Positions 1-64,000 of a DNA stretch of 64,000 nucleotides are shown here, in pieces (position 1 is the first letter of the stretch; each line of letters starts with the position of its first letter). Location: the NCBI GenBank assembly GCA_002839355.1, contig PGXW01000001.1:1-64000 (forward strand), in the 5' to 3' direction. Made by a program: the position numbers and the translations under genes. The notes below the pieces were generated by a model. That model made no database searches. It worked only from the letters and a program-made list of their open reading frames with translations, and had not been told where the DNA came from. The stretch comes from Spirochaetae bacterium HGW-Spirochaetae-2. GTDB lineage: Bacteria > Spirochaetota > Spirochaetia > Sphaerochaetales > Sphaerochaetaceae.

Positions 1-1
1 G

Positions 2-103
2 TGGGGCTCTTCTCTCGCTGTTTTTGCATTGGTCCTCGAGCTCTCCCTCCGGCAGAAGCGGCATCGCTTTACAACGCCACCAGCTGTCAGTATGATATTA
101 TAA
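2..103 (+). CDS. C-terminal end of an unidentified upstream gene (partial)
   Basis: The second reading frame is open from the window edge to a TAA at 101-103. It reads as a hydrophobic stretch (WGSSLAVFALVLEL) followed by a basic tail (RQKRHR), which looks like the last membrane segment and cytoplasmic end of a membrane protein. The +1 frame is also open up to an ATGA overlap with the next gene, but its translation is cysteine-rich and less protein-like. Too little is present to name a family. Confidence 0.35.
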   Translation, partial: WGSSLAVFALVLELSLRQKRHRFTTPPAVSMIL

Positions 104-128
104 CTCATTATAGCGTTTCGGTAGGTAT

Positions 129-632
129 ATGACAAGGAATTATGTCGCCTTATTCATCAGTATAATTGTAGTTCTGACCGCATTGTTTGAAGGTTTTTTG
201 GGAATACACGGCATGGTTGTGAATTCCCGACTGGATAATATGGTGGAAATGAAACAACAACTGTTGGATGTGCAAGAACTTGAATTGTACAACCTGGAGC
301 AACGTCTGGCACATGTCTGGGACGATGACGAACTGATGGACAGGGCCAGGATGATGGGGTATGTACAGACCGGAGAGACGCCGTACTATTTTATCGATTC
401 CGATGGGGAAATATCCTATGGCAACGGAACCGGGACAAGCGGTCGATCAGGGAATGTCATTGCACAACCGATTGCCACAAAGACGTTCAGGGGATTTTCC
501 CTGTGGTTGAACCTTGGACTTGCACTCTTTGTTACCTGTGTCATGGTCGGTATCCTGAAGATTGTGGGACGGAACCGAAAGGACGATGGCTTTTCCAAAC
601 GGATGGGAAACGGACATGGCAACCATCGTTGA
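129..632 (+). CDS. Small two-pass membrane protein, DivIC/FtsB-like (septum formation initiator type)
   Basis: This 167-residue protein starts with a membrane segment at about residues 5-25. A charged, probably helical stretch follows (about 30-65, with EMKQQLLDVQELELYNLEQR), then a short extracytoplasmic part containing GETPYYFIDSDGE. A second membrane segment lies at about 124-145, and the tail is basic. One N-terminal membrane helix followed by a coiled coil is the layout of DivIC/FtsB divisome proteins, which are usually 90-120 residues and single-pass. The second membrane helix and longer C-terminus are atypical. The assignment rests on layout, not on a decisive motif. It may be co-transcribed with the partial gene upstream. 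Confidence 0.55.
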   Translation: MTRNYVALFISIIVVLTALFEGFLGIHGMVVNSRLDNMVEMKQQLLDVQELELYNLEQRLAHVWDDDELMDRARMMGYVQTGETPYYFIDSDGEISYGNGTGTSGRSGNVIAQPIATKTFRGFSLWLNLGLALFVTCVMVGILKIVGRNRKDDGFSKRMGNGHGNHR

Positions 633-748
633 CAGGTCCGGTTGAACACCTTTCCAGATATTCCCTCGATTATCCTCGCTCTTTCCTCTCGCTCCGTTTG
701 CCAACCAAGCGTATCCTGAATCTGGAGAATTTCCCGAAAAGTCAATTT

Positions 749-778
749 TTGACATGCATTCCCATTTTTGGATATTGT
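749..778 (+). promoter_or_regulatory. Promoter for the chvE-gguA-gguB operon
   Basis: TTGACA at 749-754 and TATTGT at 773-778 are separated by 18 bases, about 120 bases before the chvE start. The -35 is a perfect sigma-70 match and the -10 matches at four of six positions. The 632-901 gap holds no other gene that I can support. Confidence 0.6.
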
Positions 779-901
779 GTTGCCTCCCAGCAGGACGTAC
801 GATTGGAATAGGAGTTACGAAATCGGTTTCTTTGGGAAGAATCGATGAGAATTCCAGATGCCGTTCGTATGACGGTTCATCAAAACTCAAAGGAGTGGAA
901 C

Positions 902-1999
902 ATGAAAAAACTTACTGTACTGTGTCTCATCTTGTTGCTCGCAGGATCGATGGTGTTTGCCCAAGGTGCCAAAGAAAGTGGAAAGAAGTTCATCGGACTT
1001 GCGATGCCCGAAACCCACGTGGAACGTTGGCAAATGGATGGCGCCGCACTTCAAGCTGCAGCGATCGAATTGGGCTACAATGCTGAAGTCGCGTACGGCG
1101 ATGCGGACCAGACCAAGCAGAATGCCCAGATTTCCGATTTTATCACCAAGGGCGCCGATCTGCTGATTATCGGTTCGGTGAATGAAGGTGTATTGTCGGC
1201 TGTCGCAGATGCCAGACGCGATGGTGTCGAGGTCATAGCTTACGACAGACTGATCACCGGTTCCGACCAATATGACTATTACATCACATTCGACAACTTC
1301 AAGGTCGGTCAGTTCCAGGGCGGCGCAATCGTCAAGGCATTGCAACTCGACAAGGCAACGACTGCCAAACCCAAGTACATCACCTTGTTCGCCGGTTCTC
1401 CGACCGACAACAACGCATTCTTCTTCTTCGATGGCGCCATGAGTGAATTGCGTCCGTTCGTGGAGAAGGGCGTTCTCAAGATTGTTGGTCCGGCACCCCT
1501 TTCCTCGAAAGACACCGCCAACTTCACCAGAATCGCAACCGAGAACTGGAGAGCCGACCTTGCCAAGCAACGGATGGAGAACCTGCTCAACGGCGATGCG
1601 AAGAACTACAAGCTCGATGCGGTTCTTGCTCCCAACGACACACTTGCCCGTGCAATCATCGAGGCTCTGTTGACAGATGCCAAATACATCAATGCCATTC
1701 CAGTCGTAACCGGCCAGGACGGTGAATTGGCTTCCATCCAGTTTATCAAGGACGGAAAACAGGCCATGACAGTCTTCAAGGATACCCGTGATCTCGCCAA
1801 GGCCGCCATCAAGCTTGCGGATGCTATCCTCAAGGGCGAGGCTCCTGTGATTGCTGGTGCAAGACTCGATACAGTGACTTACGATACCGGCAAAAAGGTG
1901 GTAAAATCCTACTTGCTCGAACCAGTCAATGTAACGAAGGACAATTATGTCCAAGTCATGATCGACAGTGGTTATTACAAGGCTGATCAGATTCGCTAA
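902..1999 (+). CDS. chvE: Periplasmic monosaccharide-binding protein, ChvE type
   Basis: This is the substrate-binding subunit of a CUT2 (ribose/xylose class) ABC importer. The ATG at 902 is chosen because AAGGAG lies at 890-895 and the protein then opens with a signal peptide (MKKLTVLCLILLLAGSMVFA). An in-frame start at 845 would bury that signal. The mature part has the type I periplasmic-binding fold, with IGLAMPETHVERWQMDG near the N-terminus, GDADQTKQNAQISDFI, and the hinge-region stretch VIAYDRLI. It is 365 residues long, and the ChvE family is about 350-380. Genes for the matching ATPase and permease follow directly. The closest family is ChvE/MmsE; the sugar (arabinose, galactose, glucose or xylose are known for the family) cannot be read from the sequence. 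Confidence 0.88.
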   Translation: MKKLTVLCLILLLAGSMVFAQGAKESGKKFIGLAMPETHVERWQMDGAALQAAAIELGYNAEVAYGDADQTKQNAQISDFITKGADLLIIGSVNEGVLSAVADARRDGVEVIAYDRLITGSDQYDYYITFDNFKVGQFQGGAIVKALQLDKATTAKPKYITLFAGSPTDNNAFFFFDGAMSELRPFVEKGVLKIVGPAPLSSKDTANFTRIATENWRADLAKQRMENLLNGDAKNYKLDAVLAPNDTLARAIIEALLTDAKYINAIPVVTGQDGELASIQFIKDGKQAMTVFKDTRDLAKAAIKLADAILKGEAPVIAGARLDTVTYDTGKKVVKSYLLEPVNVTKDNYVQVMIDSGYYKADQIR

Positions 2000-2083
2000 C
2001 ACGGATCTGGCTTGAAATGCAAATCGCGATCTTCCGGCAATGGGTAACCATTGCCGGTTGGTTGCATCATCGGGTGGAGTGGC

Positions 2084-3610
2084 ATGAGTGAGCAATACAT
2101 TCTCGAAGTGAATAACCTGACAAAAGATTTTCCCGGTGTCAGAGCACTGGACAATGTCGATTTCAAGGTACGCAATGGTGAAATACATTGTCTTGTGGGT
2201 GAGAACGGGGCTGGAAAATCTACCCTCATGAATGTTGTCAGTGGTGTGTACCCCAAAGGATCGTACGAAGGGCATGTGGTTTTCAAAGGCAAGGAAACCC
2301 ATTACAGAAGCACCAAAGACAGTGAGTTGGACGGGTTGGCTATCATCCATCAGGAACTTACGCTAAGTCCGTATCTGTCGATCTATGAGAATCTGTTTCT
2401 CGGGCATATGGAGACCAAATTCGGAATCATCAACTGGGACAAGTGCCTCAAGGACTCGTATCCGTTGTTGAAGAGGGTGGGGCTGAACGAGCGTCCGCAA
2501 ACAATTGTCAGCAAGATGAGTGTCGGCAAGCAGCAGTTGGTCGAGATTGCCCGTGCGATATCGCAGAAGGCCGAATTGCTGATTTTCGATGAACCGACAT
2601 CCTCCTTGAATGACGAGGAAAGCCAAAAACTACTCGATCTCATGAGGGAATTCCGTAAGGAAGGTATTACCTGCGTGATGATTTCGCACAAATTGGACGA
2701 AGTCCTCTCGGTGGCGGATTCCATTACCATTCTTCGCGATGGGCAATCCATCGTTTCATTCGATCTTCGCGACCGGAAAGTGACCGAACAGGAAATCATC
2801 AAGGAGATGGTTGGACGGGAATTGAAGAACCTCTTTCCCCAAAAGGAACCGGACATTGGCGAAGTTGTTTTCGAAGTGAAGGATTGGAATGTGTATCATC
2901 CCGATTACCACACTATGAAAATTATCGACAATGCGTCTTTCCATGTGAAGAAGGGTGAAATCGTGAGTTTTTGCGGTCCGATGGGAGCCGGAAGGACCGA
3001 GATGATGATGAGTATTTTCGGAAAATCCTATGGGTATGGAGCTACGGGGGAGATTTTCCTGAAAGGTAGGAAAGTCTCGTTCAAAAATCCCAAGGATGCG
3101 ATCGAGAAGGGTGTCGGATACGTCTCGGAGGATCGCAAGTCGCTTGGGCTGATCTTGATCCAGGATGTGAAGACAAACATCACCAACTCGAGCCTGAGGC
3201 GATTGGCTAGGCATGGAATCATAGACAAGGACCTTGAGGTAAGGAAAGCGGAACAGTACAAGGAAACACTGCAAATCAAAACGCCGTCCTTGCAGCAATT
3301 GGTCCGCAACCTGTCGGGAGGAAACCAACAGAAGGTGGTTCTAAGCAGATGCCTGCTCGCCGATCCCGACATTTTCATAGTAGACGAACCGACACGCGGT
3401 ATCGATGTCGGCGCAAAATTTGAAATATACAGTATTTTGAACGATATGGTCAAAGAAGGGAAAAGTGTAATTGTCGTCTCATCGGAATTGGCGGAGGCTA
3501 TCAGCATGTCCGACCGTATCTATGTGATGAACGAAGGGAAGATCAAAGGGGTGTTGAACCGCGACGAGGCTACCCAGGAACGCATCATGCATATGGCTCT
3601 GATCGATTAG
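2084..3610 (+). CDS. gguA: Monosaccharide ABC transporter ATPase with two ABC domains (GguA/MmsA)
   Basis: This 508-residue protein energises the ChvE-type sugar importer on the cytoplasmic side. It has tandem ABC domains. The first has Walker A GENGAGKST at residues 39-47, signature MSVGKQQLVEIARA and Walker B LLIFDEPTSSL. The second has the degenerate Walker A GPMGAGRTE near 297-305, signature LSGGNQQKVVLSR near 409 and IVDEPTRGIDVG. A degenerate second site is normal for RbsA/XylG/MglA-class proteins. The ATG at 2084 follows GGTGGAG at 2073-2079. Upstream in-frame TTG starts would add a non-conserved extension. The permease gene starts nine bases after the stop. Confidence 0.92.
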   Translation: MSEQYILEVNNLTKDFPGVRALDNVDFKVRNGEIHCLVGENGAGKSTLMNVVSGVYPKGSYEGHVVFKGKETHYRSTKDSELDGLAIIHQELTLSPYLSIYENLFLGHMETKFGIINWDKCLKDSYPLLKRVGLNERPQTIVSKMSVGKQQLVEIARAISQKAELLIFDEPTSSLNDEESQKLLDLMREFRKEGITCVMISHKLDEVLSVADSITILRDGQSIVSFDLRDRKVTEQEIIKEMVGRELKNLFPQKEPDIGEVVFEVKDWNVYHPDYHTMKIIDNASFHVKKGEIVSFCGPMGAGRTEMMMSIFGKSYGYGATGEIFLKGRKVSFKNPKDAIEKGVGYVSEDRKSLGLILIQDVKTNITNSSLRRLARHGIIDKDLEVRKAEQYKETLQIKTPSLQQLVRNLSGGNQQKVVLSRCLLADPDIFIVDEPTRGIDVGAKFEIYSILNDMVKEGKSVIVVSSELAEAISMSDRIYVMNEGKIKGVLNRDEATQERIMHMALID

Positions 3611-3619
3611 GAGGAATAC

Positions 3620-4813
3620 ATGTCAAACGGAGTACACATAGAACAGATATCTTTCTTTGGATTGGCCAAGCAGAACATGCGCAAGCTTTCCATGTTCATC
3701 ATGTTGGGGCTGATCCTGATTGTTTTCGCTTTCCTTACCGGCGGGGTAAACCTGACACCACGGAATATCACGAATATCTTCATACAGAACAGTTATATCC
3801 TAATACTGGCGGTAGGGATGGTGCTGGTCATTATCATCGGGAACATCGACTTGTCGGTCGGGTCCGTGGTTGCCTTCTCGGGAGCCATCAGCGCCATGCT
3901 GTACAACACAGGAATGGGGCTGGTCCCCACCTTGCTGTTGTCTCTGGTTATCGGAGGTCTGATCGGATGCTTCCAGGCGTTTTGGATCGCTTACATGCGT
4001 ATACCGGCTTTCATCGTGACCCTGGCAGGCATGTTGTTGTTTCGTGGGCTGACATACATTATTACGAATGTCTCGCCAATTTCCTTACGTGACGATGGGT
4101 TCAAGCAAATCGCATCCGGATCCCTGAATATCAAGGGCTTCTCGATTGGCGGTCTCGACGGCCTGTCCCTATTGATCATGGTGGTGGTCATACTATTGTT
4201 GGTCTGGTTCACCCTGCAGCAAAGACGAAGGAAGATACGCAACGGTTTTACCGTCCTGGCTTTCCGTTTCGATGTCTATAAGATCGTCGCCCTATCAGCC
4301 TTGGTAATGTTCGTATTCACCCGATTCGCCGCCTACCGGGGTATTCCCACAGTCGTTCTCGTACTGTTCCTTGTTACGGCACTATTTGTGTTCATCACCA
4401 ACAATACCGTTTTGGGCCGCTATATCTACGCGGTCGGAGGAAACGCCAAATCCGCAAAGCTTTCGGGTATCAATGCCGAGCAAGTCACATTCATCACCCA
4501 TGTGATCATGGGGGTGATCTGTGGTCTCTCCGGACTGGTGTTTACCGCATATATGAATTCGGCACTTCCCCAAGCCGGTGACAAGTTCGAGCTCGACGCG
4601 ATCGCTTCCTGTTTTATCGGTGGAGCAGCGGCTTCCGGTGGCATCGGAACCATTATCGGTGCGATTACCGGTGGTCTTGTCATGGGAGCCATCAACAACG
4701 GGATGTCCCTCATGAATATTGGTGCGGACTGGCAATATGTGGTGAAGGCATCGATTCTGTTGCTCGCAGTATTCTACGACATCTGGAGTAGAAAGAAGTC
4801 CGGTCTCGGTTAA
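3620..4813 (+). CDS. gguB: Monosaccharide ABC transporter permease (GguB/MmsB)
   Basis: This 397-residue inner-membrane permease completes the importer. It has about ten hydrophobic segments. The family stretch GNIDLSVGSVVAFSGAISAM lies near residue 75, and a C-terminal part contains ASCFIGGAAASGGIGTIIGA, the glycine-rich region typical of RbsC/XylH permeases. The charged cytoplasmic stretch QQRRRKIRNG in the middle and the length near 400 fit the MmsB/GguB branch; RbsC-type permeases are nearer 320. AGGAGG lies immediately before the ATG. Transcription probably ends at the hairpin 4837-4862. Confidence 0.9.
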   Translation: MSNGVHIEQISFFGLAKQNMRKLSMFIMLGLILIVFAFLTGGVNLTPRNITNIFIQNSYILILAVGMVLVIIIGNIDLSVGSVVAFSGAISAMLYNTGMGLVPTLLLSLVIGGLIGCFQAFWIAYMRIPAFIVTLAGMLLFRGLTYIITNVSPISLRDDGFKQIASGSLNIKGFSIGGLDGLSLLIMVVVILLLVWFTLQQRRRKIRNGFTVLAFRFDVYKIVALSALVMFVFTRFAAYRGIPTVVLVLFLVTALFVFITNNTVLGRYIYAVGGNAKSAKLSGINAEQVTFITHVIMGVICGLSGLVFTAYMNSALPQAGDKFELDAIASCFIGGAAASGGIGTIIGAITGGLVMGAINNGMSLMNIGADWQYVVKASILLLAVFYDIWSRKKSGLG

Positions 4814-4836
4814 TTCCCGAGCGAGTGCAAGAAAAT

Positions 4837-4862
4837 AAAGGCGGGTCGATCGACCCGCCTTT
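4837..4862. terminator. Bidirectional intrinsic terminator between gguB and the DUF1015 gene
   Basis: AAAGGCGGGTCGA at 4837-4849 is followed directly by its exact reverse complement at 4850-4862, giving a 26-base perfect palindrome with A and T runs at its ends. It lies between two convergent genes and can serve both. Confidence 0.85.
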
Positions 4863-4880
4863 AGTGTATAGTTCTTTCGA

Positions 4881-6197
4881 TTACTTGATTTTCCTGGCTT
4901 CCATGTAGAATCGCTTCTCATGGGCTTCACCCATTGAAAAGGTTTTTCTTGGCAGGGCACCGTCCGCGATAATCGTCTCGAAGAACGTGCTCTTATCGAT
5001 TGCCGGCAGGAACAAACCGATATTTCCTCTCTTTGATCCGATATTTTTCGTTACATCCGTACCGTGGATGTAGTCGACTTGGACACCGTTGTTGGTATCG
5101 AGCAATGCATCGATCACCGATTGCAGGGTTCCTGCGGGAATCGTGGCACCCGGTTCAGTCAGTGAAAAGACCATCAAATCGTCGGCATCGACGTATCCGA
5201 ACCGCTGCAGGCCACCACGTTGCCCAATCGCCGAGACGACTTCAGTGACCGAATCGACCGATTCGATTTGGTAGGAAACACAATGTTTAGCCAATTCGTC
5301 CAAGAATTGTTGTCTGTTGATATTGAACAGCACCCGATGTATGGGTTCGAATACCAGACCGGGATCAAAGATGTTTTCCAACTCGACCAATGCGTAACGG
5401 GCAGGGTGTGCCTGTCGTTCCTTTTCACCTAGTCCAGCCTTGATATCTTCCCAACACGATTTTGCGGTCGCGAGCGAGTGGTTTCCGTCGCCCATTGCGA
5501 ACAACAGGGGGTTCGCAGGATGCAACGATGCCTGCAATTCCTCGAAGGCCGATGCGACTTGGCCAAGCCACCGTTCCCCACTCACGCGAAAGGCCTGGAT
5601 GTGCCCACCACCTTCCATGAGGTCGGTGTCGTATACCTTATCCAATGATTCCTTGGCTGAAACCAATGGTTCGATGACCGACCTGTTCGCATCGCTGATC
5701 AATACAAGGATATGGGGGAGTTCCAGAGGCGCGTCTTTCCTGATTTCTTTCCGTGGGGGAATCCTACTGATGATAGTACCTTCGGTAGCCCGGATCGGAG
5801 TCCTGGAGTCCTTGGCATAGTCATACTGTTCGAGATCAAGGGCAACTACCAGTCCCCATCGTCCTGGACCGGCACCGGTTGTGCGGTGGACAAGGAAAAA
5901 GCTCTCGCCGTAGGTTGTGAAGAGGTCTTGGCTGATATACTCTGCCATGGCGGCATTGATCCGATGTATCCGTTCTTGCGGATTCTTTTCTTCCAGGTAA
6001 GCCTCGGGGAAAATAAGTCGCAATGTCGACGGATCGTTGCCAACATACTTCTCCACACGTTCCCAGTAGTCATGCTCGGATGTGTATTGGTCACACGCCA
6101 CTACGGCCCATTTCCGGAGATCTATTCCTTCGTGAGGAATGAGGATATCGGGGGTTCCAATACCCAGTGCCTTCATCCTTTCGATTGCGTTTCCCAT
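4881..6197 (-). CDS. DUF1015 family protein
   Basis: This 438-residue soluble protein belongs to the DUF1015 family, whose biochemical role I do not know. Family stretches are KWAVVACDQYTSEHDYW near the N-terminus, FFLVHRTTGAGPGRWGLVVALDLE, FAMGDGNHSLATAKSCWE in the middle, and VDYIHGTDV near the C-terminus. The MGDGNHSLATAK motif is the most characteristic. No signal peptide or membrane segment is visible. The start ATG is preceded by AAAGGAAG. The gene stands alone on the minus strand, convergent with the sugar transporter, with its own promoter at 6235-6263. Confidence 0.85.
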   Translation of the reverse strand: MGNAIERMKALGIGTPDILIPHEGIDLRKWAVVACDQYTSEHDYWERVEKYVGNDPSTLRLIFPEAYLEEKNPQERIHRINAAMAEYISQDLFTTYGESFFLVHRTTGAGPGRWGLVVALDLEQYDYAKDSRTPIRATEGTIISRIPPRKEIRKDAPLELPHILVLISDANRSVIEPLVSAKESLDKVYDTDLMEGGGHIQAFRVSGERWLGQVASAFEELQASLHPANPLLFAMGDGNHSLATAKSCWEDIKAGLGEKERQAHPARYALVELENIFDPGLVFEPIHRVLFNINRQQFLDELAKHCVSYQIESVDSVTEVVSAIGQRGGLQRFGYVDADDLMVFSLTEPGATIPAGTLQSVIDALLDTNNGVQVDYIHGTDVTKNIGSKRGNIGLFLPAIDKSTFFETIIADGALPRKTFSMGEAHEKRFYMEARKIK

Positions 6198-6234
6198 ATA
6201 TGCTTCCTTTCAATAAATTGTGAGATTAGTGAAT

Positions 6235-6263
6235 ATTGTATGTGAAAAATGCCAATACCGCAA
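6235..6263 (-). promoter_or_regulatory. Promoter for the DUF1015 gene
   Basis: On the minus strand, TTGCGG (6263-6258) and TACAAT (6240-6235) are separated by 17 bases, about 37 bases before the start codon. The -10 matches at five of six positions. Confidence 0.55.
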
Positions 6264-6349
6264 TATTTAATTCCAAATATACGTATGAGCACAATGTTGA
6301 CGTAAAAGATTAATCGTTTCCATACTCACTGTCCGTGCCCCGGTCTCTG

Positions 6350-6358
6350 TGCTATACT
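6350..6358 (+). promoter_or_regulatory. Extended -10 promoter, possibly giving a leaderless mRNA
   Basis: TGCTATACT (a TGn-extended -10, hexamer 6353-6358) ends seven bases before the ATG at 6366. No -35 is convincing and no Shine-Dalgarno is present, so transcription would begin at or beside the start codon. Confidence 0.5.
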
Positions 6359-6365
6359 CAATTCC

Positions 6366-6710
6366 ATGTTACGGATGCGGCGAAATCTCGCTTTCGGTAC
6401 GAGAATACACAATTATCTCCTGTTGCTCTACCTGTTTCTTCTGGGTTTGTTCTTTTCCCAGTTGTGGTGGGATGTCACACCCGAATTTTCGAATATCGTG
6501 CATGGGGCGGCATCCTTCTTGTCACTGGTCGGACTCTGGTATGCGGCATTGCTCCTCTTGATGGCCTTGTTCCTGTGGGCTGTCGACAGATTGTTTCCCG
6601 TCTGGGATGTCGTCGGAACTTTTCTACGTGGAGCAGTCTTCTTTGCGGGGTATGTACTGGTGACGTTCTTTTCGACAATAACCCAAGAGGGTTTGGTATT
6701 GCATTTTTAA
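6366..6710 (+). CDS. Small hydrophobic membrane protein of unknown function
   Basis: This 114-residue protein has a basic N-terminus (MLRMRRN) and three likely membrane helices at about 17-35, 48-73 and 86-104, so it should sit in the inner membrane. I do not recognise a family. It lies 11 bases before aroH and is probably co-transcribed with it. No ribosome binding site precedes the ATG at 6366. An ATG at 6375 in the same frame is an alternative start but has no better signal. Confidence 0.6.
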   Translation: MLRMRRNLAFGTRIHNYLLLLYLFLLGLFFSQLWWDVTPEFSNIVHGAASFLSLVGLWYAALLLLMALFLWAVDRLFPVWDVVGTFLRGAVFFAGYVLVTFFSTITQEGLVLHF

Positions 6711-6721
6711 CGAGGATGGAA

Positions 6722-7087
6722 ATGGAACGAAGATTGTTTGCCGTTAGGGCCGCGACGCAGTTGAACCGTGACAACCGTGGGGAAATCATCGAAGCTGTCT
6801 GCGATATGTACGACCGTGTCTGTGAAGCGAATGCTCTGAGTGTTCCGGATATGGTGTCGATCATGTTCACCATGACAAGTGACCTTCGTTCAGCGAATCC
6901 CGCAACCGCACTCCGATCGCGGGACGAACGGTTTGAGGTACCGTTGTTTTGTATGCAGGAACCGGAGGTGGACAACATGTTGGAGCGTACCATTCGGTTG
7001 ATCATCCATTACTACGCACCTGAACACCATTCACCAAAAGCGATTTATTTGCACGGTGCGACGAAGCTTCGTCCCGACTTGTCGTGA
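6722..7087 (+). CDS. aroH: Monofunctional chorismate mutase, AroH type
   Basis: This enzyme converts chorismate to prephenate on the route to tyrosine and phenylalanine. The 121-residue protein aligns along its length with the Bacillus subtilis AroH pattern. It has VRAATQLNRD at the N-terminus (active-site Arg), PLFCMQEPEVDN (Cys and Glu of the active site), an Arg in RTIRLII, and IYLHGATKLRPDLS at the end (Tyr and Arg). ATG 6722 is preferred over ATG 6716 because GAGGA at 6712-6716 gives proper spacing and the length then matches the family. A longer in-frame reading from 6335 overlaps the membrane protein gene and is not needed. AroH-type mutases are less common in Gram-negative bacteria than AroQ types. 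Confidence 0.88.
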   Translation: MERRLFAVRAATQLNRDNRGEIIEAVCDMYDRVCEANALSVPDMVSIMFTMTSDLRSANPATALRSRDERFEVPLFCMQEPEVDNMLERTIRLIIHYYAPEHHSPKAIYLHGATKLRPDLS

Positions 7088-7194
7088 CAGGGTCCGACCA
7101 CGATGGCAGAGCATGGCTGATTCACAGGTGGCAAGAAAAGAATTGACACGAACGAATTGCGAGGGCTTTTCAAGCAACAGGAATCGTTCTTTTC

Positions 7195-7222
7195 TTGACA
7201 TCTTGAAGCGCTTGTGTATGAT
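7195..7222 (+). promoter_or_regulatory. Strong promoter for the exported TPR-like protein
   Basis: TTGACA at 7195-7200 and TATGAT at 7217-7222 are 16 bases apart. These are six-of-six and five-of-six matches to sigma-70 boxes, about 35 bases before the gene. Confidence 0.75.
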
Positions 7223-7256
7223 AAAAACATAGATAGAAAAAAGGGGAGTTGTGAAT

Positions 7257-8174
7257 ATGGGGAAAAAGACGTTTTCCGTCCTTTTGATTGTTTTGTTTTG
7301 CATGTCGATGCTCGTTGCCGCCGATTCTGTAACGAAACAAGCGGATGTTTTGTATTGGGGTGATCGTTATGAGGATGCCAAGAACCTTCTTTTGGGGGCA
7401 CTTCCCGGTACCACCGATGCAACCGAGAAAGCCGAAATCCTCTGGAGGATTTCCCGAGCGACCTTGGCGATAGGTGACGAATTGAAAGAGGAAGGGGCCT
7501 CCAACGAAGTATTGTTCGCCACATACGAAGAAGCCGAGCGATATGCCCTGGAGGGGATTGCCTCCGCTCCCGTTCCCCGTGCCTATGTATACCGTGCTTC
7601 CAGCAGCGGTCGGTGGGGTGAGACGAAGGGCCCGTTGAACGCACTCTCGAAAGCAAAGCCGATGCGCGACGACATGTTCTACGTGATCGATACTTTGGGC
7701 GTAATGGACGATACGATCAGCTGGTATGTCCTGGGCCAGTTGTATTTCAAGTTGCCTGGGTGGCCACTATCCTTCGGGGATCTGGATACCGCGATTTCCT
7801 ATGCGAGGAAGGCGATCGACACCATCCCCTCCGAGAACCTGTACCACGGGCACTTCAAGGCTTTGGCTGAAATGTTATGGAAGCGCGATCTTACGGCTTC
7901 CAAACGCAACTCCAAGATCAACTCCCTGGAGAAGGATTGGAAGAAGAACCAGGGGAAACCGCTCGACCAGAATGCCTATTACGAAGGCTACCAAGGTCCT
8001 TCGCTGGTTCCCTTCTATTCACCGGTTGCATTGAACAAGATGAGCGACCGGCAGGAAGCCGGGATGCTGCTCAAATATGCAAGCGCCAAATACAATGCAT
8101 GGCCGTTCCACACCAGGGCAGATGTTCGTACCTACGGTGAAATTCAAGCCTTATTGAAAGAATGGGGATTTTGA
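7257..8174 (+). CDS. Exported TPR-like protein of unknown function
   Basis: This 305-residue protein has a clear signal peptide (MGKKTFSVLLIVLFCMSMLVAA) with a likely cleavage after about residue 22, so it is probably periplasmic. The rest is helical, with TPR-like pairs such as ADVLYWGDRYEDAKNLLLGAL, AEILWRISRATLAIGDELK and DLDTAISYARKAIDTIPS. ATG 7257 is chosen because AAGGGGAG at 7241-7248 is well spaced from it; GTG 7251 is too close. It is a single-gene unit with its own promoter. The stop codon TGA lies two bases before the tRNA-Thr -35 box. The function is not known. Confidence 0.75.
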   Translation: MGKKTFSVLLIVLFCMSMLVAADSVTKQADVLYWGDRYEDAKNLLLGALPGTTDATEKAEILWRISRATLAIGDELKEEGASNEVLFATYEEAERYALEGIASAPVPRAYVYRASSSGRWGETKGPLNALSKAKPMRDDMFYVIDTLGVMDDTISWYVLGQLYFKLPGWPLSFGDLDTAISYARKAIDTIPSENLYHGHFKALAEMLWKRDLTASKRNSKINSLEKDWKKNQGKPLDQNAYYEGYQGPSLVPFYSPVALNKMSDRQEAGMLLKYASAKYNAWPFHTRADVRTYGEIQALLKEWGF

Positions 8175-8175
8175 C

Positions 8176-8205
8176 TTGACATTCGGTGGCGATTTTCCGT
8201 ATCCT
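8176..8205 (+). promoter_or_regulatory. Promoter for tRNA-Thr
   Basis: TTGACA at 8176-8181 and TATCCT at 8200-8205 are 18 bases apart. The predicted start is about five bases before the mature tRNA. Confidence 0.65.
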
Positions 8206-8216
8206 AGCACGGAAAC

Positions 8217-8290
8217 GCCGCCTTAGCTCAGCTGGCCAGAGCACGTGACTTGTAATCTCGGGGTCATCAGTTCGAATCTGATAGGCGGCT
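8217..8290 (+). tRNA. tRNA-Thr (anticodon TGT)
   Basis: This is a 74-base cloverleaf. The acceptor GCCGCCT (8217-8223) pairs with AGGCGGC (8283-8289), the D stem uses GCTC/GAGC, and the T arm is ATCAG-TTCGAAT-CTGAT. The anticodon loop CTTGTAA has TGT at 8251-8253. CCA is not encoded. The anticodon stem CGTGA/TCTCG has one T-T mismatch, which is tolerated but worth noting. Confidence 0.95.
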
Positions 8291-8298
8291 GGAAATTG

Positions 8299-8333
8299 AA
8301 CGCACACCTGACGAAAGGGTGTGCGTTTTCTGT
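8299..8333 (+). terminator. Intrinsic terminator after tRNA-Thr
   Basis: AACGCACACC (8299-8308) pairs with GGTGTGCGTT (8318-8327) around a short loop, and a T-rich tail follows. Confidence 0.8.
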
Positions 8334-8405
8334 TGAAAACATGCATTCCACCGCATCCAATCACGTACTAGGGGCAAGTTTCACACAATTTATTTTTGAC
8401 GAGAC

Positions 8406-8434
8406 TTGACATATTGCTACGTTTTGGGTAAGGT
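8406..8434 (+). promoter_or_regulatory. Probable promoter for tRNA-Tyr
   Basis: TTGACA at 8406-8411 is followed after 17 bases by the weak -10 TAAGGT (8429-8434). This puts the start about 12 bases before the mature tRNA. The -10 matches poorly, so the exact boxes are uncertain. Confidence 0.4.
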
Positions 8435-8452
8435 GAGCGAGTCGTTTAACAG

Positions 8453-8534
8453 GGGGAGGTTCCCGAGCGGTCAAAGGGGGCAGACTGTAAATCTGTTGGC
8501 TCAGCCTTCGAAGGTTCAAATCCTTCTCTCCCCA
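8453..8534 (+). tRNA. tRNA-Tyr (anticodon GTA)
   Basis: This is a class II tRNA of 82 bases. The acceptor GGGGAGG (8453-8459) pairs with TCTCCCC (8527-8533), with discriminator A at 8534. The T arm is GAAGG-TTCAAAT-CCTTC. The anticodon loop CTGTAAA carries GTA at 8487-8489, and a long variable arm (TTGGCTCAGCC region) follows. CCA is not encoded. Confidence 0.95.
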
Positions 8535-8537
8535 TTC

Positions 8538-8575
8538 AACAGGTCTTCTCCTTCGGGACGGCCTGTTTTTTTATT
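8538..8575 (+). terminator. Intrinsic terminator after tRNA-Tyr
   Basis: AACAGG(T)C at 8538-8545 pairs with GGCCTGTT at 8560-8567, and a run of seven T completes it. Confidence 0.8.
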
Positions 8576-8633
8576 GCCAAACGAAGTGAGCGGAGAGGGA
8601 ACATGCGATGGTCCGCTCTCCCGAGCGAGTGCA
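8576..8633 (+). repeat. Dispersed intergenic repeat, copy 1
   Basis: GCCAAACGAAG at 8576-8586, an internal GAGGGA and CCCGAGCG at 8620-8627 recur in the same order and nearly the same span at 23274-23324. An internal stem GAGCGGA (8588-8594) / TCCGCTC (8612-8618) can form. The end CCCGAGCGAGTGCA (8620-8633) also occurs exactly at 4816-4829. Confidence 0.55.
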
Positions 8634-8655
8634 GGCAACGTAAGGATCCATACCT

Positions 8656-8709
8656 CGCCCCTTGGGCGGAGAAGGAGGCTTTGCCTCCTGGGTCCAGGGC
8701 TTGCCCTGG
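8656..8709. repeat. Three consecutive perfect hairpins upstream of the YkgJ-type gene
   Basis: CGCCC-CTT-GGGCG (8656-8668), AGGAGGC-TTT-GCCTCCT (8673-8689) and CCAGGGC-TT-GCCCTGG (8694-8709) follow one another with four-base gaps. None has a T tail in the plus direction, so they do not look like ordinary terminators. Confidence 0.7.
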
Positions 8710-8744
8710 GGGGTATTGATACCTTTCATTTTCGAGGGGGTGCA

Positions 8745-9197
8745 ATGGGCTGTTTTTACCAAGAAGGGCTTCGCTTCACCTGCCAAAGCGGTTGTCGATA
8801 TTGCTGCGGAGTCGAACCTGGGTATGTATTCGTATCGCAGGATGACATACGCCGCCTATGCCTGTATCTGCAACTTTCAACCAACGAATTTCTCCAACGC
8901 TATTGCCGAAAAGTACCTATGGGTAGTATCTCTTATGTAAGCCTTGTTGAAAAGGAGAACCACGATTGTGTCTTTCTCAACCAACAGGGATGCGGTGTGT
9001 ATGCAGCCAGACCTCTGCAATGTGCGACATACCCCTTTTGGCCAACCATTCTGGCCGATCAGAAATCGTGGGAACTTGAAGCCGACTGGTGCCCGGGATT
9101 GGGGAAGGGCGAGCTTCATACGAAGTCGGAAATAGATAGGCTCCTCGCTATGCGTGAAGGAGTTGAACCAGCTGTTTGGGAAGAGGTCTTTGCATGA
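8745..9197 (+). CDS. YkgJ-family cysteine-cluster protein
   Basis: This 150-residue protein has the cysteine pattern of the YkgJ/zinc-or-iron-chelating family (PF03692 type). It includes FTCQSGCRYCCG near the N-terminus, CVFLNQQGCGVYAARPLQCATYPFWP in two overlapping pieces in the middle, and WCPG near the end. The cysteines probably bind a metal; the role is unknown. ATG 8745 follows GAGGGGG at 8734-8740. The same frame stays open upstream through tRNA-Tyr, which cannot be coding. The gene lies 45 bases before dnaG and may share its transcript. Confidence 0.82.
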   Translation: MGCFYQEGLRFTCQSGCRYCCGVEPGYVFVSQDDIRRLCLYLQLSTNEFLQRYCRKVPMGSISYVSLVEKENHDCVFLNQQGCGVYAARPLQCATYPFWPTILADQKSWELEADWCPGLGKGELHTKSEIDRLLAMREGVEPAVWEEVFA

Positions 9198-9242
9198 TGG
9201 CATGCATGTGCCTGTGACCAGGCGCCGGATTGTTGGGAGTGT

Positions 9243-11045
9243 ATGGCGAAATATTCGGAAACGGTTTTGGAAGAGATAAAGTCTCGAATTTCTATTGTCG
9301 ATATGGCATCGAAATATCTCACCCTGTCCAGAAAGGGTGACCGCTTCTGGGGTCTCTGTCCTTTCCACGATGAAAAGACACCTTCGTTTTCAGTTTTGCC
9401 TGACAAGGGTTTTTTCCATTGTTTCGGATGTGGAAAAAGTGGCTCATTGTTTGATTTCGTCATGGAGATGGAGCATCTCACGTTTCCTGAAGCTATCCGC
9501 CACCTCGCGGAACAAGCCGGAATAGCTTTGGAGGAGGAAACAGAGGAAGATCGACAGAAACGTACGGAATTGGAAACATTACGCGATCTCTACGAGAAAC
9601 TCGCCGCAAGCTTCAATTACATCCTGGTGAATACGAATGCTGCCACCGAAGCCCAACACTACCTGAAGGATCGTGGCTTCACCACCGAATCGGTTGAGAA
9701 GTTCCTGCTGGGATTCGCTCCGGACGATCCGGGTTGGTTGTATGCCTTTTTACGTTCCAAGCAGTACAGCGATACGATTCTTGCGAAATCGGGATTGTTT
9801 TCCAAGAACAACAAGGACTATCCGATTTTCCGCAACAGGCTCATTTTCCCGATCAGGGATTGGCAAGGGAGGGTAGTCGCTTTCGGTGGGAGGGATTTGT
9901 CCGGGAACTCCCAGGCAAAGTATATAAACACCCCTGAGACCATGCTCTATCGTAAACGGGAAATCGTGTACGGATTGTTCGAGAGCCTTTCGACGGTGAA
10001 GACCGAGAATTCCTGTATCCTTTGCGAAGGGTACTTCGATGTCATTGCGATGCACCAGGCCGGACTCTGCACGGCTGTGGCCCCCTTGGGTACAGCCTTT
10101 ACCCATGACCAAGGAAAATTGATCAGACGGTATGCCGAAAAGGTCTTTACCATGTTCGACAGTGACGATGCGGGAAGGAATGCCACCAAGAAGGCTTTGA
10201 TCGTATGCGAGTCCATGGGATTCGAATCACGGGTGATCACCTTGGAAGGGGCAAAGGATCCCGCGGAATTGCTCCAGGAAAAGGGGCCGGAAGTGTTGGC
10301 AAAAGCATGCCTGAACAGTAAAAGCGGCTTTGATCATCTTGTACATTCGGCAATTTCACTGTATGATGGCAAGAAGGCGACTGGTAAATTGCAGATTTTT
10401 ACCGAAGTCAAACCATATTTGGACGCTGTCGAATCGGAAATTGTGAGGCAAAGCTATCTTCGTGATCTGGCAAGTTACCTTCAATTGGACGAATCGACCC
10501 TTTTGCGTGATTACATGAATCGGACTACCGATAAATCCATAGGGAAACGGGAGGAGCAATTTCGCAGTGGAAAAGGATTCGATCCCTCGCTCGGTGGATG
10601 GAAACGATCCTCGGATCTCTATGCAATGTTGACATTGATGAACAACAGGTTCCTATTTCCTACCATTCGCAACAGGTTGCGTGTGGATGATCTTATCGAT
10701 GAACAGGCGGTAGAACTGTACACCGTCCTGGAAGATGCCTCCCGAGAAGGGGTTGGCGCATCGGATGAGTTGGTTTTGAACATGATAGGAAACGAGGATT
10801 TGCGTCGCATTGTCTCCATGAGCTTCCAGACGGAAGAATTCACTGCCCAGGCTGAACCAATTCTTGAAGAGTCCATCAAACGGATCATGCTTAGGAGATT
10901 GGAAAAGGTCAGGAAGAATGTCGAGAACCTGATACGACTCGCAGAAAAGGATGGATCTGTCTCTGTGGAGCTGTCGCATCTACTTCTTGAAAAGAAATCG
11001 TTGGATGAGAAGATCGCGGGAATGAGGAAGCCAGAACATGTCTGA
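9243..11045 (+). CDS. dnaG: DNA primase
   Basis: It makes RNA primers at the replication fork and works with DnaB helicase. The 600-residue protein has the N-terminal CHC2 zinc finger (C39, H42, C60, C63 in [12 protein letters not shown] and HCFGCGKSG). The catalytic core follows with FGGRDLSG and KYINTPET, then a TOPRIM domain with the acidic motif CEGYFDV near residue 260 and [10 protein letters not shown] near 305. The C-terminal helicase-binding part is divergent, as is usual. The start follows a GGGAGT ribosome site. The last eight bases overlap rpoD, so the two are surely co-transcribed, a reduced form of the classic macromolecular-synthesis operon without rpsU. Confidence 0.96.
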
Positions 11046-13170
11046 ATTGGAGAATCAAGAATATTTCATTGCGTTGGTCGCCAAAGGGAAACGAAAAGGG
11101 CACCTTTCGTTGAAGGAAGTGTACTCGTTGTTGCCCGATGAGATGCGGGATGATGAGAATTTTTTAGAAGAAATACTCACTTTGCTGGAAAGCCATCATG
11201 GCATTCTTGTAAGTGAAGAGGATATGGAGAAGGATTTGTTGAATAACATCAAAGAAGAGCAATCGGTTACACCACACGACGAAATTGATCATGAGGGTGA
11301 ATTGGATCACGAAGTCGATGAACCAATGATTGATGATGAGCTTGACGAAGATGAAGACGCTATAGAAGAAGATATGGACGAGTCCATCATCGATGGTGAT
11401 TTGGCCGGATTTTCTGGAATTTCCACACCTCGTCGAGGTATCGATGATCTGGATGATGAAAAACTCATCGAAGATCACGATGAAGAGATCGATGATGAGG
11501 AAGTGGATGATGAAGAGCTTGAGGACGAAGACGGCGGCATAGACAAGAACTACAGCAAGGCTGACATGGGTTCGTACGATGATGTCAGCGGCTATGAGAG
11601 CCGCAAATCGATCATGGATATCGAGGATGACAGCGATGCCGACAATGCACGTGAAAGTGGTGGTCGTCGTTCGGGTATCCTCGGAAGTGACAAGAGCGAT
11701 TCCTCCGTTGACGACCCGATACGATTGTATCTTCGTGAAATTGGTCGTGAAAACCTTCTGAACGCTGAACAGGAAGTAGAGCTTTCCAAGCGTATGGAAG
11801 AGGGTGCCGAAATCATCAAGAATGTGATTCTTAAATCCGGTGTGCTCATTTCCAGTTTCAACGACATTATGGAAGTGGTGAATACCCGATTCGATGAAGA
11901 GGAGCTTGAGTTCTCACCGAAGGAATTGAAGGAGAAGATGAACGACCAGAAACGGTACGTTCAATTCTATCGTGAGGTTCTGAAGGACATTTCCGCCCCA
12001 CTGAAGAATTATATCGAGTTGAAGAAGAAGACTGTCGCTACGGGCGGAGAAATCCTGTTGGATGAGAGTTTCAGCAAGAAACGGGTGACATTGTTGAAAA
12101 AATTGTCCAAAGTCGAATTGCAGCCTGAGGAAATCAGCGGATTTACAGACCGGTACCTATCGGCGGAACGCAACATATTCGAATTGCAGCGGAAGAAATC
12201 TTCCATTGAAAGTCAGCTTGGAGTAGGGAGCGTCCGCGAGTTGCGACTCATGGGACGGAATCTGGCGGTACCGACACAACGGTTGGAACTCGAAAGACGA
12301 CTGAACATGCCGGCCGACAAGATCAAGGAACTCATTCGGGATGTCCAGCTCACAGAGAAGCAACTGAAGAATATCGAATATGAATTCGAGGAGTCATGCA
12401 AGGAAATCATTGCAAATGCCAAGGAAATCATGCGTGGCCGTGAGATGATGAAAAGTGCGAAGGACCGTTTGATCCAAGCGAACCTTCGGCTTGTCGTGAG
12501 CATAGCGAAGAAATATACCAACAGAGGCTTGCATTTCTTTGATCTGGTGCAGGAAGGAAATATCGGCCTGATCAAGGCTGTCGAAAAATTCGAGTACCGG
12601 AAAGGATATAAATTCTCCACCTATGCGACATGGTGGATTCGTCAGGCAATCACCAGGTCGATAAGCGACCAGGCAAGGACCATTCGGGTACCTGTCCATA
12701 TGATCGAACAGATCAACAAGGTTGTCCGGGAATCCCGCATGCTCATGCAGACATACGGTAGGGAACCCACCGACGAGGAGATTGCGGAGAAGTTGGGCTG
12801 GACAGCCATGAAGGTCAAGGCCGTCAAGAATGTCGCGCGTGAACCGATTTCCCTGGAAACCCCGGTCGGTGAAGAGGAAGACTCCTTGCTCAGCGATTTT
12901 ATCGAGGACAAGGATGTCGAGAATCCTGCTACCCAGACTGCGTTCACGCTCTTACAGGAACAGTTGCAGGAGGTGCTCGAGACGCTGCCACCCCGGGAAC
13001 AGGAAGTACTTAAGATGAGATTCGGTCTAGAGGACGGTTACTCATTGACACTGGAAGAGGTGGGATTGTATTTTGAAGTGACGCGTGAACGTATCAGGCA
13101 GATTGAAGCGAAAGCGTTGCGAAGGCTAAGGCATCCGAAACGGAGCCGGAGACTTAAGGATTTTATCTAG
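11038..13170 (+). CDS. rpoD: Primary RNA polymerase sigma factor (sigma-70)
   Basis: This 710-residue housekeeping sigma factor starts with region 1.1-like sequence at about residues 1-70. A very acidic stretch then runs from about 80 to 200, with many DDE/DEE/EDE runs. Region 1.2 begins at [12 protein letters not shown]. Regions 2.1-2.4 contain [31 protein letters not shown] and [11 protein letters not shown], region 3 is EPTDEEIA-like, and 4.2 is the [23 protein letters not shown]. All core and promoter-recognition motifs are intact, so standard -35/-10 boxes are expected, as found across this window. It overlaps dnaG by eight bases. Confidence 0.97.
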
Positions 13171-13248
13171 TGGTCGGTAACGGTAAAAGCCGGTAACTGG
13201 GTTTTTGCTGGTGCGGGACATATGTACTATTAAGGCAGGAGAAGTTAT

Positions 13249-14055
13249 ATGCAGGAAGTGTTTGACAAGCTTCGCGTACTTCAGGGCGTTCTAGCCAAGA
13301 AATTCGCTGTGCTTGAAGAGGTCAAGGAAATTCCCAGGACTCTGGAGACGAAAGAGGAACTGCTCAACAGGGGTAAACGTACGTACATCGAGAAACATGA
13401 ACGGTTGGAAAAGACCTCTGATGAGCTCAAGGCTCTCAGGATTGCTCTCGATGAAGCTGAACGGACTCGCGAGCACTCTGAGAAGCAAATGGAGCAAATC
13501 TCGACACAGCGGGAATTCGAAGCCTTGGAAAAAGAAATCAAGGATGCCTCATCCCGTGAGCAGTCGCTGCGTAAGAGCTTGCTTGCCAAGGAGAAGTATT
13601 TCTCCGAATTGCAGGAGCAGTTGGAAGAACACGAACAACTGATGGAAATACAGGAAGAGGAAGTGAAGACGGAGACGGAGAAGAAGGATGTGTTGCTATC
13701 GGAAAAGCATGCTGAAATCGAATCTCTCCTTCTCCAGGAAGCGAACCTTACTCCTGGTATCGACGAATCGATTCTGTTCAAATTTGAAAGGATCATCAAG
13801 AACAAGGCTGGTGTCGGTATTGTTCCTGTCCATGGCCACGTGTGCCAGGGATGCCACATGACCCTTCCCGTACAATTTGTAAACGATGTCCGCAAAGGTG
13901 ATGATTTTAGGTTCTGTCCATATTGCAGTCGTGTCCTCTACTGGGAGGACGTCGAAGGTGCGGATATGGTTGCCCAGCATACGGACGATTCGGAGATCGA
14001 GGAAGCGGGATTGGCTGATTTTGTCGACTCGGATGAATTTGACGATTTGATTTAG
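13249..14055 (+). CDS. Coiled-coil protein with C-terminal C4 zinc ribbon
   Basis: This 268-residue soluble protein has a long charged coiled coil over about residues 1-175 (for example EHSEKQMEQISTQREFEALE). A C4 zinc ribbon follows, with CQGCHMTLP near 200 and FCPYCSRVLYW near 220, and the tail is acidic. This is the layout of the CT398-like/zf-RING_7 (PF02591) family, which is widespread and poorly characterised, with proposed links to nucleic acids and secretion. AGGAGA lies before the ATG. It follows rpoD after 78 bases and is followed directly by rnpB. Confidence 0.8.
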   Translation: MQEVFDKLRVLQGVLAKKFAVLEEVKEIPRTLETKEELLNRGKRTYIEKHERLEKTSDELKALRIALDEAERTREHSEKQMEQISTQREFEALEKEIKDASSREQSLRKSLLAKEKYFSELQEQLEEHEQLMEIQEEEVKTETEKKDVLLSEKHAEIESLLLQEANLTPGIDESILFKFERIIKNKAGVGIVPVHGHVCQGCHMTLPVQFVNDVRKGDDFRFCPYCSRVLYWEDVEGADMVAQHTDDSEIEEAGLADFVDSDEFDDLI

Positions 14056-14067
14056 GTTTTTGATATT
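14039..14067 (+). promoter_or_regulatory. Promoter for the RNase P RNA gene
   Basis: TTGACG at 14039-14044 and GATATT at 14062-14067 are 17 bases apart. The -35 lies inside the end of the zinc-ribbon gene. The predicted start falls at the first bases of helix P1. Confidence 0.55.
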
Positions 14068-14069
14068 TT

Positions 14070-14407
14070 GGTGGTCCACACGGTCGCCGATGCAGGCATG
14101 CCTGGCATCGGAGGAAAGTCCGGGCTCCACAGAACATGACGCCGGGTAACACCCGGGAGCCGTGAGGCTATAGAAAGTGCCACAGAAAATATACCGCCCG
14201 TCTTTGACGGGTAAGGGTGAAATGGTGGGGTAAGAGCCCACCGCGGACCTGGCAACAGGGACGGCATGGTAAACCTCGTCAGGAGCAAGACCAAGCAGCA
14301 GGTGGGTTGTTCGTCCATGAGCCTGCGGGTAGGTCGCACGAGCATTTCGGTAACGGAATGCCTAGATAGATGGCCGTAGTAGACAGAACCCGGCTTATGG
14401 TCCACCA
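14070..14407 (+). ncRNA. rnpB: RNase P RNA (class A)
   Basis: This is the catalytic RNA that trims tRNA 5' ends. It shows the universal blocks: GAGGAAAGTCCGGGCTCC near 14109, AGAGCCCACCGC near 14233, and ACAGAACCCGGCTTAT near 14384, which pairs back to form the pseudoknot. P1 is closed by GGTGG (14070-14074) with CCACC (14403-14407). About 340 bases is normal for a bacterial type A RNA. A run of T follows at once and may end transcription. The ends are given to within a few bases. Confidence 0.95.
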
Positions 14408-14424
14408 AATTTTTTTCGTATATC

Positions 14425-14456
14425 GGGAGCGCTCAACAATGGGCGCTCCCTTGTTT
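14425..14456 (+). terminator. Intrinsic terminator downstream of rnpB
   Basis: GGGAGCGC (14425-14432) pairs with GCGCTCCC (14443-14450), followed by TTGTTT. It stands between rnpB and the radical SAM gene, 13 bases before the latter's start. Confidence 0.7.
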
Positions 14457-14469
14457 CACGGAGTAACAG

Positions 14470-16944
14470 ATGAATAGGATAGATATTGCCGGTCAATTTG
14501 GAAACGAGCTGCTTACCATAGAGAATCCAGCCCGATACATAGGTGGAGAATTCGAATACGGTACGCGTCGTACCCCCGAAGAGGCTACTGTCCATGTGGG
14601 AATTTGTTTTCCCGACCTCTATGAAATCGGCATGTCAAACAATGCCGTAAGGATCCTGTACGACCTGGTCTCCTCCATGCAAGCTCCGGTTTCCTGCGAC
14701 AGGGTATTTTCAGTCGCGCCAGATTTCGAACAGTTTCTCCGGTCCCATGATATTCCATTGTATACGCTCCAACACGGCCTTCCATTGTACGATTTGGACC
14801 TGCTTGGAGTTTCCATAGGGTATGAGTTGGCTGCCACGAATATCCTGCAAGTACTCGAATTGGGTCGTATCCCCCTTCATGCAGATGCCCGGAAGGAAGG
14901 GGATCCCATAGTGATAGCTGGAGGTCCGGCCGTTACGAATCCCCTGCCGTTTTCTCCTTTCTTTGATTTTGTATTTATCGGTGAAGCGGAGGCGGGACTT
15001 GCCGAGGTGATTGAAGTCATACGCAATGGTAAGGATTCGAACAAGGGTAGGACGGCGATACTGGAAGAACTCAGGCAATTCCCATTTCTCTGGTACAAGG
15101 GAAAGAAGTTGGCGGCCAGGGCGGTGGATGATTCCTTTGCCTCCAAGCCTTGCGATGTGTTCAACCACTATGTCGTACCACATTTCAAGGTTGCCCAAGA
15201 CAACGGTGTTGTGGAAATCATGAGAGGATGTCCGAATGGATGTCGATTCTGCCACGCTGGACAATACTACAAACCGTATCGGCAAAAGCACTATGGATCC
15301 ATCAAGCGGCAAGTAGAACAGCATGTACATGAGTTCGGGTATCGTGAGATTACCTTGAGCTCCCTTTCATCGGGTGACCACCCACAAATCGGGGCGATGA
15401 TCGAAAACCTCAATACCGCGTATGCACCCGAGCATATATCCTTTTCGCTGCCTTCCCTGAAGGTAAGCTCCTTTTCCCTGGGAATCTTGGAAAAACTATC
15501 CGAAGTTCGCAAAAGCGGTTTGACTTTCGCGATCGAGACTCCGCTTCCACGTTGGCAACGGGCCATGAACAAGGAAGTACCGGTCGAACAAGTCGTATCG
15601 ATCATCCGTGAGGCGAAAAGCCGTGGATGGCGGTTGGCGAAATTCTATTTCATGGTAGGCTTGCCGTTCATCGACCCCGAGGAGGAGAAGCAGGCAATCA
15701 TCGATTTTTTGAAGGAGATCGCCGATTCCACCAGGATCGGAATGAATATCAATATCGGAACGTTTATTCCAAAACCGCACACACCTTTCCAGTGGGCGCC
15801 TCAAATGCATCCGGATTTCTCCAAGGAACATCTTGTATCCATAAAACGGGGCATACAACAGGAAGTCAAGGGTGCGAAGGTCTCGTATCATGAACCTTGG
15901 GTATCCTATATCGAAGGTATAGTCAGTCGGGGAGACGAGTCGATCGCACGTTTGATCGAGGAGGCATATCGACAGGGTTGCCGATTGGACGCATGGGATG
16001 AATATCAGGATAAGGATGCATGGAAGGCCGCAATCGATGCCATGGAATTCCCTGTGGACAAGTGGATGTTCACCGAACACGACACGAACGAGGAGCTACC
16101 GTGGGATTCGGTTTCCATGGGGGTTTCCAAAGCCTATTTGCGAAACGAATGGAATCTCGCACGCGAAGCGGTCTTGACGAATAGGTGTCTTGCCGATTGC
16201 ACCGTACCCTGTGGAGTCTGCGGGAAAACGCATCAAGTGTTCGATGTACCCGAGGAGATCGAGCAATTCCCTGTGCTTGAGGAAACCATACCGGTACCGG
16301 CAATTCCGCTTCCTTCCAAACCCGTGTTGTTCTTTTACCGAAAGGAAGGACGTGCGACGTTTATCTCACATATCAATGTCATGAGGATTTTTGAGCAGAC
16401 ATTCCAACGGGCAGGAATACCTGTAGCCTTCACACAAGGGTACAATCCGAAGCCGAAAATGGAATTCGTCAATCCACTTTCAACAGGAATCAGCGGGTCG
16501 GCCGAAGTCCTGCTGGTCGATATCCATGGAGGAACCTCACTAGATACAGAACGGACTATCGCATTGTTGAATGCCTCCGTATCCGAAGGATTTGTCTTTA
16601 CCTCGATGATACCATTTGACACCGAGAGACGTACCACATTGAGCAAGCATATGGGGGGAAGTGTCTATACGGTGCGGAATATCAAGGACCGGAAGTTTCA
16701 GGACAAGATGGACGAGTGGGTACAATGTTGTGGGGTTGGTGTATCGGTTGCCAAATTGACCATAGGCGGAAAACCGGAATATACCGTGGTTATGCAAGGC
16801 GAGAAAAATCCGATCAAAACACTGTTTGGTGGCGAAATAAACAAATTCACGGTGCTCTCATCCATGGAGATACACCGCGAAATGTTGTTTGTGGGTCCGT
16901 ACGGGGAAAAGCCGAGGAACTATTCCACCATTGCCTTGATGTGA
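14470..16944 (+). CDS. B12-binding-type radical SAM protein fused to a DUF2344 domain
   Basis: This 824-residue protein joins two units often encoded side by side. Residues about 1-600 are a TIGR03960-type radical SAM protein. Its N-terminal part resembles a B12-binding domain (GVSIGYELAATNILQ, DPIVIAGGPAV), and its core carries the CxxxCxxC cluster in RGCPNGCRFCHAGQYY near residue 254. After a cysteine-rich linker (CTVPCGVCGK), residues about 615-824 are a TIGR03936/DUF2344 domain with FFYRKEGRATFISHINVMR and FTQGYNPKPKMEFVNPL. The substrate is unknown; members are often near rRNA or tRNA genes and a role in RNA modification has been suggested. The start follows GGAGT. The last 25 bases overlap the end of the opposite ABC ATPase gene. 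Confidence 0.88.
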   Translation: MNRIDIAGQFGNELLTIENPARYIGGEFEYGTRRTPEEATVHVGICFPDLYEIGMSNNAVRILYDLVSSMQAPVSCDRVFSVAPDFEQFLRSHDIPLYTLQHGLPLYDLDLLGVSIGYELAATNILQVLELGRIPLHADARKEGDPIVIAGGPAVTNPLPFSPFFDFVFIGEAEAGLAEVIEVIRNGKDSNKGRTAILEELRQFPFLWYKGKKLAARAVDDSFASKPCDVFNHYVVPHFKVAQDNGVVEIMRGCPNGCRFCHAGQYYKPYRQKHYGSIKRQVEQHVHEFGYREITLSSLSSGDHPQIGAMIENLNTAYAPEHISFSLPSLKVSSFSLGILEKLSEVRKSGLTFAIETPLPRWQRAMNKEVPVEQVVSIIREAKSRGWRLAKFYFMVGLPFIDPEEEKQAIIDFLKEIADSTRIGMNINIGTFIPKPHTPFQWAPQMHPDFSKEHLVSIKRGIQQEVKGAKVSYHEPWVSYIEGIVSRGDESIARLIEEAYRQGCRLDAWDEYQDKDAWKAAIDAMEFPVDKWMFTEHDTNEELPWDSVSMGVSKAYLRNEWNLAREAVLTNRCLADCTVPCGVCGKTHQVFDVPEEIEQFPVLEETIPVPAIPLPSKPVLFFYRKEGRATFISHINVMRIFEQTFQRAGIPVAFTQGYNPKPKMEFVNPLSTGISGSAEVLLVDIHGGTSLDTERTIALLNASVSEGFVFTSMIPFDTERRTTLSKHMGGSVYTVRNIKDRKFQDKMDEWVQCCGVGVSVAKLTIGGKPEYTVVMQGEKNPIKTLFGGEINKFTVLSSMEIHREMLFVGPYGEKPRNYSTIALM

Positions 16945-18914
16945 CAGTGGTAGTAATGGGTATCCGATAGTCTTACCATTGGAGGATATTCCCGTTCACA
17001 GATTTCCCCGACTTGCTTATGGCACCGACCGGCGAAGGGGCAACCTTTCGGTTTCTTTGCCGGATCGGGCAATTGCCCGGTGATCTCGATCACTTTCTTC
17101 TGTTTAGTAGGATCCACTTCGGGCATTGCGGAAAGCAAGGCTTCCGTGTACGGATGGAATGGAGGTGCCATCACTTCATCCCTTTTTCCATACTCGCAGA
17201 TTTTTCCCGCATACATCACCATAATATAATCACTCAAATAGTTGATCACATTCAAATCATGGGAGATAAACATATACGCCGCATGCGTCTCCAGTTGCAG
17301 ATCATTGAGCAAATTGAGCACCGATGCTTGGACCGAGACGTCGAGCGCACTTGTCGGTTCGTCACAGACAATCAGATCGGGTGAAATCGACAATGCACGT
17401 GCAATGGCCACGCGTTGTTGTTCACCTCCACTCAATTGTTTGGGTTTCTTCTCAAGATATTCCTTTCCCAAATCAACTTTCTTCAGCATATCGACTATTC
17501 GCTGCCGACGCTCTGTGGCATTGTGCATGTTCGCCAGGCGTTTCATGGGTCGGGCAATGATCTGTTCGACGGTATGCGAGGGATTCAGACTTCTTCCAGG
17601 ATTTTGGAATATCAGTTGGATCTTTTTGAGCGTATCTTTCGAACGTTTGTTCCAGGCTATGGATATATCGGTACCATTGAACATGATGGTTCCCTTTGTC
17701 GGTTTATACAATCCGGAAACCATATGTCCGGTCGTGGATTTTCCACAACCGGATTCACCTACGACACCAATGACCGATTCCGGATGCACAGTGACATCGA
17801 TTCCATTTACCGCGTAGACTTTCCTTCTGGCTCCATAGACCTTGTGCAGATTCTCTATCTTCAACAACTCCTTATGCGAGTTGAGGGCCAGCGAAGTGGT
17901 GCGTGGACGTGGAATCAGCTTCTCTTTCAAGATATCCGGTACATCGGTTGCGTATGCACGGTCACAAGCAGCAAAGTGCCGTTCTCCCACCTCCCGGATA
18001 CCATATTTGCTTTCACACGTATCGTTGCGCTTTTCGCAGCGGTCCACGAAGGGACAACCGCTTTCCAAGGCACCTCGTCTCCGGACGTATCCCGGGATGG
18101 TATTGAGTTTGGTGTTTTCCTTGACAACCCCGCCACGAGGCATGCAATTGATGAGTGAGCGGGTATAGGGGTGGGTAGGGTTTTCGAAAATTTGATTCTT
18201 AGGTCCGCGTTCAACAATTTCTCCGTTGTACATGACCACCACATGTTCAGCCACTTTGTTAATAACACCCATATCGTGGGAGATATACATGAGGGACATG
18301 GACAATTTCGCCCTCAGCTCCTTGATGGAATCGAGGATTACCGCTTCTGTGGTTACATCGAGCGCGGTCGTAGGTTCATCGAGAATCATAAGGTCGGGTC
18401 TGCAGAGAATAGCCATGGCGATACATATACGCTGTTGGATACCTCCACTTACCTGGTGCGGATATCTGCGTACGATTCCTTGGGGATCGCCGATATTCAT
18501 CATGCCCAATGCTTCCAAAGTGGCATGCCTTGCCTTCTGTTTCGAAAGTTTCTGGTGATGGATTCCGACTTCATCCAACTGGAATCCTATGGTGAGCGCC
18601 GGATTCAAGGATGAGTACGGATTTTGGAATACCATGGCAATCCTATTGCCTCGGAACGCTTCCATTTCCTTCTCGGATTTCTCCAGAAGCTCTTCTCCTT
18701 TGAAGCGGATGCTGCCATCTACGGAGGCATTGTTTGCGAGGTACTTCATGACCGCAAAGGAGAGGGTGCTCTTGCCGCACCCGGACTCTCCGATGATGCC
18801 GATGGATTCATTGTGTCCCAGGGAAAGTGACACATCGTTTACAGCGGAGAATACGCCATCGAAGGTCTCGAAACGCACCTGCAAATGGTTTATATCAAGA
18901 ATATTATCGTTCAT
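16920..18914 (-). CDS. Peptide-type ABC transporter ATPase, DppD-DppF fused in one chain
   Basis: This 664-residue cytoplasmic ATPase has two complete nucleotide-binding domains. The first has Walker A GESGCGKST at residues 42-50, signature VSGGIQQRICIAMA and LMILDEPTTALD. The second has GESGCGKSTTGHMVSG, LSGGEQQRVAIARA and IVCDEPTSALD. Each half ends with the oligopeptide C-terminal domain (HPYTRSLINCMP, then GCPFVDRCEKRNDTC; HPYTEALLSAMP, then GCPFAGRCHKQVGEIC). In Dpp/Opp systems these are usually two proteins; fused forms such as GsiA and YejF are known. It is the last gene of the SBP-B-C-DF operon and overlaps the permease gene by 11 bases. Confidence 0.93.
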   Translation of the reverse strand: MNDNILDINHLQVRFETFDGVFSAVNDVSLSLGHNESIGIIGESGCGKSTLSFAVMKYLANNASVDGSIRFKGEELLEKSEKEMEAFRGNRIAMVFQNPYSSLNPALTIGFQLDEVGIHHQKLSKQKARHATLEALGMMNIGDPQGIVRRYPHQVSGGIQQRICIAMAILCRPDLMILDEPTTALDVTTEAVILDSIKELRAKLSMSLMYISHDMGVINKVAEHVVVMYNGEIVERGPKNQIFENPTHPYTRSLINCMPRGGVVKENTKLNTIPGYVRRRGALESGCPFVDRCEKRNDTCESKYGIREVGERHFAACDRAYATDVPDILKEKLIPRPRTTSLALNSHKELLKIENLHKVYGARRKVYAVNGIDVTVHPESVIGVVGESGCGKSTTGHMVSGLYKPTKGTIMFNGTDISIAWNKRSKDTLKKIQLIFQNPGRSLNPSHTVEQIIARPMKRLANMHNATERRQRIVDMLKKVDLGKEYLEKKPKQLSGGEQQRVAIARALSISPDLIVCDEPTSALDVSVQASVLNLLNDLQLETHAAYMFISHDLNVINYLSDYIMVMYAGKICEYGKRDEVMAPPFHPYTEALLSAMPEVDPTKQKKVIEITGQLPDPAKKPKGCPFAGRCHKQVGEICEREYPPMVRLSDTHYYHCHIKAMVE

Positions 18915-19734
18915 GGATCAATACCTTACTGACAAAGTCAGAGAAAATGGAGATTGCGATTACCAGGGATGCGATAGCCAACGCTGGAAAGAGTACTGCC
19001 CCTGGTGCCTGGGCAATTATGGGTTTGTTTTCAATGACCATCATGCCCCAGTCGGGTGTAGGCGGCTGCATGCCGACTCCAAGGAAGCCTAGTGAAGCCA
19101 CCATCATGATCGAGTAGGCAAAACGGGCCGTGGCTTCGACTATGATAGGTCCTGTCGTATTGGGCAGGATTTCCACAAACATGATGTACAGATGGTTTTC
19201 ACCCCTGATGCGTGCGGCGGAAACGTATTCCTGACTTTTCTCTGTCAGCAACACACCGCGGGAAACACGGGCCGTCGCCGGAACGAATGCGATGGAAACG
19301 ATCAAAGTCAACGAGAGGATACTGGAATCTCCAAGGATTCCTAGGACCACCATCGATAGGACCAGTGGTGGGATCGCCATGAGGATATCCATGGACCGCA
19401 GGAATGCTGCGTCGATTCGTCCGCCGAAGTATCCGGCTGAGAATCCAAGGAGTACCCCGACAATGGTAGAGACAATGGAAGTCATGAGTGCAACTGTCAA
19501 AATTGATCTGCTTCCATAGACTATCCGTGCCAAAAGGTCCCTTCCCAAACTATCTGTACCCAATATGTGTCCATTGGTTCCAGGTCCGACCATCTGATGT
19601 TCAGAGTCCATTTGTGTATGGGTGAACGGCACCAAGGAGGGGCCGAAGAAGGCTGCGATCAGCCAGAATAGGATGATTATGATGCCAACGATAGCCAACG
19701 GATGCTTTTTCAGTTGATACAGTACATATTTCAT
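18904..19734 (-). CDS. Peptide-type ABC transporter permease, DppC type
   Basis: This 276-residue inner-membrane permease starts at MKYVLYQLKKHPLAIVG. The ATG overlaps the stop of the preceding permease as ATGA (19731-19734). A reading 70 residues longer would run through that gene. It has the N-terminal OppC segment, then HILGTDSLGRDLLARIVYGSR and the EAA loop with IRGENHLYIMFVEILPNT. Six membrane helices are expected. It pairs with the DppB-type permease upstream. Confidence 0.92.
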   Translation of the reverse strand: MKYVLYQLKKHPLAIVGIIIILFWLIAAFFGPSLVPFTHTQMDSEHQMVGPGTNGHILGTDSLGRDLLARIVYGSRSILTVALMTSIVSTIVGVLLGFSAGYFGGRIDAAFLRSMDILMAIPPLVLSMVVLGILGDSSILSLTLIVSIAFVPATARVSRGVLLTEKSQEYVSAARIRGENHLYIMFVEILPNTTGPIIVEATARFAYSIMMVASLGFLGVGMQPPTPDWGMMVIENKPIIAQAPGAVLFPALAIASLVIAISIFSDFVSKVLIHER

Positions 19735-20699
19735 CGCTGACCTCCCTGGAATCTGATTCTTGGATTCAAATAGCTGTACATGATGTCGGTAACCATTGTC
19801 GACAAGGAGTAGATGACCGTAATCAACAGCACACAGGCCTCGATCAATGGAACGTCGCGTGTCTTGATCGCGGTCATCAGCAACGAACCCATTCCAGGAA
19901 ATCCGAACAGTGTCTCGACAACGACCAATCCACCGAAAAGCCAACCCATGTTCATGCCGATTATCGTAATGGTTGGCAGCAAGGCGTTCTTCAACGCATG
20001 TCTGAAAATCACGTATTTTCTTGGCATGCCTTTAAGGATCGCGGCCCGCACATAATCGGAATTCATGACTTGGATCATTGAGGAACGTTGCATCCGTGAG
20101 ATATAGCCGAACATCACCATGGTTATGGAGAGTGCAGGCAGGACCACTATGTTGAGGTTTTGGAAAAGACTCTCCCCGATAGGAATGACGCTGACAATAG
20201 GAAACCAGTTGAGTTGGACTGCAAAGACGCTGATCAGTATGACCCCTGAAACGAATTCAGGGAGAGCCATGGTTGCAAGTCCGAAAAAGGAGACGATGGA
20301 ATCGGTCGGTTTCTTCTCCTTTACCCCGGCGAGTACACCGAAGAAAATGGAGAGGGGTACGAACATGAGGAATGCGGTCAATGCGAGAACCATCGAGTGT
20401 CCGACACGTCGCCAGAGAATCGAATTGATAGCAACCCCTTGCATATATACCGAATCGCCCAAGTCTCCTACAACCACACCTGCAATCCAACGGCCATACC
20501 GCTGCAGTACAGGATCGTTGAGCCCCCTGGCCTCACGCAGTGCCGTAACAGCTTCCTCGGTAGCGCTTTGGCCGAGAATCATCTGGGCTACATCTCCAGG
20601 CATGATTTCAACTAGCATGAAGATGATGAATGACATGATGACCAGGGTCGCAAGAAGCGACCCCAGTCTACGAATTATAATGCTGGCGGTCCTGTTCAT
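19731..20699 (-). CDS. Peptide-type ABC transporter permease, DppB type
   Basis: This 322-residue permease shows the OppB/DppB pattern: an N-terminal helix after MNRTASIIIRRLGSLLATL, then LVEIMPGDVAQMILG, LNDPVLQRYGRWIAGVVVGDLGDSV, the EAA loop around YVRAAILKGMPRKYVIFRHALKN, and a last helix followed by YLNPRIRF. Its start overlaps the stop of the binding-protein gene as ATGA (20696-20699), and its end overlaps the DppC-type gene in the same way, so translation is probably coupled. Confidence 0.93.
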   Translation of the reverse strand: MNRTASIIIRRLGSLLATLVIMSFIIFMLVEIMPGDVAQMILGQSATEEAVTALREARGLNDPVLQRYGRWIAGVVVGDLGDSVYMQGVAINSILWRRVGHSMVLALTAFLMFVPLSIFFGVLAGVKEKKPTDSIVSFFGLATMALPEFVSGVILISVFAVQLNWFPIVSVIPIGESLFQNLNIVVLPALSITMVMFGYISRMQRSSMIQVMNSDYVRAAILKGMPRKYVIFRHALKNALLPTITIIGMNMGWLFGGLVVVETLFGFPGMGSLLMTAIKTRDVPLIEACVLLITVIYSLSTMVTDIMYSYLNPRIRFQGGQR

Positions 20700-22207
20700 T
20701 TAATATCCGTATATTTGTATTGTGGAAGCATGGTCAAAGGTTGTTTGTAATCGACGATCTTCTCGTTGATTGCCACAAGATATGGTACCTGGACGTTCAA
20801 TAAAGACCCTTCCTCATAGAACAATTCCTGCAATTCATGGTAATACCCGGTGCGCTTTTCGGCATCGGCTTCTGCGGAAATCTTGTTGATCAAGGCATCT
20901 ACCGCCGGATTGCTCAAATGCGATTCGTTCCATGCTCCACCCGATTTGAATGCCAGGGCCAACAACATGGATGGATCGATACGTCCACCCCAACCGGTAA
21001 TGGAGAAGGGTACATTCAACCAGTACTGGGAGAGGTATATGTCTCGGGTATATCCTTTGAGTTCGATGTCAAAACCTGCTGGTGCAGCCAATTCTTGGAT
21101 AGTCTGCGCCAATTCTTTGCCAAACGGATGGTCAGAGGCATAGTAGAGTTCTACCGTGACGCCATTCGGATAACCGGCTTCTGCAAGCAATGACTTGGCT
21201 TTGGCGACATTACGGCCACGCAAGGGAAGTTCCTTGTACTCGGCGAGCATATTCATGATCGGGGTCTCGTTGTAGTAGACACCATCGTTCAAATCCATCT
21301 GTGCAACACTTTTCGCTATGATCTGTGGATCCATGGAATACTTGAGGGCAAGACGGACACGATTGTCGTCGAATGGTTTCATGTCGGTGACCATAGCCAC
21401 AAAACGCTGTTCCTGATAGGGCGAGATGACCTTGATACCCTCAACCTTGTCAAGACGATTCTTGATAACCGGGGTTACGAATGGTACGACATCGACCCTA
21501 TCGGATTCAAGCATCGAAATGCTTGCATCGATATCGGCCACGAAGTAGATCAACAGCTTGTCGACCTTCGGAAGGTTCGGGGCCCAATAGTTGGTGTTTC
21601 GAGCCAATGACGCGGACTCTTTCGGAATCAGCTGTTGCATCACAAACGGACCGGTACCCATTGGCTTGGATTCACCCAAGCTAGCATAATTGTAGTCGCT
21701 CGAGAGAATGCACATGTTGTAATCGGTCAACTGGTAGATGAAAGTCGGTCTTGGTTCCGAAAGATGGATGATTACGGTATGGGGATCTGGAGTCTCGATC
21801 GATTGGACTACGGCGAAATCCTGTTTCTTCAGGTGCCCGATAGACGGGTCTTGGGTCCGTTCGATAGTGTATTTGACATCCGCAGCAGTAAAATCGCTGC
21901 CATCATGGAACTTGACGTTCTTACGCAACGCGAATTCCCAAGTGCTTCCATCGTCCGTCTTCCACGAAGTGGCGAGAATCGGATCCAAGGCACCGGTCTC
22001 GGTATTGATTTCGATTAGATATTCATAGATTGATGAATTCATCGAGAATGCCTGGCCGTCCCAGACTCCGGGGGTAATCAGCCCGGGAACCTGCTCTGCT
22101 ATACGGATAGCCTTTTCTGTGCTCGCCGCTTCCTTATTTCCACCTGCAAATACCGTGGGTACTGCAAGGATAAGCATGAGCAACACGATAGGTAATGTGC
22201 GTTTCAT
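20696..22207 (-). CDS. Peptide-type ABC transporter substrate-binding protein (family 5)
   Basis: This 503-residue exported binding protein is the first gene of the importer operon. MKRTLPIVLLMLILAVPTVFAGG is a signal peptide. The small residues and glycine at its end could allow lipoprotein processing elsewhere, but no lipobox Cys is present. Family 5 motifs are WEFALRKNVKFHDGSDFTAADV, the following VKYTIERTQDP, and LALKYSMDPQII. The ATG at 22207 is preceded by AGGAGG; a start 18 codons earlier would bury the signal. Substrates of family 5 include di- and oligopeptides, nickel and some sugars; the specificity cannot be read here. Confidence 0.92.
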   Translation of the reverse strand: MKRTLPIVLLMLILAVPTVFAGGNKEAASTEKAIRIAEQVPGLITPGVWDGQAFSMNSSIYEYLIEINTETGALDPILATSWKTDDGSTWEFALRKNVKFHDGSDFTAADVKYTIERTQDPSIGHLKKQDFAVVQSIETPDPHTVIIHLSEPRPTFIYQLTDYNMCILSSDYNYASLGESKPMGTGPFVMQQLIPKESASLARNTNYWAPNLPKVDKLLIYFVADIDASISMLESDRVDVVPFVTPVIKNRLDKVEGIKVISPYQEQRFVAMVTDMKPFDDNRVRLALKYSMDPQIIAKSVAQMDLNDGVYYNETPIMNMLAEYKELPLRGRNVAKAKSLLAEAGYPNGVTVELYYASDHPFGKELAQTIQELAAPAGFDIELKGYTRDIYLSQYWLNVPFSITGWGGRIDPSMLLALAFKSGGAWNESHLSNPAVDALINKISAEADAEKRTGYYHELQELFYEEGSLLNVQVPYLVAINEKIVDYKQPLTMLPQYKYTDIK

Positions 22208-22349
22208 ATTTCCTCCTAGGTAATAGTGAGTTTGGTTAAGACTCTTTACGCGTTCGGTCACGTGTGTAACAACAACCCGGCCAGTCCACAGTTTTTGTGA
22301 TTTTCATTGGCTTTGCGCAAACGCATGGCTGTCTATAACCGACAACCTA

Positions 22350-22379
22350 ATTAAACAGTATAGATTGGCAGTTTGTCAA
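22350..22379 (-). promoter_or_regulatory. Promoter for the peptide-type ABC importer operon
   Basis: On the minus strand, TTGACA (22379-22374) and TTTAAT (22355-22350) are 18 bases apart. These are six-of-six and five-of-six matches, about 140 bases before the binding-protein gene. Confidence 0.65.
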
Positions 22380-22454
22380 TACCGAGTGATATATTGTGCA
22401 ACTAGTGAAAATAGAAGGAATTATGAAGTATAGCGACATCTGACGGAGAAATTG

Positions 22455-22518
22455 GTTTCATATGAATTGAAACTTTCGGCGGTACTATTTCGCTAATAGT
22501 AGACTGGAAATACTAGTA
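22455..22518. promoter_or_regulatory. Cluster of inverted repeats between the GntR-type gene and the importer operon
   Basis: The 22208-22568 gap has no supportable gene and is AT-rich. It holds three inverted repeats: GTTTCA-n7-TGAAAC (22455-22473), TACTATT-n5-AATAGTA (22483-22501) and the palindrome TACTAGTA (22511-22518). They lie upstream of the operon promoter and could be operators. The plus-strand 8-mer GGTACTAT at 22481-22488 also occurs, on the minus strand, in the promoter of the GntR-type gene. Confidence 0.4.
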
Positions 22519-22568
22519 TATCTACAAAAATATATACACTGAGGGATTGTTTGTTACAGTGACATAAC

Positions 22569-23222
22569 TTATTGGATAAAAGCTTCAACAGCAGTGCGTG
22601 TAGCCTGATCTCCTACCAACACCAATACATCCAACGGTTCGAGTACGATGTCGGGACCAGGGGAAAGTACAATGCTCCCTTCGCGTCGAATAGCGATTAC
22701 CGTCGCATGGGTCTGTTGCCAAAATGACAATTCACCCAGCGTCTTGTATAAAGTCGGGGATGATGGGCTGAGCGTACATTCGAATGTATAGAAGGGGTTG
22801 CTTGCCGTGAATCGTTCCGTAGAGTCCATGAGGCTTTTGGTGATATCGAACAATTCCCGTTCTATGCTTTCATGTGCTTCGATAAGTTCACGCATACGAA
22901 CGAGTAGGGTCCGGGTCGCATTACGATTTCCATGGCGGGCGATGTACTTGGCAGCATTTTCCTTCGAATGCACAAGCACGCCACTGTTCTGGAATACCTG
23001 CACTACCTGCAATTCCTCGAGCAATGAAAAAGCTCGTCGGATTGTTTCCGGAGATACGCCATATTCACTGGACATAAGCGATCTTCCCGAAAGCCGTTTT
23101 CCTTCCGGGATTTCTCCATTGACGATACGATTGGCTATATCCATTGCGATTTTGGCATAGATAGCAACCGAATCGCGTTTCTTTTTCAATGGCTTTTCCA
23201 TTCCACGTTGATCCGTATCCAT
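22569..23222 (-). CDS. GntR-type regulator with C-terminal RCK_C (TrkA-C) domain
   Basis: The 217-residue protein has an N-terminal winged helix of the GntR type at about residues 18-85 (AIYAKIAMDIANRIVNGEI, then SGRSLMSSEYGVSPETIRRAFSLLEEL). A helical linker follows. The C-terminal RCK_C/TrkA-C domain, about 145-217, ends with SIVLSPGPDIVLEPLDVLVLVGD. This two-domain layout and length match BusR of streptococci and lactococci, which binds c-di-AMP through RCK_C and represses an osmolyte transporter. Ligand and targets here are inferred only. No Shine-Dalgarno precedes the ATG; a -10 box ends six bases before it. The ATG seven codons in is an alternative start. Confidence 0.82.
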   Translation of the reverse strand: MDTDQRGMEKPLKKKRDSVAIYAKIAMDIANRIVNGEIPEGKRLSGRSLMSSEYGVSPETIRRAFSLLEELQVVQVFQNSGVLVHSKENAAKYIARHGNRNATRTLLVRMRELIEAHESIERELFDITKSLMDSTERFTASNPFYTFECTLSPSSPTLYKTLGELSFWQQTHATVIAIRREGSIVLSPGPDIVLEPLDVLVLVGDQATRTAVEAFIQ

Positions 23223-23228
23223 GATTTT

Positions 23229-23257
23229 ATAGTACCATTTTCAAATCATCAAAACAA
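23229..23257 (-). promoter_or_regulatory. Promoter of the GntR-RCK_C gene, possibly giving a leaderless mRNA
   Basis: On the minus strand, TTGTTT (23257-23252) and TACTAT (23234-23229) are 17 bases apart, and only six bases separate the -10 from the ATG. The -35 is weak. Confidence 0.4.
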
Positions 23258-23273
23258 TACAGGTGTGTTTGCT

Positions 23274-23330
23274 GCCAAACGAAGCGAGAGGCGAGGGACC
23301 GTGAAACGATCACTCGCCCGAGCGGGAAGT
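23274..23330 (+). repeat. Dispersed intergenic repeat, copy 2
   Basis: GCCAAACGAAG (23274-23284), GAGGGA and CCCGAGCG (23317-23324) match the copy at 8576-8633 in order and spacing. Its internal stem is GGCGAG (23290-23295) / CTCGCC (23313-23318), a different sequence from the copy 1 stem. Confidence 0.55.
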
Positions 23331-23379
23331 ATGAAGGGAACCTATTGCGACCAGCATATTTCAGCATGGAATAATTTAA

Positions 23380-23424
23380 TTGACGTGAATTATGCCTAGC
23401 ATTACAATGCATAGGAGACCTATG
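23380..23424 (+). promoter_or_regulatory. padR promoter with overlapping inverted-repeat operators
   Basis: TTGACG (23380-23385) and TACAAT (23403-23408) are 17 bases apart. GCAT-TACA-ATGC overlaps the -10. CATAGG-AGA-CCTATG (23410-23424) covers the predicted start of transcription. Both fit operators that would block RNA polymerase, most simply for PadR autoregulation. Confidence 0.65.
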
Positions 23425-23451
23425 TAAAAAAACAGAAAGGGGCGTATTGGT

Positions 23452-23790
23452 TTGCATATCCCGAAAGATCTTGTCGCTGCCTCGGCAACTCCTATCGTCC
23501 TTTCAATCCTGCAAAAGGAAGATTCATATGGATATGCCATCATCCGCAAAGTACAGGATATCTCCGATAACCAGATGGCATGGACAGACGGCATGTTGTA
23601 TCCGGTATTGCATAGATTGGAAAGCGCAGGATTCATCGATTCGTATTGGAAGGAATCCCTCAATGGCAGAAGAAGAAAATATTACCATATCACTGAAGCT
23701 GGTATCGATGAATGTGAAATCCTTATCTCACAATGGGATATTGTCCATCGTGCCCTGCACCGGCTGTTGCATGGAAAGGCCGACGACTAA
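23452..23790 (+). CDS. PadR-family transcriptional regulator
   Basis: This 112-residue winged-helix repressor of the short PadR type has PIVLSILQKEDSYGYAIIRKVQ at the N-terminus, the recognition region MLYPVLHRLESAGFI, the wing RRRKYYHITEAG and a C-terminal dimerisation helix. The start is a TTG at 23452, supported by AGAAAGGGG at 23434-23442. No ATG gives a full PadR domain. Its partner gene starts 38 bases after its stop, and this pairing with a HAAS-type membrane protein is seen widely. It probably represses its own operon through the inverted repeats at 23399-23424 in response to an envelope signal. Confidence 0.9.
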   Translation: MHIPKDLVAASATPIVLSILQKEDSYGYAIIRKVQDISDNQMAWTDGMLYPVLHRLESAGFIDSYWKESLNGRRRKYYHITEAGIDECEILISQWDIVHRALHRLLHGKADD

Positions 23791-23828
23791 CAACCATGCA
23801 CATCGCATGGTACCAGGAGGAATGCATC

Positions 23829-25238
23829 GTGTTCGATCTTGAATCCCAAATCCGTCAATGGAAGACGCACGTATACTCGACCGGTTCCATAGGTCAAAAC
23901 GATATGGAGGAGTTGGAATCACACCTGCGCGATAGCATGGACGAGCTTACAGATCGGGGCCTCTCCACGGAGGAAGCCTTTCTCTTGGCTGTACGACGCA
24001 TGGGTGATATCGAAGTGATCCATGAGGAATTCTCAAAGATTTCTACCGAGGACCTGTGGAGACAGCTGCTCGTGCCGACAGACAATCCGATAACGGCACG
24101 CCGAAATCGGAAAGAGCTCGGTATTGTCATCGGATTGGCCCTGCTGGGAGGACTGTTGAGCAAGATTCCCGCACTATTCGGTTATGGTGACATGGATGTG
24201 TATTCCCTGTTGTACCTGCGGAATGCCTCCATATTCGCATTTTTTCCAGTAGCTATCTACTTGATTTGGAAACGTTCGTTGCCGATTCTCCGCAGTTTGC
24301 TCGTCTTATCGATATTTCCATCGGGTGCATTGTTGGTTAATGTGTACCCATCGTACGAACCCCATCATACAGGATTACTTCTTAGCCTCCATTTGCCGAT
24401 GCTGCTGCTGTTTGTCCTGTTGTATTTCTTTGGTGGTCCGGCAATAAATAGGGAAGGGCAACCACTGTACGCCACCGGGTGGCGGAACCCGAACACCCGG
24501 CTAAATTTCGTGCGTTTTGTGGGAGAGTCGTTCATATACGCCATTTTGATCGGTATGGGCGGTATGGTGCTCATAGCATTGACAACAGGAACATTCGATT
24601 TGATTAAGATCGATGCTTTTCCGTTCATAACCGCATGGATAGCGCCATTTGGTTTCTTTGGACTTTTTATCGTCGCAGCCTATCTGGTGATACAGAAGAA
24701 GAACCTTATAGAAAGCATTGCACCAGTGCTGGCTAGAATTTTCACACCATTGTTCCTGCTGGTGCTGATTAGTCTGATAGTCGCTTTCCTGATTACACCA
24801 AACCAAGCATATGAGAACAGGAATATGCTCATCTGGTTCGATATCATCCTCGCGTTGGTGTTGGCACTTACATTGTATTCCATGAGTTCAAAGGACTTCT
24901 CGTCTAACAATGCTTCTGCGAAAAGCCAGATTACCTTTTGGGATTTCCTTTCCTTCGGTCTGATTATCTCTGCAGTAATTGTCGATACAATCGCGTTGTC
25001 CGGTATTTCCATGCGGCTCTCGGCTTATGGATTTTCAGCGAACAGGACGGCCGCGCTCGGTGAGAATCTCATCCTTTTGGTGAATCTGTTGCTACTTTGC
25101 GTAGGATATGTCCGCTATTTCCTGCAAAGGCAGACATTCCAGGCTATTGTGGTGATGCAGATGCGTTTCCTGTCGGTATATGGAGTCTGGGCTGCTTGTG
25201 TTGTCATCGTATTTCCGCTGCTATTCGGATTCCGATAG
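23829..25238 (+). CDS. Membrane protein with N-terminal HAAS/permease-prefix domain, partner of PadR
   Basis: This 469-residue protein has a soluble N-terminal three-helix domain over about residues 1-75 (DLESQIRQWKTHVY, DMEELESHLRDSMDELTDRG, LSTEEAFLLAVRRMGD). That is the HAAS/permease prefix pattern found downstream of PadR genes. About ten membrane helices follow from residue 100 to the end, with short loops. GTG 23829 is chosen because CAGGAGG lies at 23814-23820; an ATG at 23796 has no ribosome site. In known pairs the prefix domain is thought to contact or signal to PadR. Transport or sensing by the membrane part is unproven. The gene ends 11 bases before the convergent mazG. Confidence 0.72.
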   Translation: MFDLESQIRQWKTHVYSTGSIGQNDMEELESHLRDSMDELTDRGLSTEEAFLLAVRRMGDIEVIHEEFSKISTEDLWRQLLVPTDNPITARRNRKELGIVIGLALLGGLLSKIPALFGYGDMDVYSLLYLRNASIFAFFPVAIYLIWKRSLPILRSLLVLSIFPSGALLVNVYPSYEPHHTGLLLSLHLPMLLLFVLLYFFGGPAINREGQPLYATGWRNPNTRLNFVRFVGESFIYAILIGMGGMVLIALTTGTFDLIKIDAFPFITAWIAPFGFFGLFIVAAYLVIQKKNLIESIAPVLARIFTPLFLLVLISLIVAFLITPNQAYENRNMLIWFDIILALVLALTLYSMSSKDFSSNNASAKSQITFWDFLSFGLIISAVIVDTIALSGISMRLSAYGFSANRTAALGENLILLVNLLLLCVGYVRYFLQRQTFQAIVVMQMRFLSVYGVWAACVVIVFPLLFGFR

Positions 25239-25249
25239 CGAGGATGGAT

Positions 25250-26077
25250 TCAACGGGATTTTTCGTCCAGCTTAATCTCTTCCCAGATATCGTTCAACTT
25301 GTCCACATGCTCCCAAGATAAGGGAATATCCCGTTGTGCTCCGATTTTGGCCAACTTGTTGAACCGGTCGCGGACTTTTCTGTTGCTGCGGTGAAGTGCC
25401 ACGGACGGACTGATCTTCAAGTATCTGGCAAGATTGACGATTGCGAACAACAAGTCTCCAAGCTCCTCCTCGACATGGGATGGATTTGTCTCCCTATGGG
25501 CGATCGCTTCCAGGAGTTCCTTGTGTTCCTCGTCGACTTTATCTATGACCCCGTCGATATTCGGCCAATCGAAACCGACCTTGCGCATCTTCTTTTGGAT
25601 CTCCCAAGCTTCTTCAAGCTTTGGAAGTGATTTCGGTACACGGCTGAAGAAATCCTCGTCATGGGATTTTTTTCCTTCGACATTCTCCTTTATGGAATTC
25701 CACAGGTCGAGAACTTCAGAACTGTCGTTCGCTTGTGCGTGGGAAAAAACATGCGGGTGCCTGCGAATAAGTTTCGCACACACTGCATTGATCGCATCGA
25801 TAGGAGAAAAGTCGCCGGCTTCCTCATGCATCCGAGTGATCATGAAAGCATTGAGCAATACATCACCGATTTCTTCCGAGCATGCATCCATATCCTGTTC
25901 CAAGAGCGCATCGATATATTCATAGGTTTCATCGAGCAATGCCCGTGAAATATCTGCGGGAGATTGTTCACGGTCCCAAGGACATCCTTCGGGACTTCTG
26001 AGCATCGTCAGGATCGCGTAGAGTTTTTCTACAGCTTCAGAAAATGTTACGGCATTGGTATGTTGATAATCGATCAT
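25250..26077 (-). CDS. mazG: Nucleoside triphosphate pyrophosphohydrolase MazG
   Basis: It hydrolyses (d)NTPs to NMPs and pyrophosphate and is a housekeeping or stress enzyme. The 275-residue protein has two MazG domains. The first contains SPEGCPWDREQSPADISRALLDE and the metal-binding EEIGDVLLN. The second contains KVDEEHKELLEA and EELGDLLFAIVNLARYL. Escherichia coli MazG is of similar length. TAGGAG precedes the ATG. A separate promoter lies in the AT-rich gap before it. Confidence 0.94.
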   Translation of the reverse strand: MIDYQHTNAVTFSEAVEKLYAILTMLRSPEGCPWDREQSPADISRALLDETYEYIDALLEQDMDACSEEIGDVLLNAFMITRMHEEAGDFSPIDAINAVCAKLIRRHPHVFSHAQANDSSEVLDLWNSIKENVEGKKSHDEDFFSRVPKSLPKLEEAWEIQKKMRKVGFDWPNIDGVIDKVDEEHKELLEAIAHRETNPSHVEEELGDLLFAIVNLARYLKISPSVALHRSNRKVRDRFNKLAKIGAQRDIPLSWEHVDKLNDIWEEIKLDEKSR

Positions 26078-26127
26078 GAAAAGCTCCTATAGATTCTATT
26101 GTGAACAATCTAGTTGACAGAATATAC

Positions 26128-26156
26128 ATTATATACAATTTATCATATATCTTAAA
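26128..26156 (-). promoter_or_regulatory. Probable promoter for mazG
   Basis: On the minus strand, a perfect TATAAT (26133-26128) is preceded after 17 bases by the weak TTTAAG (26156-26151). A short inverted repeat ATTGT-GA-ACAAT at 26098-26109 lies in the leader. Confidence 0.5.
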
Positions 26157-27105
26157 AAAGGTTGATGGAACCCAGATATTTCAAGTTCGACCAATAGATG
26201 TTAGTGAAATCTCCTTCTCCTGCATACACAGCAACCCAAATGTGAAGGTATAGCGATGTGGTGGAATTTACAACATCATTATAGACGGGCTGATGGAAAT
26301 ATGTGTCCTCCTTCAGATAGTCATCCAATTCTTCCGTTGTGTTGTCTTGAGGAAATAAATTTCGCTTATAGCTTGAGAAGTACAACAAATCAGAGTTTGA
26401 ATCGTCGAATTCTATGGCATATCTACCGCTTACCCCACTTTGTACTTTCTGAAGATCAAAACTATAGGTTTTGGGTTCGGGCATCGCTGATAATGTCGCA
26501 ATGGGTAATTTGACATCCATTTGTGGAACATCACCAAAATAGTAATCGGCTGGGTAGTCTGAAATTACCAGAGGATGATAGGCAAATGTTTCGACTATAA
26601 TCCCGACTTCATTATCAGCCAAGTTGATTATAGACCCGGATTTCCTAGCGAAATTTTTTGTACTCTTATCTGTTTTTGTGTATAAATAAAATGCAGGGGC
26701 AGAAGGATTCGATGCTCCGATTGGGTTCTCTGGTGACCAGGAGATACCATTACCAGTAGATCCTTTGTAATTGTTTTTAAAATAACTTGGAATAGAACTT
26801 ATGGTAACATTGCTTGGATAGTCTGAATCCTGATTTGAAATTAGAGCAGTTTGTGCACTGTTGGTGGACAAGGTATAGAAGAATTTGAGTGAAGGACCTT
26901 CTTGAACACTGAATTCATTAATTTTATTTATGCCGGTTTCTTTAATTGTAAGATTAACATGTATTCCTTCAACGATGGCGCTGCTGCTAATAGTGATCTC
27001 ATCATCCAAATTCAAGTAATTGGGAATGCCGCAACCCGACAAAGCAAAAAGAGATGCCAGGATGAGCACTACACACACAGTACCCGGTATCCGACATCTC
27101 TTCAT
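26152..27105 (-). CDS. AT-rich predicted lipoprotein of unknown function
   Basis: This 317-residue protein begins with a lipoprotein signal (MKRCRIPGTVCVVLILASLFALSGC), whose lipobox LSGC gives a mature N-terminal Cys near residue 25. The ATG at 27105 is preceded by GGGGG. The rest is rich in Ser, Asn, Thr and Tyr with no motif I recognise, consistent with a secreted beta-rich protein. Base composition is clearly more AT-rich than its neighbours, suggesting a fast-evolving or acquired gene. It is the last gene after the YfgM-like gene and lies 36 bases behind it, so it may be co-transcribed. Confidence 0.72.
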   Translation of the reverse strand: MKRCRIPGTVCVVLILASLFALSGCGIPNYLNLDDEITISSSAIVEGIHVNLTIKETGINKINEFSVQEGPSLKFFYTLSTNSAQTALISNQDSDYPSNVTISSIPSYFKNNYKGSTGNGISWSPENPIGASNPSAPAFYLYTKTDKSTKNFARKSGSIINLADNEVGIIVETFAYHPLVISDYPADYYFGDVPQMDVKLPIATLSAMPEPKTYSFDLQKVQSGVSGRYAIEFDDSNSDLLYFSSYKRNLFPQDNTTEELDDYLKEDTYFHQPVYNDVVNSTTSLYLHIWVAVYAGEGDFTNIYWSNLKYLGSINLF

Positions 27106-27141
27106 ACATCCCCCACTGTCCGGAGGCGTTTTATCCAGCAA

Positions 27142-27825
27142 TTACTGGAGTACCACCAAACGGGATTTGGCCAATTTCGCGTACTCGGAGGCAGCAAATT
27201 CATCTGCCAGCTGCTGTAGGACAGCCTTCGCCAAATCGATATTGTTTTTGGCTTCATGCAATCGGGCAATACTGAACAATGCTTTTGGAGCTTCCGCGGC
27301 ATCGGCACCATAGGTGTCATATAACGACTGGTAGAACTCCATAGCCTTGTCGGGATTTCCCAACTGCTCACTGGCTACTCCGGCATTGTAGAGCCCGAGC
27401 GACCCGAGGTAGGTCCCACTACCCTTTTCGGCAACAGCAACAAAATGGTCCAACGCCTCGGCGTACGCACCTTCCTCATACTTCACCAAACCAAGCAGGT
27501 ATGATGCCTTGAGTATCGGGTACGACTTTCCACTCTTGGAAGCGATCGCCGAGAGATCACCAACGAGTGATTCTTTTTTCGACAATGCTTCCGCAGTGGT
27601 TTTGTCCTCGAGGAAATTCCACTCGGAATAGGTTGCCTGCAAATTATCGATAGCCAACTGGGCAGCGTCTGCCTTATTGTCGGCTACCGACAAACCGATC
27701 CACAATCCCAGCACAGCGACCACGATGGCCACTGCGACTATAATTAGGATTTTCTTGTTAGCTCCCAGGAAAGCGTTGAATTTGGATTCAAGCTTTCCGG
27801 AAGTAATTTCATTCTTATTAGCCAT
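27142..27825 (-). CDS. YfgM-like membrane-anchored TPR protein
   Basis: This 227-residue protein has a short cytoplasmic N-terminus, one membrane helix at about residues 25-47 (ILIIVAVAIVVAVLGLWIGL), then TPR pairs (YLLGLVKYEEGAYAEALDHF, LYNAGVASEQLGNPDKAMEFY). The layout matches YfgM, an ancillary factor of the SecYEG translocon and periplasmic chaperone network, and TPR_21 proteins in general. The ATG at 27825 is preferred for its spacing from CGGAG. It follows cmk-rpsA after 13 bases and is surely in the same operon. Confidence 0.75.
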   Translation of the reverse strand: MANKNEITSGKLESKFNAFLGANKKILIIVAVAIVVAVLGLWIGLSVADNKADAAQLAIDNLQATYSEWNFLEDKTTAEALSKKESLVGDLSAIASKSGKSYPILKASYLLGLVKYEEGAYAEALDHFVAVAEKGSGTYLGSLGLYNAGVASEQLGNPDKAMEFYQSLYDTYGADAAEAPKALFSIARLHEAKNNIDLAKAVLQQLADEFAASEYAKLAKSRLVVLQ

Positions 27826-27838
27826 CATTATGCTCCGC

Positions 27839-30265
27839 TTATTCCGGACTGTTTTCACGAGATTTCATCAAGTCGCCGAAGGTGAACGTGTCGCCTTCAT
27901 CGTCATGGATGTATTTTGAAATCTCGGATTGCTGGGATTTGCGGATCAGTTCCTTGATCGACAGGCTCAGCTTCTGAGTGGAGGGATTGATCTCGACAAT
28001 GGCAGCGGTAATAGGATCGCCGACTTTGTATTTGGTCAACACCTTCTCATTGAACTCCTCATCCGGACCAACAAGGTTGTATTTGGAGATCAAACCTTCA
28101 ATATCACCAAGGACACGAACAAAGACACCGAAATCAGTGACATTGCTGACTTCACCACTAATGGTGCTGCCCTTCGGATAATCGTGGCGAAGCGTCTGCC
28201 AAGGATTGCCCTCAAGCTGCTTCACACCGAGTCTGATATGACGGGTTTGCGGGTCGACCCGTGTTATGACCACATCGATCACGTCACCATCCTTGCAGAA
28301 CTCACTCATATTCCGGATCTTCTTAGTCCAGGAAATATCGTCGATATGCAAGAATCCGTCGATTCCTTCCTCAAGGTTGATGAATGCACCGCTATTGGTG
28401 ACTTTCACGACAGGCTTGGTAAGGGTCATTCCCTGGGGATAGCGATCGGTGATCGTGTCCCAAGGATTTTCCTCGAGCTGCTTCAATCCGAGGCTTACCC
28501 GCTTCTTGTCCAGATCGTATCCGAGAACCTTCGCTTCGACGACATCGCCGATTGAAAGCAGTTCCTTGGGATTGTTGATCCTTTTGGTCCAGGACAGTTC
28601 GGAGATATGGGCGAGACCTTCGATACCGGGTTCGATTTCAATGAACACACCAAATGTTGTGATCTTCGTCACAGGTGCCTTCACAACGTCGTCCACCGAG
28701 TAGCGTTCCTCGAATGTGTTCCAAGGATCTTCCTGCATGTGCTTGAGAGACAGGTTGATCTTCTGGGAAACCGGGTCAATATTGATGAGACGAAGTTGGA
28801 TGACCTGACCTTTCTTGACGAAATCCTTCGGCTTTGTCACGTGGCCCCAACTCATATCGTTGATATGGAGAAGTCCGTCAAAACCGCCAAGGTCGATGAA
28901 TGCACCGAAGCTGGTGAAGCTCTTGACAGTTCCTTCCACGACATCGCCAATCTTGACGGTCGTAAAGAACTTCTCTTTGTTTTCCTTGATTTTCTTTTCC
29001 AGGTATTCGCGTCGTGATACGACACTCTTGAGTTTCATCCCGGTGTGGAACTTGTCGATCACAAAATAATCGGCGATACCGATCATCGTTTCAGGATCTT
29101 CAACCCGTACCACGTCTGCCTTGGATAAAGGACAGAATCCCAAGAACTCACTGCCAAGGTCGACTTCGAAACCGCCTTTGATAACCTTAACAAATTTTCC
29201 CATGACAGGAGAGCGGGTTTCCGCAGCTTCCTTGAGAACTTCTGTTCGTTCCTTGATGTCAGCGCGCTTCTTTGAAATGACGATTTGACCGCCCTTTCCT
29301 TCCTTGTTTACAATCATTACCTTGACTTCGTCGCCGACGGCGGGAACAGTGGTGAACTCGTCGAGGGCAATTCTGCCTTCCGACTTGTAACCCACATCCA
29401 CAAACACATACTCGTTATTGACCTGAACAACAGTACCGGTAACAAGCTGACCGTCTTCAATTTCATCAAGAGATTTTAGGTAATGTTCCTGCAGCATCGT
29501 TTGCATATCAGCCTTCTGCTGAGGTTCGCTTTGTGTTTCCAACACTTCCTTCACTTCTTCCACTTTTCTCTCCTGATCCTTATTTTCGCCCTGAATCCGG
29601 GCGAATATAGCACGTAACACTGTGTCATAAACTTCATCTATGGTCAAGTACGACGAGTCGATATACAGGGCGTCAGGAGCTACTTTAAGTCCTCCAACCG
29701 GTTTGTTCCTATCAATTTTGTCGCGTTCTGCAATGGTTTTCACCAATTCCTGCAGTGGCATTTCCGTCGGTTGCTGATCGTAGCGCCGCTTGGCCCGAAC
29801 CTCTACGGAAGCGTCCAGAAAAAACTTGCATCCAGCTTCGGGAAACACAACAGTCGTTATATCCCTGCCCTCCGCAACCAGATTCAACCCCCCTTCCGCC
29901 AATGCCCTGAGATGTGTGTTGACTATGGCACGCAATTCAACGATCGCGGAATGTTGCGCCACATACGCATCGACCGCATCGGTATGCAACCGGTCTTGGA
30001 CATCGACTCCATCTGCATGCAACCTGCCGTCGACAATCCTCATTGACAGCCGTCTGGCCACATCGAGCACAGCCGCTTCGTCCTTCGGATCCACGCCTTG
30101 CTCGAGAACTGTCAGGGTAATTGCCCGGTAAAAATTTCCTGAATTCAGGAAATAGAAACCCAAGTGCTGTGCAACCATGTTGGCAATTGTACTTTTTCCC
30201 ACTCCGGCAGGTCCGTCGATGGCTACCACAAAACCTTTCAACCGCATGGTCTCTTCCTTGGTCAT
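27839..30265 (-). CDS. cmk-rpsA: Cytidylate kinase fused to 30S ribosomal protein S1
   Basis: This 808-residue fusion has two parts. Residues about 9-225 are CMP/dCMP kinase, with P-loop GPAGVGKST at 18-26, LNSGNFYRAIT, VAEGRDITTVVFPEA and KFFLDASVEVRAKRR. Residues about 260-800 contain six S1 RNA-binding repeats, for example GQLVTGTVVQVNNEYVFVDVG, GTVKSFTSFGAFIDLGGFDG and GEVSNVTDFGVFVRVLGDIEG. In most bacteria cmk and rpsA are adjacent separate genes; fused forms are known in spirochaetes. The start ATG overlaps the rluB stop as ATGA (30262-30265). A second ATG six codons in, behind AAGGAAGAG, is a plausible alternative. Confidence 0.93.
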   Translation of the reverse strand: MTKEETMRLKGFVVAIDGPAGVGKSTIANMVAQHLGFYFLNSGNFYRAITLTVLEQGVDPKDEAAVLDVARRLSMRIVDGRLHADGVDVQDRLHTDAVDAYVAQHSAIVELRAIVNTHLRALAEGGLNLVAEGRDITTVVFPEAGCKFFLDASVEVRAKRRYDQQPTEMPLQELVKTIAERDKIDRNKPVGGLKVAPDALYIDSSYLTIDEVYDTVLRAIFARIQGENKDQERKVEEVKEVLETQSEPQQKADMQTMLQEHYLKSLDEIEDGQLVTGTVVQVNNEYVFVDVGYKSEGRIALDEFTTVPAVGDEVKVMIVNKEGKGGQIVISKKRADIKERTEVLKEAAETRSPVMGKFVKVIKGGFEVDLGSEFLGFCPLSKADVVRVEDPETMIGIADYFVIDKFHTGMKLKSVVSRREYLEKKIKENKEKFFTTVKIGDVVEGTVKSFTSFGAFIDLGGFDGLLHINDMSWGHVTKPKDFVKKGQVIQLRLINIDPVSQKINLSLKHMQEDPWNTFEERYSVDDVVKAPVTKITTFGVFIEIEPGIEGLAHISELSWTKRINNPKELLSIGDVVEAKVLGYDLDKKRVSLGLKQLEENPWDTITDRYPQGMTLTKPVVKVTNSGAFINLEEGIDGFLHIDDISWTKKIRNMSEFCKDGDVIDVVITRVDPQTRHIRLGVKQLEGNPWQTLRHDYPKGSTISGEVSNVTDFGVFVRVLGDIEGLISKYNLVGPDEEFNEKVLTKYKVGDPITAAIVEINPSTQKLSLSIKELIRKSQQSEISKYIHDDEGDTFTFGDLMKSRENSPE

Positions 30266-30987
30266 ACGTTCTTGCCCTCCAAAAGTGCCGTAATCTCTGC
30301 CTTGGTCACCGGTCTGTAGCGACCTTCCGCGAGATCCTCCAATTGTATAGGGCCGATCCGTATCCGTACAAGCCGCTGGATAGTATAGCCGAAATAGCTG
30401 AAGATCTTGCGGAGTTCCCTATTCTTCCCTTCGGTAAGAGTCACCAACACCCAACGCTTGGACTGCAATTTGAAATGTTTGATGGTATAGGGTTTCTGGC
30501 TATCGATATAGATTCCCCTGAGAGCCTCGTCGAGATCCACCCGATTGATCGGCTCGTTGGTCATGATTGCATATTCCTTCTCGATTTGGCTCGAAGGATG
30601 CATTATCTTTTGGGCAACATCACCATCGTTCGTATAGAGGATAAGACCCGAGGACTCCTTGTCCAGCCGTCCGACATGGAACAGCAGGTTGTTTTCCGGA
30701 ATGGTTATGAGATCCCGGGCATAGAGTTTTTCGTTGGGATCGTAGTTGGTGCACACATATCCTTTCGGCTTGTTCAAAGCATAGTAGAAGGTCCTGTCGG
30801 CCGGTTCGGCCAAGATATCGTCCACCATGACCACATCGTCGGCATCTACCTTCGTGCCCAGTTCAACGACAATCCTGGTGTTGACGGAAACGCGTCCTTC
30901 CGAGATCAATGTCTCGCAGGATCTTCGGGAACCAAATCCACTTTTCGCAAGATAACTCTGCAGGCGGATAGGATATTCAATTCGCAT
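30262..30987 (-). CDS. rluB: Large-subunit rRNA pseudouridine synthase, RluB type
   Basis: This 241-residue RsuA-family enzyme isomerises a uridine in 23S rRNA. The N-terminal S4 domain is IRLQSYLAKSGFGSRRSCET. The catalytic region holds the conserved Asp in LLFHVGRLDKESSGLILYTNDG. Near the C-terminus is TLTEGKNRELRKIFSYFGY. The ATG at 30987 follows GAGGAG and overlaps the end of scpB by 11 bases. RluB, RluE and RluF types differ in target; gene context with scpA-scpB favours RluB. Confidence 0.9.
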   Translation of the reverse strand: MRIEYPIRLQSYLAKSGFGSRRSCETLISEGRVSVNTRIVVELGTKVDADDVVMVDDILAEPADRTFYYALNKPKGYVCTNYDPNEKLYARDLITIPENNLLFHVGRLDKESSGLILYTNDGDVAQKIMHPSSQIEKEYAIMTNEPINRVDLDEALRGIYIDSQKPYTIKHFKLQSKRWVLVTLTEGKNRELRKIFSYFGYTIQRLVRIRIGPIQLEDLAEGRYRPVTKAEITALLEGKNV

Positions 30988-31549
30988 CGTATAGCTCCTC
31001 ATCATTGGTAAAACGGGCACGGTCTATCTCCGATAGTTTCGGAAGCGCCGATATGCTCGGTAAGTTGAATTCAAACAAAAACTTTTTTGTCGTTCCGTAC
31101 AGACAGGGATGCCCCGGGACATCCTTGCGGCCGACGACCTTGATATATTCACGTTCACGCAGGAGGCGGACGATATTGTCGGAGGCGACTCCCCGGATAT
31201 TCTCCACATCCCTACGGGTGACCGGTTGGGAATAGGCAATGATCGACAACGTTTCCAGTGCTGCCTTCGACAACCGCCGGTCCACTTTCCTTCCATAACA
31301 ATCCCGAAGACGGTCATGCAAGTCGGTCGCTGGCAAAAAACAATAGGTTCCCTTGTCTTCAACCAGATGCAATCCATGCATGTGGGCTTCCCAATAATCC
31401 TGCAGTTCCTTCAATGCTTTCAGCAGGACCTGTTCCTCCATGCCCGTCAATTTCCCGAGCTTGTCCGTTCCGACAGGTTCATTTTCCAAGAACAGTATCA
31501 CTTCCACCAGGCGTGCATTGGAAGAAAGTATCGTCGCATCGCCAATCAT
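30977..31549 (-). CDS. scpB: Segregation and condensation protein B
   Basis: This 190-residue ScpB is the winged-helix subunit that joins ScpA and SMC in the condensin complex. The typical ScpB core SKAALETLSIIAYSQPVTRRDVENIRGV is seen in overlapping pieces, followed by LLREREYIKVVGRKDVPGHP and LYGTTKKFLFEF. Its start overlaps the scpA stop as ATGA (31546-31549). No smc gene is in the window. Confidence 0.95.
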   Translation of the reverse strand: MIGDATILSSNARLVEVILFLENEPVGTDKLGKLTGMEEQVLLKALKELQDYWEAHMHGLHLVEDKGTYCFLPATDLHDRLRDCYGRKVDRRLSKAALETLSIIAYSQPVTRRDVENIRGVASDNIVRLLREREYIKVVGRKDVPGHPCLYGTTKKFLFEFNLPSISALPKLSEIDRARFTNDEELYDAN

Positions 31550-32484
31550 ACATCCTCCTGGTCATCGTCATCGGTCAAATCAATGATCTCATCGTCGGCA
31601 TCATCATACGGGAAAGACGGATGTTCCATCTTTTGGGATTGCTGAGCTTGTGTATTTTGGGGCAACAGGAACGATTCATACGGTTCTTCATCACCGAAAT
31701 CCTCATCATCGATAACATCGGGATCGAAATCCTGCTTCTTCCTGATCACGATATCACCGAACAATGCATGCTGGTGTATGGTGACCATACTGAATTTCAC
31801 AGCCTCCAGGATCGCGAGGAACGCACAGATGATATCCATGGGAGAATCCCGGTGCACGACGATATCCGAAAAGGATATGTCGTCCCTGGATTCGAACAAT
31901 TCTGCCATGAGGGTGAGCTTCTGTTTGGTGGTCACTTCCTCGTACACATTGAAGACCTGTTCGGGTGTTATCGATTGGAGCAATGAGGAAAAGGTCTTCA
32001 ACAGATCCCATACATTCACATCGTTCCACAGGTCCTGGTCCTCGAAGGGAAGCATGAACTGGCTTTTCTTCCGATGTATGAACAATTCTCCACTTTGATT
32101 GGAATCAGAAAGAAGTGACGTATACCGTTTGAACTTCTGGTATTCGAGCAACCGTTCGACAAGATCTGCCCGCAATTCGGAAAACTCGTCATCCTCTTCG
32201 ATCTGTTCGTCCGTGGGGAGCAACATCCTGCTCTTCATGTAGATGAGATGTGCAGCCATGGCATAGAAATCGGTCAGATCATCCAGATCCATCCTGTCGG
32301 TAACATCAAGATACGCCAGGAACTGGTCAGTAATTTCCGCAATGGGGATATCGTATATGTTTACTTGTGCCTTCTGGATCAAATGCAACAACAGATCCAG
32401 GGGACCTTCGAATTGTCGTATCGAATAGGACAAGGCGGTTTGGGGCATGTGCTCGGTAACCGCCAGCCCTGCTTCATTCACCAT
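31546..32484 (-). CDS. scpA: Segregation and condensation protein A
   Basis: This 312-residue kleisin subunit of the SMC complex has the strongly conserved N-terminal block IRQFEGPLDLLLHLIQKAQ followed by NIYDIPIAEITDQFLAYL. An acidic middle follows, and a C-terminal winged-helix part with FLAILEAVKFSMVTIHQ. An extra acidic tail (DADDEIIDLTDDDDQEDV) ends it. No Shine-Dalgarno precedes the ATG at 32484. A good -10 box ends seven bases before it, and an 11-base inverted repeat includes the start codon. An ATG 12 codons in is an alternative start. Confidence 0.93.
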   Translation of the reverse strand: MVNEAGLAVTEHMPQTALSYSIRQFEGPLDLLLHLIQKAQVNIYDIPIAEITDQFLAYLDVTDRMDLDDLTDFYAMAAHLIYMKSRMLLPTDEQIEEDDEFSELRADLVERLLEYQKFKRYTSLLSDSNQSGELFIHRKKSQFMLPFEDQDLWNDVNVWDLLKTFSSLLQSITPEQVFNVYEEVTTKQKLTLMAELFESRDDISFSDIVVHRDSPMDIICAFLAILEAVKFSMVTIHQHALFGDIVIRKKQDFDPDVIDDEDFGDEEPYESFLLPQNTQAQQSQKMEHPSFPYDDADDEIIDLTDDDDQEDV

Positions 32485-32520
32485 GCGAAAGAGTATACCT
32501 TTTTCGCATGGTTGCGTAAA
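32480..32520 (-). promoter_or_regulatory. scpA promoter inside a perfect 11-11-11 inverted repeat
   Basis: On the minus strand, TTTACG (32520-32515) and TATACT (32497-32492) are 17 bases apart. ACCATGCGAAA (plus strand 32480-32490) and its exact complement TTTCGCATGGT (32502-32512) flank an 11-base spacer that contains the -10. One arm includes the scpA start codon. No T run follows, so it is not an ordinary terminator of recA. Confidence 0.65.
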
Positions 32521-32526
32521 GAGTCG

Positions 32527-33606
32527 TTATTCTGCCGTAATTTCCGCCACCTTGCCAGATGCAGCCACAATAGTGGGGAAGATCAATACACGGAGCTTCT
32601 TGTCAAGCTCGATGGTGATATCCGTGTTCGTCTTCAGGAAGGTGATCGCATTCTCCCTACCCTGCCCTATCTTCTCTCCATTGTAGGCGTACCATGAACC
32701 GCTTTTCTCCAGCAGTTCGAATTTCAAGGCTGCGTCGAGAATACTGCCATGGTAACTGAGGCCTTCACCGAAGAACATGTCGAGTTCCACTTTCTTGAAT
32801 GGTGGAGCCACTTTGTTCTTCACAATCTTGATACGTACCCGATTCCCGATTATATCGTCGGCGCTTCTACTGATAGCCTCTATCTTCCGTACCTCGATAC
32901 GGATGGAGGCGTAGAATTTCAAGGCATTTCCACCTGTGGTCGTCTCGGGGTTGCCGAACATGACACCGATCTTCATGCGGATCTGGTTGATGAAGATAAT
33001 GGTGGTATTGCTCTTGGAGAGTATGCCGGTGAGTTTTCGCAAGGCCTGGCTCATGAGTCGGGCTTGCAGACCCATATGGGAATCGCCCATTTCACCATCG
33101 ATCTCTGCCTGTGGGGTCAACGCTGCCACCGAGTCGACCACAATTATATCGACCGCACCGGAGCGCACCAACGATTCGACGATCTCAAGGGCTTGTTCAC
33201 CATTGTCAGGTTGTGATATCCACAATTCATCCGTATTCACACCAAGTTTCTTGGCATACGTCGGATCAAGGGCATGTTCCGCATCGATGAAGGCCGCGAT
33301 TCCACCTGCCTTTTGGCTCTCGGCGATCGCATGCAATGCCAGCGTCGTCTTTCCCGAAGATTCCGGTCCGTATATCTCGATTACCCTGCCCTTCGGATAA
33401 CCACCGACACCCAAGGCTTCGTCCAGAAGGATCGAACCCGAAGAGATGGCTTGTATCGTTCGATCGGTGGCACTATCGCCCAATTTCATCAGGGCACCTT
33501 TTCCAAACTGCTTGTCGATCTGGGAACGGGCCGCCTCCAACGCCACCAGCTTCTGCTTGGAATCCGTAACTACCGCGCCACTCGAATTATTTGAGTTCTT
33601 TGCCAT
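32527..33606 (-). CDS. recA: Recombinase RecA
   Basis: The 359-residue DNA strand-exchange protein and SOS co-protease has P-loop GPESSGKTT at residues 80-88, [19 protein letters not shown], the L2-side stretch [16 protein letters not shown] and a C-terminal domain. The usual acidic C-terminal tail is lacking (it ends KVAEITAE). ATG 33606 is chosen because AAGGAG lies upstream; a GTG 12 bases earlier sits too close to that site. A direct repeat GGTATG-ATT-GGTATG lies in the 53-base gap after dtd, but I see no clear LexA box. Confidence 0.97.
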
Positions 33607-33659
33607 ATTCCTATTCACTCCTTACCTTATTCCATACCAATCATACCGCATCTGTCAGG

Positions 33660-34115
33660 TTATTGCTTCAAATTTCCCAGAGAGTCGAGAACAAGTGTAA
33701 TCGGACCTTCGTTGGTATAAGCCACGCGCATGGAGGCACCAAATTCGCCGGTAGCGACTTCAAGCCCTTGCGACCGCACCTTCTCGACAAACAACTCGTA
33801 CATCTGTCGGGCGACCGCCGGTTCGGCCGCGGGATCGAACGAGGGGCGGTTCCCCTTCCGCAAATCCGCGCAGAGCGTGAACTGGCTTACCACCAGCATC
33901 GAATAGCCGAGATCGGAAACCGACAAATTCATTTTTCCATCGTCGTCGGTGAACAGTCTCATCCTTGGAATCTTTTTCGCCAGATATGCCAAATCGACCT
34001 CGGTATCGCCTTTCTGGACCCCGAGGTACACCAGAAGCCCACGATCGATGCTACCGACCAGAGAGCCGTCAACGGTGACTGAAGCTTCGGTTACCCGTTG
34101 GATGACCGCTCTCAT
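33660..34115 (-). CDS. dtd: D-aminoacyl-tRNA deacylase
   Basis: The 151-residue enzyme removes D-amino acids from tRNA. It shows the family start MRAVIQRVTEASVTVDG, SQFTLCADLRKGNRPSF (the SQFTL motif) and GASMRVAYTNEGPITLVLDS, which carries the Gly-Pro motif. The usual N-D-G-P here reads N-E-G-P. Length is normal. It overlaps rpe by one base (TGATG). Confidence 0.95.
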   Translation of the reverse strand: MRAVIQRVTEASVTVDGSLVGSIDRGLLVYLGVQKGDTEVDLAYLAKKIPRMRLFTDDDGKMNLSVSDLGYSMLVVSQFTLCADLRKGNRPSFDPAAEPAVARQMYELFVEKVRSQGLEVATGEFGASMRVAYTNEGPITLVLDSLGNLKQ

Positions 34116-34783
34116 CAGGCTTCCAAACCTTGTATCCGTGCCACGAACGACTTCTTGTCATCGGCATTGAAGAAAGCACTTCCCATGACCAGCACATCGA
34201 CACCCGCCTCAACCAAGCGATTGGCGTTGTTCGCATTCACACCCCCGTCGACAGAGATCCTGAAATCGAGGTTGTGCCTTTTACGCAGTTCATCCAACTG
34301 TCGGATCTTATCCATTGAATTGGCAATGAATTTCTGTCCACCGAACCCGGGATCGACACTCATGACCAATACCAATTCCACTTCATCCAAGACCATCTCG
34401 ATCGACGACACCGGAGTCGAGGGAACCAACGAGACGCCGGCTTGCTTGCCTTCATCGTGTATCGCACCCAGTGTCCGGTGCAAATGGACCGAGGCCTCGG
34501 CATGGACAGTTATGATATCACTGCCGGCCTTAGCAAATTCCACAATGAAACGCTCGGGTCTATCCACCATGAGATGGGTATCGAAAACCAACGAGGACAG
34601 GGGCCTGATATCTTCGATGAACTTTGGACCGAACGAGATATTCGGAACGAACAGTCCATCCATGACATCCAGGTGGATCCACTGGGCGGTGGTTTTTCCA
34701 ATCATCGCAACCGCTTCTCCAGCACAGGAAAAATCGGCTGAGAGCATTGACGGAGCAAGGATACAACGTGGTTCTGTTTTCAT
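34115..34783 (-). CDS. rpe: Ribulose-phosphate 3-epimerase
   Basis: This 222-residue TIM-barrel enzyme of the pentose phosphate pathway interconverts ribulose-5-phosphate and xylulose-5-phosphate. Motifs are APSMLSADFS, HLDVMDGLFVPNISFGP, DTHLMVDRPE, VMSVDPGFGGQKFI and VDGGVNANNA, covering the metal-binding His/Asp residues. No Shine-Dalgarno precedes the ATG; a -10 box ends six bases before it. It heads the rpe-dtd-recA series on the minus strand. Confidence 0.95.
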   Translation of the reverse strand: MKTEPRCILAPSMLSADFSCAGEAVAMIGKTTAQWIHLDVMDGLFVPNISFGPKFIEDIRPLSSLVFDTHLMVDRPERFIVEFAKAGSDIITVHAEASVHLHRTLGAIHDEGKQAGVSLVPSTPVSSIEMVLDEVELVLVMSVDPGFGGQKFIANSMDKIRQLDELRKRHNLDFRISVDGGVNANNANRLVEAGVDVLVMGSAFFNADDKKSFVARIQGLEA

Positions 34784-34789
34784 GATTAT

Positions 34790-34818
34790 GTTGTACCAGA
34801 TACCGTGGTTTTTGGAAA
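34790..34818 (-). promoter_or_regulatory. Promoter of rpe, possibly giving a leaderless mRNA
   Basis: On the minus strand, TTTCCA (34818-34813) and TACAAC (34795-34790) are 17 bases apart, each matching four of six positions. Six bases separate the -10 from the ATG. Confidence 0.45.
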
Positions 34819-34858
34819 GCGTGCACGGTGCCCAACTGCCCTGATAAGCAAAGACTTA

Positions 34859-34887
34859 TTGCATTGTATTGCTTTACATGCTATTAT
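34859..34887 (+). promoter_or_regulatory. Promoter for greA
   Basis: TTGCAT (34859-34864) and TATTAT (34882-34887) are 17 bases apart. This predicts a leader of about 120 bases before greA. Confidence 0.65.
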
Positions 34888-34923
34888 GCATAAGCAACTT
34901 GGAACTTTTCTCACCGTACAACA

Positions 34924-34967
34924 CCTGAGCTGTCAATGAATCCAAACCAAAGGATACACGGCTCGGG
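34924..34967 (+). promoter_or_regulatory. Hairpin in the greA leader
   Basis: CCTGAGCTGT (34924-34933) pairs with ACGGCTCGGG (34958-34967) over ten positions, two of them G-U. The loop has 24 bases, and CTGTTTGCTATTTGTT follows. It could be an attenuator or merely structure in the leader. Confidence 0.35.
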
Positions 34968-35014
34968 CTGTTTGCTATTTGTTCCAAATAAGCACTTTAT
35001 CAAGGGAGCGCAGC

Positions 35015-37699
35015 ATGAACGAAGAGAACATCAAAACCCTACTCACAGAAGAGAAGTGGACAAGGGCTACCATCAACAATTACACTATTCCCAATTTCCA
35101 GGAGCTCGATGTCATTCTAAATCAGATCGAAAGCCCCGAAGAATTGCTTGAAGTGAAATCCATATGTGACGAATACCTCCAGAAGAACAAGAACAGCATC
35201 ATTGCCATGTATCTGAGCGGAAGTATCGCGCTGCGCAGGCGGTCCCTTGATTATGGCAACATCACCAACCTCATTGAAATGTTCAACGAAAGCAAGAAAT
35301 ACAGTATCGTCGAGCACTTGAGCCTGAAGGTTTTGGAACGTTTCGAGGACAAGTATGTCATTCGCGTGCTGGCAGCGTGTTACGAAAAGCTGAATCGCGA
35401 GGATGACAAGTTTGTCCTCTACGAGCGTTTGGTGAAGGTCGATTATGATGAGACCGATCTGCTCCAGGCTATCGCCGAACGGTATATCTCCAAGAACAAC
35501 AAGGAGAAAGCCCTCTTTTTCTACAAGAAATCCCTGCAAAGATATCTGAATGCCCAGAACCTTCCCGCTGTGAAGGATGTCTGGACCATTCTCCTGCGTA
35601 TGATTCCCGACGACTTCGCATACCTCCTCGGATTGGCACAACGTGTCTCCACCCGATTCCAGGGGGAACGGACGAACCAGATGCTTTCCCAGCTGTACGA
35701 CGTTGCCGTGCAGAAGGAGGATTGGGACCAGGGGGTGAATGTACTCAAGACCATGCTCGATACCGATCCCCATTCCGAATGGGCACGGGAACGGTTGGTC
35801 GAGTGCTATCGACAGAAATACGTTGGACACAGCAGGCTTGAGGCGTGCATAGAAATATCGAATTTGACCAAAGCCTATCGGGATGTACACTCCGCGATCG
35901 ACGATTTCGAGAAGAACATCGCATTCGACAAGGGATCGTTCGTATTCCACAAGACCTGGAGCATCGGCCGTATCCGCGAGTTGTCGCATGAGAATGTGGT
36001 GATCGACTTCTCCTCAAAGAGAAACCACAGCATGTCGCTGGGCATGGCATTCAGTTCCCTGCAAGTATTGCCAAAGCATCACATATGGGTGCTGAAGAGC
36101 GTTTTTCCCAAGGAAAAGTTGACCGAGAAGTTTATTGGCGATGTGCCCTGGGGTCTGAGAACCCTCATTTCCAGCCATGGAAATGCCGCAACCCTGAAAG
36201 ATATGAAAGCTGAGATCGTTCCTTCGATCCTGACGGTGAAGGAATGGACCTCGTGGCTTTCATCGGCCAAAAAGGTACTGATGAGCGATCCTCTCATCGG
36301 CTTCTTGCCGAATGATCCCGATGTCTTCACTGTACGGGAAACACCGATTTCCTACGAAGAGAAATCGTTGGGTATTTTCCGCAATGAGAAGCGTTTCTAC
36401 CAGAAGGTCCGGATCGTACGCGAGTTCCTTGTCAACGGAGACCCCGAGACCGAGTTCTTCATGGAGATGGTCCAATACTTTGTCGACCAATGCACCAACT
36501 ACCAGATGGTGAACGACCAGGTGATCTCCAGTTACCTCTTCGTCGATTTCCTGTGCGACAAGTATCCGTTCCTTGAGCGCCCGAATACTGTCGATTTCAA
36601 ACATCTGTATGGTCTTATGGACAATATTCCCAAGATTTTCGATGCGATCGACGATTCGGAGCTCAAGAAATCCTTCATAGACAATGTGGTGACCGTCGAG
36701 GATCCAGAGGAAATCGAGAAGGTCCTGATTTCCCTCTACCCCTACTATCTGACCAGCTATATCATGGACACCTTGCGGGATCAGGGACGGCAGAAAGTCA
36801 TTGAGGACATGTTCAGGAATGCCTGCAGGAATTATCGTGAGAATGCCGATCTGTTCACCTACCTGGCCCGTACCTACGACCGCAAGTTCTGGGAGAAGAA
36901 GATAAAGGTTCCGTTCGAGACATTGCTTACCAGTGAATTGCAGTTGCTCGACTTCGCGTTCAATGCGATCGAAGCGAAGAAGGCCACCAATGAAAATCGC
37001 AAGATTGCGAAAACATTGACCACTATCCTCTTCGAAGAACGGGTCGTGTTCGATTTCCTCAAGGGGGCGAACGAAGGTTCGGCCCAGCGTGTGAACTTTA
37101 TTGTGCAGCGCATGCAGGGACTCGACCAGTCGAGAAAAATCGAGGTGAAGCATGCGATCCTCGAGAAGTATCCCGACTTTGTGTTCCTCGGTGAAGAAGA
37201 GAATTCCACCGAGATGGTAACCAGCGGGCTGCTTGTGACCCAGGCCAGGTATCAGGAGAAGCAACTTGAGTTGGATCGGATCATGAATGTCGAGATCCCG
37301 GAGAACTCGAAGGAAATCGGTGCCGCGCTCTCACTGGGAGACTTGCGGGAGAATTCCGAGTTCAAGGCAGCGAAGGAAAAGCAAGGGATTCTCAACACAA
37401 CCATGATGCGCCTCACCGAGGAAATCTCACGTGCCGTCATAGTAACCCAGTCCATGGTGGATGCATCGAAGGTATCGTTCGGCACCGAGGTGGTCCTGAA
37501 GAACAATTTGAATGGGAACGAGGATATATACCGGATTTTCGGACCATGGGAATCGAACCCTGCCGAGAATACTATCAGTTACCTTGCTCCATTCGGTGCC
37601 AAGCTTTTGAACCATACTCCTGGAGAACGGTTCACATTCGAGATAAACGAGACCAAGTATGACTATACCGTGGTTTCGATAAGCGGACTTCTGGTGTAG
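35015..37699 (+). CDS. greA: GreA-type transcription elongation factor with long N-terminal extension
   Basis: The C-terminal 160 or so residues of this 894-residue protein are GreA/GreB-like. They hold the coiled-coil tip GDLRENSEFKAAKEKQGIL, with its acidic residues, and a C-terminal FKBP-like part ending in YDYTVVSISGLLV. GreA rescues backtracked RNA polymerase by stimulating transcript cleavage. The first 730 residues are helical and TPR-like (YLSGSIALRRRSLDYG, YISKNNKEKALFFYKKSL). Ordinary GreA is about 158 residues; this giant form is known from spirochaetes such as Treponema and Borrelia. ATG 35015 follows AAGGGAG at 35002-35008. Confidence 0.9.
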   Translation: MNEENIKTLLTEEKWTRATINNYTIPNFQELDVILNQIESPEELLEVKSICDEYLQKNKNSIIAMYLSGSIALRRRSLDYGNITNLIEMFNESKKYSIVEHLSLKVLERFEDKYVIRVLAACYEKLNREDDKFVLYERLVKVDYDETDLLQAIAERYISKNNKEKALFFYKKSLQRYLNAQNLPAVKDVWTILLRMIPDDFAYLLGLAQRVSTRFQGERTNQMLSQLYDVAVQKEDWDQGVNVLKTMLDTDPHSEWARERLVECYRQKYVGHSRLEACIEISNLTKAYRDVHSAIDDFEKNIAFDKGSFVFHKTWSIGRIRELSHENVVIDFSSKRNHSMSLGMAFSSLQVLPKHHIWVLKSVFPKEKLTEKFIGDVPWGLRTLISSHGNAATLKDMKAEIVPSILTVKEWTSWLSSAKKVLMSDPLIGFLPNDPDVFTVRETPISYEEKSLGIFRNEKRFYQKVRIVREFLVNGDPETEFFMEMVQYFVDQCTNYQMVNDQVISSYLFVDFLCDKYPFLERPNTVDFKHLYGLMDNIPKIFDAIDDSELKKSFIDNVVTVEDPEEIEKVLISLYPYYLTSYIMDTLRDQGRQKVIEDMFRNACRNYRENADLFTYLARTYDRKFWEKKIKVPFETLLTSELQLLDFAFNAIEAKKATNENRKIAKTLTTILFEERVVFDFLKGANEGSAQRVNFIVQRMQGLDQSRKIEVKHAILEKYPDFVFLGEEENSTEMVTSGLLVTQARYQEKQLELDRIMNVEIPENSKEIGAALSLGDLRENSEFKAAKEKQGILNTTMMRLTEEISRAVIVTQSMVDASKVSFGTEVVLKNNLNGNEDIYRIFGPWESNPAENTISYLAPFGAKLLNHTPGERFTFEINETKYDYTVVSISGLLV

Positions 37700-37728
37700 A
37701 TCATCGGATTGTCAATCAGATATGTGGG

Positions 37729-37757
37729 GAGCGCCGGCGATCATGTCAGCGCTCTTT
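37729..37757 (+). terminator. Possible terminator of greA, overlapping the end of murJ
   Basis: GAGCGC (37729-37734) pairs with GCGCTC (37749-37754), followed by TTT. The second arm is inside the murJ 3' end on the other strand. The T tail is short. Confidence 0.4.
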
Positions 37758-39317
37758 CCGTTTCAGGACACTCAGGAATTCTATTCCCGCCAACCGGTAC
37801 GAGACGACCGTACTGAGAACCGCCAAGCTGTAGAGCCCCAACAGTACCAAGGCGTTGGACCACGTGCTTCCATCATGCCACCATGAAGGTGACGTCAACC
37901 GGATGTATATGAACGCCAGCGTTGCCAGGGGAATATTGGCCACCAACAGTTTGGCCAGATCGCCTGCCAGCACCTTTGCGTGTACTTGGGCATGCTGTCT
38001 TCGGACTGCGATGCACCAAAGCACCAGTATTCCGATCGCATACGATAGGGAATTCGCAAAACTCAATGAAGGCGAACCGTAACCCAATCGTATCCCAAGC
38101 CAAGTAATAAAGATGTCGAGTGCCGATACGACTATCCCGACAACAAGAGTCGTGGTGAACTTGTTTGTGGAAAAACAGACGCGCTGCATGAATCCATACC
38201 ATGCCACAATAGGCATACCTATCGAGAACCATATCAGGATCCGACCTGTCTCCATCGTATCTCTAAGATTGAAACGTCCGCTTTGCAGCAGGACCGCAGT
38301 CGTCTCGTTGCGCAACACCGTAAGGACCAGCGCCGCGGGAATCAGGAATGTGGCGATATACAGCATCCCCTTGGAAATCAATGCCCCCAACTCTTGTGGA
38401 GCTTTCCTATGGAAGGCGGAGACCATGGCAGGAAAGAAGACTGTTGCGATTGCGGTATAGAATATGCCATAGGGGGCTTGCCATAGGATAATCGCATTGC
38501 TGAATGCCGTAACGGTTCCTTCCGATAGTGAAGAGGCGAAATAGAATGCTATCTGTTGGGTGACGATTGCGATGACGGCTGTGATCGTAACCGGTGCCCA
38601 CCCCTTCATGACCCGTTTGAATTCCGGATTGGCGAAATTGAAGGAAATGAGCATCGTGTACCCATATTTCCTCAACCGCCAATACGTGACGATCGCTTGC
38701 AATGTTCCTCCTACAACGACACCGAGTGCCATGGAGTATGCGCCGAAGCGGTCGCTGAGCAAGTAGACACTGCCTATGACAGAAAGGGAAAAGATCAGAG
38801 GCGCCGCAGCAGCCGTGAAGAAGGACCCATGGCTTTGCAACACGCCCCCGTAGAGTGCGGCAAACGATATGGAACCAAGGAAGATCATGAAATAGACCAA
38901 CAGTTCACTGGACAGTCGGATACTCGCAGGATCCGAGAAATCGCTAAGAAACAGGATTATCGGTTCTCTCCACATCCAAGTGAGCAGAACCAAGGGAACA
39001 GTGATAAGCAACTGGAATCCCTGCATCCGGGCTAAAAGAGCCCGTGAAGTCGCCGTTCCACCCTCCTCTTTCGTTATGGAGGCGGTGAACACTGGGATAT
39101 AGGCACTGCTTAGGGCTCCCTCGGCAAACAGTTTCCGGAAATTATTGGGTATGTTGAAGGTGAAGTTGATCACATCGGCAATTCCGGTTGCTCCGAATAC
39201 CGTGGCGATCGCCCTTGCCTTCACGATACCGAGCAATCGCGATGCCAAGGTGCAGATCATGATGACCAGCGAATTCGAGGCAGCGTCACGCGCTGTATGA
39301 CGTTCCCTATTTGCCAT
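37746..39317 (-). CDS. murJ: Lipid II flippase MurJ (MviN family)
   Basis: This 523-residue membrane protein of the MOP superfamily has about 14 hydrophobic segments. The family N-terminal pattern includes SRLLGIVKARAIATVFG and FNIPNNFRKLFAEGALSSAYIPVF, and the middle has GVLQSHGSFFTAAAAPLIF. MurJ flips the peptidoglycan precursor lipid II to the periplasmic side. It overlaps the end of tgt by 11 bases and is the last gene of the long minus-strand series. Sphaerochaeta species are reported to lack penicillin-binding proteins, so its presence is of interest if the organism is one. Confidence 0.93.
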   Translation of the reverse strand: MANRERHTARDAASNSLVIMICTLASRLLGIVKARAIATVFGATGIADVINFTFNIPNNFRKLFAEGALSSAYIPVFTASITKEEGGTATSRALLARMQGFQLLITVPLVLLTWMWREPIILFLSDFSDPASIRLSSELLVYFMIFLGSISFAALYGGVLQSHGSFFTAAAAPLIFSLSVIGSVYLLSDRFGAYSMALGVVVGGTLQAIVTYWRLRKYGYTMLISFNFANPEFKRVMKGWAPVTITAVIAIVTQQIAFYFASSLSEGTVTAFSNAIILWQAPYGIFYTAIATVFFPAMVSAFHRKAPQELGALISKGMLYIATFLIPAALVLTVLRNETTAVLLQSGRFNLRDTMETGRILIWFSIGMPIVAWYGFMQRVCFSTNKFTTTLVVGIVVSALDIFITWLGIRLGYGSPSLSFANSLSYAIGILVLWCIAVRRQHAQVHAKVLAGDLAKLLVANIPLATLAFIYIRLTSPSWWHDGSTWSNALVLLGLYSLAVLSTVVSYRLAGIEFLSVLKRKER

Positions 39318-40428
39318 AGTACCTGGCCAGATACGATCGTTTGAATTCGAGGAACCGGTTTTCGTGAATAGCTTGGCGAGCCTTCTCCATCAAATGGTAC
39401 AGGTAGGTCAGATTGTGTTCCGTGGCAAGCATGCCTCCAAGCATTTCCCCAGCCTTGAACATGTGCCGGATATACCCACGTGAGTATTTTGTACATGCGG
39501 TGCATGTGCAACCCTCCGACAACGGGCCGGTATCGAATTCATGCGCTGCCTTTTTCATTTGGATCATGCCATCGTCGGTAAATACCGAACCATTGCGTGC
39601 CGACCGTGTTGCGAGTACGCAATCGAACAAGTCGATTCCGTTGGCAACCGCATCGAGAATGTAGTCGGGAGAACCGATGCCCATGACATAGCGGGGGCGG
39701 TCGGTTGGAATGTATTCCGTGGTATAGGCCAGGAACTCGGAGAATACCTCGGGGGTTTCCCCGACCGACAATCCTCCTATAGCGATGCCTGGAAAGTCGA
39801 TCTCCGCTATGGCCAACGCACTTTCCTTGCGCAGGTCCTTGAAGAAGTTGCCCTGTACGATACCGAACAATTTTCCTTCGAACCCTTCCAGCGAATTCCA
39901 ATGGTCATAGGAGCGTTTTGCCCACGACCGTGTGATCTCCCATGCCTCGCGCGCCTTGCGGTAGGTGATATCGGGAGCAGTGCAGACATCAAGGCACATG
40001 AGGATATCGCTCCCGATCACATGTTGGATATCCACGACCTTCTCAGGGGTCAAATGGTGCTTGGATCCGTCGATATGGCTCTGGAATACAACACCTTCCT
40101 CTTTGATCTTCCTCAGTTGCGACAAGCTGAAGATTTGGAAACCACCGCTATCTGTCAGGATGTTGTGCTTCCAGTTGCTGAAGTTGTGCAATCCACCATA
40201 CTGCCTCAACACCTCGATACCGGGTCTGAGATAGAGATGGTATGTGTTGCCCAATATCAGGTTGTAACCGATATCCGCGACGGCATCATGGTACATTCCC
40301 TTTACCGTTCCATTTGTGCCCACCGGCATGAATGTCGGAGTAACAACGTCGCCGTGGGGCAATGAGACTATTCCACAACGTGCCAAGCTGTTCTCATCCT
40401 GGTGTGTCTTCGTAAAAATCCTATCCAT
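39307..40428 (-). CDS. tgt: tRNA-guanine transglycosylase
   Basis: This 373-residue enzyme exchanges G34 for the queuosine precursor in GUN-anticodon tRNAs, including the tRNA-Tyr(GTA) found at 8453-8534. It shows NTYHLYLRPG, ILTDSGGFQIFSLSQLRKI (catalytic Asp), GGLSVGETPE, FDCVLATRSARNG and the zinc site CTCTACTKYSRGYIRH. Length matches the bacterial family. It lies six bases behind lptG. Confidence 0.96.
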   Translation of the reverse strand: MDRIFTKTHQDENSLARCGIVSLPHGDVVTPTFMPVGTNGTVKGMYHDAVADIGYNLILGNTYHLYLRPGIEVLRQYGGLHNFSNWKHNILTDSGGFQIFSLSQLRKIKEEGVVFQSHIDGSKHHLTPEKVVDIQHVIGSDILMCLDVCTAPDITYRKAREAWEITRSWAKRSYDHWNSLEGFEGKLFGIVQGNFFKDLRKESALAIAEIDFPGIAIGGLSVGETPEVFSEFLAYTTEYIPTDRPRYVMGIGSPDYILDAVANGIDLFDCVLATRSARNGSVFTDDGMIQMKKAAHEFDTGPLSEGCTCTACTKYSRGYIRHMFKAGEMLGGMLATEHNLTYLYHLMEKARQAIHENRFLEFKRSYLARYYGK

Positions 40429-40434
40429 TTTTTC

Positions 40435-41517
40435 TCAAATCCTTCTAGTAATCTGAATCACCACCGAAACAAGCGCAAGGACTGCTATCGGGGCCAAAGG
40501 TCCCAGCTCGGGAGCATAGATACCTTGTTTGGCGAAAATCATGCTCACCATCTGCAGCACGAAAAACACCACCGCGATGGCAAGGCTGGCCAATATGCTC
40601 AGCACGAGTACATTTTTTCTCCAAGTGAAGACAGTAGAACAAGAAATGATGATGAGAATCAAGGGGGTGAGGTTGCCAAAAACACGATTTGCCAAATCCG
40701 ATGCATAGAGCGCATATTGTTTGGAATCCATGAGCTTGATGCGTTGGACATACCTGAGTGCGCTCTGCAGCTCCATGGTGGTGATATCAGCACTGAGGTT
40801 TCTGAACAAGGCAGGTTCCATGGTGATGCCTTCATTATGGTATTCGTCTTCCCGGCTGGCGTGGAGTACTATTCCATCGAGGTCCAGCAGATATTTGCGG
40901 ACATCCCTGAAAACCCAATAGGTGCCGTTGAAGGAGCCGCTGGTCGCATCGATGCGGGCATTGAGTCTTCCCTGCTCGTCAAGGACTACAAGAATCACCG
41001 ACGTGATGCGTTGCTCGCTTTCATAGTATCTTCCGGCATGCAATACATACCTTCCCTCGGGCGATTGGAGTGTCACATTGCGATTGTCCCCCAGCTGGCG
41101 TTCGCCGAAGACTTCCTTGGACAACCTGGCCTTTTCACGGGAAGCGGGAATCGCGACTTGTTCAGAGAAGAAGAACTGGAAGCAGACAAGCGCTATTCCC
41201 AATACTATGATCGGTGCGATGATTCTCCTGAAGGGATATCCGATATTGGAGAGGATGATCATTTCATTGTTGGCATGCAGCATGGAAAGGAAATAGGTTG
41301 TGGCGAACAGCGCCGCTGGTCCCACCGCGAGTCCTATGGCCGCAGGAAGATAAAGGAGCGTTAGTCGTCCTATTTGTGCATACGAGACGCTATAGCTCAT
41401 GTACCGCTCGAGGTTTGAAAAGATATCAAACATCAGCAATACCCCGGAGACCAGCAGTACGGATGAGGCGATCACGCGAAACATGGAAGTCAGGATATAA
41501 CGGTCCAGTCTTTTCAT
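40435..41517 (-). CDS. lptG: LptG-type permease (YjgP/YjgQ family)
   Basis: This 360-residue inner-membrane protein shows the YjgP/YjgQ pattern. The N-terminal helix pair follows MKRLDRYILTSMFRVI. YFLSMLHANNEMIILSNIGY matches the coupling region, a periplasmic beta-rich middle follows, and three C-terminal helices end it. With LptF it should form the permease that feeds lipopolysaccharide or another outer-membrane lipid into the Lpt bridge. Its start overlaps the lptF stop as ATGA (41514-41517). The split into LptG and LptF is by order and length, and the two could be swapped. Confidence 0.82.
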   Translation of the reverse strand: MKRLDRYILTSMFRVIASSVLLVSGVLLMFDIFSNLERYMSYSVSYAQIGRLTLLYLPAAIGLAVGPAALFATTYFLSMLHANNEMIILSNIGYPFRRIIAPIIVLGIALVCFQFFFSEQVAIPASREKARLSKEVFGERQLGDNRNVTLQSPEGRYVLHAGRYYESEQRITSVILVVLDEQGRLNARIDATSGSFNGTYWVFRDVRKYLLDLDGIVLHASREDEYHNEGITMEPALFRNLSADITTMELQSALRYVQRIKLMDSKQYALYASDLANRVFGNLTPLILIIISCSTVFTWRKNVLVLSILASLAIAVVFFVLQMVSMIFAKQGIYAPELGPLAPIAVLALVSVVIQITRRI

Positions 41518-42800
41518 ACATGCCTCGAACGTAAAAGCAAAAACGCGGAGAGCATTCCGATAACCATGTTGGGTATCCAGATGAGGAAACCTGGATTTAT
41601 TGTCACGTCGAGAATTTTTGTCTGGGCAAAGAAAAGGAGGAACCAGTATGCGCTAGCGACTACCAGGCTCAACCCGAATCCGAACAACCGGCCATGTTTG
41701 AGCCGGAGATACGAAAGGGGAAAGGTGATGAATACCAGGACAAAGCAACTGATGGACAATGCTATTTTCTTATGCAATTCGGCCCGATAGTACTGGAGGT
41801 AGAAATTAATGCTCTTCTGCTTTTCAAGTTGGGCCAATTCCTGTTGGATCGAAAGGAGCTTCCGTACCGTATCGCTGTTTGCATCCAAGTCTTGTACAGA
41901 TACAGTGCGAAGCGTATCCGCAAGTTGCAGCTGGACAGTCCGGAGTTTGGCAAGCCGGATCTGTGTGTCGCGGTCGAGATCGGTCTTGCGGGATTCGATT
42001 GCATACAGCAGGTCCCGCGAGCTGAGCTGCGAAGGAGTCACATCGGTGAACCGTGAGACCTGGTTGCTGAAATCCAGATAGTAGGTCATGGAAGTTGCAT
42101 CGGCAAGGGAAAAGCCGTCCATGGAGGTGCCGTCTGTACTGAGTACCACGGGATTATCCAATTCCAGCCTATAGAGAAAGCTCTCGATATCCACCAGGGT
42201 CACTTTTCCTCCGGTCGCGCTGATCACTTGGCGATCCGTATTCGAGGACGTGTCGAACAACACGAGGGATCCGATGGAATCGTCCTGTACTTCTCCTGTA
42301 ACCAAAACGATATCGCCGATTTGGTTCACCGAATACGATTCCAGTTCGATGGTGGGAAGATCACGTAGCAACTGGGCGTAGATCGTCCTGAACTGCTGAT
42401 TGCTGTAAGGCAACAATACATCGGCTACGAGAAAAGTGCAAAGGGCAAGGACAAGTCCCATGATCGCTATGGGTTCGAACATTCTCCGTAGTGAAATGCC
42501 CGAAGCCCGAAGCGCCAGTATCTCGTTTCGTTCCGACAAGTCGCCTATCACCATCGATGCGGCACTCAGTGTCGAGAAGGGTATCGTATACAGTAGAATT
42601 TGTGGTACGGACAATCCGACCAACTTCACGACAGCCCAGATATCCACATTCTTCAGGAGGATGCGCTGGGCAAAGAGCAACAATTGGTTGATGAAGAAAA
42701 TGAAGAAGAAAAACAGGAAGGCAACCAACAACGATAGGAGAAACTCACGCAATACATACCTTCGTAGGATTGCATATGTGGAGACGTTGCGTCTCTCCAT
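41514..42800 (-). CDS. lptF: LptF-type permease (YjgP/YjgQ family)
   Basis: This 428-residue partner of the downstream LptG-type protein starts with ILRRYVLREFLLSLLVAFLF. The coupling stretch is GDLSERNEILALRASGISLRR, a long periplasmic domain includes LDFSNQVSRFTDVTPSQLS, and C-terminal helices end it. AGGAG within the dut 3' end serves as its ribosome site. LptA, LptB, LptC and LptD are not in the window. Confidence 0.82.
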   Translation of the reverse strand: MERRNVSTYAILRRYVLREFLLSLLVAFLFFFFIFFINQLLLFAQRILLKNVDIWAVVKLVGLSVPQILLYTIPFSTLSAASMVIGDLSERNEILALRASGISLRRMFEPIAIMGLVLALCTFLVADVLLPYSNQQFRTIYAQLLRDLPTIELESYSVNQIGDIVLVTGEVQDDSIGSLVLFDTSSNTDRQVISATGGKVTLVDIESFLYRLELDNPVVLSTDGTSMDGFSLADATSMTYYLDFSNQVSRFTDVTPSQLSSRDLLYAIESRKTDLDRDTQIRLAKLRTVQLQLADTLRTVSVQDLDANSDTVRKLLSIQQELAQLEKQKSINFYLQYYRAELHKKIALSISCFVLVFITFPLSYLRLKHGRLFGFGLSLVVASAYWFLLFFAQTKILDVTINPGFLIWIPNMVIGMLSAFLLLRSRHV

Positions 42801-42803
42801 ACA

Positions 42804-43259
42804 TCACACTCCTGTTGATCCGAACCCTTGTTCACCCCGCTCGGTATTGCTTGTGGTCTCCGTCTGGATAAAACCGCATCGAACGACTGGTGCTATGACC
42901 AATTGTGCTATGCGTTGGCCGTGGCTGATCTCGAAAGGCTCGTCCCCATGGTTGATGAGAACCACCTTTACCTCACCCCGGTAATCGCTGTCTATGGTCC
43001 CCGGACTATTCAAAACGGTGACACCGTAACGGTTGGCAAGTCCACTTCGGGGTCTCACCTGCCCTTCATACCCATGCGGGATTTCGAGCACAAGTCCTGT
43101 TGGGACAAGTGCCCGTCCTCCCGATGATGGGATGGAAACAGGTCCTTCAGGAAGGTATGCGCACAAATCGGCACCTGCCGCTTCTTGTGAAGCATAGCGG
43201 GGCAACGTGGCGGATTCCGCCGCGACAACTTGTATTGCCAGCCCTGAAGGTTGTTTCAT
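42804..43259 (-). CDS. dut: dUTP diphosphatase
   Basis: This 151-residue homotrimeric dUTPase keeps uracil out of DNA and supplies dUMP. It has the motifs AGADLCAYLP (motif 1), PRSGLANRYGV (motif 2), NSPGTIDSDYRGEV (motif 3), HGQRIAQLVI (motif 4) and RGEQGFGSTGV (motif 5). The ATG at 43259 lies two bases after the pnp stop. A longer in-frame reading would run back into pnp and has no family match. Confidence 0.95.
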   Translation of the reverse strand: MKQPSGLAIQVVAAESATLPRYASQEAAGADLCAYLPEGPVSIPSSGGRALVPTGLVLEIPHGYEGQVRPRSGLANRYGVTVLNSPGTIDSDYRGEVKVVLINHGDEPFEISHGQRIAQLVIAPVVRCGFIQTETTSNTERGEQGFGSTGV

Positions 43260-43261
43260 GG

Positions 43262-45361
43262 TTACTTGGATTCCTGGTCCAATGCATCGACGTAGCTGAG
43301 GTTCAGACGACCCATCCTGTCGACTTCCATCAGCTTGACCGGAATGATCTGGTTCACACTCAGGACATCGTTCACATTGTTCACCCGGGTCTTCGACAGT
43401 TTGCTGATATGGCACAATCCTTCCTTACCTGGAAGAATTTCGATGAATGCACCGAAATCCATGATCCTCTTGACCGTTCCGGTATAGATTCTTCCAACTT
43501 CAGGCTCTTCGACAATCGACTTCACCAAGTCTATCGCCTTTTGTGCGCTCGCACTGTTCTTGCCGTAGATTGTCACGGTACCATCGTTCTCGATATTGAT
43601 TTCGGCACCGGTCTGTTCCGCAATCCCCTTTATGGTCTTGCCACCGGTTCCAATCACCGCACCGATCTTCTCTTCGTCGACCTTCATGGTGAGGATCTTC
43701 GGAGCGTACTCGGAAGTCTCCTTCCTTGAAGTCTTCAAAGTCTGTTCCATGATCCCGAGAATATGCATGCGGCCGTCCTTGGCTTGGGACAATGCTTTTG
43801 CCATGATCTCTCGGGTAACACCGGCAATCTTGATATCCATTTGGAAAGCGGTGATTCCGTCACGGGTACCGGCTACCTTGAAGTCCATATCGCCCAAATG
43901 GTCCTCTTCACCAAGAATATCGCTGAGAACAACATATTTGCTGTAATCGGCACCTTCGGTGATCAGACCCATCGCAATTCCGGCTACCGGTTGAAGGATC
44001 TGTACACCAGCATCCATCAGTGAAAGACATCCGCCACACACGGAAGCCATGGAAGACGATCCGTTGGATTCAAGTATTTCTGAAACAACACGCACGGTAT
44101 AGGGGAAATCGACCTTCGATGGGAGTACGCCTTCAAGAGCCCTCTGGGCAAGGTGCCCATGTCCGATCTCTCGTCTACCGGTTCCCATGCGTCCTGTCTC
44201 GCCGACACTGAATGGAGGGAAGTTGTAGTGCAACATGAAATTGCTGAAATGCTTCTCTCCATCGATCGTGTCGAACATCTGCTCGTCACGTGCTGTGCCG
44301 AGAGTTGTTGTCGCCAGGGCCTGGGTTTCACCCCGGGTGAAGAGTGCGCTTCCATGGGTTCTCGGAAGGACACCAACTTCACAGGTTATGGGGCGGATAG
44401 CATCGACTTTACGGCCATCGGTGCGCAATCCTTCATGCAAGATAGACGATCTGAGGATAGAATATTCGAGATCCTCGAACATGGCGTACACCTTCTCAGG
44501 TTTTCCGCTGGCTTCCAAGACGTCCTCGAATTTCTCGACTACAGTTTCCTTGACCTTCGCCAATGCTGCGTAGCGTTCCATCTTTCCCTTCACGAAACTT
44601 GCTTCCTTGTACAAGGGATAGGCAAAATCACGGATCGGATCGAGGAAGGACAAGTCCTCCTTGATCTCCATGACCGGAAGCTTTTCCTTACCGGCAAGCT
44701 TTGCCAATTCCCTCTGGATGCGGCACAAGTCGGCAATAACCGGTTGTGCGGTCTCGATGGCTTCAAGCATCATTTCCTCGGAAACCTGCTTTGCTCCTCC
44801 CTCGACCATAGTAATCCCGTCTTCAGTACCGGCTACCACTATTTCCAACTGGGATTCCTCGATCTGCTGGAACGTCGGGTTGATCACATACGCGCCATCG
44901 ATATATGCGACGCGGACAGCGGCGATCGGCCCGTTGAAGGGAATGTCGCTTATGGTTACTGCCGCAGAAGATGCGATCATCGCGATGATATCGGGTGGGT
45001 TCACCATGTCGGAACTGACAACGGTGGGTACAATCTGGATTTCTCGTCCAAACGCCTTGTCGAACAAGGGACGCATGGGGCGGTCGATCAAGCGACAAAC
45101 AAGAATTTCCTTATCTTTTGGGCGGCCTTCACGTTTGAGAAAACCACCTGGGATTTTTCCGGCTGCATAATATTTTTCATTGTATTCGACTTGAAGGGGA
45201 ACATAGTCGAGTGGGGTTTCCGGAGCCCGTCCGCTACACACGGTTGCGAGAACTGCACTACCCTCGTAATACGCATAGACTGCGCCATTGGCCTGCTTGG
45301 CCATTTTTCCTGTTTCCAGCACCAATTCGCCGGAACCGATTTTGATTCTTACTGATTTCAT
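43262..45361 (-). CDS. pnp: Polyribonucleotide nucleotidyltransferase
   Basis: This 699-residue 3'-5' phosphorolytic exoribonuclease has two RNase PH domains (KREGRPKDKEILVCRLIDRPMRP in overlapping pieces; SVCGGCLSLMDAGV), an all-helical linker, a KH domain (IGAVIGTGGKTIKGIAEQTG) and an S1 domain (GTVKRIMDFGAFIEILPGKEG). Of two adjacent ATG codons, 45361 gives better spacing from AGGA. It follows rpsO, the classic pairing, with a stable hairpin between. Confidence 0.97.
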   Translation of the reverse strand: MKSVRIKIGSGELVLETGKMAKQANGAVYAYYEGSAVLATVCSGRAPETPLDYVPLQVEYNEKYYAAGKIPGGFLKREGRPKDKEILVCRLIDRPMRPLFDKAFGREIQIVPTVVSSDMVNPPDIIAMIASSAAVTISDIPFNGPIAAVRVAYIDGAYVINPTFQQIEESQLEIVVAGTEDGITMVEGGAKQVSEEMMLEAIETAQPVIADLCRIQRELAKLAGKEKLPVMEIKEDLSFLDPIRDFAYPLYKEASFVKGKMERYAALAKVKETVVEKFEDVLEASGKPEKVYAMFEDLEYSILRSSILHEGLRTDGRKVDAIRPITCEVGVLPRTHGSALFTRGETQALATTTLGTARDEQMFDTIDGEKHFSNFMLHYNFPPFSVGETGRMGTGRREIGHGHLAQRALEGVLPSKVDFPYTVRVVSEILESNGSSSMASVCGGCLSLMDAGVQILQPVAGIAMGLITEGADYSKYVVLSDILGEEDHLGDMDFKVAGTRDGITAFQMDIKIAGVTREIMAKALSQAKDGRMHILGIMEQTLKTSRKETSEYAPKILTMKVDEEKIGAVIGTGGKTIKGIAEQTGAEINIENDGTVTIYGKNSASAQKAIDLVKSIVEEPEVGRIYTGTVKRIMDFGAFIEILPGKEGLCHISKLSKTRVNNVNDVLSVNQIIPVKLMEVDRMGRLNLSYVDALDQESK

Positions 45362-45425
45362 CATTCTTTCCTACTTCTTTTGTTCTTTGATTCTACTACT
45401 TATGGGTTGGGCTAGAAACGGAAAC

Positions 45426-45458
45426 AGCCCCTGAAGTCCCGTAAGGGAACCCGGAGCT
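45426..45458 (-). terminator. Hairpin between rpsO and pnp
   Basis: On the minus strand, AGCTCC (45458-45453) pairs with GGGGCT (45431-45426), and an inner stem TCCC-TTAC-GGGA lies within, followed by GTTTCCGTTTC. It could be a partial terminator or an RNA-processing site. In Escherichia coli the rpsO-pnp gap carries both. Confidence 0.55.
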
Positions 45459-45487
45459 GGTCCAATTCAATACCCAATACCCTTCAA

Positions 45488-45754
45488 TTATTTTCTCAAC
45501 TCAAGCTTCTGGATAAGTTCGCGGTATCTATTGACATCGCTATTCCTTATGTACTTGAGCAGTCGGCGACGGGCACCAACCATTTTCAACAAACCACGAC
45601 GGCTTGCGTGGTCTTTCGGGAACTGCTTGAAGTGATCCTGCAAATCGCGAATACGTGCGGTAAGCAATGCAACCTGAACTTCGGCAGCTCCGGTGTTTGT
45701 TTCTGATCCGCCGTACTCGGCGATAATCTGGGCTTTCATTTCTTTTGTCAACAT
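45488..45754 (-). CDS. rpsO: 30S ribosomal protein S15
   Basis: This 88-residue S15 binds 16S rRNA early in assembly of the small-subunit platform. It has the family features [44 protein letters not shown] and [12 protein letters not shown]. Its ribosome site AAGGAG lies in the last codons of ribF, so translation may be coupled. Confidence 0.97.
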
Positions 45755-45756
45755 AC

Positions 45757-46608
45757 TTACGTCAACTCCTTTACAAATTGCAAATTGTCATACCGTACGG
45801 CTTGTACCGAACCTGCATGGAAAACGCTTGGCGCCGGGGAAGTCATGCTGGTCAACGTAAGAAACTCTTCATCGACCAAGGCAATCATCTTCCATTCCGA
45901 CCTGTTGGCCATGACCAGTACAGTTTCATACACTCCCGGTGGCGGCAGGAGTTGTATAAATGAACCGATCGGAAATCGCAGGGGGTATTCGTTGTTCCTG
46001 GAAGGTATATGGGCCAAGTCCACCGAATAATTCCTGCCGAGTTGTGCCGGAACTTCCGACACTGTACCCTTGGTGAGGGTAATACGCACCAATGTGCTGC
46101 TGTCATCCGTCCCATCGTTCAATTTGTACATATCCGGTACACACACAGTTGCACCTTCAGTATACTTGGGAACAATCTTCCGCAACTCCTCGACACCGGT
46201 ATCGGCATGGGAACCGCAACGAAAATTCTCCCCTACAACAATGGCTTGGACATCGAACATTCCGCAACAGCGGGCGATGAACTCCTCTCCTGTCAGTTTA
46301 CTGAAATCGGGAGAAAAGTCAATCACAACCAAATAATCAACTCCAAGGTTGGAAAAGAAATCGGTGCTTTGCCGCAAACTCATCAAAGGTTTGTCAAAAG
46401 GGTTCCTGCCCATCATGGTCTTGGGATTTTGGGCGAAGGTTATGACGACCGTCTTCCAATCCGCATGGGATTTTGCGAGTGAGACCGTAGCTGAAATAAT
46501 GCGTTGATGACCGAAATGGAGGCCATCGTAAACTCCAATGGACAAGACCGATTTGGCAAGTATGAATTCCCTTGAAGTGGACAGTTGGTCAAAGTCATGT
46601 ATTTCCAT
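45757..46608 (-). CDS. ribF: RibF-family FAD synthetase with unrecognisable riboflavin kinase part
   Basis: This 283-residue protein sits in the usual ribF place between truB and rpsO. Its N-terminal FMN adenylyltransferase half is clear: [25 protein letters not shown] and SSTLVRITL followed by LGRNYSVD. The C-terminal half should hold riboflavin kinase with the motif G-x-P-T-A-N. Here it reads [16 protein letters not shown], with no such motif, though a beta-rich remnant ([13 protein letters not shown]) is present. It may make FAD from FMN but not FMN from riboflavin. It overlaps truB by one base. Confidence 0.82.
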
Positions 46609-47510
46609 TATTCCGACTCCATACAGGGCAAGGCCATCACCTTGTTGGGAAAACCTTGGTTATCCAACCCCACGATTGCCAACAGGTGTCCGGCTTCGTC
46701 GGAAACCGTTGCATAGCGATCGGTTTCCTGTACGTTCGATACCATGATACTACCTTTGGGAGGCAGATTGCCATAGGTAAGGCGCAACGAGGCTTCCGCA
46801 GATACGGTAAGTTGTCCCATATGCCCGATCTTGAGCAACCGTTCACGACTTGAATCCGCGTGGGCCAACAACGCAGCCGTATCCATCGGATCCACGGCAT
46901 CTTCCAATAGAAAGGGGCCGATCATGGTCCGTTCCAAAGCGACCAGATGGGCTCTTGAGCCACAGGCCAACGCGATATCACGAGCCAAGGAACGGATATA
47001 GGTACCTTTGGAACAATGTACGGACAAGATGAGACATGGTGGTTCCCAAGAGATTATCGAGGCGGAGAAGATGGTGATTGATCGGGAAGGAATGTCAACG
47101 TCCTTTCCTTCCCTAGCCAATCGATAGGCACGTTTTCCATCCACATGGACCGCTGAATAGGTGGGTGGAATCTGGTCGATTGTTCCAACGAATTGTTGGG
47201 CGACAACCGATTCTATCGTCTCGAGGGAAGGGACGGGTCCCGAGGCTACCACCTCCCCTTCCGGATCCAAGGTGCTGGTTTCGTCCCCAAACTCGATTGT
47301 GGCTATATAACGTTTGTCCATATTGGATAGCAACGGATTGAGTTTGGTGAACGAGCCGGTAAGGACTATCATCAGGCCTTCGGCAAACTTGTCCAATGTT
47401 CCGGCATGCCCAACCTTCTTTCCCAACGTCCGTTTGACCGGTGAGAGGGAGGAAAAGGATGTGATGCCAGGAGGCTTGTACAATAACAACAACGAGGACT
47501 TATTCTTCAT
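46608..47510 (-). CDS. truB: tRNA pseudouridine-55 synthase
   Basis: This 300-residue enzyme makes the T-loop pseudouridine in tRNAs. It has KPPGITSFSSLSPVKR, the catalytic Asp in GHAGTLDKFAEGLMIVLTG, QIPPTYSAVHVDGKRAYRLAR, and CSKGTYIRSLARDIA. The N-terminus overlaps the end of rbfA by 11 bases. Confidence 0.95.
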   Translation of the reverse strand: MKNKSSLLLLYKPPGITSFSSLSPVKRTLGKKVGHAGTLDKFAEGLMIVLTGSFTKLNPLLSNMDKRYIATIEFGDETSTLDPEGEVVASGPVPSLETIESVVAQQFVGTIDQIPPTYSAVHVDGKRAYRLAREGKDVDIPSRSITIFSASIISWEPPCLILSVHCSKGTYIRSLARDIALACGSRAHLVALERTMIGPFLLEDAVDPMDTAALLAHADSSRERLLKIGHMGQLTVSAEASLRLTYGNLPPKGSIMVSNVQETDRYATVSDEAGHLLAIVGLDNQGFPNKVMALPCMESE

Positions 47511-47859
47511 TTTTCACATTGAGGCTATCTATCAGGTCGTTCATGGCCTGCGCTTCCCGTATGGAGGTGTCGGCTTTGAACGTAAGTCGGGGAGTATTGC
47601 GGGTCTTCATGAGTGCTCCCAACCGTTGCTGTATGAAACCTGCCGCACTTTGGAGTGCCGCGACAGATTGTTCCAGCTTGTTGTCCTCGACAAACGAGGA
47701 GACCCAGACGGTCGCATAGGCCTTGTCCCTGGAAAGCGTCACTTGACTGACGGAAACAAAGGGACTGAGCCCGTGATGTTTTATTTCACGGGTCACAATC
47801 ATGGTGCTGATGGTCTCCTGGATACGGGCTTCAAGCCGCTGATGCGTATAATCACTCAT
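47500..47859 (-). CDS. rbfA: Ribosome-binding factor A
   Basis: This 119-residue KH-type factor is needed for late maturation of the small subunit. It shows HQRLEARIQETISTMI, LSPFVSVSQVTLSRDKAYATV and TPRLTFKADTSI. It lies in the conserved order infB-rbfA-truB and overlaps infB by eight bases. Confidence 0.94.
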   Translation of the reverse strand: MSDYTHQRLEARIQETISTMIVTREIKHHGLSPFVSVSQVTLSRDKAYATVWVSSFVEDNKLEQSVAALQSAAGFIQQRLGALMKTRNTPRLTFKADTSIREAQAMNDLIDSLNVKNEE

Positions 47860-50623
47860 TCGCTTTCAACTTCTTCGCAACTTCGATGACATCTATGACT
47901 TCAAGGGTGTCACCGGATTGCAGGTTCTGGTAATTTTCGATTCCGATACCACATTCAAAGCCGGCCGCCACATCCTTGGCATCGTCCTTGAACCTCTTGA
48001 GGGAGGTGATCTTGCCAGTATGGATCTTTATGTTGTCACGGATTACGTGGACCTGCGCATTGCGCCTGACCTTTCCGTCCGTAACGTAACATCCGGCAAT
48101 CACGCCGATTTTCGGTACTTTGAATATATCTCGGACTTCAACTTGACCAATAACAATCTCTTTCCGTTCCGGGGCAAGCATGCCTTCCATGGCATCCCGG
48201 ATATCGTCGACAGCATCATAGATGATGTTGTACTTGCGGATCTCAATCTTTTCCTGTTCCGCCAAAACCTGTGCCCGTGGTGTCGGTCTGACATTGAATC
48301 CCAAGACCAATGCACTGGAAGCGATCGCAAGGTTGATATCGTCTTCGATGATCGCACCTGCGGAAGCCCTGATGACATTGAGCCTGATATCTTCGTTGGA
48401 AAGCTTTTCCAATGCATTCTGGACCGCTTCGACAGAACCCTGCACATCACCTTTTATGATGACATTGAATTCCTGTATCGAACCGTCTTGCATCTTGTCG
48501 AAAATATTGTCCAACGTGACTTTCTTGACATTCTTCGCTTGTCCTTGACGCTCCAATTCCTGGCGCTTGCCACCGACTTGCCTGGCTTGCTTTTCATTCT
48601 CGGTCACCTGGAACGGATCACCTGCGCCCGGAATATCGCTGAGGCCGATTATTTCGACAGGAGTCGCAGGACCAGCTTCGGTAATCCTGTTTCCATGGTC
48701 ATCGACCATGGCACGGACTTTACCGGGATAGATACCCGCGACAAAGTTGTCTCCGATACGTAAGGTTCCACGCTCCACGATAATCGACGCTACGATACCA
48801 CGTCCTTGGTCGATGCGCGATTCAAGGACTTTTCCTTCGGCCCTAACATTTGGATTTGATTCCAATTCCAACATTTCAGCCTGAAGGAGAATCGAGTCGA
48901 GCAATTCGTCGATACCAATCTTCTTCAACGCGGAGATTTCGCAATACAAGGTGCTGCCACCCCAATCCTCAGGCATGAGTCCATGATCACTCAACTGTTG
49001 CTTGACACGATCAATATTCGCTTCGGGCAGGTCGACTTTGTTCACCGCGACAATGATGGGGACTTTCGCCGCCTTCGCGTGGTCGATCGCCTCGATCGTC
49101 TGTGGCATAACGCCATCGTTCGCTGCGACCACAAGGACGACGATATCGGTAACCTGTGCCCCACGTGCACGCATCATGGTAAATGCAGCGTGTCCGGGAG
49201 TATCGAGGAACACTACATCGCCCTTGCCAGGCAAGGTTACCTTATAGGCTCCGATATGCTGTGTGATACCGCCGAATTCCCCACCCACCACGTCGGTGGA
49301 ACGGATTGCATCGAGCAGTTTCGTCTTACCATGGTCGACGTGTCCCATGATCGTAACGATAGGTGCCCTGTTTTGCATGTCCGCGGGCTTGTCGTCGTCA
49401 ACAGCGATGAGGGTTTCGTCGTATAGCGATACCAAATTGACTTCACAATTGTATTCACTTGCGATCAATGTGGCGACATCGGAATCGATTTGTTGGTTGA
49501 TGGTGACCATCATACCCATTTTCAACAATTTGCCGATGACTTCCGAAGCTTTCAGGTTCATCTTCTTGGCAAGATCCGAAACAGTGATGACTTCCATGAT
49601 ATCGATTTTCTTAGGTATGGGATTCGCGCGATGCTGATCCTTCCGTTTGATCTGGAAATCACGTTCATTGTCACGATCGGGTTTTGAGAAATCCTTCTTC
49701 TTGCGGTAGACCTTTTTCGCCGGCTTCTGCGCCAAAGGATCTACAGGAGCCGACGGAGCACCACCAGGTCCCCCGGAACGGGGTCCTCTGCCAGCAAATC
49801 CACCGCCGCCACCCGGCCTTCCGCCACCACCACCGAAAGGCGGCCTGCCGCCTCCACCGCCATATGGCGGTCTACCGGCACCGGGACCACTCCGTCCAGG
49901 ACCATTGTACGGGGGTCTGCTACCTGGAGCACCACCGCCTTGTGGTCTATAGCCACCCGGGCCGCCAGGACCACCTGGGCCACCAGGACCTTGGGGTCGG
50001 TAACCACCAGGAGCACCACTTCCACCTTGCGGCCTATAGCCACTGGGTGGACCTTGATAGGTCGGCCGGGTTCCCGCATCGCTATTGCGATTCGCATAAC
50101 CACCGACCTGACCTACTTGTCTGGGACCACCGGTGTTTCCCTGTTGGGGACTCCTGGGAGGAGCGGGGTTATTCTTTCGCCATTCGGCATGGGCATGCGC
50201 AGTCTGGCCTTGTCCCGGAACGGGAGGAAGGTTTTTCGGCGCATGTACTACCGGTGTGGAAGGACCTGAATTCGGTGTCCTGCGAAATGGATGTTCCGAT
50301 TTCTTGGGTGCAGGTCTCTCGGAAACCTGTTTTGGGTTCGTCTGAGGAGATTCTTCAACGGAAGTTTTCTCTGAGGTCTGTTCGGGAGCCTTTTCAGCTT
50401 GGACAGGAGCCTTATCTTCAACCTGTTTTTCAACCGGTTTTTCTATGGGTTTGGTTTGAGGTCTGACCACAACGACCTTCTTCTTCACCACAACCACTTT
50501 TTTCTTTTCAACAGGACGCGAAGACTCGGCCTCGTTTTGTGACGAAGGTTGTACGGCACTGGGAGCCGTTCCACGCGCATGCTTAATTAAGGTTGTCTTA
50601 GGTTTCTTATCTTCTTCCGTCAT
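47852..50623 (-). CDS. infB: Translation initiation factor IF-2
   Basis: This 923-residue GTPase delivers initiator tRNA to the 30S subunit. The first 170 residues are charged and rich in Lys, Glu and Pro. Residues about 165-290 are a Gly/Pro/Arg-rich low-complexity tract with repeated [14 protein letters not shown] and RPPYGG units. An IF2-N domain follows ([23 protein letters not shown]). The G domain has [30 protein letters not shown] and NKVD. Domains II, III and IV complete it. ATG 50623 with GGAAG upstream is preferred over a TTG four codons earlier that abuts the nusA stop. Confidence 0.96.
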
Positions 50624-50635
50624 AGTTTCTTCCAA

Positions 50636-52099
50636 TTACTCCTCGTCTACTTCCACTTCTTCGAAACTCAACCCGACACCACAATTGGGGCAACTTGTCA
50701 TGTCCGGTGTCAATGTATGGCCACATTCTGGACAGAGGAACTGTTGTTCGATTTCCGAATCATCCTCTTCTTCCACGATGTCAACATATTCTCCGAGGAC
50801 GCTGTGGATCTGACGTACCTCGTCTTCAGTAATATCACCAAGACTCCCAATGTCTTCTTCTGTAAGATTGACGAACTCTTCGACAGTATAGATGTCATGG
50901 AATTGCAGTTTCTCAACCAATTCCTTAGCCAGTTCCTGTATGTCGCCGAGCATCATCTCCCCCTCTTCCTCTTCGAAGAATTCGGGTTCGGCGGCAGGCA
51001 TATCGCTGAACAATGCATCGACACGTTCTTTAGTCTCGACATCGAGATCCATTTCACGATACTGGTCAAGCGTCTTTACGTCAATGATCCAGTCGGCAAG
51101 TTTGTTTGCAAGTCTTACATTTATGCCCTGTTTTCCAATCGCGAGCGAGAGTTGTGAATCCTCCACGACGGCAACGGCTGTACGCTTGTGCTCGTCGAGT
51201 ATGACCACGCGCTTGATCTCGGCGGGGGAAAGGCAGTTCTTGATATACTCCATGGGATTGGGATCGTATCTCAACACGTCGATACGTTCTCCTTCCATCT
51301 CCCGCATTATCGTCTGGACACGGATGCCCTTGAGACCGACGCAGGCGCCGACAGGATCAAGATCGGTGCGATGCGAGAATACCGCCACTTTCGTGCGATA
51401 GCCCGGTTCACGTACAATCTTGTGGATCTCTATCGAATGGTCGTATATCTCGGGAATTTCGAGTTCGAACAGTTTCTTGACAAATTCGGCGTGGGTCCGC
51501 GATAGCACGACACGCAATTGTCCGTGCTCGGGTTTCTCGACCTGGTACACATAGCACTTGATCTTGTCGTTCTTGCGATAGATTTCCCGGGGACTCTGGT
51601 ATTTCTTCGGCAGTACGCCTTCGATCTTACCAAGATCTATGAACATGTCACCGTTGTTTTCACGTTGGTAATAACCGATGATCATTTCGCCTTCTTTTGT
51701 CTTGAACTCAGAATAGAGGGTGTCTTTCTGGATTTCACGAAGGTCCTGCTTGGCTTTTTGCTTGGCACTCTGAACCGATATCCGATCGAAGGTCTTCGGA
51801 TCGATCGGAATCAAGACCTCGTCGCCAATATCGCAATCCTCGTGGAGCTCACGGGCATCTGTAAGTGAAATCTCATCGAATTCACCGTCGAATTCATCGT
51901 CTTCCACGATCATTTTTCTTGCAAACAATTGCACATTGTCGTGTTCTTCATTGAACTCGACCACAGCATTGTCGCTAGTTCCGAATTTGCGCTTGTATGC
52001 GGCAAGCAATAAACCTTTTATGGTTTCGAGCACAAGATCCTCACTGATCCCCCGCTCATTTACAAGAGTGCGTATCGCCTCTCCCAAATCATTGGACAT
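50636..52099 (-). CDS. nusA: Transcription factor NusA with C-terminal zinc ribbon
   Basis: This 487-residue factor acts in pausing, termination and antitermination. An N-terminal RNA polymerase-binding domain (LVLETIKGLLLAAYKRKFG) is followed by S1 (GEMIIGYYQRENNGDMFIDLG), KH1 (DPVGACVGLKGIRVQTIM) and KH2 (LSLAIGKQGINVRLANKL). A helical domain near residues 400-445 comes next. An acidic linker and the zinc ribbon LCPECGHTLTPDMTSCPNCG (C-x2-C-x10-C-x2-C) end it; this ribbon is not part of the usual NusA. ATG 52099 follows GGGAGG; an ATG six codons earlier has no site. Confidence 0.94.
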   Translation of the reverse strand: MSNDLGEAIRTLVNERGISEDLVLETIKGLLLAAYKRKFGTSDNAVVEFNEEHDNVQLFARKMIVEDDEFDGEFDEISLTDARELHEDCDIGDEVLIPIDPKTFDRISVQSAKQKAKQDLREIQKDTLYSEFKTKEGEMIIGYYQRENNGDMFIDLGKIEGVLPKKYQSPREIYRKNDKIKCYVYQVEKPEHGQLRVVLSRTHAEFVKKLFELEIPEIYDHSIEIHKIVREPGYRTKVAVFSHRTDLDPVGACVGLKGIRVQTIMREMEGERIDVLRYDPNPMEYIKNCLSPAEIKRVVILDEHKRTAVAVVEDSQLSLAIGKQGINVRLANKLADWIIDVKTLDQYREMDLDVETKERVDALFSDMPAAEPEFFEEEEGEMMLGDIQELAKELVEKLQFHDIYTVEEFVNLTEEDIGSLGDITEDEVRQIHSVLGEYVDIVEEEDDSEIEQQFLCPECGHTLTPDMTSCPNCGVGLSFEEVEVDEE

Positions 52100-52124
52100 T
52101 GTTACATATCCTCCCATGCGTATG

Positions 52125-52520
52125 CTAATTTGGCCTTATGAACATGGCCGTACGGAATATGATATTCTTCATGATCCCTTCCAACCAAGCACTACAGCTG
52201 CTGTCGTAGACCCGGCACCGTTTGCCGGAAAACAGCGAAAACTCGTACAGGTCCCTGAAAATCCTTTGCACACCGGGTGTGGATACCTCAAGGTCGATGT
52301 TCCGTTCTCCCTCCAACAAACTCAAGCGGGGAAATATGATGCGGTGGGCTTTCGCACACTCGTTGATTCCGGCTGTATGTTCGTTGTTGGTGACCGTCAC
52401 CACTATGTGGGTTTCATCCCGATGATCATCCCTTCGGACGTCTACCACCACCAACCCGATTGGATTGAGGACAGTCGAGAATTCCTTGAACAATGCATCG
52501 TTTCTAATGATATTTTGCAA
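52125..52520 (-). CDS. rimP: Ribosome maturation factor RimP
   Basis: This 131-residue protein has the two RimP domains: LNPIGLVVVDVRRDDHRDETHIVV, then LEVSTPGVQRIFRDLYEFSLFSGKRCRVY. The STPG motif is characteristic. No ATG fits. TTG at 52520 is chosen because GGAG at 52529-52526 is well placed, and the product then starts just before the first conserved helix. It heads the rimP-nusA-infB operon. A terminator-like hairpin lies right before its ribosome site. Confidence 0.85.
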   Translation of the reverse strand: MQNIIRNDALFKEFSTVLNPIGLVVVDVRRDDHRDETHIVVTVTNNEHTAGINECAKAHRIIFPRLSLLEGERNIDLEVSTPGVQRIFRDLYEFSLFSGKRCRVYDSSCSAWLEGIMKNIIFRTAMFIRPN

Positions 52521-52530
52521 GCTAACTCCA

Positions 52531-52558
52531 AAAAAAAGGGATCGGCTTCTGCGATCCC
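52531..52558 (-). terminator. Terminator hairpin in the rimP leader (possible attenuator)
   Basis: On the minus strand, GGGGATCG pairs with CGATCCC (plus-strand arms 52538-52545 and 52551-52558), followed by seven T at 52537-52531. The T run runs straight into the GGAG of rimP. It lies downstream of the predicted rimP promoter, so it could end comF transcripts, act as an attenuator, or both. Confidence 0.7.
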
Positions 52559-52582
52559 CAAAAATCAATACTAACTGAAGAA

Positions 52583-52611
52583 AGCCTAATCCATTTGGCA
52601 ACTATTGTCAA
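52583..52611 (-). promoter_or_regulatory. Promoter for the rimP-nusA-infB operon
   Basis: On the minus strand, TTGACA (52611-52606) overlaps the comF stop codon, and TAGGCT (52588-52583) follows after 17 bases. The -35 is perfect and the -10 is weak. Confidence 0.5.
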
Positions 52612-53303
52612 TCCATGGCCAAACAAAGTCCCAGAATGGGTATATCGACGATTTCGGCTATAAGGGAAATGCATGTTTCGAAGGTGGATCCGGTAGTCAT
52701 GACATCGTCGATCACCAGTACGGTCGTGCAAGAATCGAGCAATTCAAGTTCATTCCGATCGAGCCTAGCCTTCAGTACATATGATCGCGTGGATTCGAGT
52801 TTCCGCTGTTGCCTCCCCAACATCTTGAGTTCGCCCGAGCCCTGCCGTTCAAGCAGATGTATCAGCATACGTTTTGGATTGGCACACAATTCCTTTCCCA
52901 CCAACTCCATATGGTCCCAGCCTCTGGTTCGTCTGCTCCTTTCGCTACAAGGTACGGGAACAATCGCCACTTGGTTTGCATTTCCCACTACCCGTTCTAT
53001 TTCACGAGACATCAACGCTGCGATAGGTTTTGCCAAACCACGAATCCCGGTCTTCTTATAGCGGACAACCAGTTGCTTGAGATTGCCACTATAGGAACCG
53101 ATACGATTAACCATCGGGCTCTTTCCTATATGGAGACACACCGAGTGTTCATGAAGTAGCGGGACACCACATTCGCCACACATGGCATATGCATTCGTTC
53201 GGTATACCGACAGCAAAACGTCATGCCAGCATACTTCGCACAAATTCTCTTGGATAAGGGTGTACATACCGCATGCTTGGCAGATTCCGTATTCGACATC
53301 CAT
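52608..53303 (-). CDS. comF: ComF-family phosphoribosyltransferase-like protein
   Basis: This protein of 231 residues (243 from a TTG start) has N-terminal cysteine pairs (CQACG, CEVC, CGECG) forming a zinc-ribbon-like part. A phosphoribosyltransferase fold follows, with VAIVPVPCSERSRRTRGWDHM and the PRPP-binding motif VLVIDDVMTTGSTFETC. ComF proteins support DNA uptake in competent bacteria, but the family is also common in non-competent ones. The start is uncertain: TTG at 53339 overlaps the mutS stop as TTGA, while ATG 53303 gives a compact start just before the first CxxC. Confidence 0.88.
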   Translation of the reverse strand: MDVEYGICQACGMYTLIQENLCEVCWHDVLLSVYRTNAYAMCGECGVPLLHEHSVCLHIGKSPMVNRIGSYSGNLKQLVVRYKKTGIRGLAKPIAALMSREIERVVGNANQVAIVPVPCSERSRRTRGWDHMELVGKELCANPKRMLIHLLERQGSGELKMLGRQQRKLESTRSYVLKARLDRNELELLDSCTTVLVIDDVMTTGSTFETCISLIAEIVDIPILGLCLAMD

Positions 53304-53335
53304 ATGGGACGTATCCCGGAAAACTGTCTTCTGCT

Positions 53336-55936
53336 TCAATCGGTCCGGGTGATCTCTTCTTGCAACCCGGCGAGGAATTGCATAGCCTCGAGCGGGGTCG
53401 AGTTATCCAGCGCGTAGTGGCGAATCTGTTCGACCAGTCCCTCATAACGGGAGTCGTGTTGCGGCTCCTCGGAAACATTTCCGGTAAACAGGTCCAGCTG
53501 CATGGAATTTCCCGCAAGGGAATAGTCTGCGAAATGTTGCTTTTGGAATTGAGCGGCACTTCGTATTACAGCCGTTGGGATTCCAGCCATTTTCGCTACA
53601 TGCAAGCCGTACGAGCTATCGGCTACCCCCGGTTGGATCTTGCGGAGGAATATGATGTTCCGCTTCGATTCCGCTACGGCGAGGGTAAGCAATTGCATGC
53701 CTGAAGTATCCAACATGGTCAATTCGTGGTAGTGGGTGGCAAACAGTGTCTTTACACCCATCTCCACCATCGAACGCATGACTGCATAGGCAATCGACAT
53801 GCCGTCCTGGGTACTGGTTCCCCTTCCGATTTCATCCATGATCGCAAGCGAGCGCGGTGTGGCGGTTCTCAATATGAAGGCAGCCTCCTGCATCTCAATG
53901 AGAAATGTGGATTCTCCCCTAGCCAGATTGTCACTCGCTCCCACCCGGCAAAACAACTTGTCGGTGAGTCCGATACGAGCCGATGACGCCGGAACATATG
54001 AGCCTATATGGGCAAGAAGCACTATCAATGCATTTTGACGAAGGTAAGTCGATTTACCTGCCATGTTCGGCCCGGTTATCAGACAGAACCGTTCGTCGTC
54101 GGCTCCCATGGACAATCCATTGGCTACAAATTGGCCTTTGCCCATATTCTGCTCGACAACCGGGTGTCGACCATTCTCGATAACCAGCAGGGTGTCGTCC
54201 GCGACCTCGGGTTTACAATACTGGTGTATCCTTGCAACTTGGGCTAACGATTGGAGACAATCCAATGTGGAAAAGAATTGTCCGAGACTGAGAAGCGATG
54301 AAGTGTGCTCCGCGGTACGTGAGATCAACTGTTCGAAAAGTTCCCGTTCCAGCGTTTCAGCCTTATCCCCGCTAGCGAGGATCTCCTGTTCCAATTCCAC
54401 AAGCTCGTCGGTTGTATACCGTTCCGCATGTACCAGTGTTTGTTTTCGATAGAACCAGGTTGGGACCTTGTTTCCGTGGGCCTTTGGAACCTCCAGATAG
54501 TGTCCGATTATCCTATTTTGGGAAAGCTTGATGGTTGGAATCGCCGTATCTTCCTTTATGCGGTTGACATAGGCTTCCAAATTCCTGGCTCCGTGGTTCG
54601 TCAAGCCACGCAATCTATCCAATTCGGTATTGTAGCCTGGACGTATCACGCGACCCGGGTTGTATGGACCTTGGCAATCCTCACGTATGGCGGCCAACAG
54701 TGTCTCCATAAGCGACACGAGGTCCGACATGGCCGAATCCCGAAGATGTTCTCCCAGCAACGTACGGTAATAGTCCGCGTTCCGTTCGGTCAACTCGAAG
54801 AACGTAGCGATCGATTGTTGTATCGCGACCAGGTCCTGCGGGTTGGCGCGATGCATGGCGACCCGGGTTGCCAAACGGGAGAGATCCCGTGTTCCACCAA
54901 GTAGGGTTCGTATACGCTGATGCTCGGTAGATTCGGTGATGAACCAGGTCACCCAATCTTGCCGCCGCAGGATATCCTCCCGGGTTGCCAGGGGAGACGC
55001 GATCCATGACTTCAGTAGTCTCGCACCGCCCGAGGTACAGGTCTTGTCCATGGAACTGAACAAGGTCCGTGCAGAAGAACCTTCCTGCAAATTTGTCAAC
55101 AGTTCGAGGTTCCTGCGAGTGGATTCATCGATAAGAAGAGTTTTTTCCCTGTCGACCTTACGAAATGTATCGATATGGGAAAGAGAAGCCTTGGAGGTTT
55201 CCAGTATATACCTGAACAGGGCTCCGCAGGCATGCAATTCGGTATCTTCAGGTGAAAGCCCGAATTGTTTCAGTCCGACGGTTCCCACATGCCCGGTCAA
55301 CTGTGAGAAGCCTTGGCTCTTCGCAAAATACCACGACGGGAGACGGGTTTTCATGACTTCCTGCTGGTCGATCACCTGGGCATACTGTTGGTTGGAGAAG
55401 TAATCCTCCTCATGCACCAGGATTTCCCGGGGCAGCAATTCCCCGAACAGGGCACGCAAGGAATCGAACCTATCCTCGAGTGGCAGCAGGACCATGGAGA
55501 ACACACCGCTCGACAGTTCGCAATACGCGCAGGCAATCTCATCCTTCGCGAGAAACACGGAGATAATGTGGTTGTTGGTGGCCGCATCGAGGAATTCGTC
55601 CTCTATAACCGTGCCGGGTGTTATTGTCTGGACAACCTCTCGTCTTGCTATGGTCCTGTTCGCACCAGGCATTTCCACCTGCTCGCAGACAGCTATCTTC
55701 TTCCCTGCGTCAAGGAGACGTTTGATATAGTTCTTCGAGGCATGGTACGGAATCCCGCACATGGGAACACCATTTCTGGCCGTGAGGGTCAAATTGAGAA
55801 GTCGTGACACCTCTTTGGCATCATCCATGAACATTTCATAGAAGTCGCCCAATCGAAAGAACAACACCTCTCCCTGATGCGCTTGCTTCAGCTCGAGGTA
55901 CTGTTCCATCATGGGCGTGGTCGTCTTGCCCTCCAT
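53336..55936 (-). CDS. mutS: DNA mismatch repair protein MutS
   Basis: This 866-residue mismatch-recognition ATPase has the N-terminal mismatch-binding domain with LFFRLGDFYEMF (the F-x-E wedge), connector, core and clamp domains. The ATPase has ITGPNMAGKSTYLRQ (Walker A), MDEIGRGTSTQDG (Walker B) and FATHYHEL. ATG 55936 starts MEGKTTTPMMEQY, matching the usual MutS start. A TTG five codons earlier overlaps the bamA stop as TTGA and may be used instead. No mutL lies in the window. Confidence 0.96.
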   Translation of the reverse strand: MEGKTTTPMMEQYLELKQAHQGEVLFFRLGDFYEMFMDDAKEVSRLLNLTLTARNGVPMCGIPYHASKNYIKRLLDAGKKIAVCEQVEMPGANRTIARREVVQTITPGTVIEDEFLDAATNNHIISVFLAKDEIACAYCELSSGVFSMVLLPLEDRFDSLRALFGELLPREILVHEEDYFSNQQYAQVIDQQEVMKTRLPSWYFAKSQGFSQLTGHVGTVGLKQFGLSPEDTELHACGALFRYILETSKASLSHIDTFRKVDREKTLLIDESTRRNLELLTNLQEGSSARTLFSSMDKTCTSGGARLLKSWIASPLATREDILRRQDWVTWFITESTEHQRIRTLLGGTRDLSRLATRVAMHRANPQDLVAIQQSIATFFELTERNADYYRTLLGEHLRDSAMSDLVSLMETLLAAIREDCQGPYNPGRVIRPGYNTELDRLRGLTNHGARNLEAYVNRIKEDTAIPTIKLSQNRIIGHYLEVPKAHGNKVPTWFYRKQTLVHAERYTTDELVELEQEILASGDKAETLERELFEQLISRTAEHTSSLLSLGQFFSTLDCLQSLAQVARIHQYCKPEVADDTLLVIENGRHPVVEQNMGKGQFVANGLSMGADDERFCLITGPNMAGKSTYLRQNALIVLLAHIGSYVPASSARIGLTDKLFCRVGASDNLARGESTFLIEMQEAAFILRTATPRSLAIMDEIGRGTSTQDGMSIAYAVMRSMVEMGVKTLFATHYHELTMLDTSGMQLLTLAVAESKRNIIFLRKIQPGVADSSYGLHVAKMAGIPTAVIRSAAQFQKQHFADYSLAGNSMQLDLFTGNVSEEPQHDSRYEGLVEQIRHYALDNSTPLEAMQFLAGLQEEITRTD

Positions 55937-55947
55937 GGTCACCCGGC

Positions 55948-58900
55948 TCAATAGATGCTTGTGGTTATTGCCAGGACCAGCTTCAAACCACTGTCAGGGT
56001 TGTCTGCGTTGCGGAAAATCGCTCCTGGCTCCCATTTGAATCCGCTATCACCCACATTCGTTGCATTCTTGACAAGGTACAACCCCAAGGGGAACCCGGG
56101 GATCTTGAGACGAATACCGAGACCTGCGGCAAAATACCAATCCAAGGGTGTGCTTCCCACTGTCTCCAGACTCAAGGAACCTCCGGTCGCACTTACGAAG
56201 GCCTCGCCCCATAGGACGTTCTCGGCAATCTGGATACTGAATTCAAGGGAAGAATCCCAGAGGAACTCAAAATAAAATTTCGGTGTTATACCACGGGCTA
56301 TGGTGATGCCGTCGATATACAGGTACTCGTATTTTGAAGCACTGATCCCGGAAATCCATGTGCTGCTCCAATTTCCTCCTTGGGGGAAATATTGGTCGAA
56401 CATGAATGAAACCGTGCTGTTGAGACTGACTACACCCGGTGTCGGCTTTTCCCCGGGAATCTCGAATATCTTGAGGAATGCCGAGCCGCTGGTGGAGGAT
56501 CGCATGTAATTTGACAAACCACCCAGGACACCACCGGCATACACGAGGCTTTGGCTCACCGTATACCCTTTGGTCGTATTGTTGATCAGATCACGACCAT
56601 CCCAATTCACCGAGAACCCGATCCTGTTCGAGAATTGCCAAGACTCACCATATTTTCCTATCAGGTAATCGTACGGGGTATAGATATCCGTATCGAAATA
56701 CGCCCTGTTGAGGGTAAACGTAGGACCGACAGAAAGCGACAACCTGCCGGGATCGAACACGAAGGTATATCCTGTCGTATAGCCAAAGGAGAGCTTGTAG
56801 TAATCGTACGGCATCAGGAATTCGGAATCGGGTGTGGGAGAACCGTCGGCAACCCATGCATCGTAACTGGTATACGGGTATGGATACGCTTCGTTGTCCT
56901 TCAACTCGGTTGTCGGCGAATGGTCTCCAAGGATCCTTCCGTTGGAGTACGTGCTGCGGTTGAATGAAAGGTTGAACGCGTTGCTCCAGCGCTTGTCCTT
57001 TACCCAGGTATCACGGAACGACACGGTGGCCGTCTGGGAGTCTGGTGAAAGCTCGGTCATGATCTCGAGATCCCTACCCGTTCCGCCGATATTGGTATCG
57101 GACCAGGAAAGGAATCCACTGACAGGGAATCCTTCGACATTTCCCCCGAACGTGGCACCGAAACCGATATTCATCTGGTTGCCTTCGGTCACCTCGTATG
57201 TCACGACCAATGAATTTTGTGCGGTACCGTAACTGATAGAAGGCACGACATCGGTGAGCAACCCGGTATTGTACAGGTTCTGGGCACTCTTGATATATTT
57301 GTCTTTGCTGAAGATATCTCCAGGCTGCAATGAAAGTTCACGTTCCAGAACATACGGTTTTGTCTTGGTAAGTCCTCTGATGATCACTTCCTCGACCGTA
57401 GCCTGTCCCCGTTCGACGATGCTAACCGTATAGGTAATCGTCTTCGCGTCGGGATTGCGTACTTCGTTGATATCTATCGTGTTCTCCACATACCCTTCGT
57501 TCCAGTAGAGGTCGGCGACCTTCCCGATCTCGGCCTGGACTTTCGATATGTCGAGTACACTTCCTTCCTTCATGGTAAGCAAAGCGTATACTTCATCGTC
57601 ACTGTACACGGTATTTCCGGTGACCTTGATACCACCCAGATACCAGACTTCACCTTCATCGATTACAAACACCACCCGTAATTTGCGGATCGCGGTGTTC
57701 TCATCGGGAATATCCTCCAAACGGACATCGGATATCTTGGCATCGATATATCCCCGTTTCTGATACACAAGTTGCAAGGCTTGCGAATCAGAAGCAATTT
57801 TTGAAGCCACATAGTTTCCGGAATTGAAGAGTGACTGGACTTTCGAGGAAAGCTCCTTCTGCAATACGGAGGAACCGATACTTGTGTTTCCCTCGAATGC
57901 TATTTCTCCAATCTTGGATTGCCTACCCTCCTGAACCGTATAGGTAAGATCCAATTGATTCGTCTTTTCATCGATCGTATATGCAGAGTCGATCGTGGCA
58001 TCCGCATAACCTCGCTCCAAGTACACCGATCTCAAGGATTCCTTTCCGGCGTTGACTCGACTCAAAGAAAGGAACTCACTCTTCTTGACGGTAAGGTTGT
58101 CTTCCAATAGCTTGGTTTTCAAACCCGAGTTGCCTGAGAATGCTATGGAACGGATAACGGGGAGTTCTGTAAAGACGAAATCTATGTAAAGGTCGTTGCC
58201 AGTCGTGCCCCCACGCTTGGCCTCGGCGCTGAATACGCTGAACTTCAACAGTTCGTTGAGTTTTGCCTCGATCTCGCGATAGAGTTGCTGGTTGAAGGTT
58301 TTCCCGATATACGGATAGGTAAGATCGTCCAAAGTATCCGAGGAGACATTCTTCAAACCTTTATAGGTGAATCCACGGATAGGTTTGTTCAAATACCATT
58401 CATATTCGGTCAACCGGAACGTAAGAACGATACCGTCGGTCAGACTGTCGGTTACATACGAGGAGACGACATCCACCCTATCATAACCTTTGGTCTGGTA
58501 CAGGCGTTTGATGGCCTGGACAGCCCTATCCAGCGATGCGGTATCGAACATGTTCCCAGTTTCCAGTGAGATTGCCTTCTTCAATTCATCGGTCGTTGTC
58601 ACCTTGTTGCCGGTAAATAGTATGGAAGTCAGCTTTTGCCTTTCGACGAATTCAATATATACGATCGTCTTGTCGGTGGACCCGTCGACACGGGCAGGAA
58701 TCAATTCCACATCTAGGAACAAGTCTGTCTTCATCAGATTGTTTCGCAATGAATCCACGGCTCCCTGATTGTAGTTGGTACCAACTAGTGGTGCAACCAG
58801 TGGGTCGATGGTCGCAGGATCGACCGATTGCAAATCGACATAGACAAACTCCTGGATCGGCTTGCCGATCCACCAAGCTTCCAATGCAGAAGGTTCGGCA

Positions 58901-58959
58901 GCCGCGAGTGGAAAGACGAATGACAATATGATTATAGGCAATATTAGTTTCCGCAGCAT
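55948..58959 (-). CDS. bamA: Outer-membrane protein assembly factor BamA with about seven POTRA domains
   Basis: This 1003-residue protein has a signal peptide (MLRKLILPIIILSFVFPLAAA). I count seven POTRA-like modules, at about 37-107, 110-181, 186-268, 270-347, 348-437, 438-515 and 516-590. Each has the pattern I-x-I/F-x-G-N/L near its start and a V-x-V-x-E/G end (for example IRSIAFSGNSGLKTKLL, IGEIAFEGNTSIGSSVLQ, LGGIKVTGNTVYSDDEVY). A C-terminal beta-barrel of about 410 residues ends in ITTSIY. BamA usually has five POTRAs and about 800 residues. It inserts barrel proteins into the outer membrane. AGGAG precedes the ATG. tamB lies 11 bases upstream in the same transcript. Confidence 0.93.
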   Translation of the reverse strand: MLRKLILPIIILSFVFPLAAAEPSALEAWWIGKPIQEFVYVDLQSVDPATIDPLVAPLVGTNYNQGAVDSLRNNLMKTDLFLDVELIPARVDGSTDKTIVYIEFVERQKLTSILFTGNKVTTTDELKKAISLETGNMFDTASLDRAVQAIKRLYQTKGYDRVDVVSSYVTDSLTDGIVLTFRLTEYEWYLNKPIRGFTYKGLKNVSSDTLDDLTYPYIGKTFNQQLYREIEAKLNELLKFSVFSAEAKRGGTTGNDLYIDFVFTELPVIRSIAFSGNSGLKTKLLEDNLTVKKSEFLSLSRVNAGKESLRSVYLERGYADATIDSAYTIDEKTNQLDLTYTVQEGRQSKIGEIAFEGNTSIGSSVLQKELSSKVQSLFNSGNYVASKIASDSQALQLVYQKRGYIDAKISDVRLEDIPDENTAIRKLRVVFVIDEGEVWYLGGIKVTGNTVYSDDEVYALLTMKEGSVLDISKVQAEIGKVADLYWNEGYVENTIDINEVRNPDAKTITYTVSIVERGQATVEEVIIRGLTKTKPYVLERELSLQPGDIFSKDKYIKSAQNLYNTGLLTDVVPSISYGTAQNSLVVTYEVTEGNQMNIGFGATFGGNVEGFPVSGFLSWSDTNIGGTGRDLEIMTELSPDSQTATVSFRDTWVKDKRWSNAFNLSFNRSTYSNGRILGDHSPTTELKDNEAYPYPYTSYDAWVADGSPTPDSEFLMPYDYYKLSFGYTTGYTFVFDPGRLSLSVGPTFTLNRAYFDTDIYTPYDYLIGKYGESWQFSNRIGFSVNWDGRDLINNTTKGYTVSQSLVYAGGVLGGLSNYMRSSTSGSAFLKIFEIPGEKPTPGVVSLNSTVSFMFDQYFPQGGNWSSTWISGISASKYEYLYIDGITIARGITPKFYFEFLWDSSLEFSIQIAENVLWGEAFVSATGGSLSLETVGSTPLDWYFAAGLGIRLKIPGFPLGLYLVKNATNVGDSGFKWEPGAIFRNADNPDSGLKLVLAITTSIY

Positions 58960-58970
58960 GTAGACTCCTT

Positions 58971-61900
58971 TTAGAACTCGAATCGCTTTGTTATACTGAA
59001 TCCCATAGTATCGAATAAATCGAAAACCGACAACTCTTCAGGTTGTGTGAAGAAACTGAACGTCGCCAAGGGATTCGACCATTCTATGCTGAATTCAGTA
59101 TCTATCTTCAAATCATCCGCAAGGAAAGAAGTACTCCGTCCAAGCACATCCTGCCTGAAGTGGAGCATTCCCTGCAAGTAGAATTCATCCAAAATGTATT
59201 TTCCGATATACATGGTCGTATTGTCGAGATAACGGGCAATCGGACTTACCGAAGTATCTGCGGCTATTCCAGGTAGAGCTTCAAACAGTATGTTCTGCAA
59301 CAGATTGGTCCTGATTGTGAAAACATCCAAACCCAACGATTCACGTATGATCTTGGAGAATCCGAGGGAGATCGTTGTATTTTGCAAAAGGCCAAGGCGG
59401 GAGAATACATCTGTTGCAGCCGAAGCGACCGAAACGATCGATTGCAGCCCACTATCCCCGGCAGTTCCTGCCGCCACGATATTCTGTCCGAGCAGTTCCA
59501 GGATCTCATTTGTCGAACGCAACGGAATCGACTCGAACCGCGGATTCAAGTCGAGGAAACTGGAATCCTGCAATACGAGGAAAATATCTATCCTATTGCC
59601 ATCCGCATCGAATTCACGCAATCGCGCGCGGAGGCTGAGAGTCGGCAATATATCCGTTGTGAGTCCATTGCCGATAGGCGGAAACTTGAGCGAACCTTCG
59701 GTAATATAGAAATTTTTCTGGACATAGAATATCTCGCCACTCCTGAATGCCAGCTCGCCCGAAAAGGACGTGGTCATCAGCGGTGCTTGAACGACGATTC
59801 CCACTTGCTGTTCATCTGCGAAGGTGGCCCTAAGGATGGGCGCTTCCTCGTTGGGATAGATGAACGAGACGTTCTTTCCAGTCCTCAACGTCATGTCTAT
59901 GCTGGTTCTTGCCTTATCGACGAACCACGTGGGAGCTGCCGGAGTCCCGAACGAGATTTCTCCATCGGAAACGGTGACATCCCCATACAAGGATTCTTCT
60001 GTGGGAGTTCCATCGATCGAGAAACTACCGGCCACCATTGCCTCCACATTGATATCGATGGCATACATGGGAATCCACAGCGATACGGGATCATCGGTTC
60101 CCAGGATATCGATCCTATAATGGGGAATACTCCAGCGTTCTATCGAAGCTTCCAACTGGGCTACAGCCCGGGTGCTTCGACCCGATTCGTGCACGGCCGA
60201 TACCGGAGATGCTGCCACAGTAGCAAGGTTCTCGGACACGGTTATGATGGGATTCTTGAGCGAAAACAGTTCTCCCGGTGTCCAGAAGGTCGTCAATTCG
60301 ACCGAATTCGCATAAAGGGTTCCAAAATAATCGGGATCCCCGATCGGTCCTTCGATCAAAAGCGAGCCATGGACAACACCGGAGTTGAACCCGAGAATGG
60401 GTTCAAGGAATAGGGAGTTGAGAAATCTCATATCGAATGACAGGTTCTGGATATCGAGTGAAATCCTTCGCGAATCCACCACACCCGCGGCCTGTATGGG
60501 AATCGGAAAACCTTCCTTGGCTTGCAGGGAAAGCTTGCCCGAGTTGAAATCGTAGGATGCATCCAGTGTACCATCCTGCATCGGGACTATCGACAGGACG
60601 TTGTCGGCATATCGAACCTCATGGGTCCCACTTTTCCAAGGTATATCACCCAACAATCGGGTGTTGTCATGGGCGATGGTAACCAAAGGTATGGTATTCT
60701 CGAAGTCTGACAGATTTGACAACCAATCGAAAAATGATTCGCTCGGGGAAAGTTCTGTTGTCGCAACGATTGAGGATGTGGTTGTCGCATCACGCCACGT
60801 TATGGGAGACTCGAGAGACAGGTTGGCTTCAAGTGTTGCCTTGCCATCGAACTTTGCCGACAATTCGGGGACAGTTACCGTAAGATTGCCGGAGGAGTAG
60901 AGCCCATTGTCTATCAGGACCGCATTTTCGTCGATAAACAGATCGAACGATAGGGTCGATAACGCCGTGCCACCGAAGTTGACTTTGGTTGAGGCGTGGG
61001 CAACCGTATGGTCCTGCAAATCGGATTCGCCGACCAGGGTAAAGTCGAACGAAGCATCGGGTTCGAGAATATTGAATCTACCGATAGGGAAATCGGAGAT
61101 TGTCCAGGACCCCTTGGCTATCGAAGGTATCTCCTCGTCGGGGAAAACCGAAAGATGGATGGCCTCGCCTCTACTACCATCCAATTTCAACAAGATCGAC
61201 AGATTGTTGGCGCTTCGGGAAAACAGGGATTGCAGGGAATCGTTGTGAACGGTCAAGAAACCGGAAAGTATTCCGTATGTGTCTTCATATGAAATCGATC
61301 CGATCTGCAATTGTGTCGGATCGGCATCAACCGACATGGTCATCGACCAGGGCTCCATTGTACCCCATGAGAGCCCCGACAATGACAATTTGTCGGAGTT
61401 GACGATGAACAGACCATCCGCAATGGAGATATCGGCTCCGATGGATCCGTCAAGAATCCCTTGTCCTTGCACCGTCTTGCCACCAACTGCAGGTGGTAGT
61501 GGTAAATTTTGAAAATCGATACCGAAGGTGATGTGGCCAGGTTCGGAAATGACATCGACCGAGGCATCGAGATTATCGGAATCCAATGTTACAAGTCCCC
61601 TGGTGACATCGAATCTCATGTTCACCGGGTAGTTCGCACCCGGAACCGACAGGACCGCAGCGGCTGTGAGCATGTTGTCCTCTGCCCAGGATATTTGTCC
61701 ATCGAGACTGGAACCGGAAAGTTTGGGAGAAGTGATGCGATACCGGTATATTTGTGAAGCCGCCCGTTCGAAATCCGCTGCGACTATGGTATCTCCTCGA
61801 TCCACACTGCTGATATCCAAGGTTCCTTCCGGAACGAGCCGTTGTCTGTCGATCCTACCATCGTAGGAAAGACGGTATCCTTCCGTGGTGAATGTCGCCA

Positions 61901-63698
61901 GATCGATGGTGAACGAATCCGCATCCATGGATCCAGCGAGGGTTGTCGCTATATTGAATCGTTGCTCATCGACAGCGAGATTCGCAATTCCGATTTCCGC
62001 AGTTGCCCGTCCAATCGATCCGTCCCGCTTCACTTGCAGATTCAGGTTGCCTTCCAGCGTAGTTTCCGATACCAACAAGGCTCCGATAGACGGAGAAACT
62101 GTGTCGATCAACGGCATGAGTGGGTACGGTGTGAATCCGTCGAGTCTAATAGACAAACGTGCTTGTTCGGATCCGAAGTCATAGTCGAAGGAGGATTGTA
62201 CTCCCGGTGGGTAATCGAGCTGGGCCGACAATCGTTCTTCCTCGCGATTTACATACATGAGATTCCCTTCGAAATACCCGGGTATACCGGAGGTTTCCAT
62301 GTTCCGGAAAACTCCTTGGGCCTGACGGATTCCAGTCGTCTCGGAGAATGCGATATCTCCAGATATTTCTGCCGTAACCTGCTCGAAATAATCGAGTGTG
62401 GTTTCGGCACGCAATATGAAGCTTGATTCTGCGTTTGACTCCTCAAGTTCGCTATTTCGAATAATAAGGATATGGGCTTCTTCCAATTCGGCAGTGGAAA
62501 TGTCTGTTAGACCAATGTCGAACAGCTCGGACACATAGGGGATATCGGTAATCCGGATACGTTGGGAGCCCAGACGAATAGAGCTGATGGTTCCAGATGA
62601 GGAGGCGTCGAACAACGGTCGTGAGATACCCACCAGTTGTCTGTCTTCCGATGAAACGTACAGGTTCTCACCGGACGCGGCCGACAATTCGAACGAGCTC
62701 GGATCCGATTGTGTGAAGATACCCGATACGGATGCAAGCGTTGCTTGCCATCCGTCATACACGGCTGCCAGTTGATGAAGATTCCCGGAGATCGTGGAGA
62801 AAGTTCCCTCCAATAGTTCGCCCTGTGCCGAAATATTGCCGACAGAACCGAAAGTGTTGCCTGAATCACCGGTTGTGATCGAGAAGCCGGAGACATTGAG
62901 TCCTGCAGTCCCTGTAAGTGCCAGCATCTCTTCCAAAGAATCTCCGATCAATGAAAAACCTATCGAATCCGCCGAAATCGTTGCTTGTTGTGATTCGATA
63001 TCAGCCGAGACCCCAAAGGAGTCGACACGGATTCCCACCGTACCGTCCCTCGTGGTTCCTATATCCACCGAAGTCGTACCGGATGCAAGGCTGACTGTCG
63101 GCAAGCTGACATCGAACCGGCCCACCTGAAGGTTTGCCTGGGTGAACGCACCATCTTGCACAACCACCACCCCGCCCAGCTGTTCGATACGCGCATGGGT
63201 CCCGCCGAATTCGAGACGAACATCGGAATCGAGGATTGTAAGGGAAATGGTGGGGTTCCAAAGGTTCGGTTGTTTTTCCGAATCCGACTCCATGGCGTTG
63301 TTGAAGAAGCTCTCAAACAAGGCAAGTGTGGATTCGTCGATATCGGTTTGCATGCGATCTATTTCGATAGGAATCCGTTTTGGATACAATCTCCGTGTCA
63401 TGAAGCGGTACGCCGGAACTTTCACGGTGATCGATTGTACTACGGCGAAACTGGTGCCAGTGGTATCGGACAATCTGGTATCGCGTAAAACAATATGCGA
63501 AAAAAGGGAAGTATCTACCGAGCCTATCGATATTTGCAGATTACCCTGTCCGGCGATCACCGCGAGCAGCTGTTGTGTCAACCGATCTCCGACTTGTGGG
63601 ACCAGCGAAAGATTTCCAAATGAAAACACCAGGACCAGCACAATACAGAGGAGGACCAAGCCGAAGATTATGTTTGAGATTGTCGTATGGTATTTCAT
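58971..63698 (-). CDS. tamB: TamB-type inner-membrane-anchored translocation/lipid-transfer protein
   Basis: This 1575-residue protein has an N-terminal signal anchor (SNIIFGLVLLCIVLVLVFSFG), a long beta-rich periplasmic span, and the conserved C-terminal TamB domain (DUF490). The latter includes FSGELAFRSGEIFYVQKNFYI, PTLSLRARLREFDADG and a final Phe. TamB-class proteins bridge the envelope and act with TamA or BamA; roles in protein insertion and phospholipid transport are proposed. In Borrelia, tamB is beside bamA, as here, and TamA is absent. ATG 63698 with GGATG upstream is preferred over a GTG two codons earlier. Confidence 0.88.
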   Translation of the reverse strand: MKYHTTISNIIFGLVLLCIVLVLVFSFGNLSLVPQVGDRLTQQLLAVIAGQGNLQISIGSVDTSLFSHIVLRDTRLSDTTGTSFAVVQSITVKVPAYRFMTRRLYPKRIPIEIDRMQTDIDESTLALFESFFNNAMESDSEKQPNLWNPTISLTILDSDVRLEFGGTHARIEQLGGVVVVQDGAFTQANLQVGRFDVSLPTVSLASGTTSVDIGTTRDGTVGIRVDSFGVSADIESQQATISADSIGFSLIGDSLEEMLALTGTAGLNVSGFSITTGDSGNTFGSVGNISAQGELLEGTFSTISGNLHQLAAVYDGWQATLASVSGIFTQSDPSSFELSAASGENLYVSSEDRQLVGISRPLFDASSSGTISSIRLGSQRIRITDIPYVSELFDIGLTDISTAELEEAHILIIRNSELEESNAESSFILRAETTLDYFEQVTAEISGDIAFSETTGIRQAQGVFRNMETSGIPGYFEGNLMYVNREEERLSAQLDYPPGVQSSFDYDFGSEQARLSIRLDGFTPYPLMPLIDTVSPSIGALLVSETTLEGNLNLQVKRDGSIGRATAEIGIANLAVDEQRFNIATTLAGSMDADSFTIDLATFTTEGYRLSYDGRIDRQRLVPEGTLDISSVDRGDTIVAADFERAASQIYRYRITSPKLSGSSLDGQISWAEDNMLTAAAVLSVPGANYPVNMRFDVTRGLVTLDSDNLDASVDVISEPGHITFGIDFQNLPLPPAVGGKTVQGQGILDGSIGADISIADGLFIVNSDKLSLSGLSWGTMEPWSMTMSVDADPTQLQIGSISYEDTYGILSGFLTVHNDSLQSLFSRSANNLSILLKLDGSRGEAIHLSVFPDEEIPSIAKGSWTISDFPIGRFNILEPDASFDFTLVGESDLQDHTVAHASTKVNFGGTALSTLSFDLFIDENAVLIDNGLYSSGNLTVTVPELSAKFDGKATLEANLSLESPITWRDATTTSSIVATTELSPSESFFDWLSNLSDFENTIPLVTIAHDNTRLLGDIPWKSGTHEVRYADNVLSIVPMQDGTLDASYDFNSGKLSLQAKEGFPIPIQAAGVVDSRRISLDIQNLSFDMRFLNSLFLEPILGFNSGVVHGSLLIEGPIGDPDYFGTLYANSVELTTFWTPGELFSLKNPIITVSENLATVAASPVSAVHESGRSTRAVAQLEASIERWSIPHYRIDILGTDDPVSLWIPMYAIDINVEAMVAGSFSIDGTPTEESLYGDVTVSDGEISFGTPAAPTWFVDKARTSIDMTLRTGKNVSFIYPNEEAPILRATFADEQQVGIVVQAPLMTTSFSGELAFRSGEIFYVQKNFYITEGSLKFPPIGNGLTTDILPTLSLRARLREFDADGNRIDIFLVLQDSSFLDLNPRFESIPLRSTNEILELLGQNIVAAGTAGDSGLQSIVSVASAATDVFSRLGLLQNTTISLGFSKIIRESLGLDVFTIRTNLLQNILFEALPGIAADTSVSPIARYLDNTTMYIGKYILDEFYLQGMLHFRQDVLGRSTSFLADDLKIDTEFSIEWSNPLATFSFFTQPEELSVFDLFDTMGFSITKRFEF

Positions 63699-63719
63699 AT
63701 GCACATCCGCATGTTAGAC

Positions 63720-63748
63720 AGTATACTGGTATTCAGGGTGTTTACCTA
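63720..63748 (-). promoter_or_regulatory. Probable promoter of tamB-bamA-mutS-comF
   Basis: On the minus strand, TATACT (63725-63720) is a good -10, 21 bases before the start codon. The -35 17 bases upstream (TAGGTA) is poor. Confidence 0.35.
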
Positions 63749-63777
63749 CCCTTTTTTAATTTCCCAGAAGGCACTTC

Positions 63778-63806
63778 TTGCCATTATTGGAACGTTTGGG
63801 TAGTAT
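63778..63806 (+). promoter_or_regulatory. Promoter for tmk
   Basis: TTGCCA (63778-63783) and TAGTAT (63801-63806) are 17 bases apart, about 33 bases before the ribosome site. Confidence 0.55.
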
Positions 63807-63845
63807 TGGGAAGCGTTTGAAGCGCCAATAGAGGAGAATTGCCCC

Positions 63846-64000
63846 ATGCAGCAGATACTTGATCGTTTTATCGTTCTGGAAGGCTTGGATGGAGCGGGGA
63901 CGACCACACAGATGAAAGCGGTGGCCGAAGCTTTCGATGAAGCCGGAGTCCATTGCCATGCGACGTTCGAACCGACATCCTCCCCTTTGGGAAACCTGGT
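63846..64000 (+). CDS. tmk: Thymidylate kinase (5' part, cut by the window end)
   Basis: The 51 visible residues start at ATG 63846 behind GAGGAG at 63831-63836. They include FIVLEGLDGAGTTTQMKAV, the P-loop region of dTMP kinases, and the FEPTSSPLG stretch that carries the equivalent of the DR(E/P) region start. dTMP kinase makes dTDP for DNA synthesis. The frame is open to the window edge. Confidence 0.88.
   Translation, partial: MQQILDRFIVLEGLDGAGTTTQMKAVAEAFDEAGVHCHATFEPTSSPLGNL

Follow-up and report, generated by a model that had tools for sequence, protein, structure and literature searches.

A conserved terminator in the rimP-nusA-infB leader of Spirochaetia, a candidate attenuator under proposed NusA control

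The rimP-nusA-infB operon of a Spirochaetia genome begins with a promoter, a compact terminator hairpin and a ribosome site packed into a predicted leader of 56 nt, and comparison with relatives indicates that this leader terminator is real and conserved in the class. On the same comparative grounds it very probably limits the amount of the operon that is transcribed. We read it as a promoter-proximal attenuator that would work without an antiterminator and have NusA as its most likely regulator, and assign this reading a probability of roughly two in three. Feedback by NusA on the leader of its own operon appears the most likely form of control because the operon encodes NusA and because there are precedents in B. 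subtilis and S. agalactiae. Termination in the leader of this operon is thereby extended to a deep, little-studied lineage, in a minimal form of ~47 nt. So small a leader leaves few options besides fixed or factor-set termination, and offers a clean template on which to ask whether NusA recognises the sequence of a stem. In what follows, the window is the whole stretch of DNA that was analysed, 64,000 nt in length.

Layout and predicted behaviour of the leader

The features of the locus are listed in Table 1. The initial annotation had placed a TTGACA with a weak -10 element at 52583-52611, followed by a hairpin, seven T and the GGAG of rimP; the promoter is present as claimed, on the minus strand, and the T run does merge into GGAG, but there are eight T in it, and seven only once the first, which can pair, is set aside. 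Relatives have a -10 hexamer of the TA....-type at a spacing of 16-18 nt from the -35 element, and 34 of 57 leaders have an A at the predicted start. The upstream open reading frame, which we take to be comF-like from its look, has its TGA stop (52610-52608) inside TTGACA; the stop of the upstream frame falls within TTGAC of the -35 element in 12/57 leaders, the window among them. On the minus strand the hairpin is spelled GGGGATCG-CAGAAGC-CGATCCCT (52559-52537). Its stem joins GGGATCG (52558-52552) with CGATCCC (52544-52538), to which a wobble pair G52559-U52537 is added at the base, and the fold adds a C52551-G52546 pair with one C bulged.

Table 1. Features at the rimP leader, with neighbouring genes and other RNA genes of the window
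Feature	Position	Strand	Basis or remark
-35 element TTGACA	52606..52611	-	sequence; TTGA kept in relatives
-10 element TAGGCT	52583..52588	-	weak, 3/6 consensus match; 17-nt spacer from -35
Predicted transcription start, A	52576	-	prediction, 7 nt past -10
Lead-in, 17 nt, U-rich, ahead of hairpin	52560..52576	-	sequence
Intrinsic terminator hairpin GGGGATCGCAGAAGCCGATCCCT, -12.0 kcal/mol	52537..52559	-	sequence, fold, conservation
U-tract, eight T; expected RNA 3' end	52530..52537	-	sequence
Shine-Dalgarno GGAG, abutting U-tract	52526..52529	-	sequence
rimP, start TTG at 52520-52518	52125..52520	-	RimP_N domain (Pfam)
nusA, proposed feedback factor	50636..52117	-	NusA_N and NusA-like KH (Pfam); C-terminal zinc ribbon
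infB-like ORF, next operon gene	47852..50635	-	named by reading translation
comF-like ORF, upstream	52608..53339	-	Pfam: DZR_2 match only, below cut-off
RNase P RNA class A	14068-14412	+	
Two tRNA genes	8217-8290, 8453-8534	+	

In the proposed mechanism, RNA polymerase would initiate near 52576, and after ~47 nt the GGGAUCG/CGAUCCC hairpin with its U-tract could end transcription and release a short leader RNA, and read-through would produce the operon mRNA. Termination is predicted to be partial. The ribosome site would be synthesised only past this decision point, and translation of rimP could therefore not steer the choice. NusA would promote termination at the hairpin, so that high NusA would give less read-through and low NusA more.

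Taken singly, the leader sequence is of uneven distinctness. The hairpin alone is strong for its composition (z -3.5, with 0 of 200 shuffles equalling its energy), the 47-nt stretch through the end of the T run less so (z -2.28; 6/200 shuffles as good), and the whole 56-nt leader reaches z -1.62 only (11/200). Plain pattern searching over 10 kb returned six terminator-like sites where 9.7 were expected, which is not above chance, and its list did not contain the rimP promoter because the -10 element is weak. As far as sequences can tell, it is conservation, and not single-sequence statistics, that lifts the leader terminator above chance.

Conservation and independence from the upstream gene

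Loci for comparison were assembled around NusA. The window is from a genome of Sphaerochaetaceae type, judging by the six named loci that its NusA matched, which belong to assemblies labelled Sphaerochaetaceae, Spirochaetales or 'Spirochaetae'. Of 61 near genomes, 58 gave a NusA match, and leaders were taken for 50 of these, the eight lowest-scoring or split matches being left out; the leader of one locus (L045) extended past the end of its contig. To these we added, by hand from a search of the phylum, 10 loci within the class and 36 outside it, the latter chosen as one per family label, except that one family was omitted and one used twice. The final set holds 59 in-class (Spirochaetia-type) loci, with 26 family labels by our count, and 36 loci outside. 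A uniform finder was applied to the ~220 nt before the RimP match, accepting a single hairpin of -6 kcal/mol or below with a T-rich tail; for five loci without a RimP match (L016, L046, L077, L081 and L090) the search window was placed from nusA. A promoter was counted if it was of TTGA type, scored 10 or more and had its end 10-40 nt ahead of the hairpin. As background, genes were called greedily on the window and on twenty 20-kb stretches of in-class genomes, 352 in all.

The finder reports a leader terminator in 57 of the 59 in-class loci and in 25 of the 352 background genes, and terminator plus promoter in 51/59 and 0/352, respectively; the loci come from related genomes sharing descent and hence are not independent trials. 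The initial annotation had staked its reading on relatives having a terminator in this leader; lack of one is not what the class presents, and the reading of the parts as promoter, terminator and ribosome site is supported, their order being conserved in the class. Outside the class a terminator is found in 21 of 36 leaders and both parts in 11. A hairpin GAGUCC...GCGACUC followed by eight T can be seen by eye, further upstream, in one of the two in-class loci that the finder missed (L044). In the other (L046, genome G049) nusA directly follows a comF-like gene; rimP gives no match there, the leader contains no terminator, and NusA is without the zinc ribbon considered below.

Could the hairpin instead serve to end transcription of the comF-like gene upstream, its position before rimP being incidental? 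That gene has the same direction in the window, where it ends at 52608, and the upstream gene likewise runs in the same direction in 45/57 leaders. The promoter, however, sits between the comF-like stop and the hairpin, and promoter and terminator in this order are the combination seen in no background gene. Moreover, 11 of the 57 terminator-keeping leaders have their upstream gene on the opposite strand (by greedy ORF call, which is doubtful for L016; L047, L107 and L115 are closely related among themselves), so a terminator of the upstream gene it can hardly be. We rejected this explanation on promoter position and divergent neighbours, and regard it as largely refuted and very improbable; the leader terminator appears independent of the gene before it.

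Classical attenuation, by an alternative antiterminator, a leader peptide or a riboswitch, would be in keeping with the position of the terminator in a leader. Against it stands the predicted lead-in, 6-31 nt across the 57 leaders and 17 nt in the window, which would seem too short for a leader peptide, an aptamer or a riboswitch. The alternative antiterminator pairing that the initial annotation had suggested comparing among relatives is not evident between lead-in and 5' arm in 55 leaders: pairing of the two is no better than in shuffles (mean z -0.06; 1/55 below -2) and attains half of the hairpin energy in 7/55. Rfam gives no match above gathering score in the leader. Its best weak match, AniS, was taken as chance, scoring 20.3 bits where the cut-off is 50. 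On lead-in length, lead-in pairing with the 5' arm and Rfam, classical attenuation is largely refuted, and the least probable of the explanations considered here. With no antiterminator in evidence, factor-set or fixed termination would be expected rather than RNA switching, and termination set by NusA is the form of it that we prefer.

The stem and its possible readers

An alignment (A1) and a covariance model (R1) were made from 45 of the 50 near-genome leaders, omitting L036, L044, L045, L046 and L049, where the hairpin string was mismatched, no hairpin had been chosen, or upstream DNA was lacking. All seven consensus pairs of the alignment show double-sided changes. Paired cells amount to 88.6% vs 75.9% in shuffles and double-changed cells to 53 vs 23.2, with 0/500 shuffles as high in either case, and both measures peak at the true register. 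Two of five co-variation measures are unremarkable, namely the number of pairs with double changes (75/500 shuffles) and that of further pair types (35/500). We take the co-variation as moderate evidence for the stem, in view of the relatedness of the rows and of a structure derived from that same alignment.

In the window's own genome R1 scores the leader at 74.2 bits and the second-best site at 26.1. Among 198 class genomes it finds exactly one site each in 67, of which by our count 19 have leaders in the model and 48 do not; all 64 sites that could be checked (of the 67) share the strand of nusA and precede it by 411-610 nt. No site is found at E<=0.001 in the other 131 of 198 genomes, and the misses include at least five of the model's own source genomes (G037, G043, G045, G051 and G055). 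R1 is insensitive and therefore gauges the specificity of the locus, not prevalence. A nusA match is absent in 11 of the 198.

The stems share a signature, RRUCG in the 5' arm and CGRY in the 3' arm, which occurs in 40 of 57 in-class leaders vs 1 of 170 other terminators from such genomes; this pattern and the one given below were composed after inspecting rimP leaders, so that the counts favour the leaders. The signature goes beyond generic need, though descent also preserves sequence, and it argues, as does the same-operon feedback stated for B. subtilis in the review PMC12288461, against a fixed throttle, in which the terminator would cut operon expression by a constant factor without regulation. 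We consider such a throttle unlikely, while acknowledging that there is no evident antiterminator or ligand structure, and that the hairpins resemble good ordinary terminators. Their median energy is -11.7 kcal/mol vs -10.35 for the 170 others, the leaders being slightly more stable (Mann-Whitney p 0.0003, restricted to hairpins at -8 or below, the energy cuts having been -8 kcal/mol for background terminators and -6 for leaders). NusA-dependent terminator hairpins in B. subtilis are weak, and with that in mind the slightly greater stability of the leader hairpins counts against dependence on NusA.

The conserved signature would also suit a reader other than NusA, such as RimP, NusG or an unknown protein, which would recognise the stem by its sequence and set termination. 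RimP feedback is called conceivable by Naville & Gautheret (PMC2965389), and L046, without a rimP match, is also without a leader terminator (n=1); yet published candidates lean to NusA (PMC12288461, PMC2965389, PMC4448216), and we hold such a factor to be decidedly unlikely. Returning to NusA as the regulator, the leader stem might be a sequence-specific recognition element, with the NusA (or RimP) of this lineage reading RRUCG...CGRY and that of another clade of the phylum GUGG...CCRC. This is a speculation to which we give low odds. If the stem were read in this way, termination would be addressed to one hairpin per genome instead of being generic.

A candidate for the reader would be the zinc-ribbon-like tail of Spirochaetia NusA, for which the comparative test is mixed. 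The window NusA (50636-52117, minus strand) ends in CPECG...CPNCGVGLSFE. A C-terminal CxxC...CxxC ribbon is present in 29 of the first 30 in-class NusA sequences and in 26 of 29 further ones whose end was fetched, and similar tails occur in part of the phylum. Outside the class a second stem signature, GUGG...CC(A/G)C, accounts for 8 of the 21 terminators found (L076, L086, L095, L098, L099, L103, L104 and L105); the pattern as first written, GUGGC...GCC(A/G)C, matched 6/21 and was loosened. In these out-of-class loci the ribbon is absent from NusA in 8/8 of the GUGG type, present in 4/6 of the GAGUC/RRUCG type and present in 11/22 with another stem or none. In a tree of NusA N-terminal sequences the eight GUGG rows fall within a single clade, which has 11 rows and no ribbon in any of them. 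Four loci run counter to the pattern, having the GAGUC/RRUCG signature and no ribbon: L084 and L094 outside the class, and L035 and L109 within it. NusA ends without a ribbon in L094 and likewise in L096. A link between ribbon and signature as a rule is not supported, the association reducing to one or few events with counter-examples; on these sequences it is suggestive at most.

Relation to described leaders

The closest counterpart is the 'rimP-leader' attenuator of Naville & Gautheret (2010; PMC2965389), for which NusA was proposed as regulator. As described there, it likewise consists of a terminator in the 5' leader of rimP-nusA-infB, with no larger conserved element, no antiterminator in its general form and an unusually conserved stem sequence; the terminator found in 57/59 in-class leaders and the want of a lead-in antiterminator or larger conserved element (n=55; lead-in vs 5' arm) agree with that description. 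The stem itself differs. The published motif GGGc(...)gCCC is not that of the spirochaete stems: GGGC...GCCC occurs in 0/57 in-class and 0/21 out-of-class stems and in 2/170 background terminators, and the window stem has GGG...CCC, but with A-U, not C-G, as its fourth pair. We therefore describe the spirochaete leader, by its sequence features, as of the rimP-leader kind with a lineage-specific stem signature. The main text of PMC2965389 has no occurrence of 'Spirochaet', and spirochaetes may be among its species, given its phrase 'the majority of species'; the examples of leader termination that are named in the papers cited here, as far as their text goes, are from Firmicutes and Gammaproteobacteria. 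Rfam family RF01770 (rimP) shares the gene context, but its covariance model misses the spirochaete leader: it has no match at cut-off in the window leader or in 21 near genomes, and E. coli was the sole one of 14 control genomes to match.

For B. subtilis, the review PMC12288461 states that nusA is autoregulated through termination in its leader, which NusA stimulates (Mondal et al. 2016). The spirochaete locus resembles it in having a leader terminator that would restrict transcription into the nusA operon, with a promoter and then a terminator upstream of nusA, here known from the DNA sequence; the leader, however, is given as 180 nt in B. subtilis (PMC2965389), against the predicted 56 nt. 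A further counterpart is S. agalactiae gbs0413-gbs0418, the same operon, where by RNA-seq the short and the long transcripts begin at a common start, with termination 31 nt after that start at a predicted terminator, and where NusA autoregulation has been suggested (PMC4448216); the very short leader is common to both, by RNA-seq there and by prediction here.

The literature was searched for B. burgdorferi termination and RNA ends, Leptospira transcription starts and spirochete rimP; among the matches listed, judged by titles and the starts of abstracts, there was no work on a terminator in the spirochaete rimP/nusA leader, and for a NusA zinc ribbon in spirochetes none was found. We sought the B. 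burgdorferi rimP/nusA locus under bb0799 and bb0800, presumably its gene numbers. Neither these nor rimP occur in the main text of the B. burgdorferi RNA-end paper PMC10319736.

A minor observation concerns the gene behind the leader. The distance from the rimP start to the nusA start is 67 nt shorter in the window than in the relatives L002-L004, with NusA 99% identical between the window and L002. The 67-nt gap lies near the rimP 3' end and thus puts the last residues in another frame (131 aa, with an altered C-terminus); it is either a real deletion or an assembly fault.
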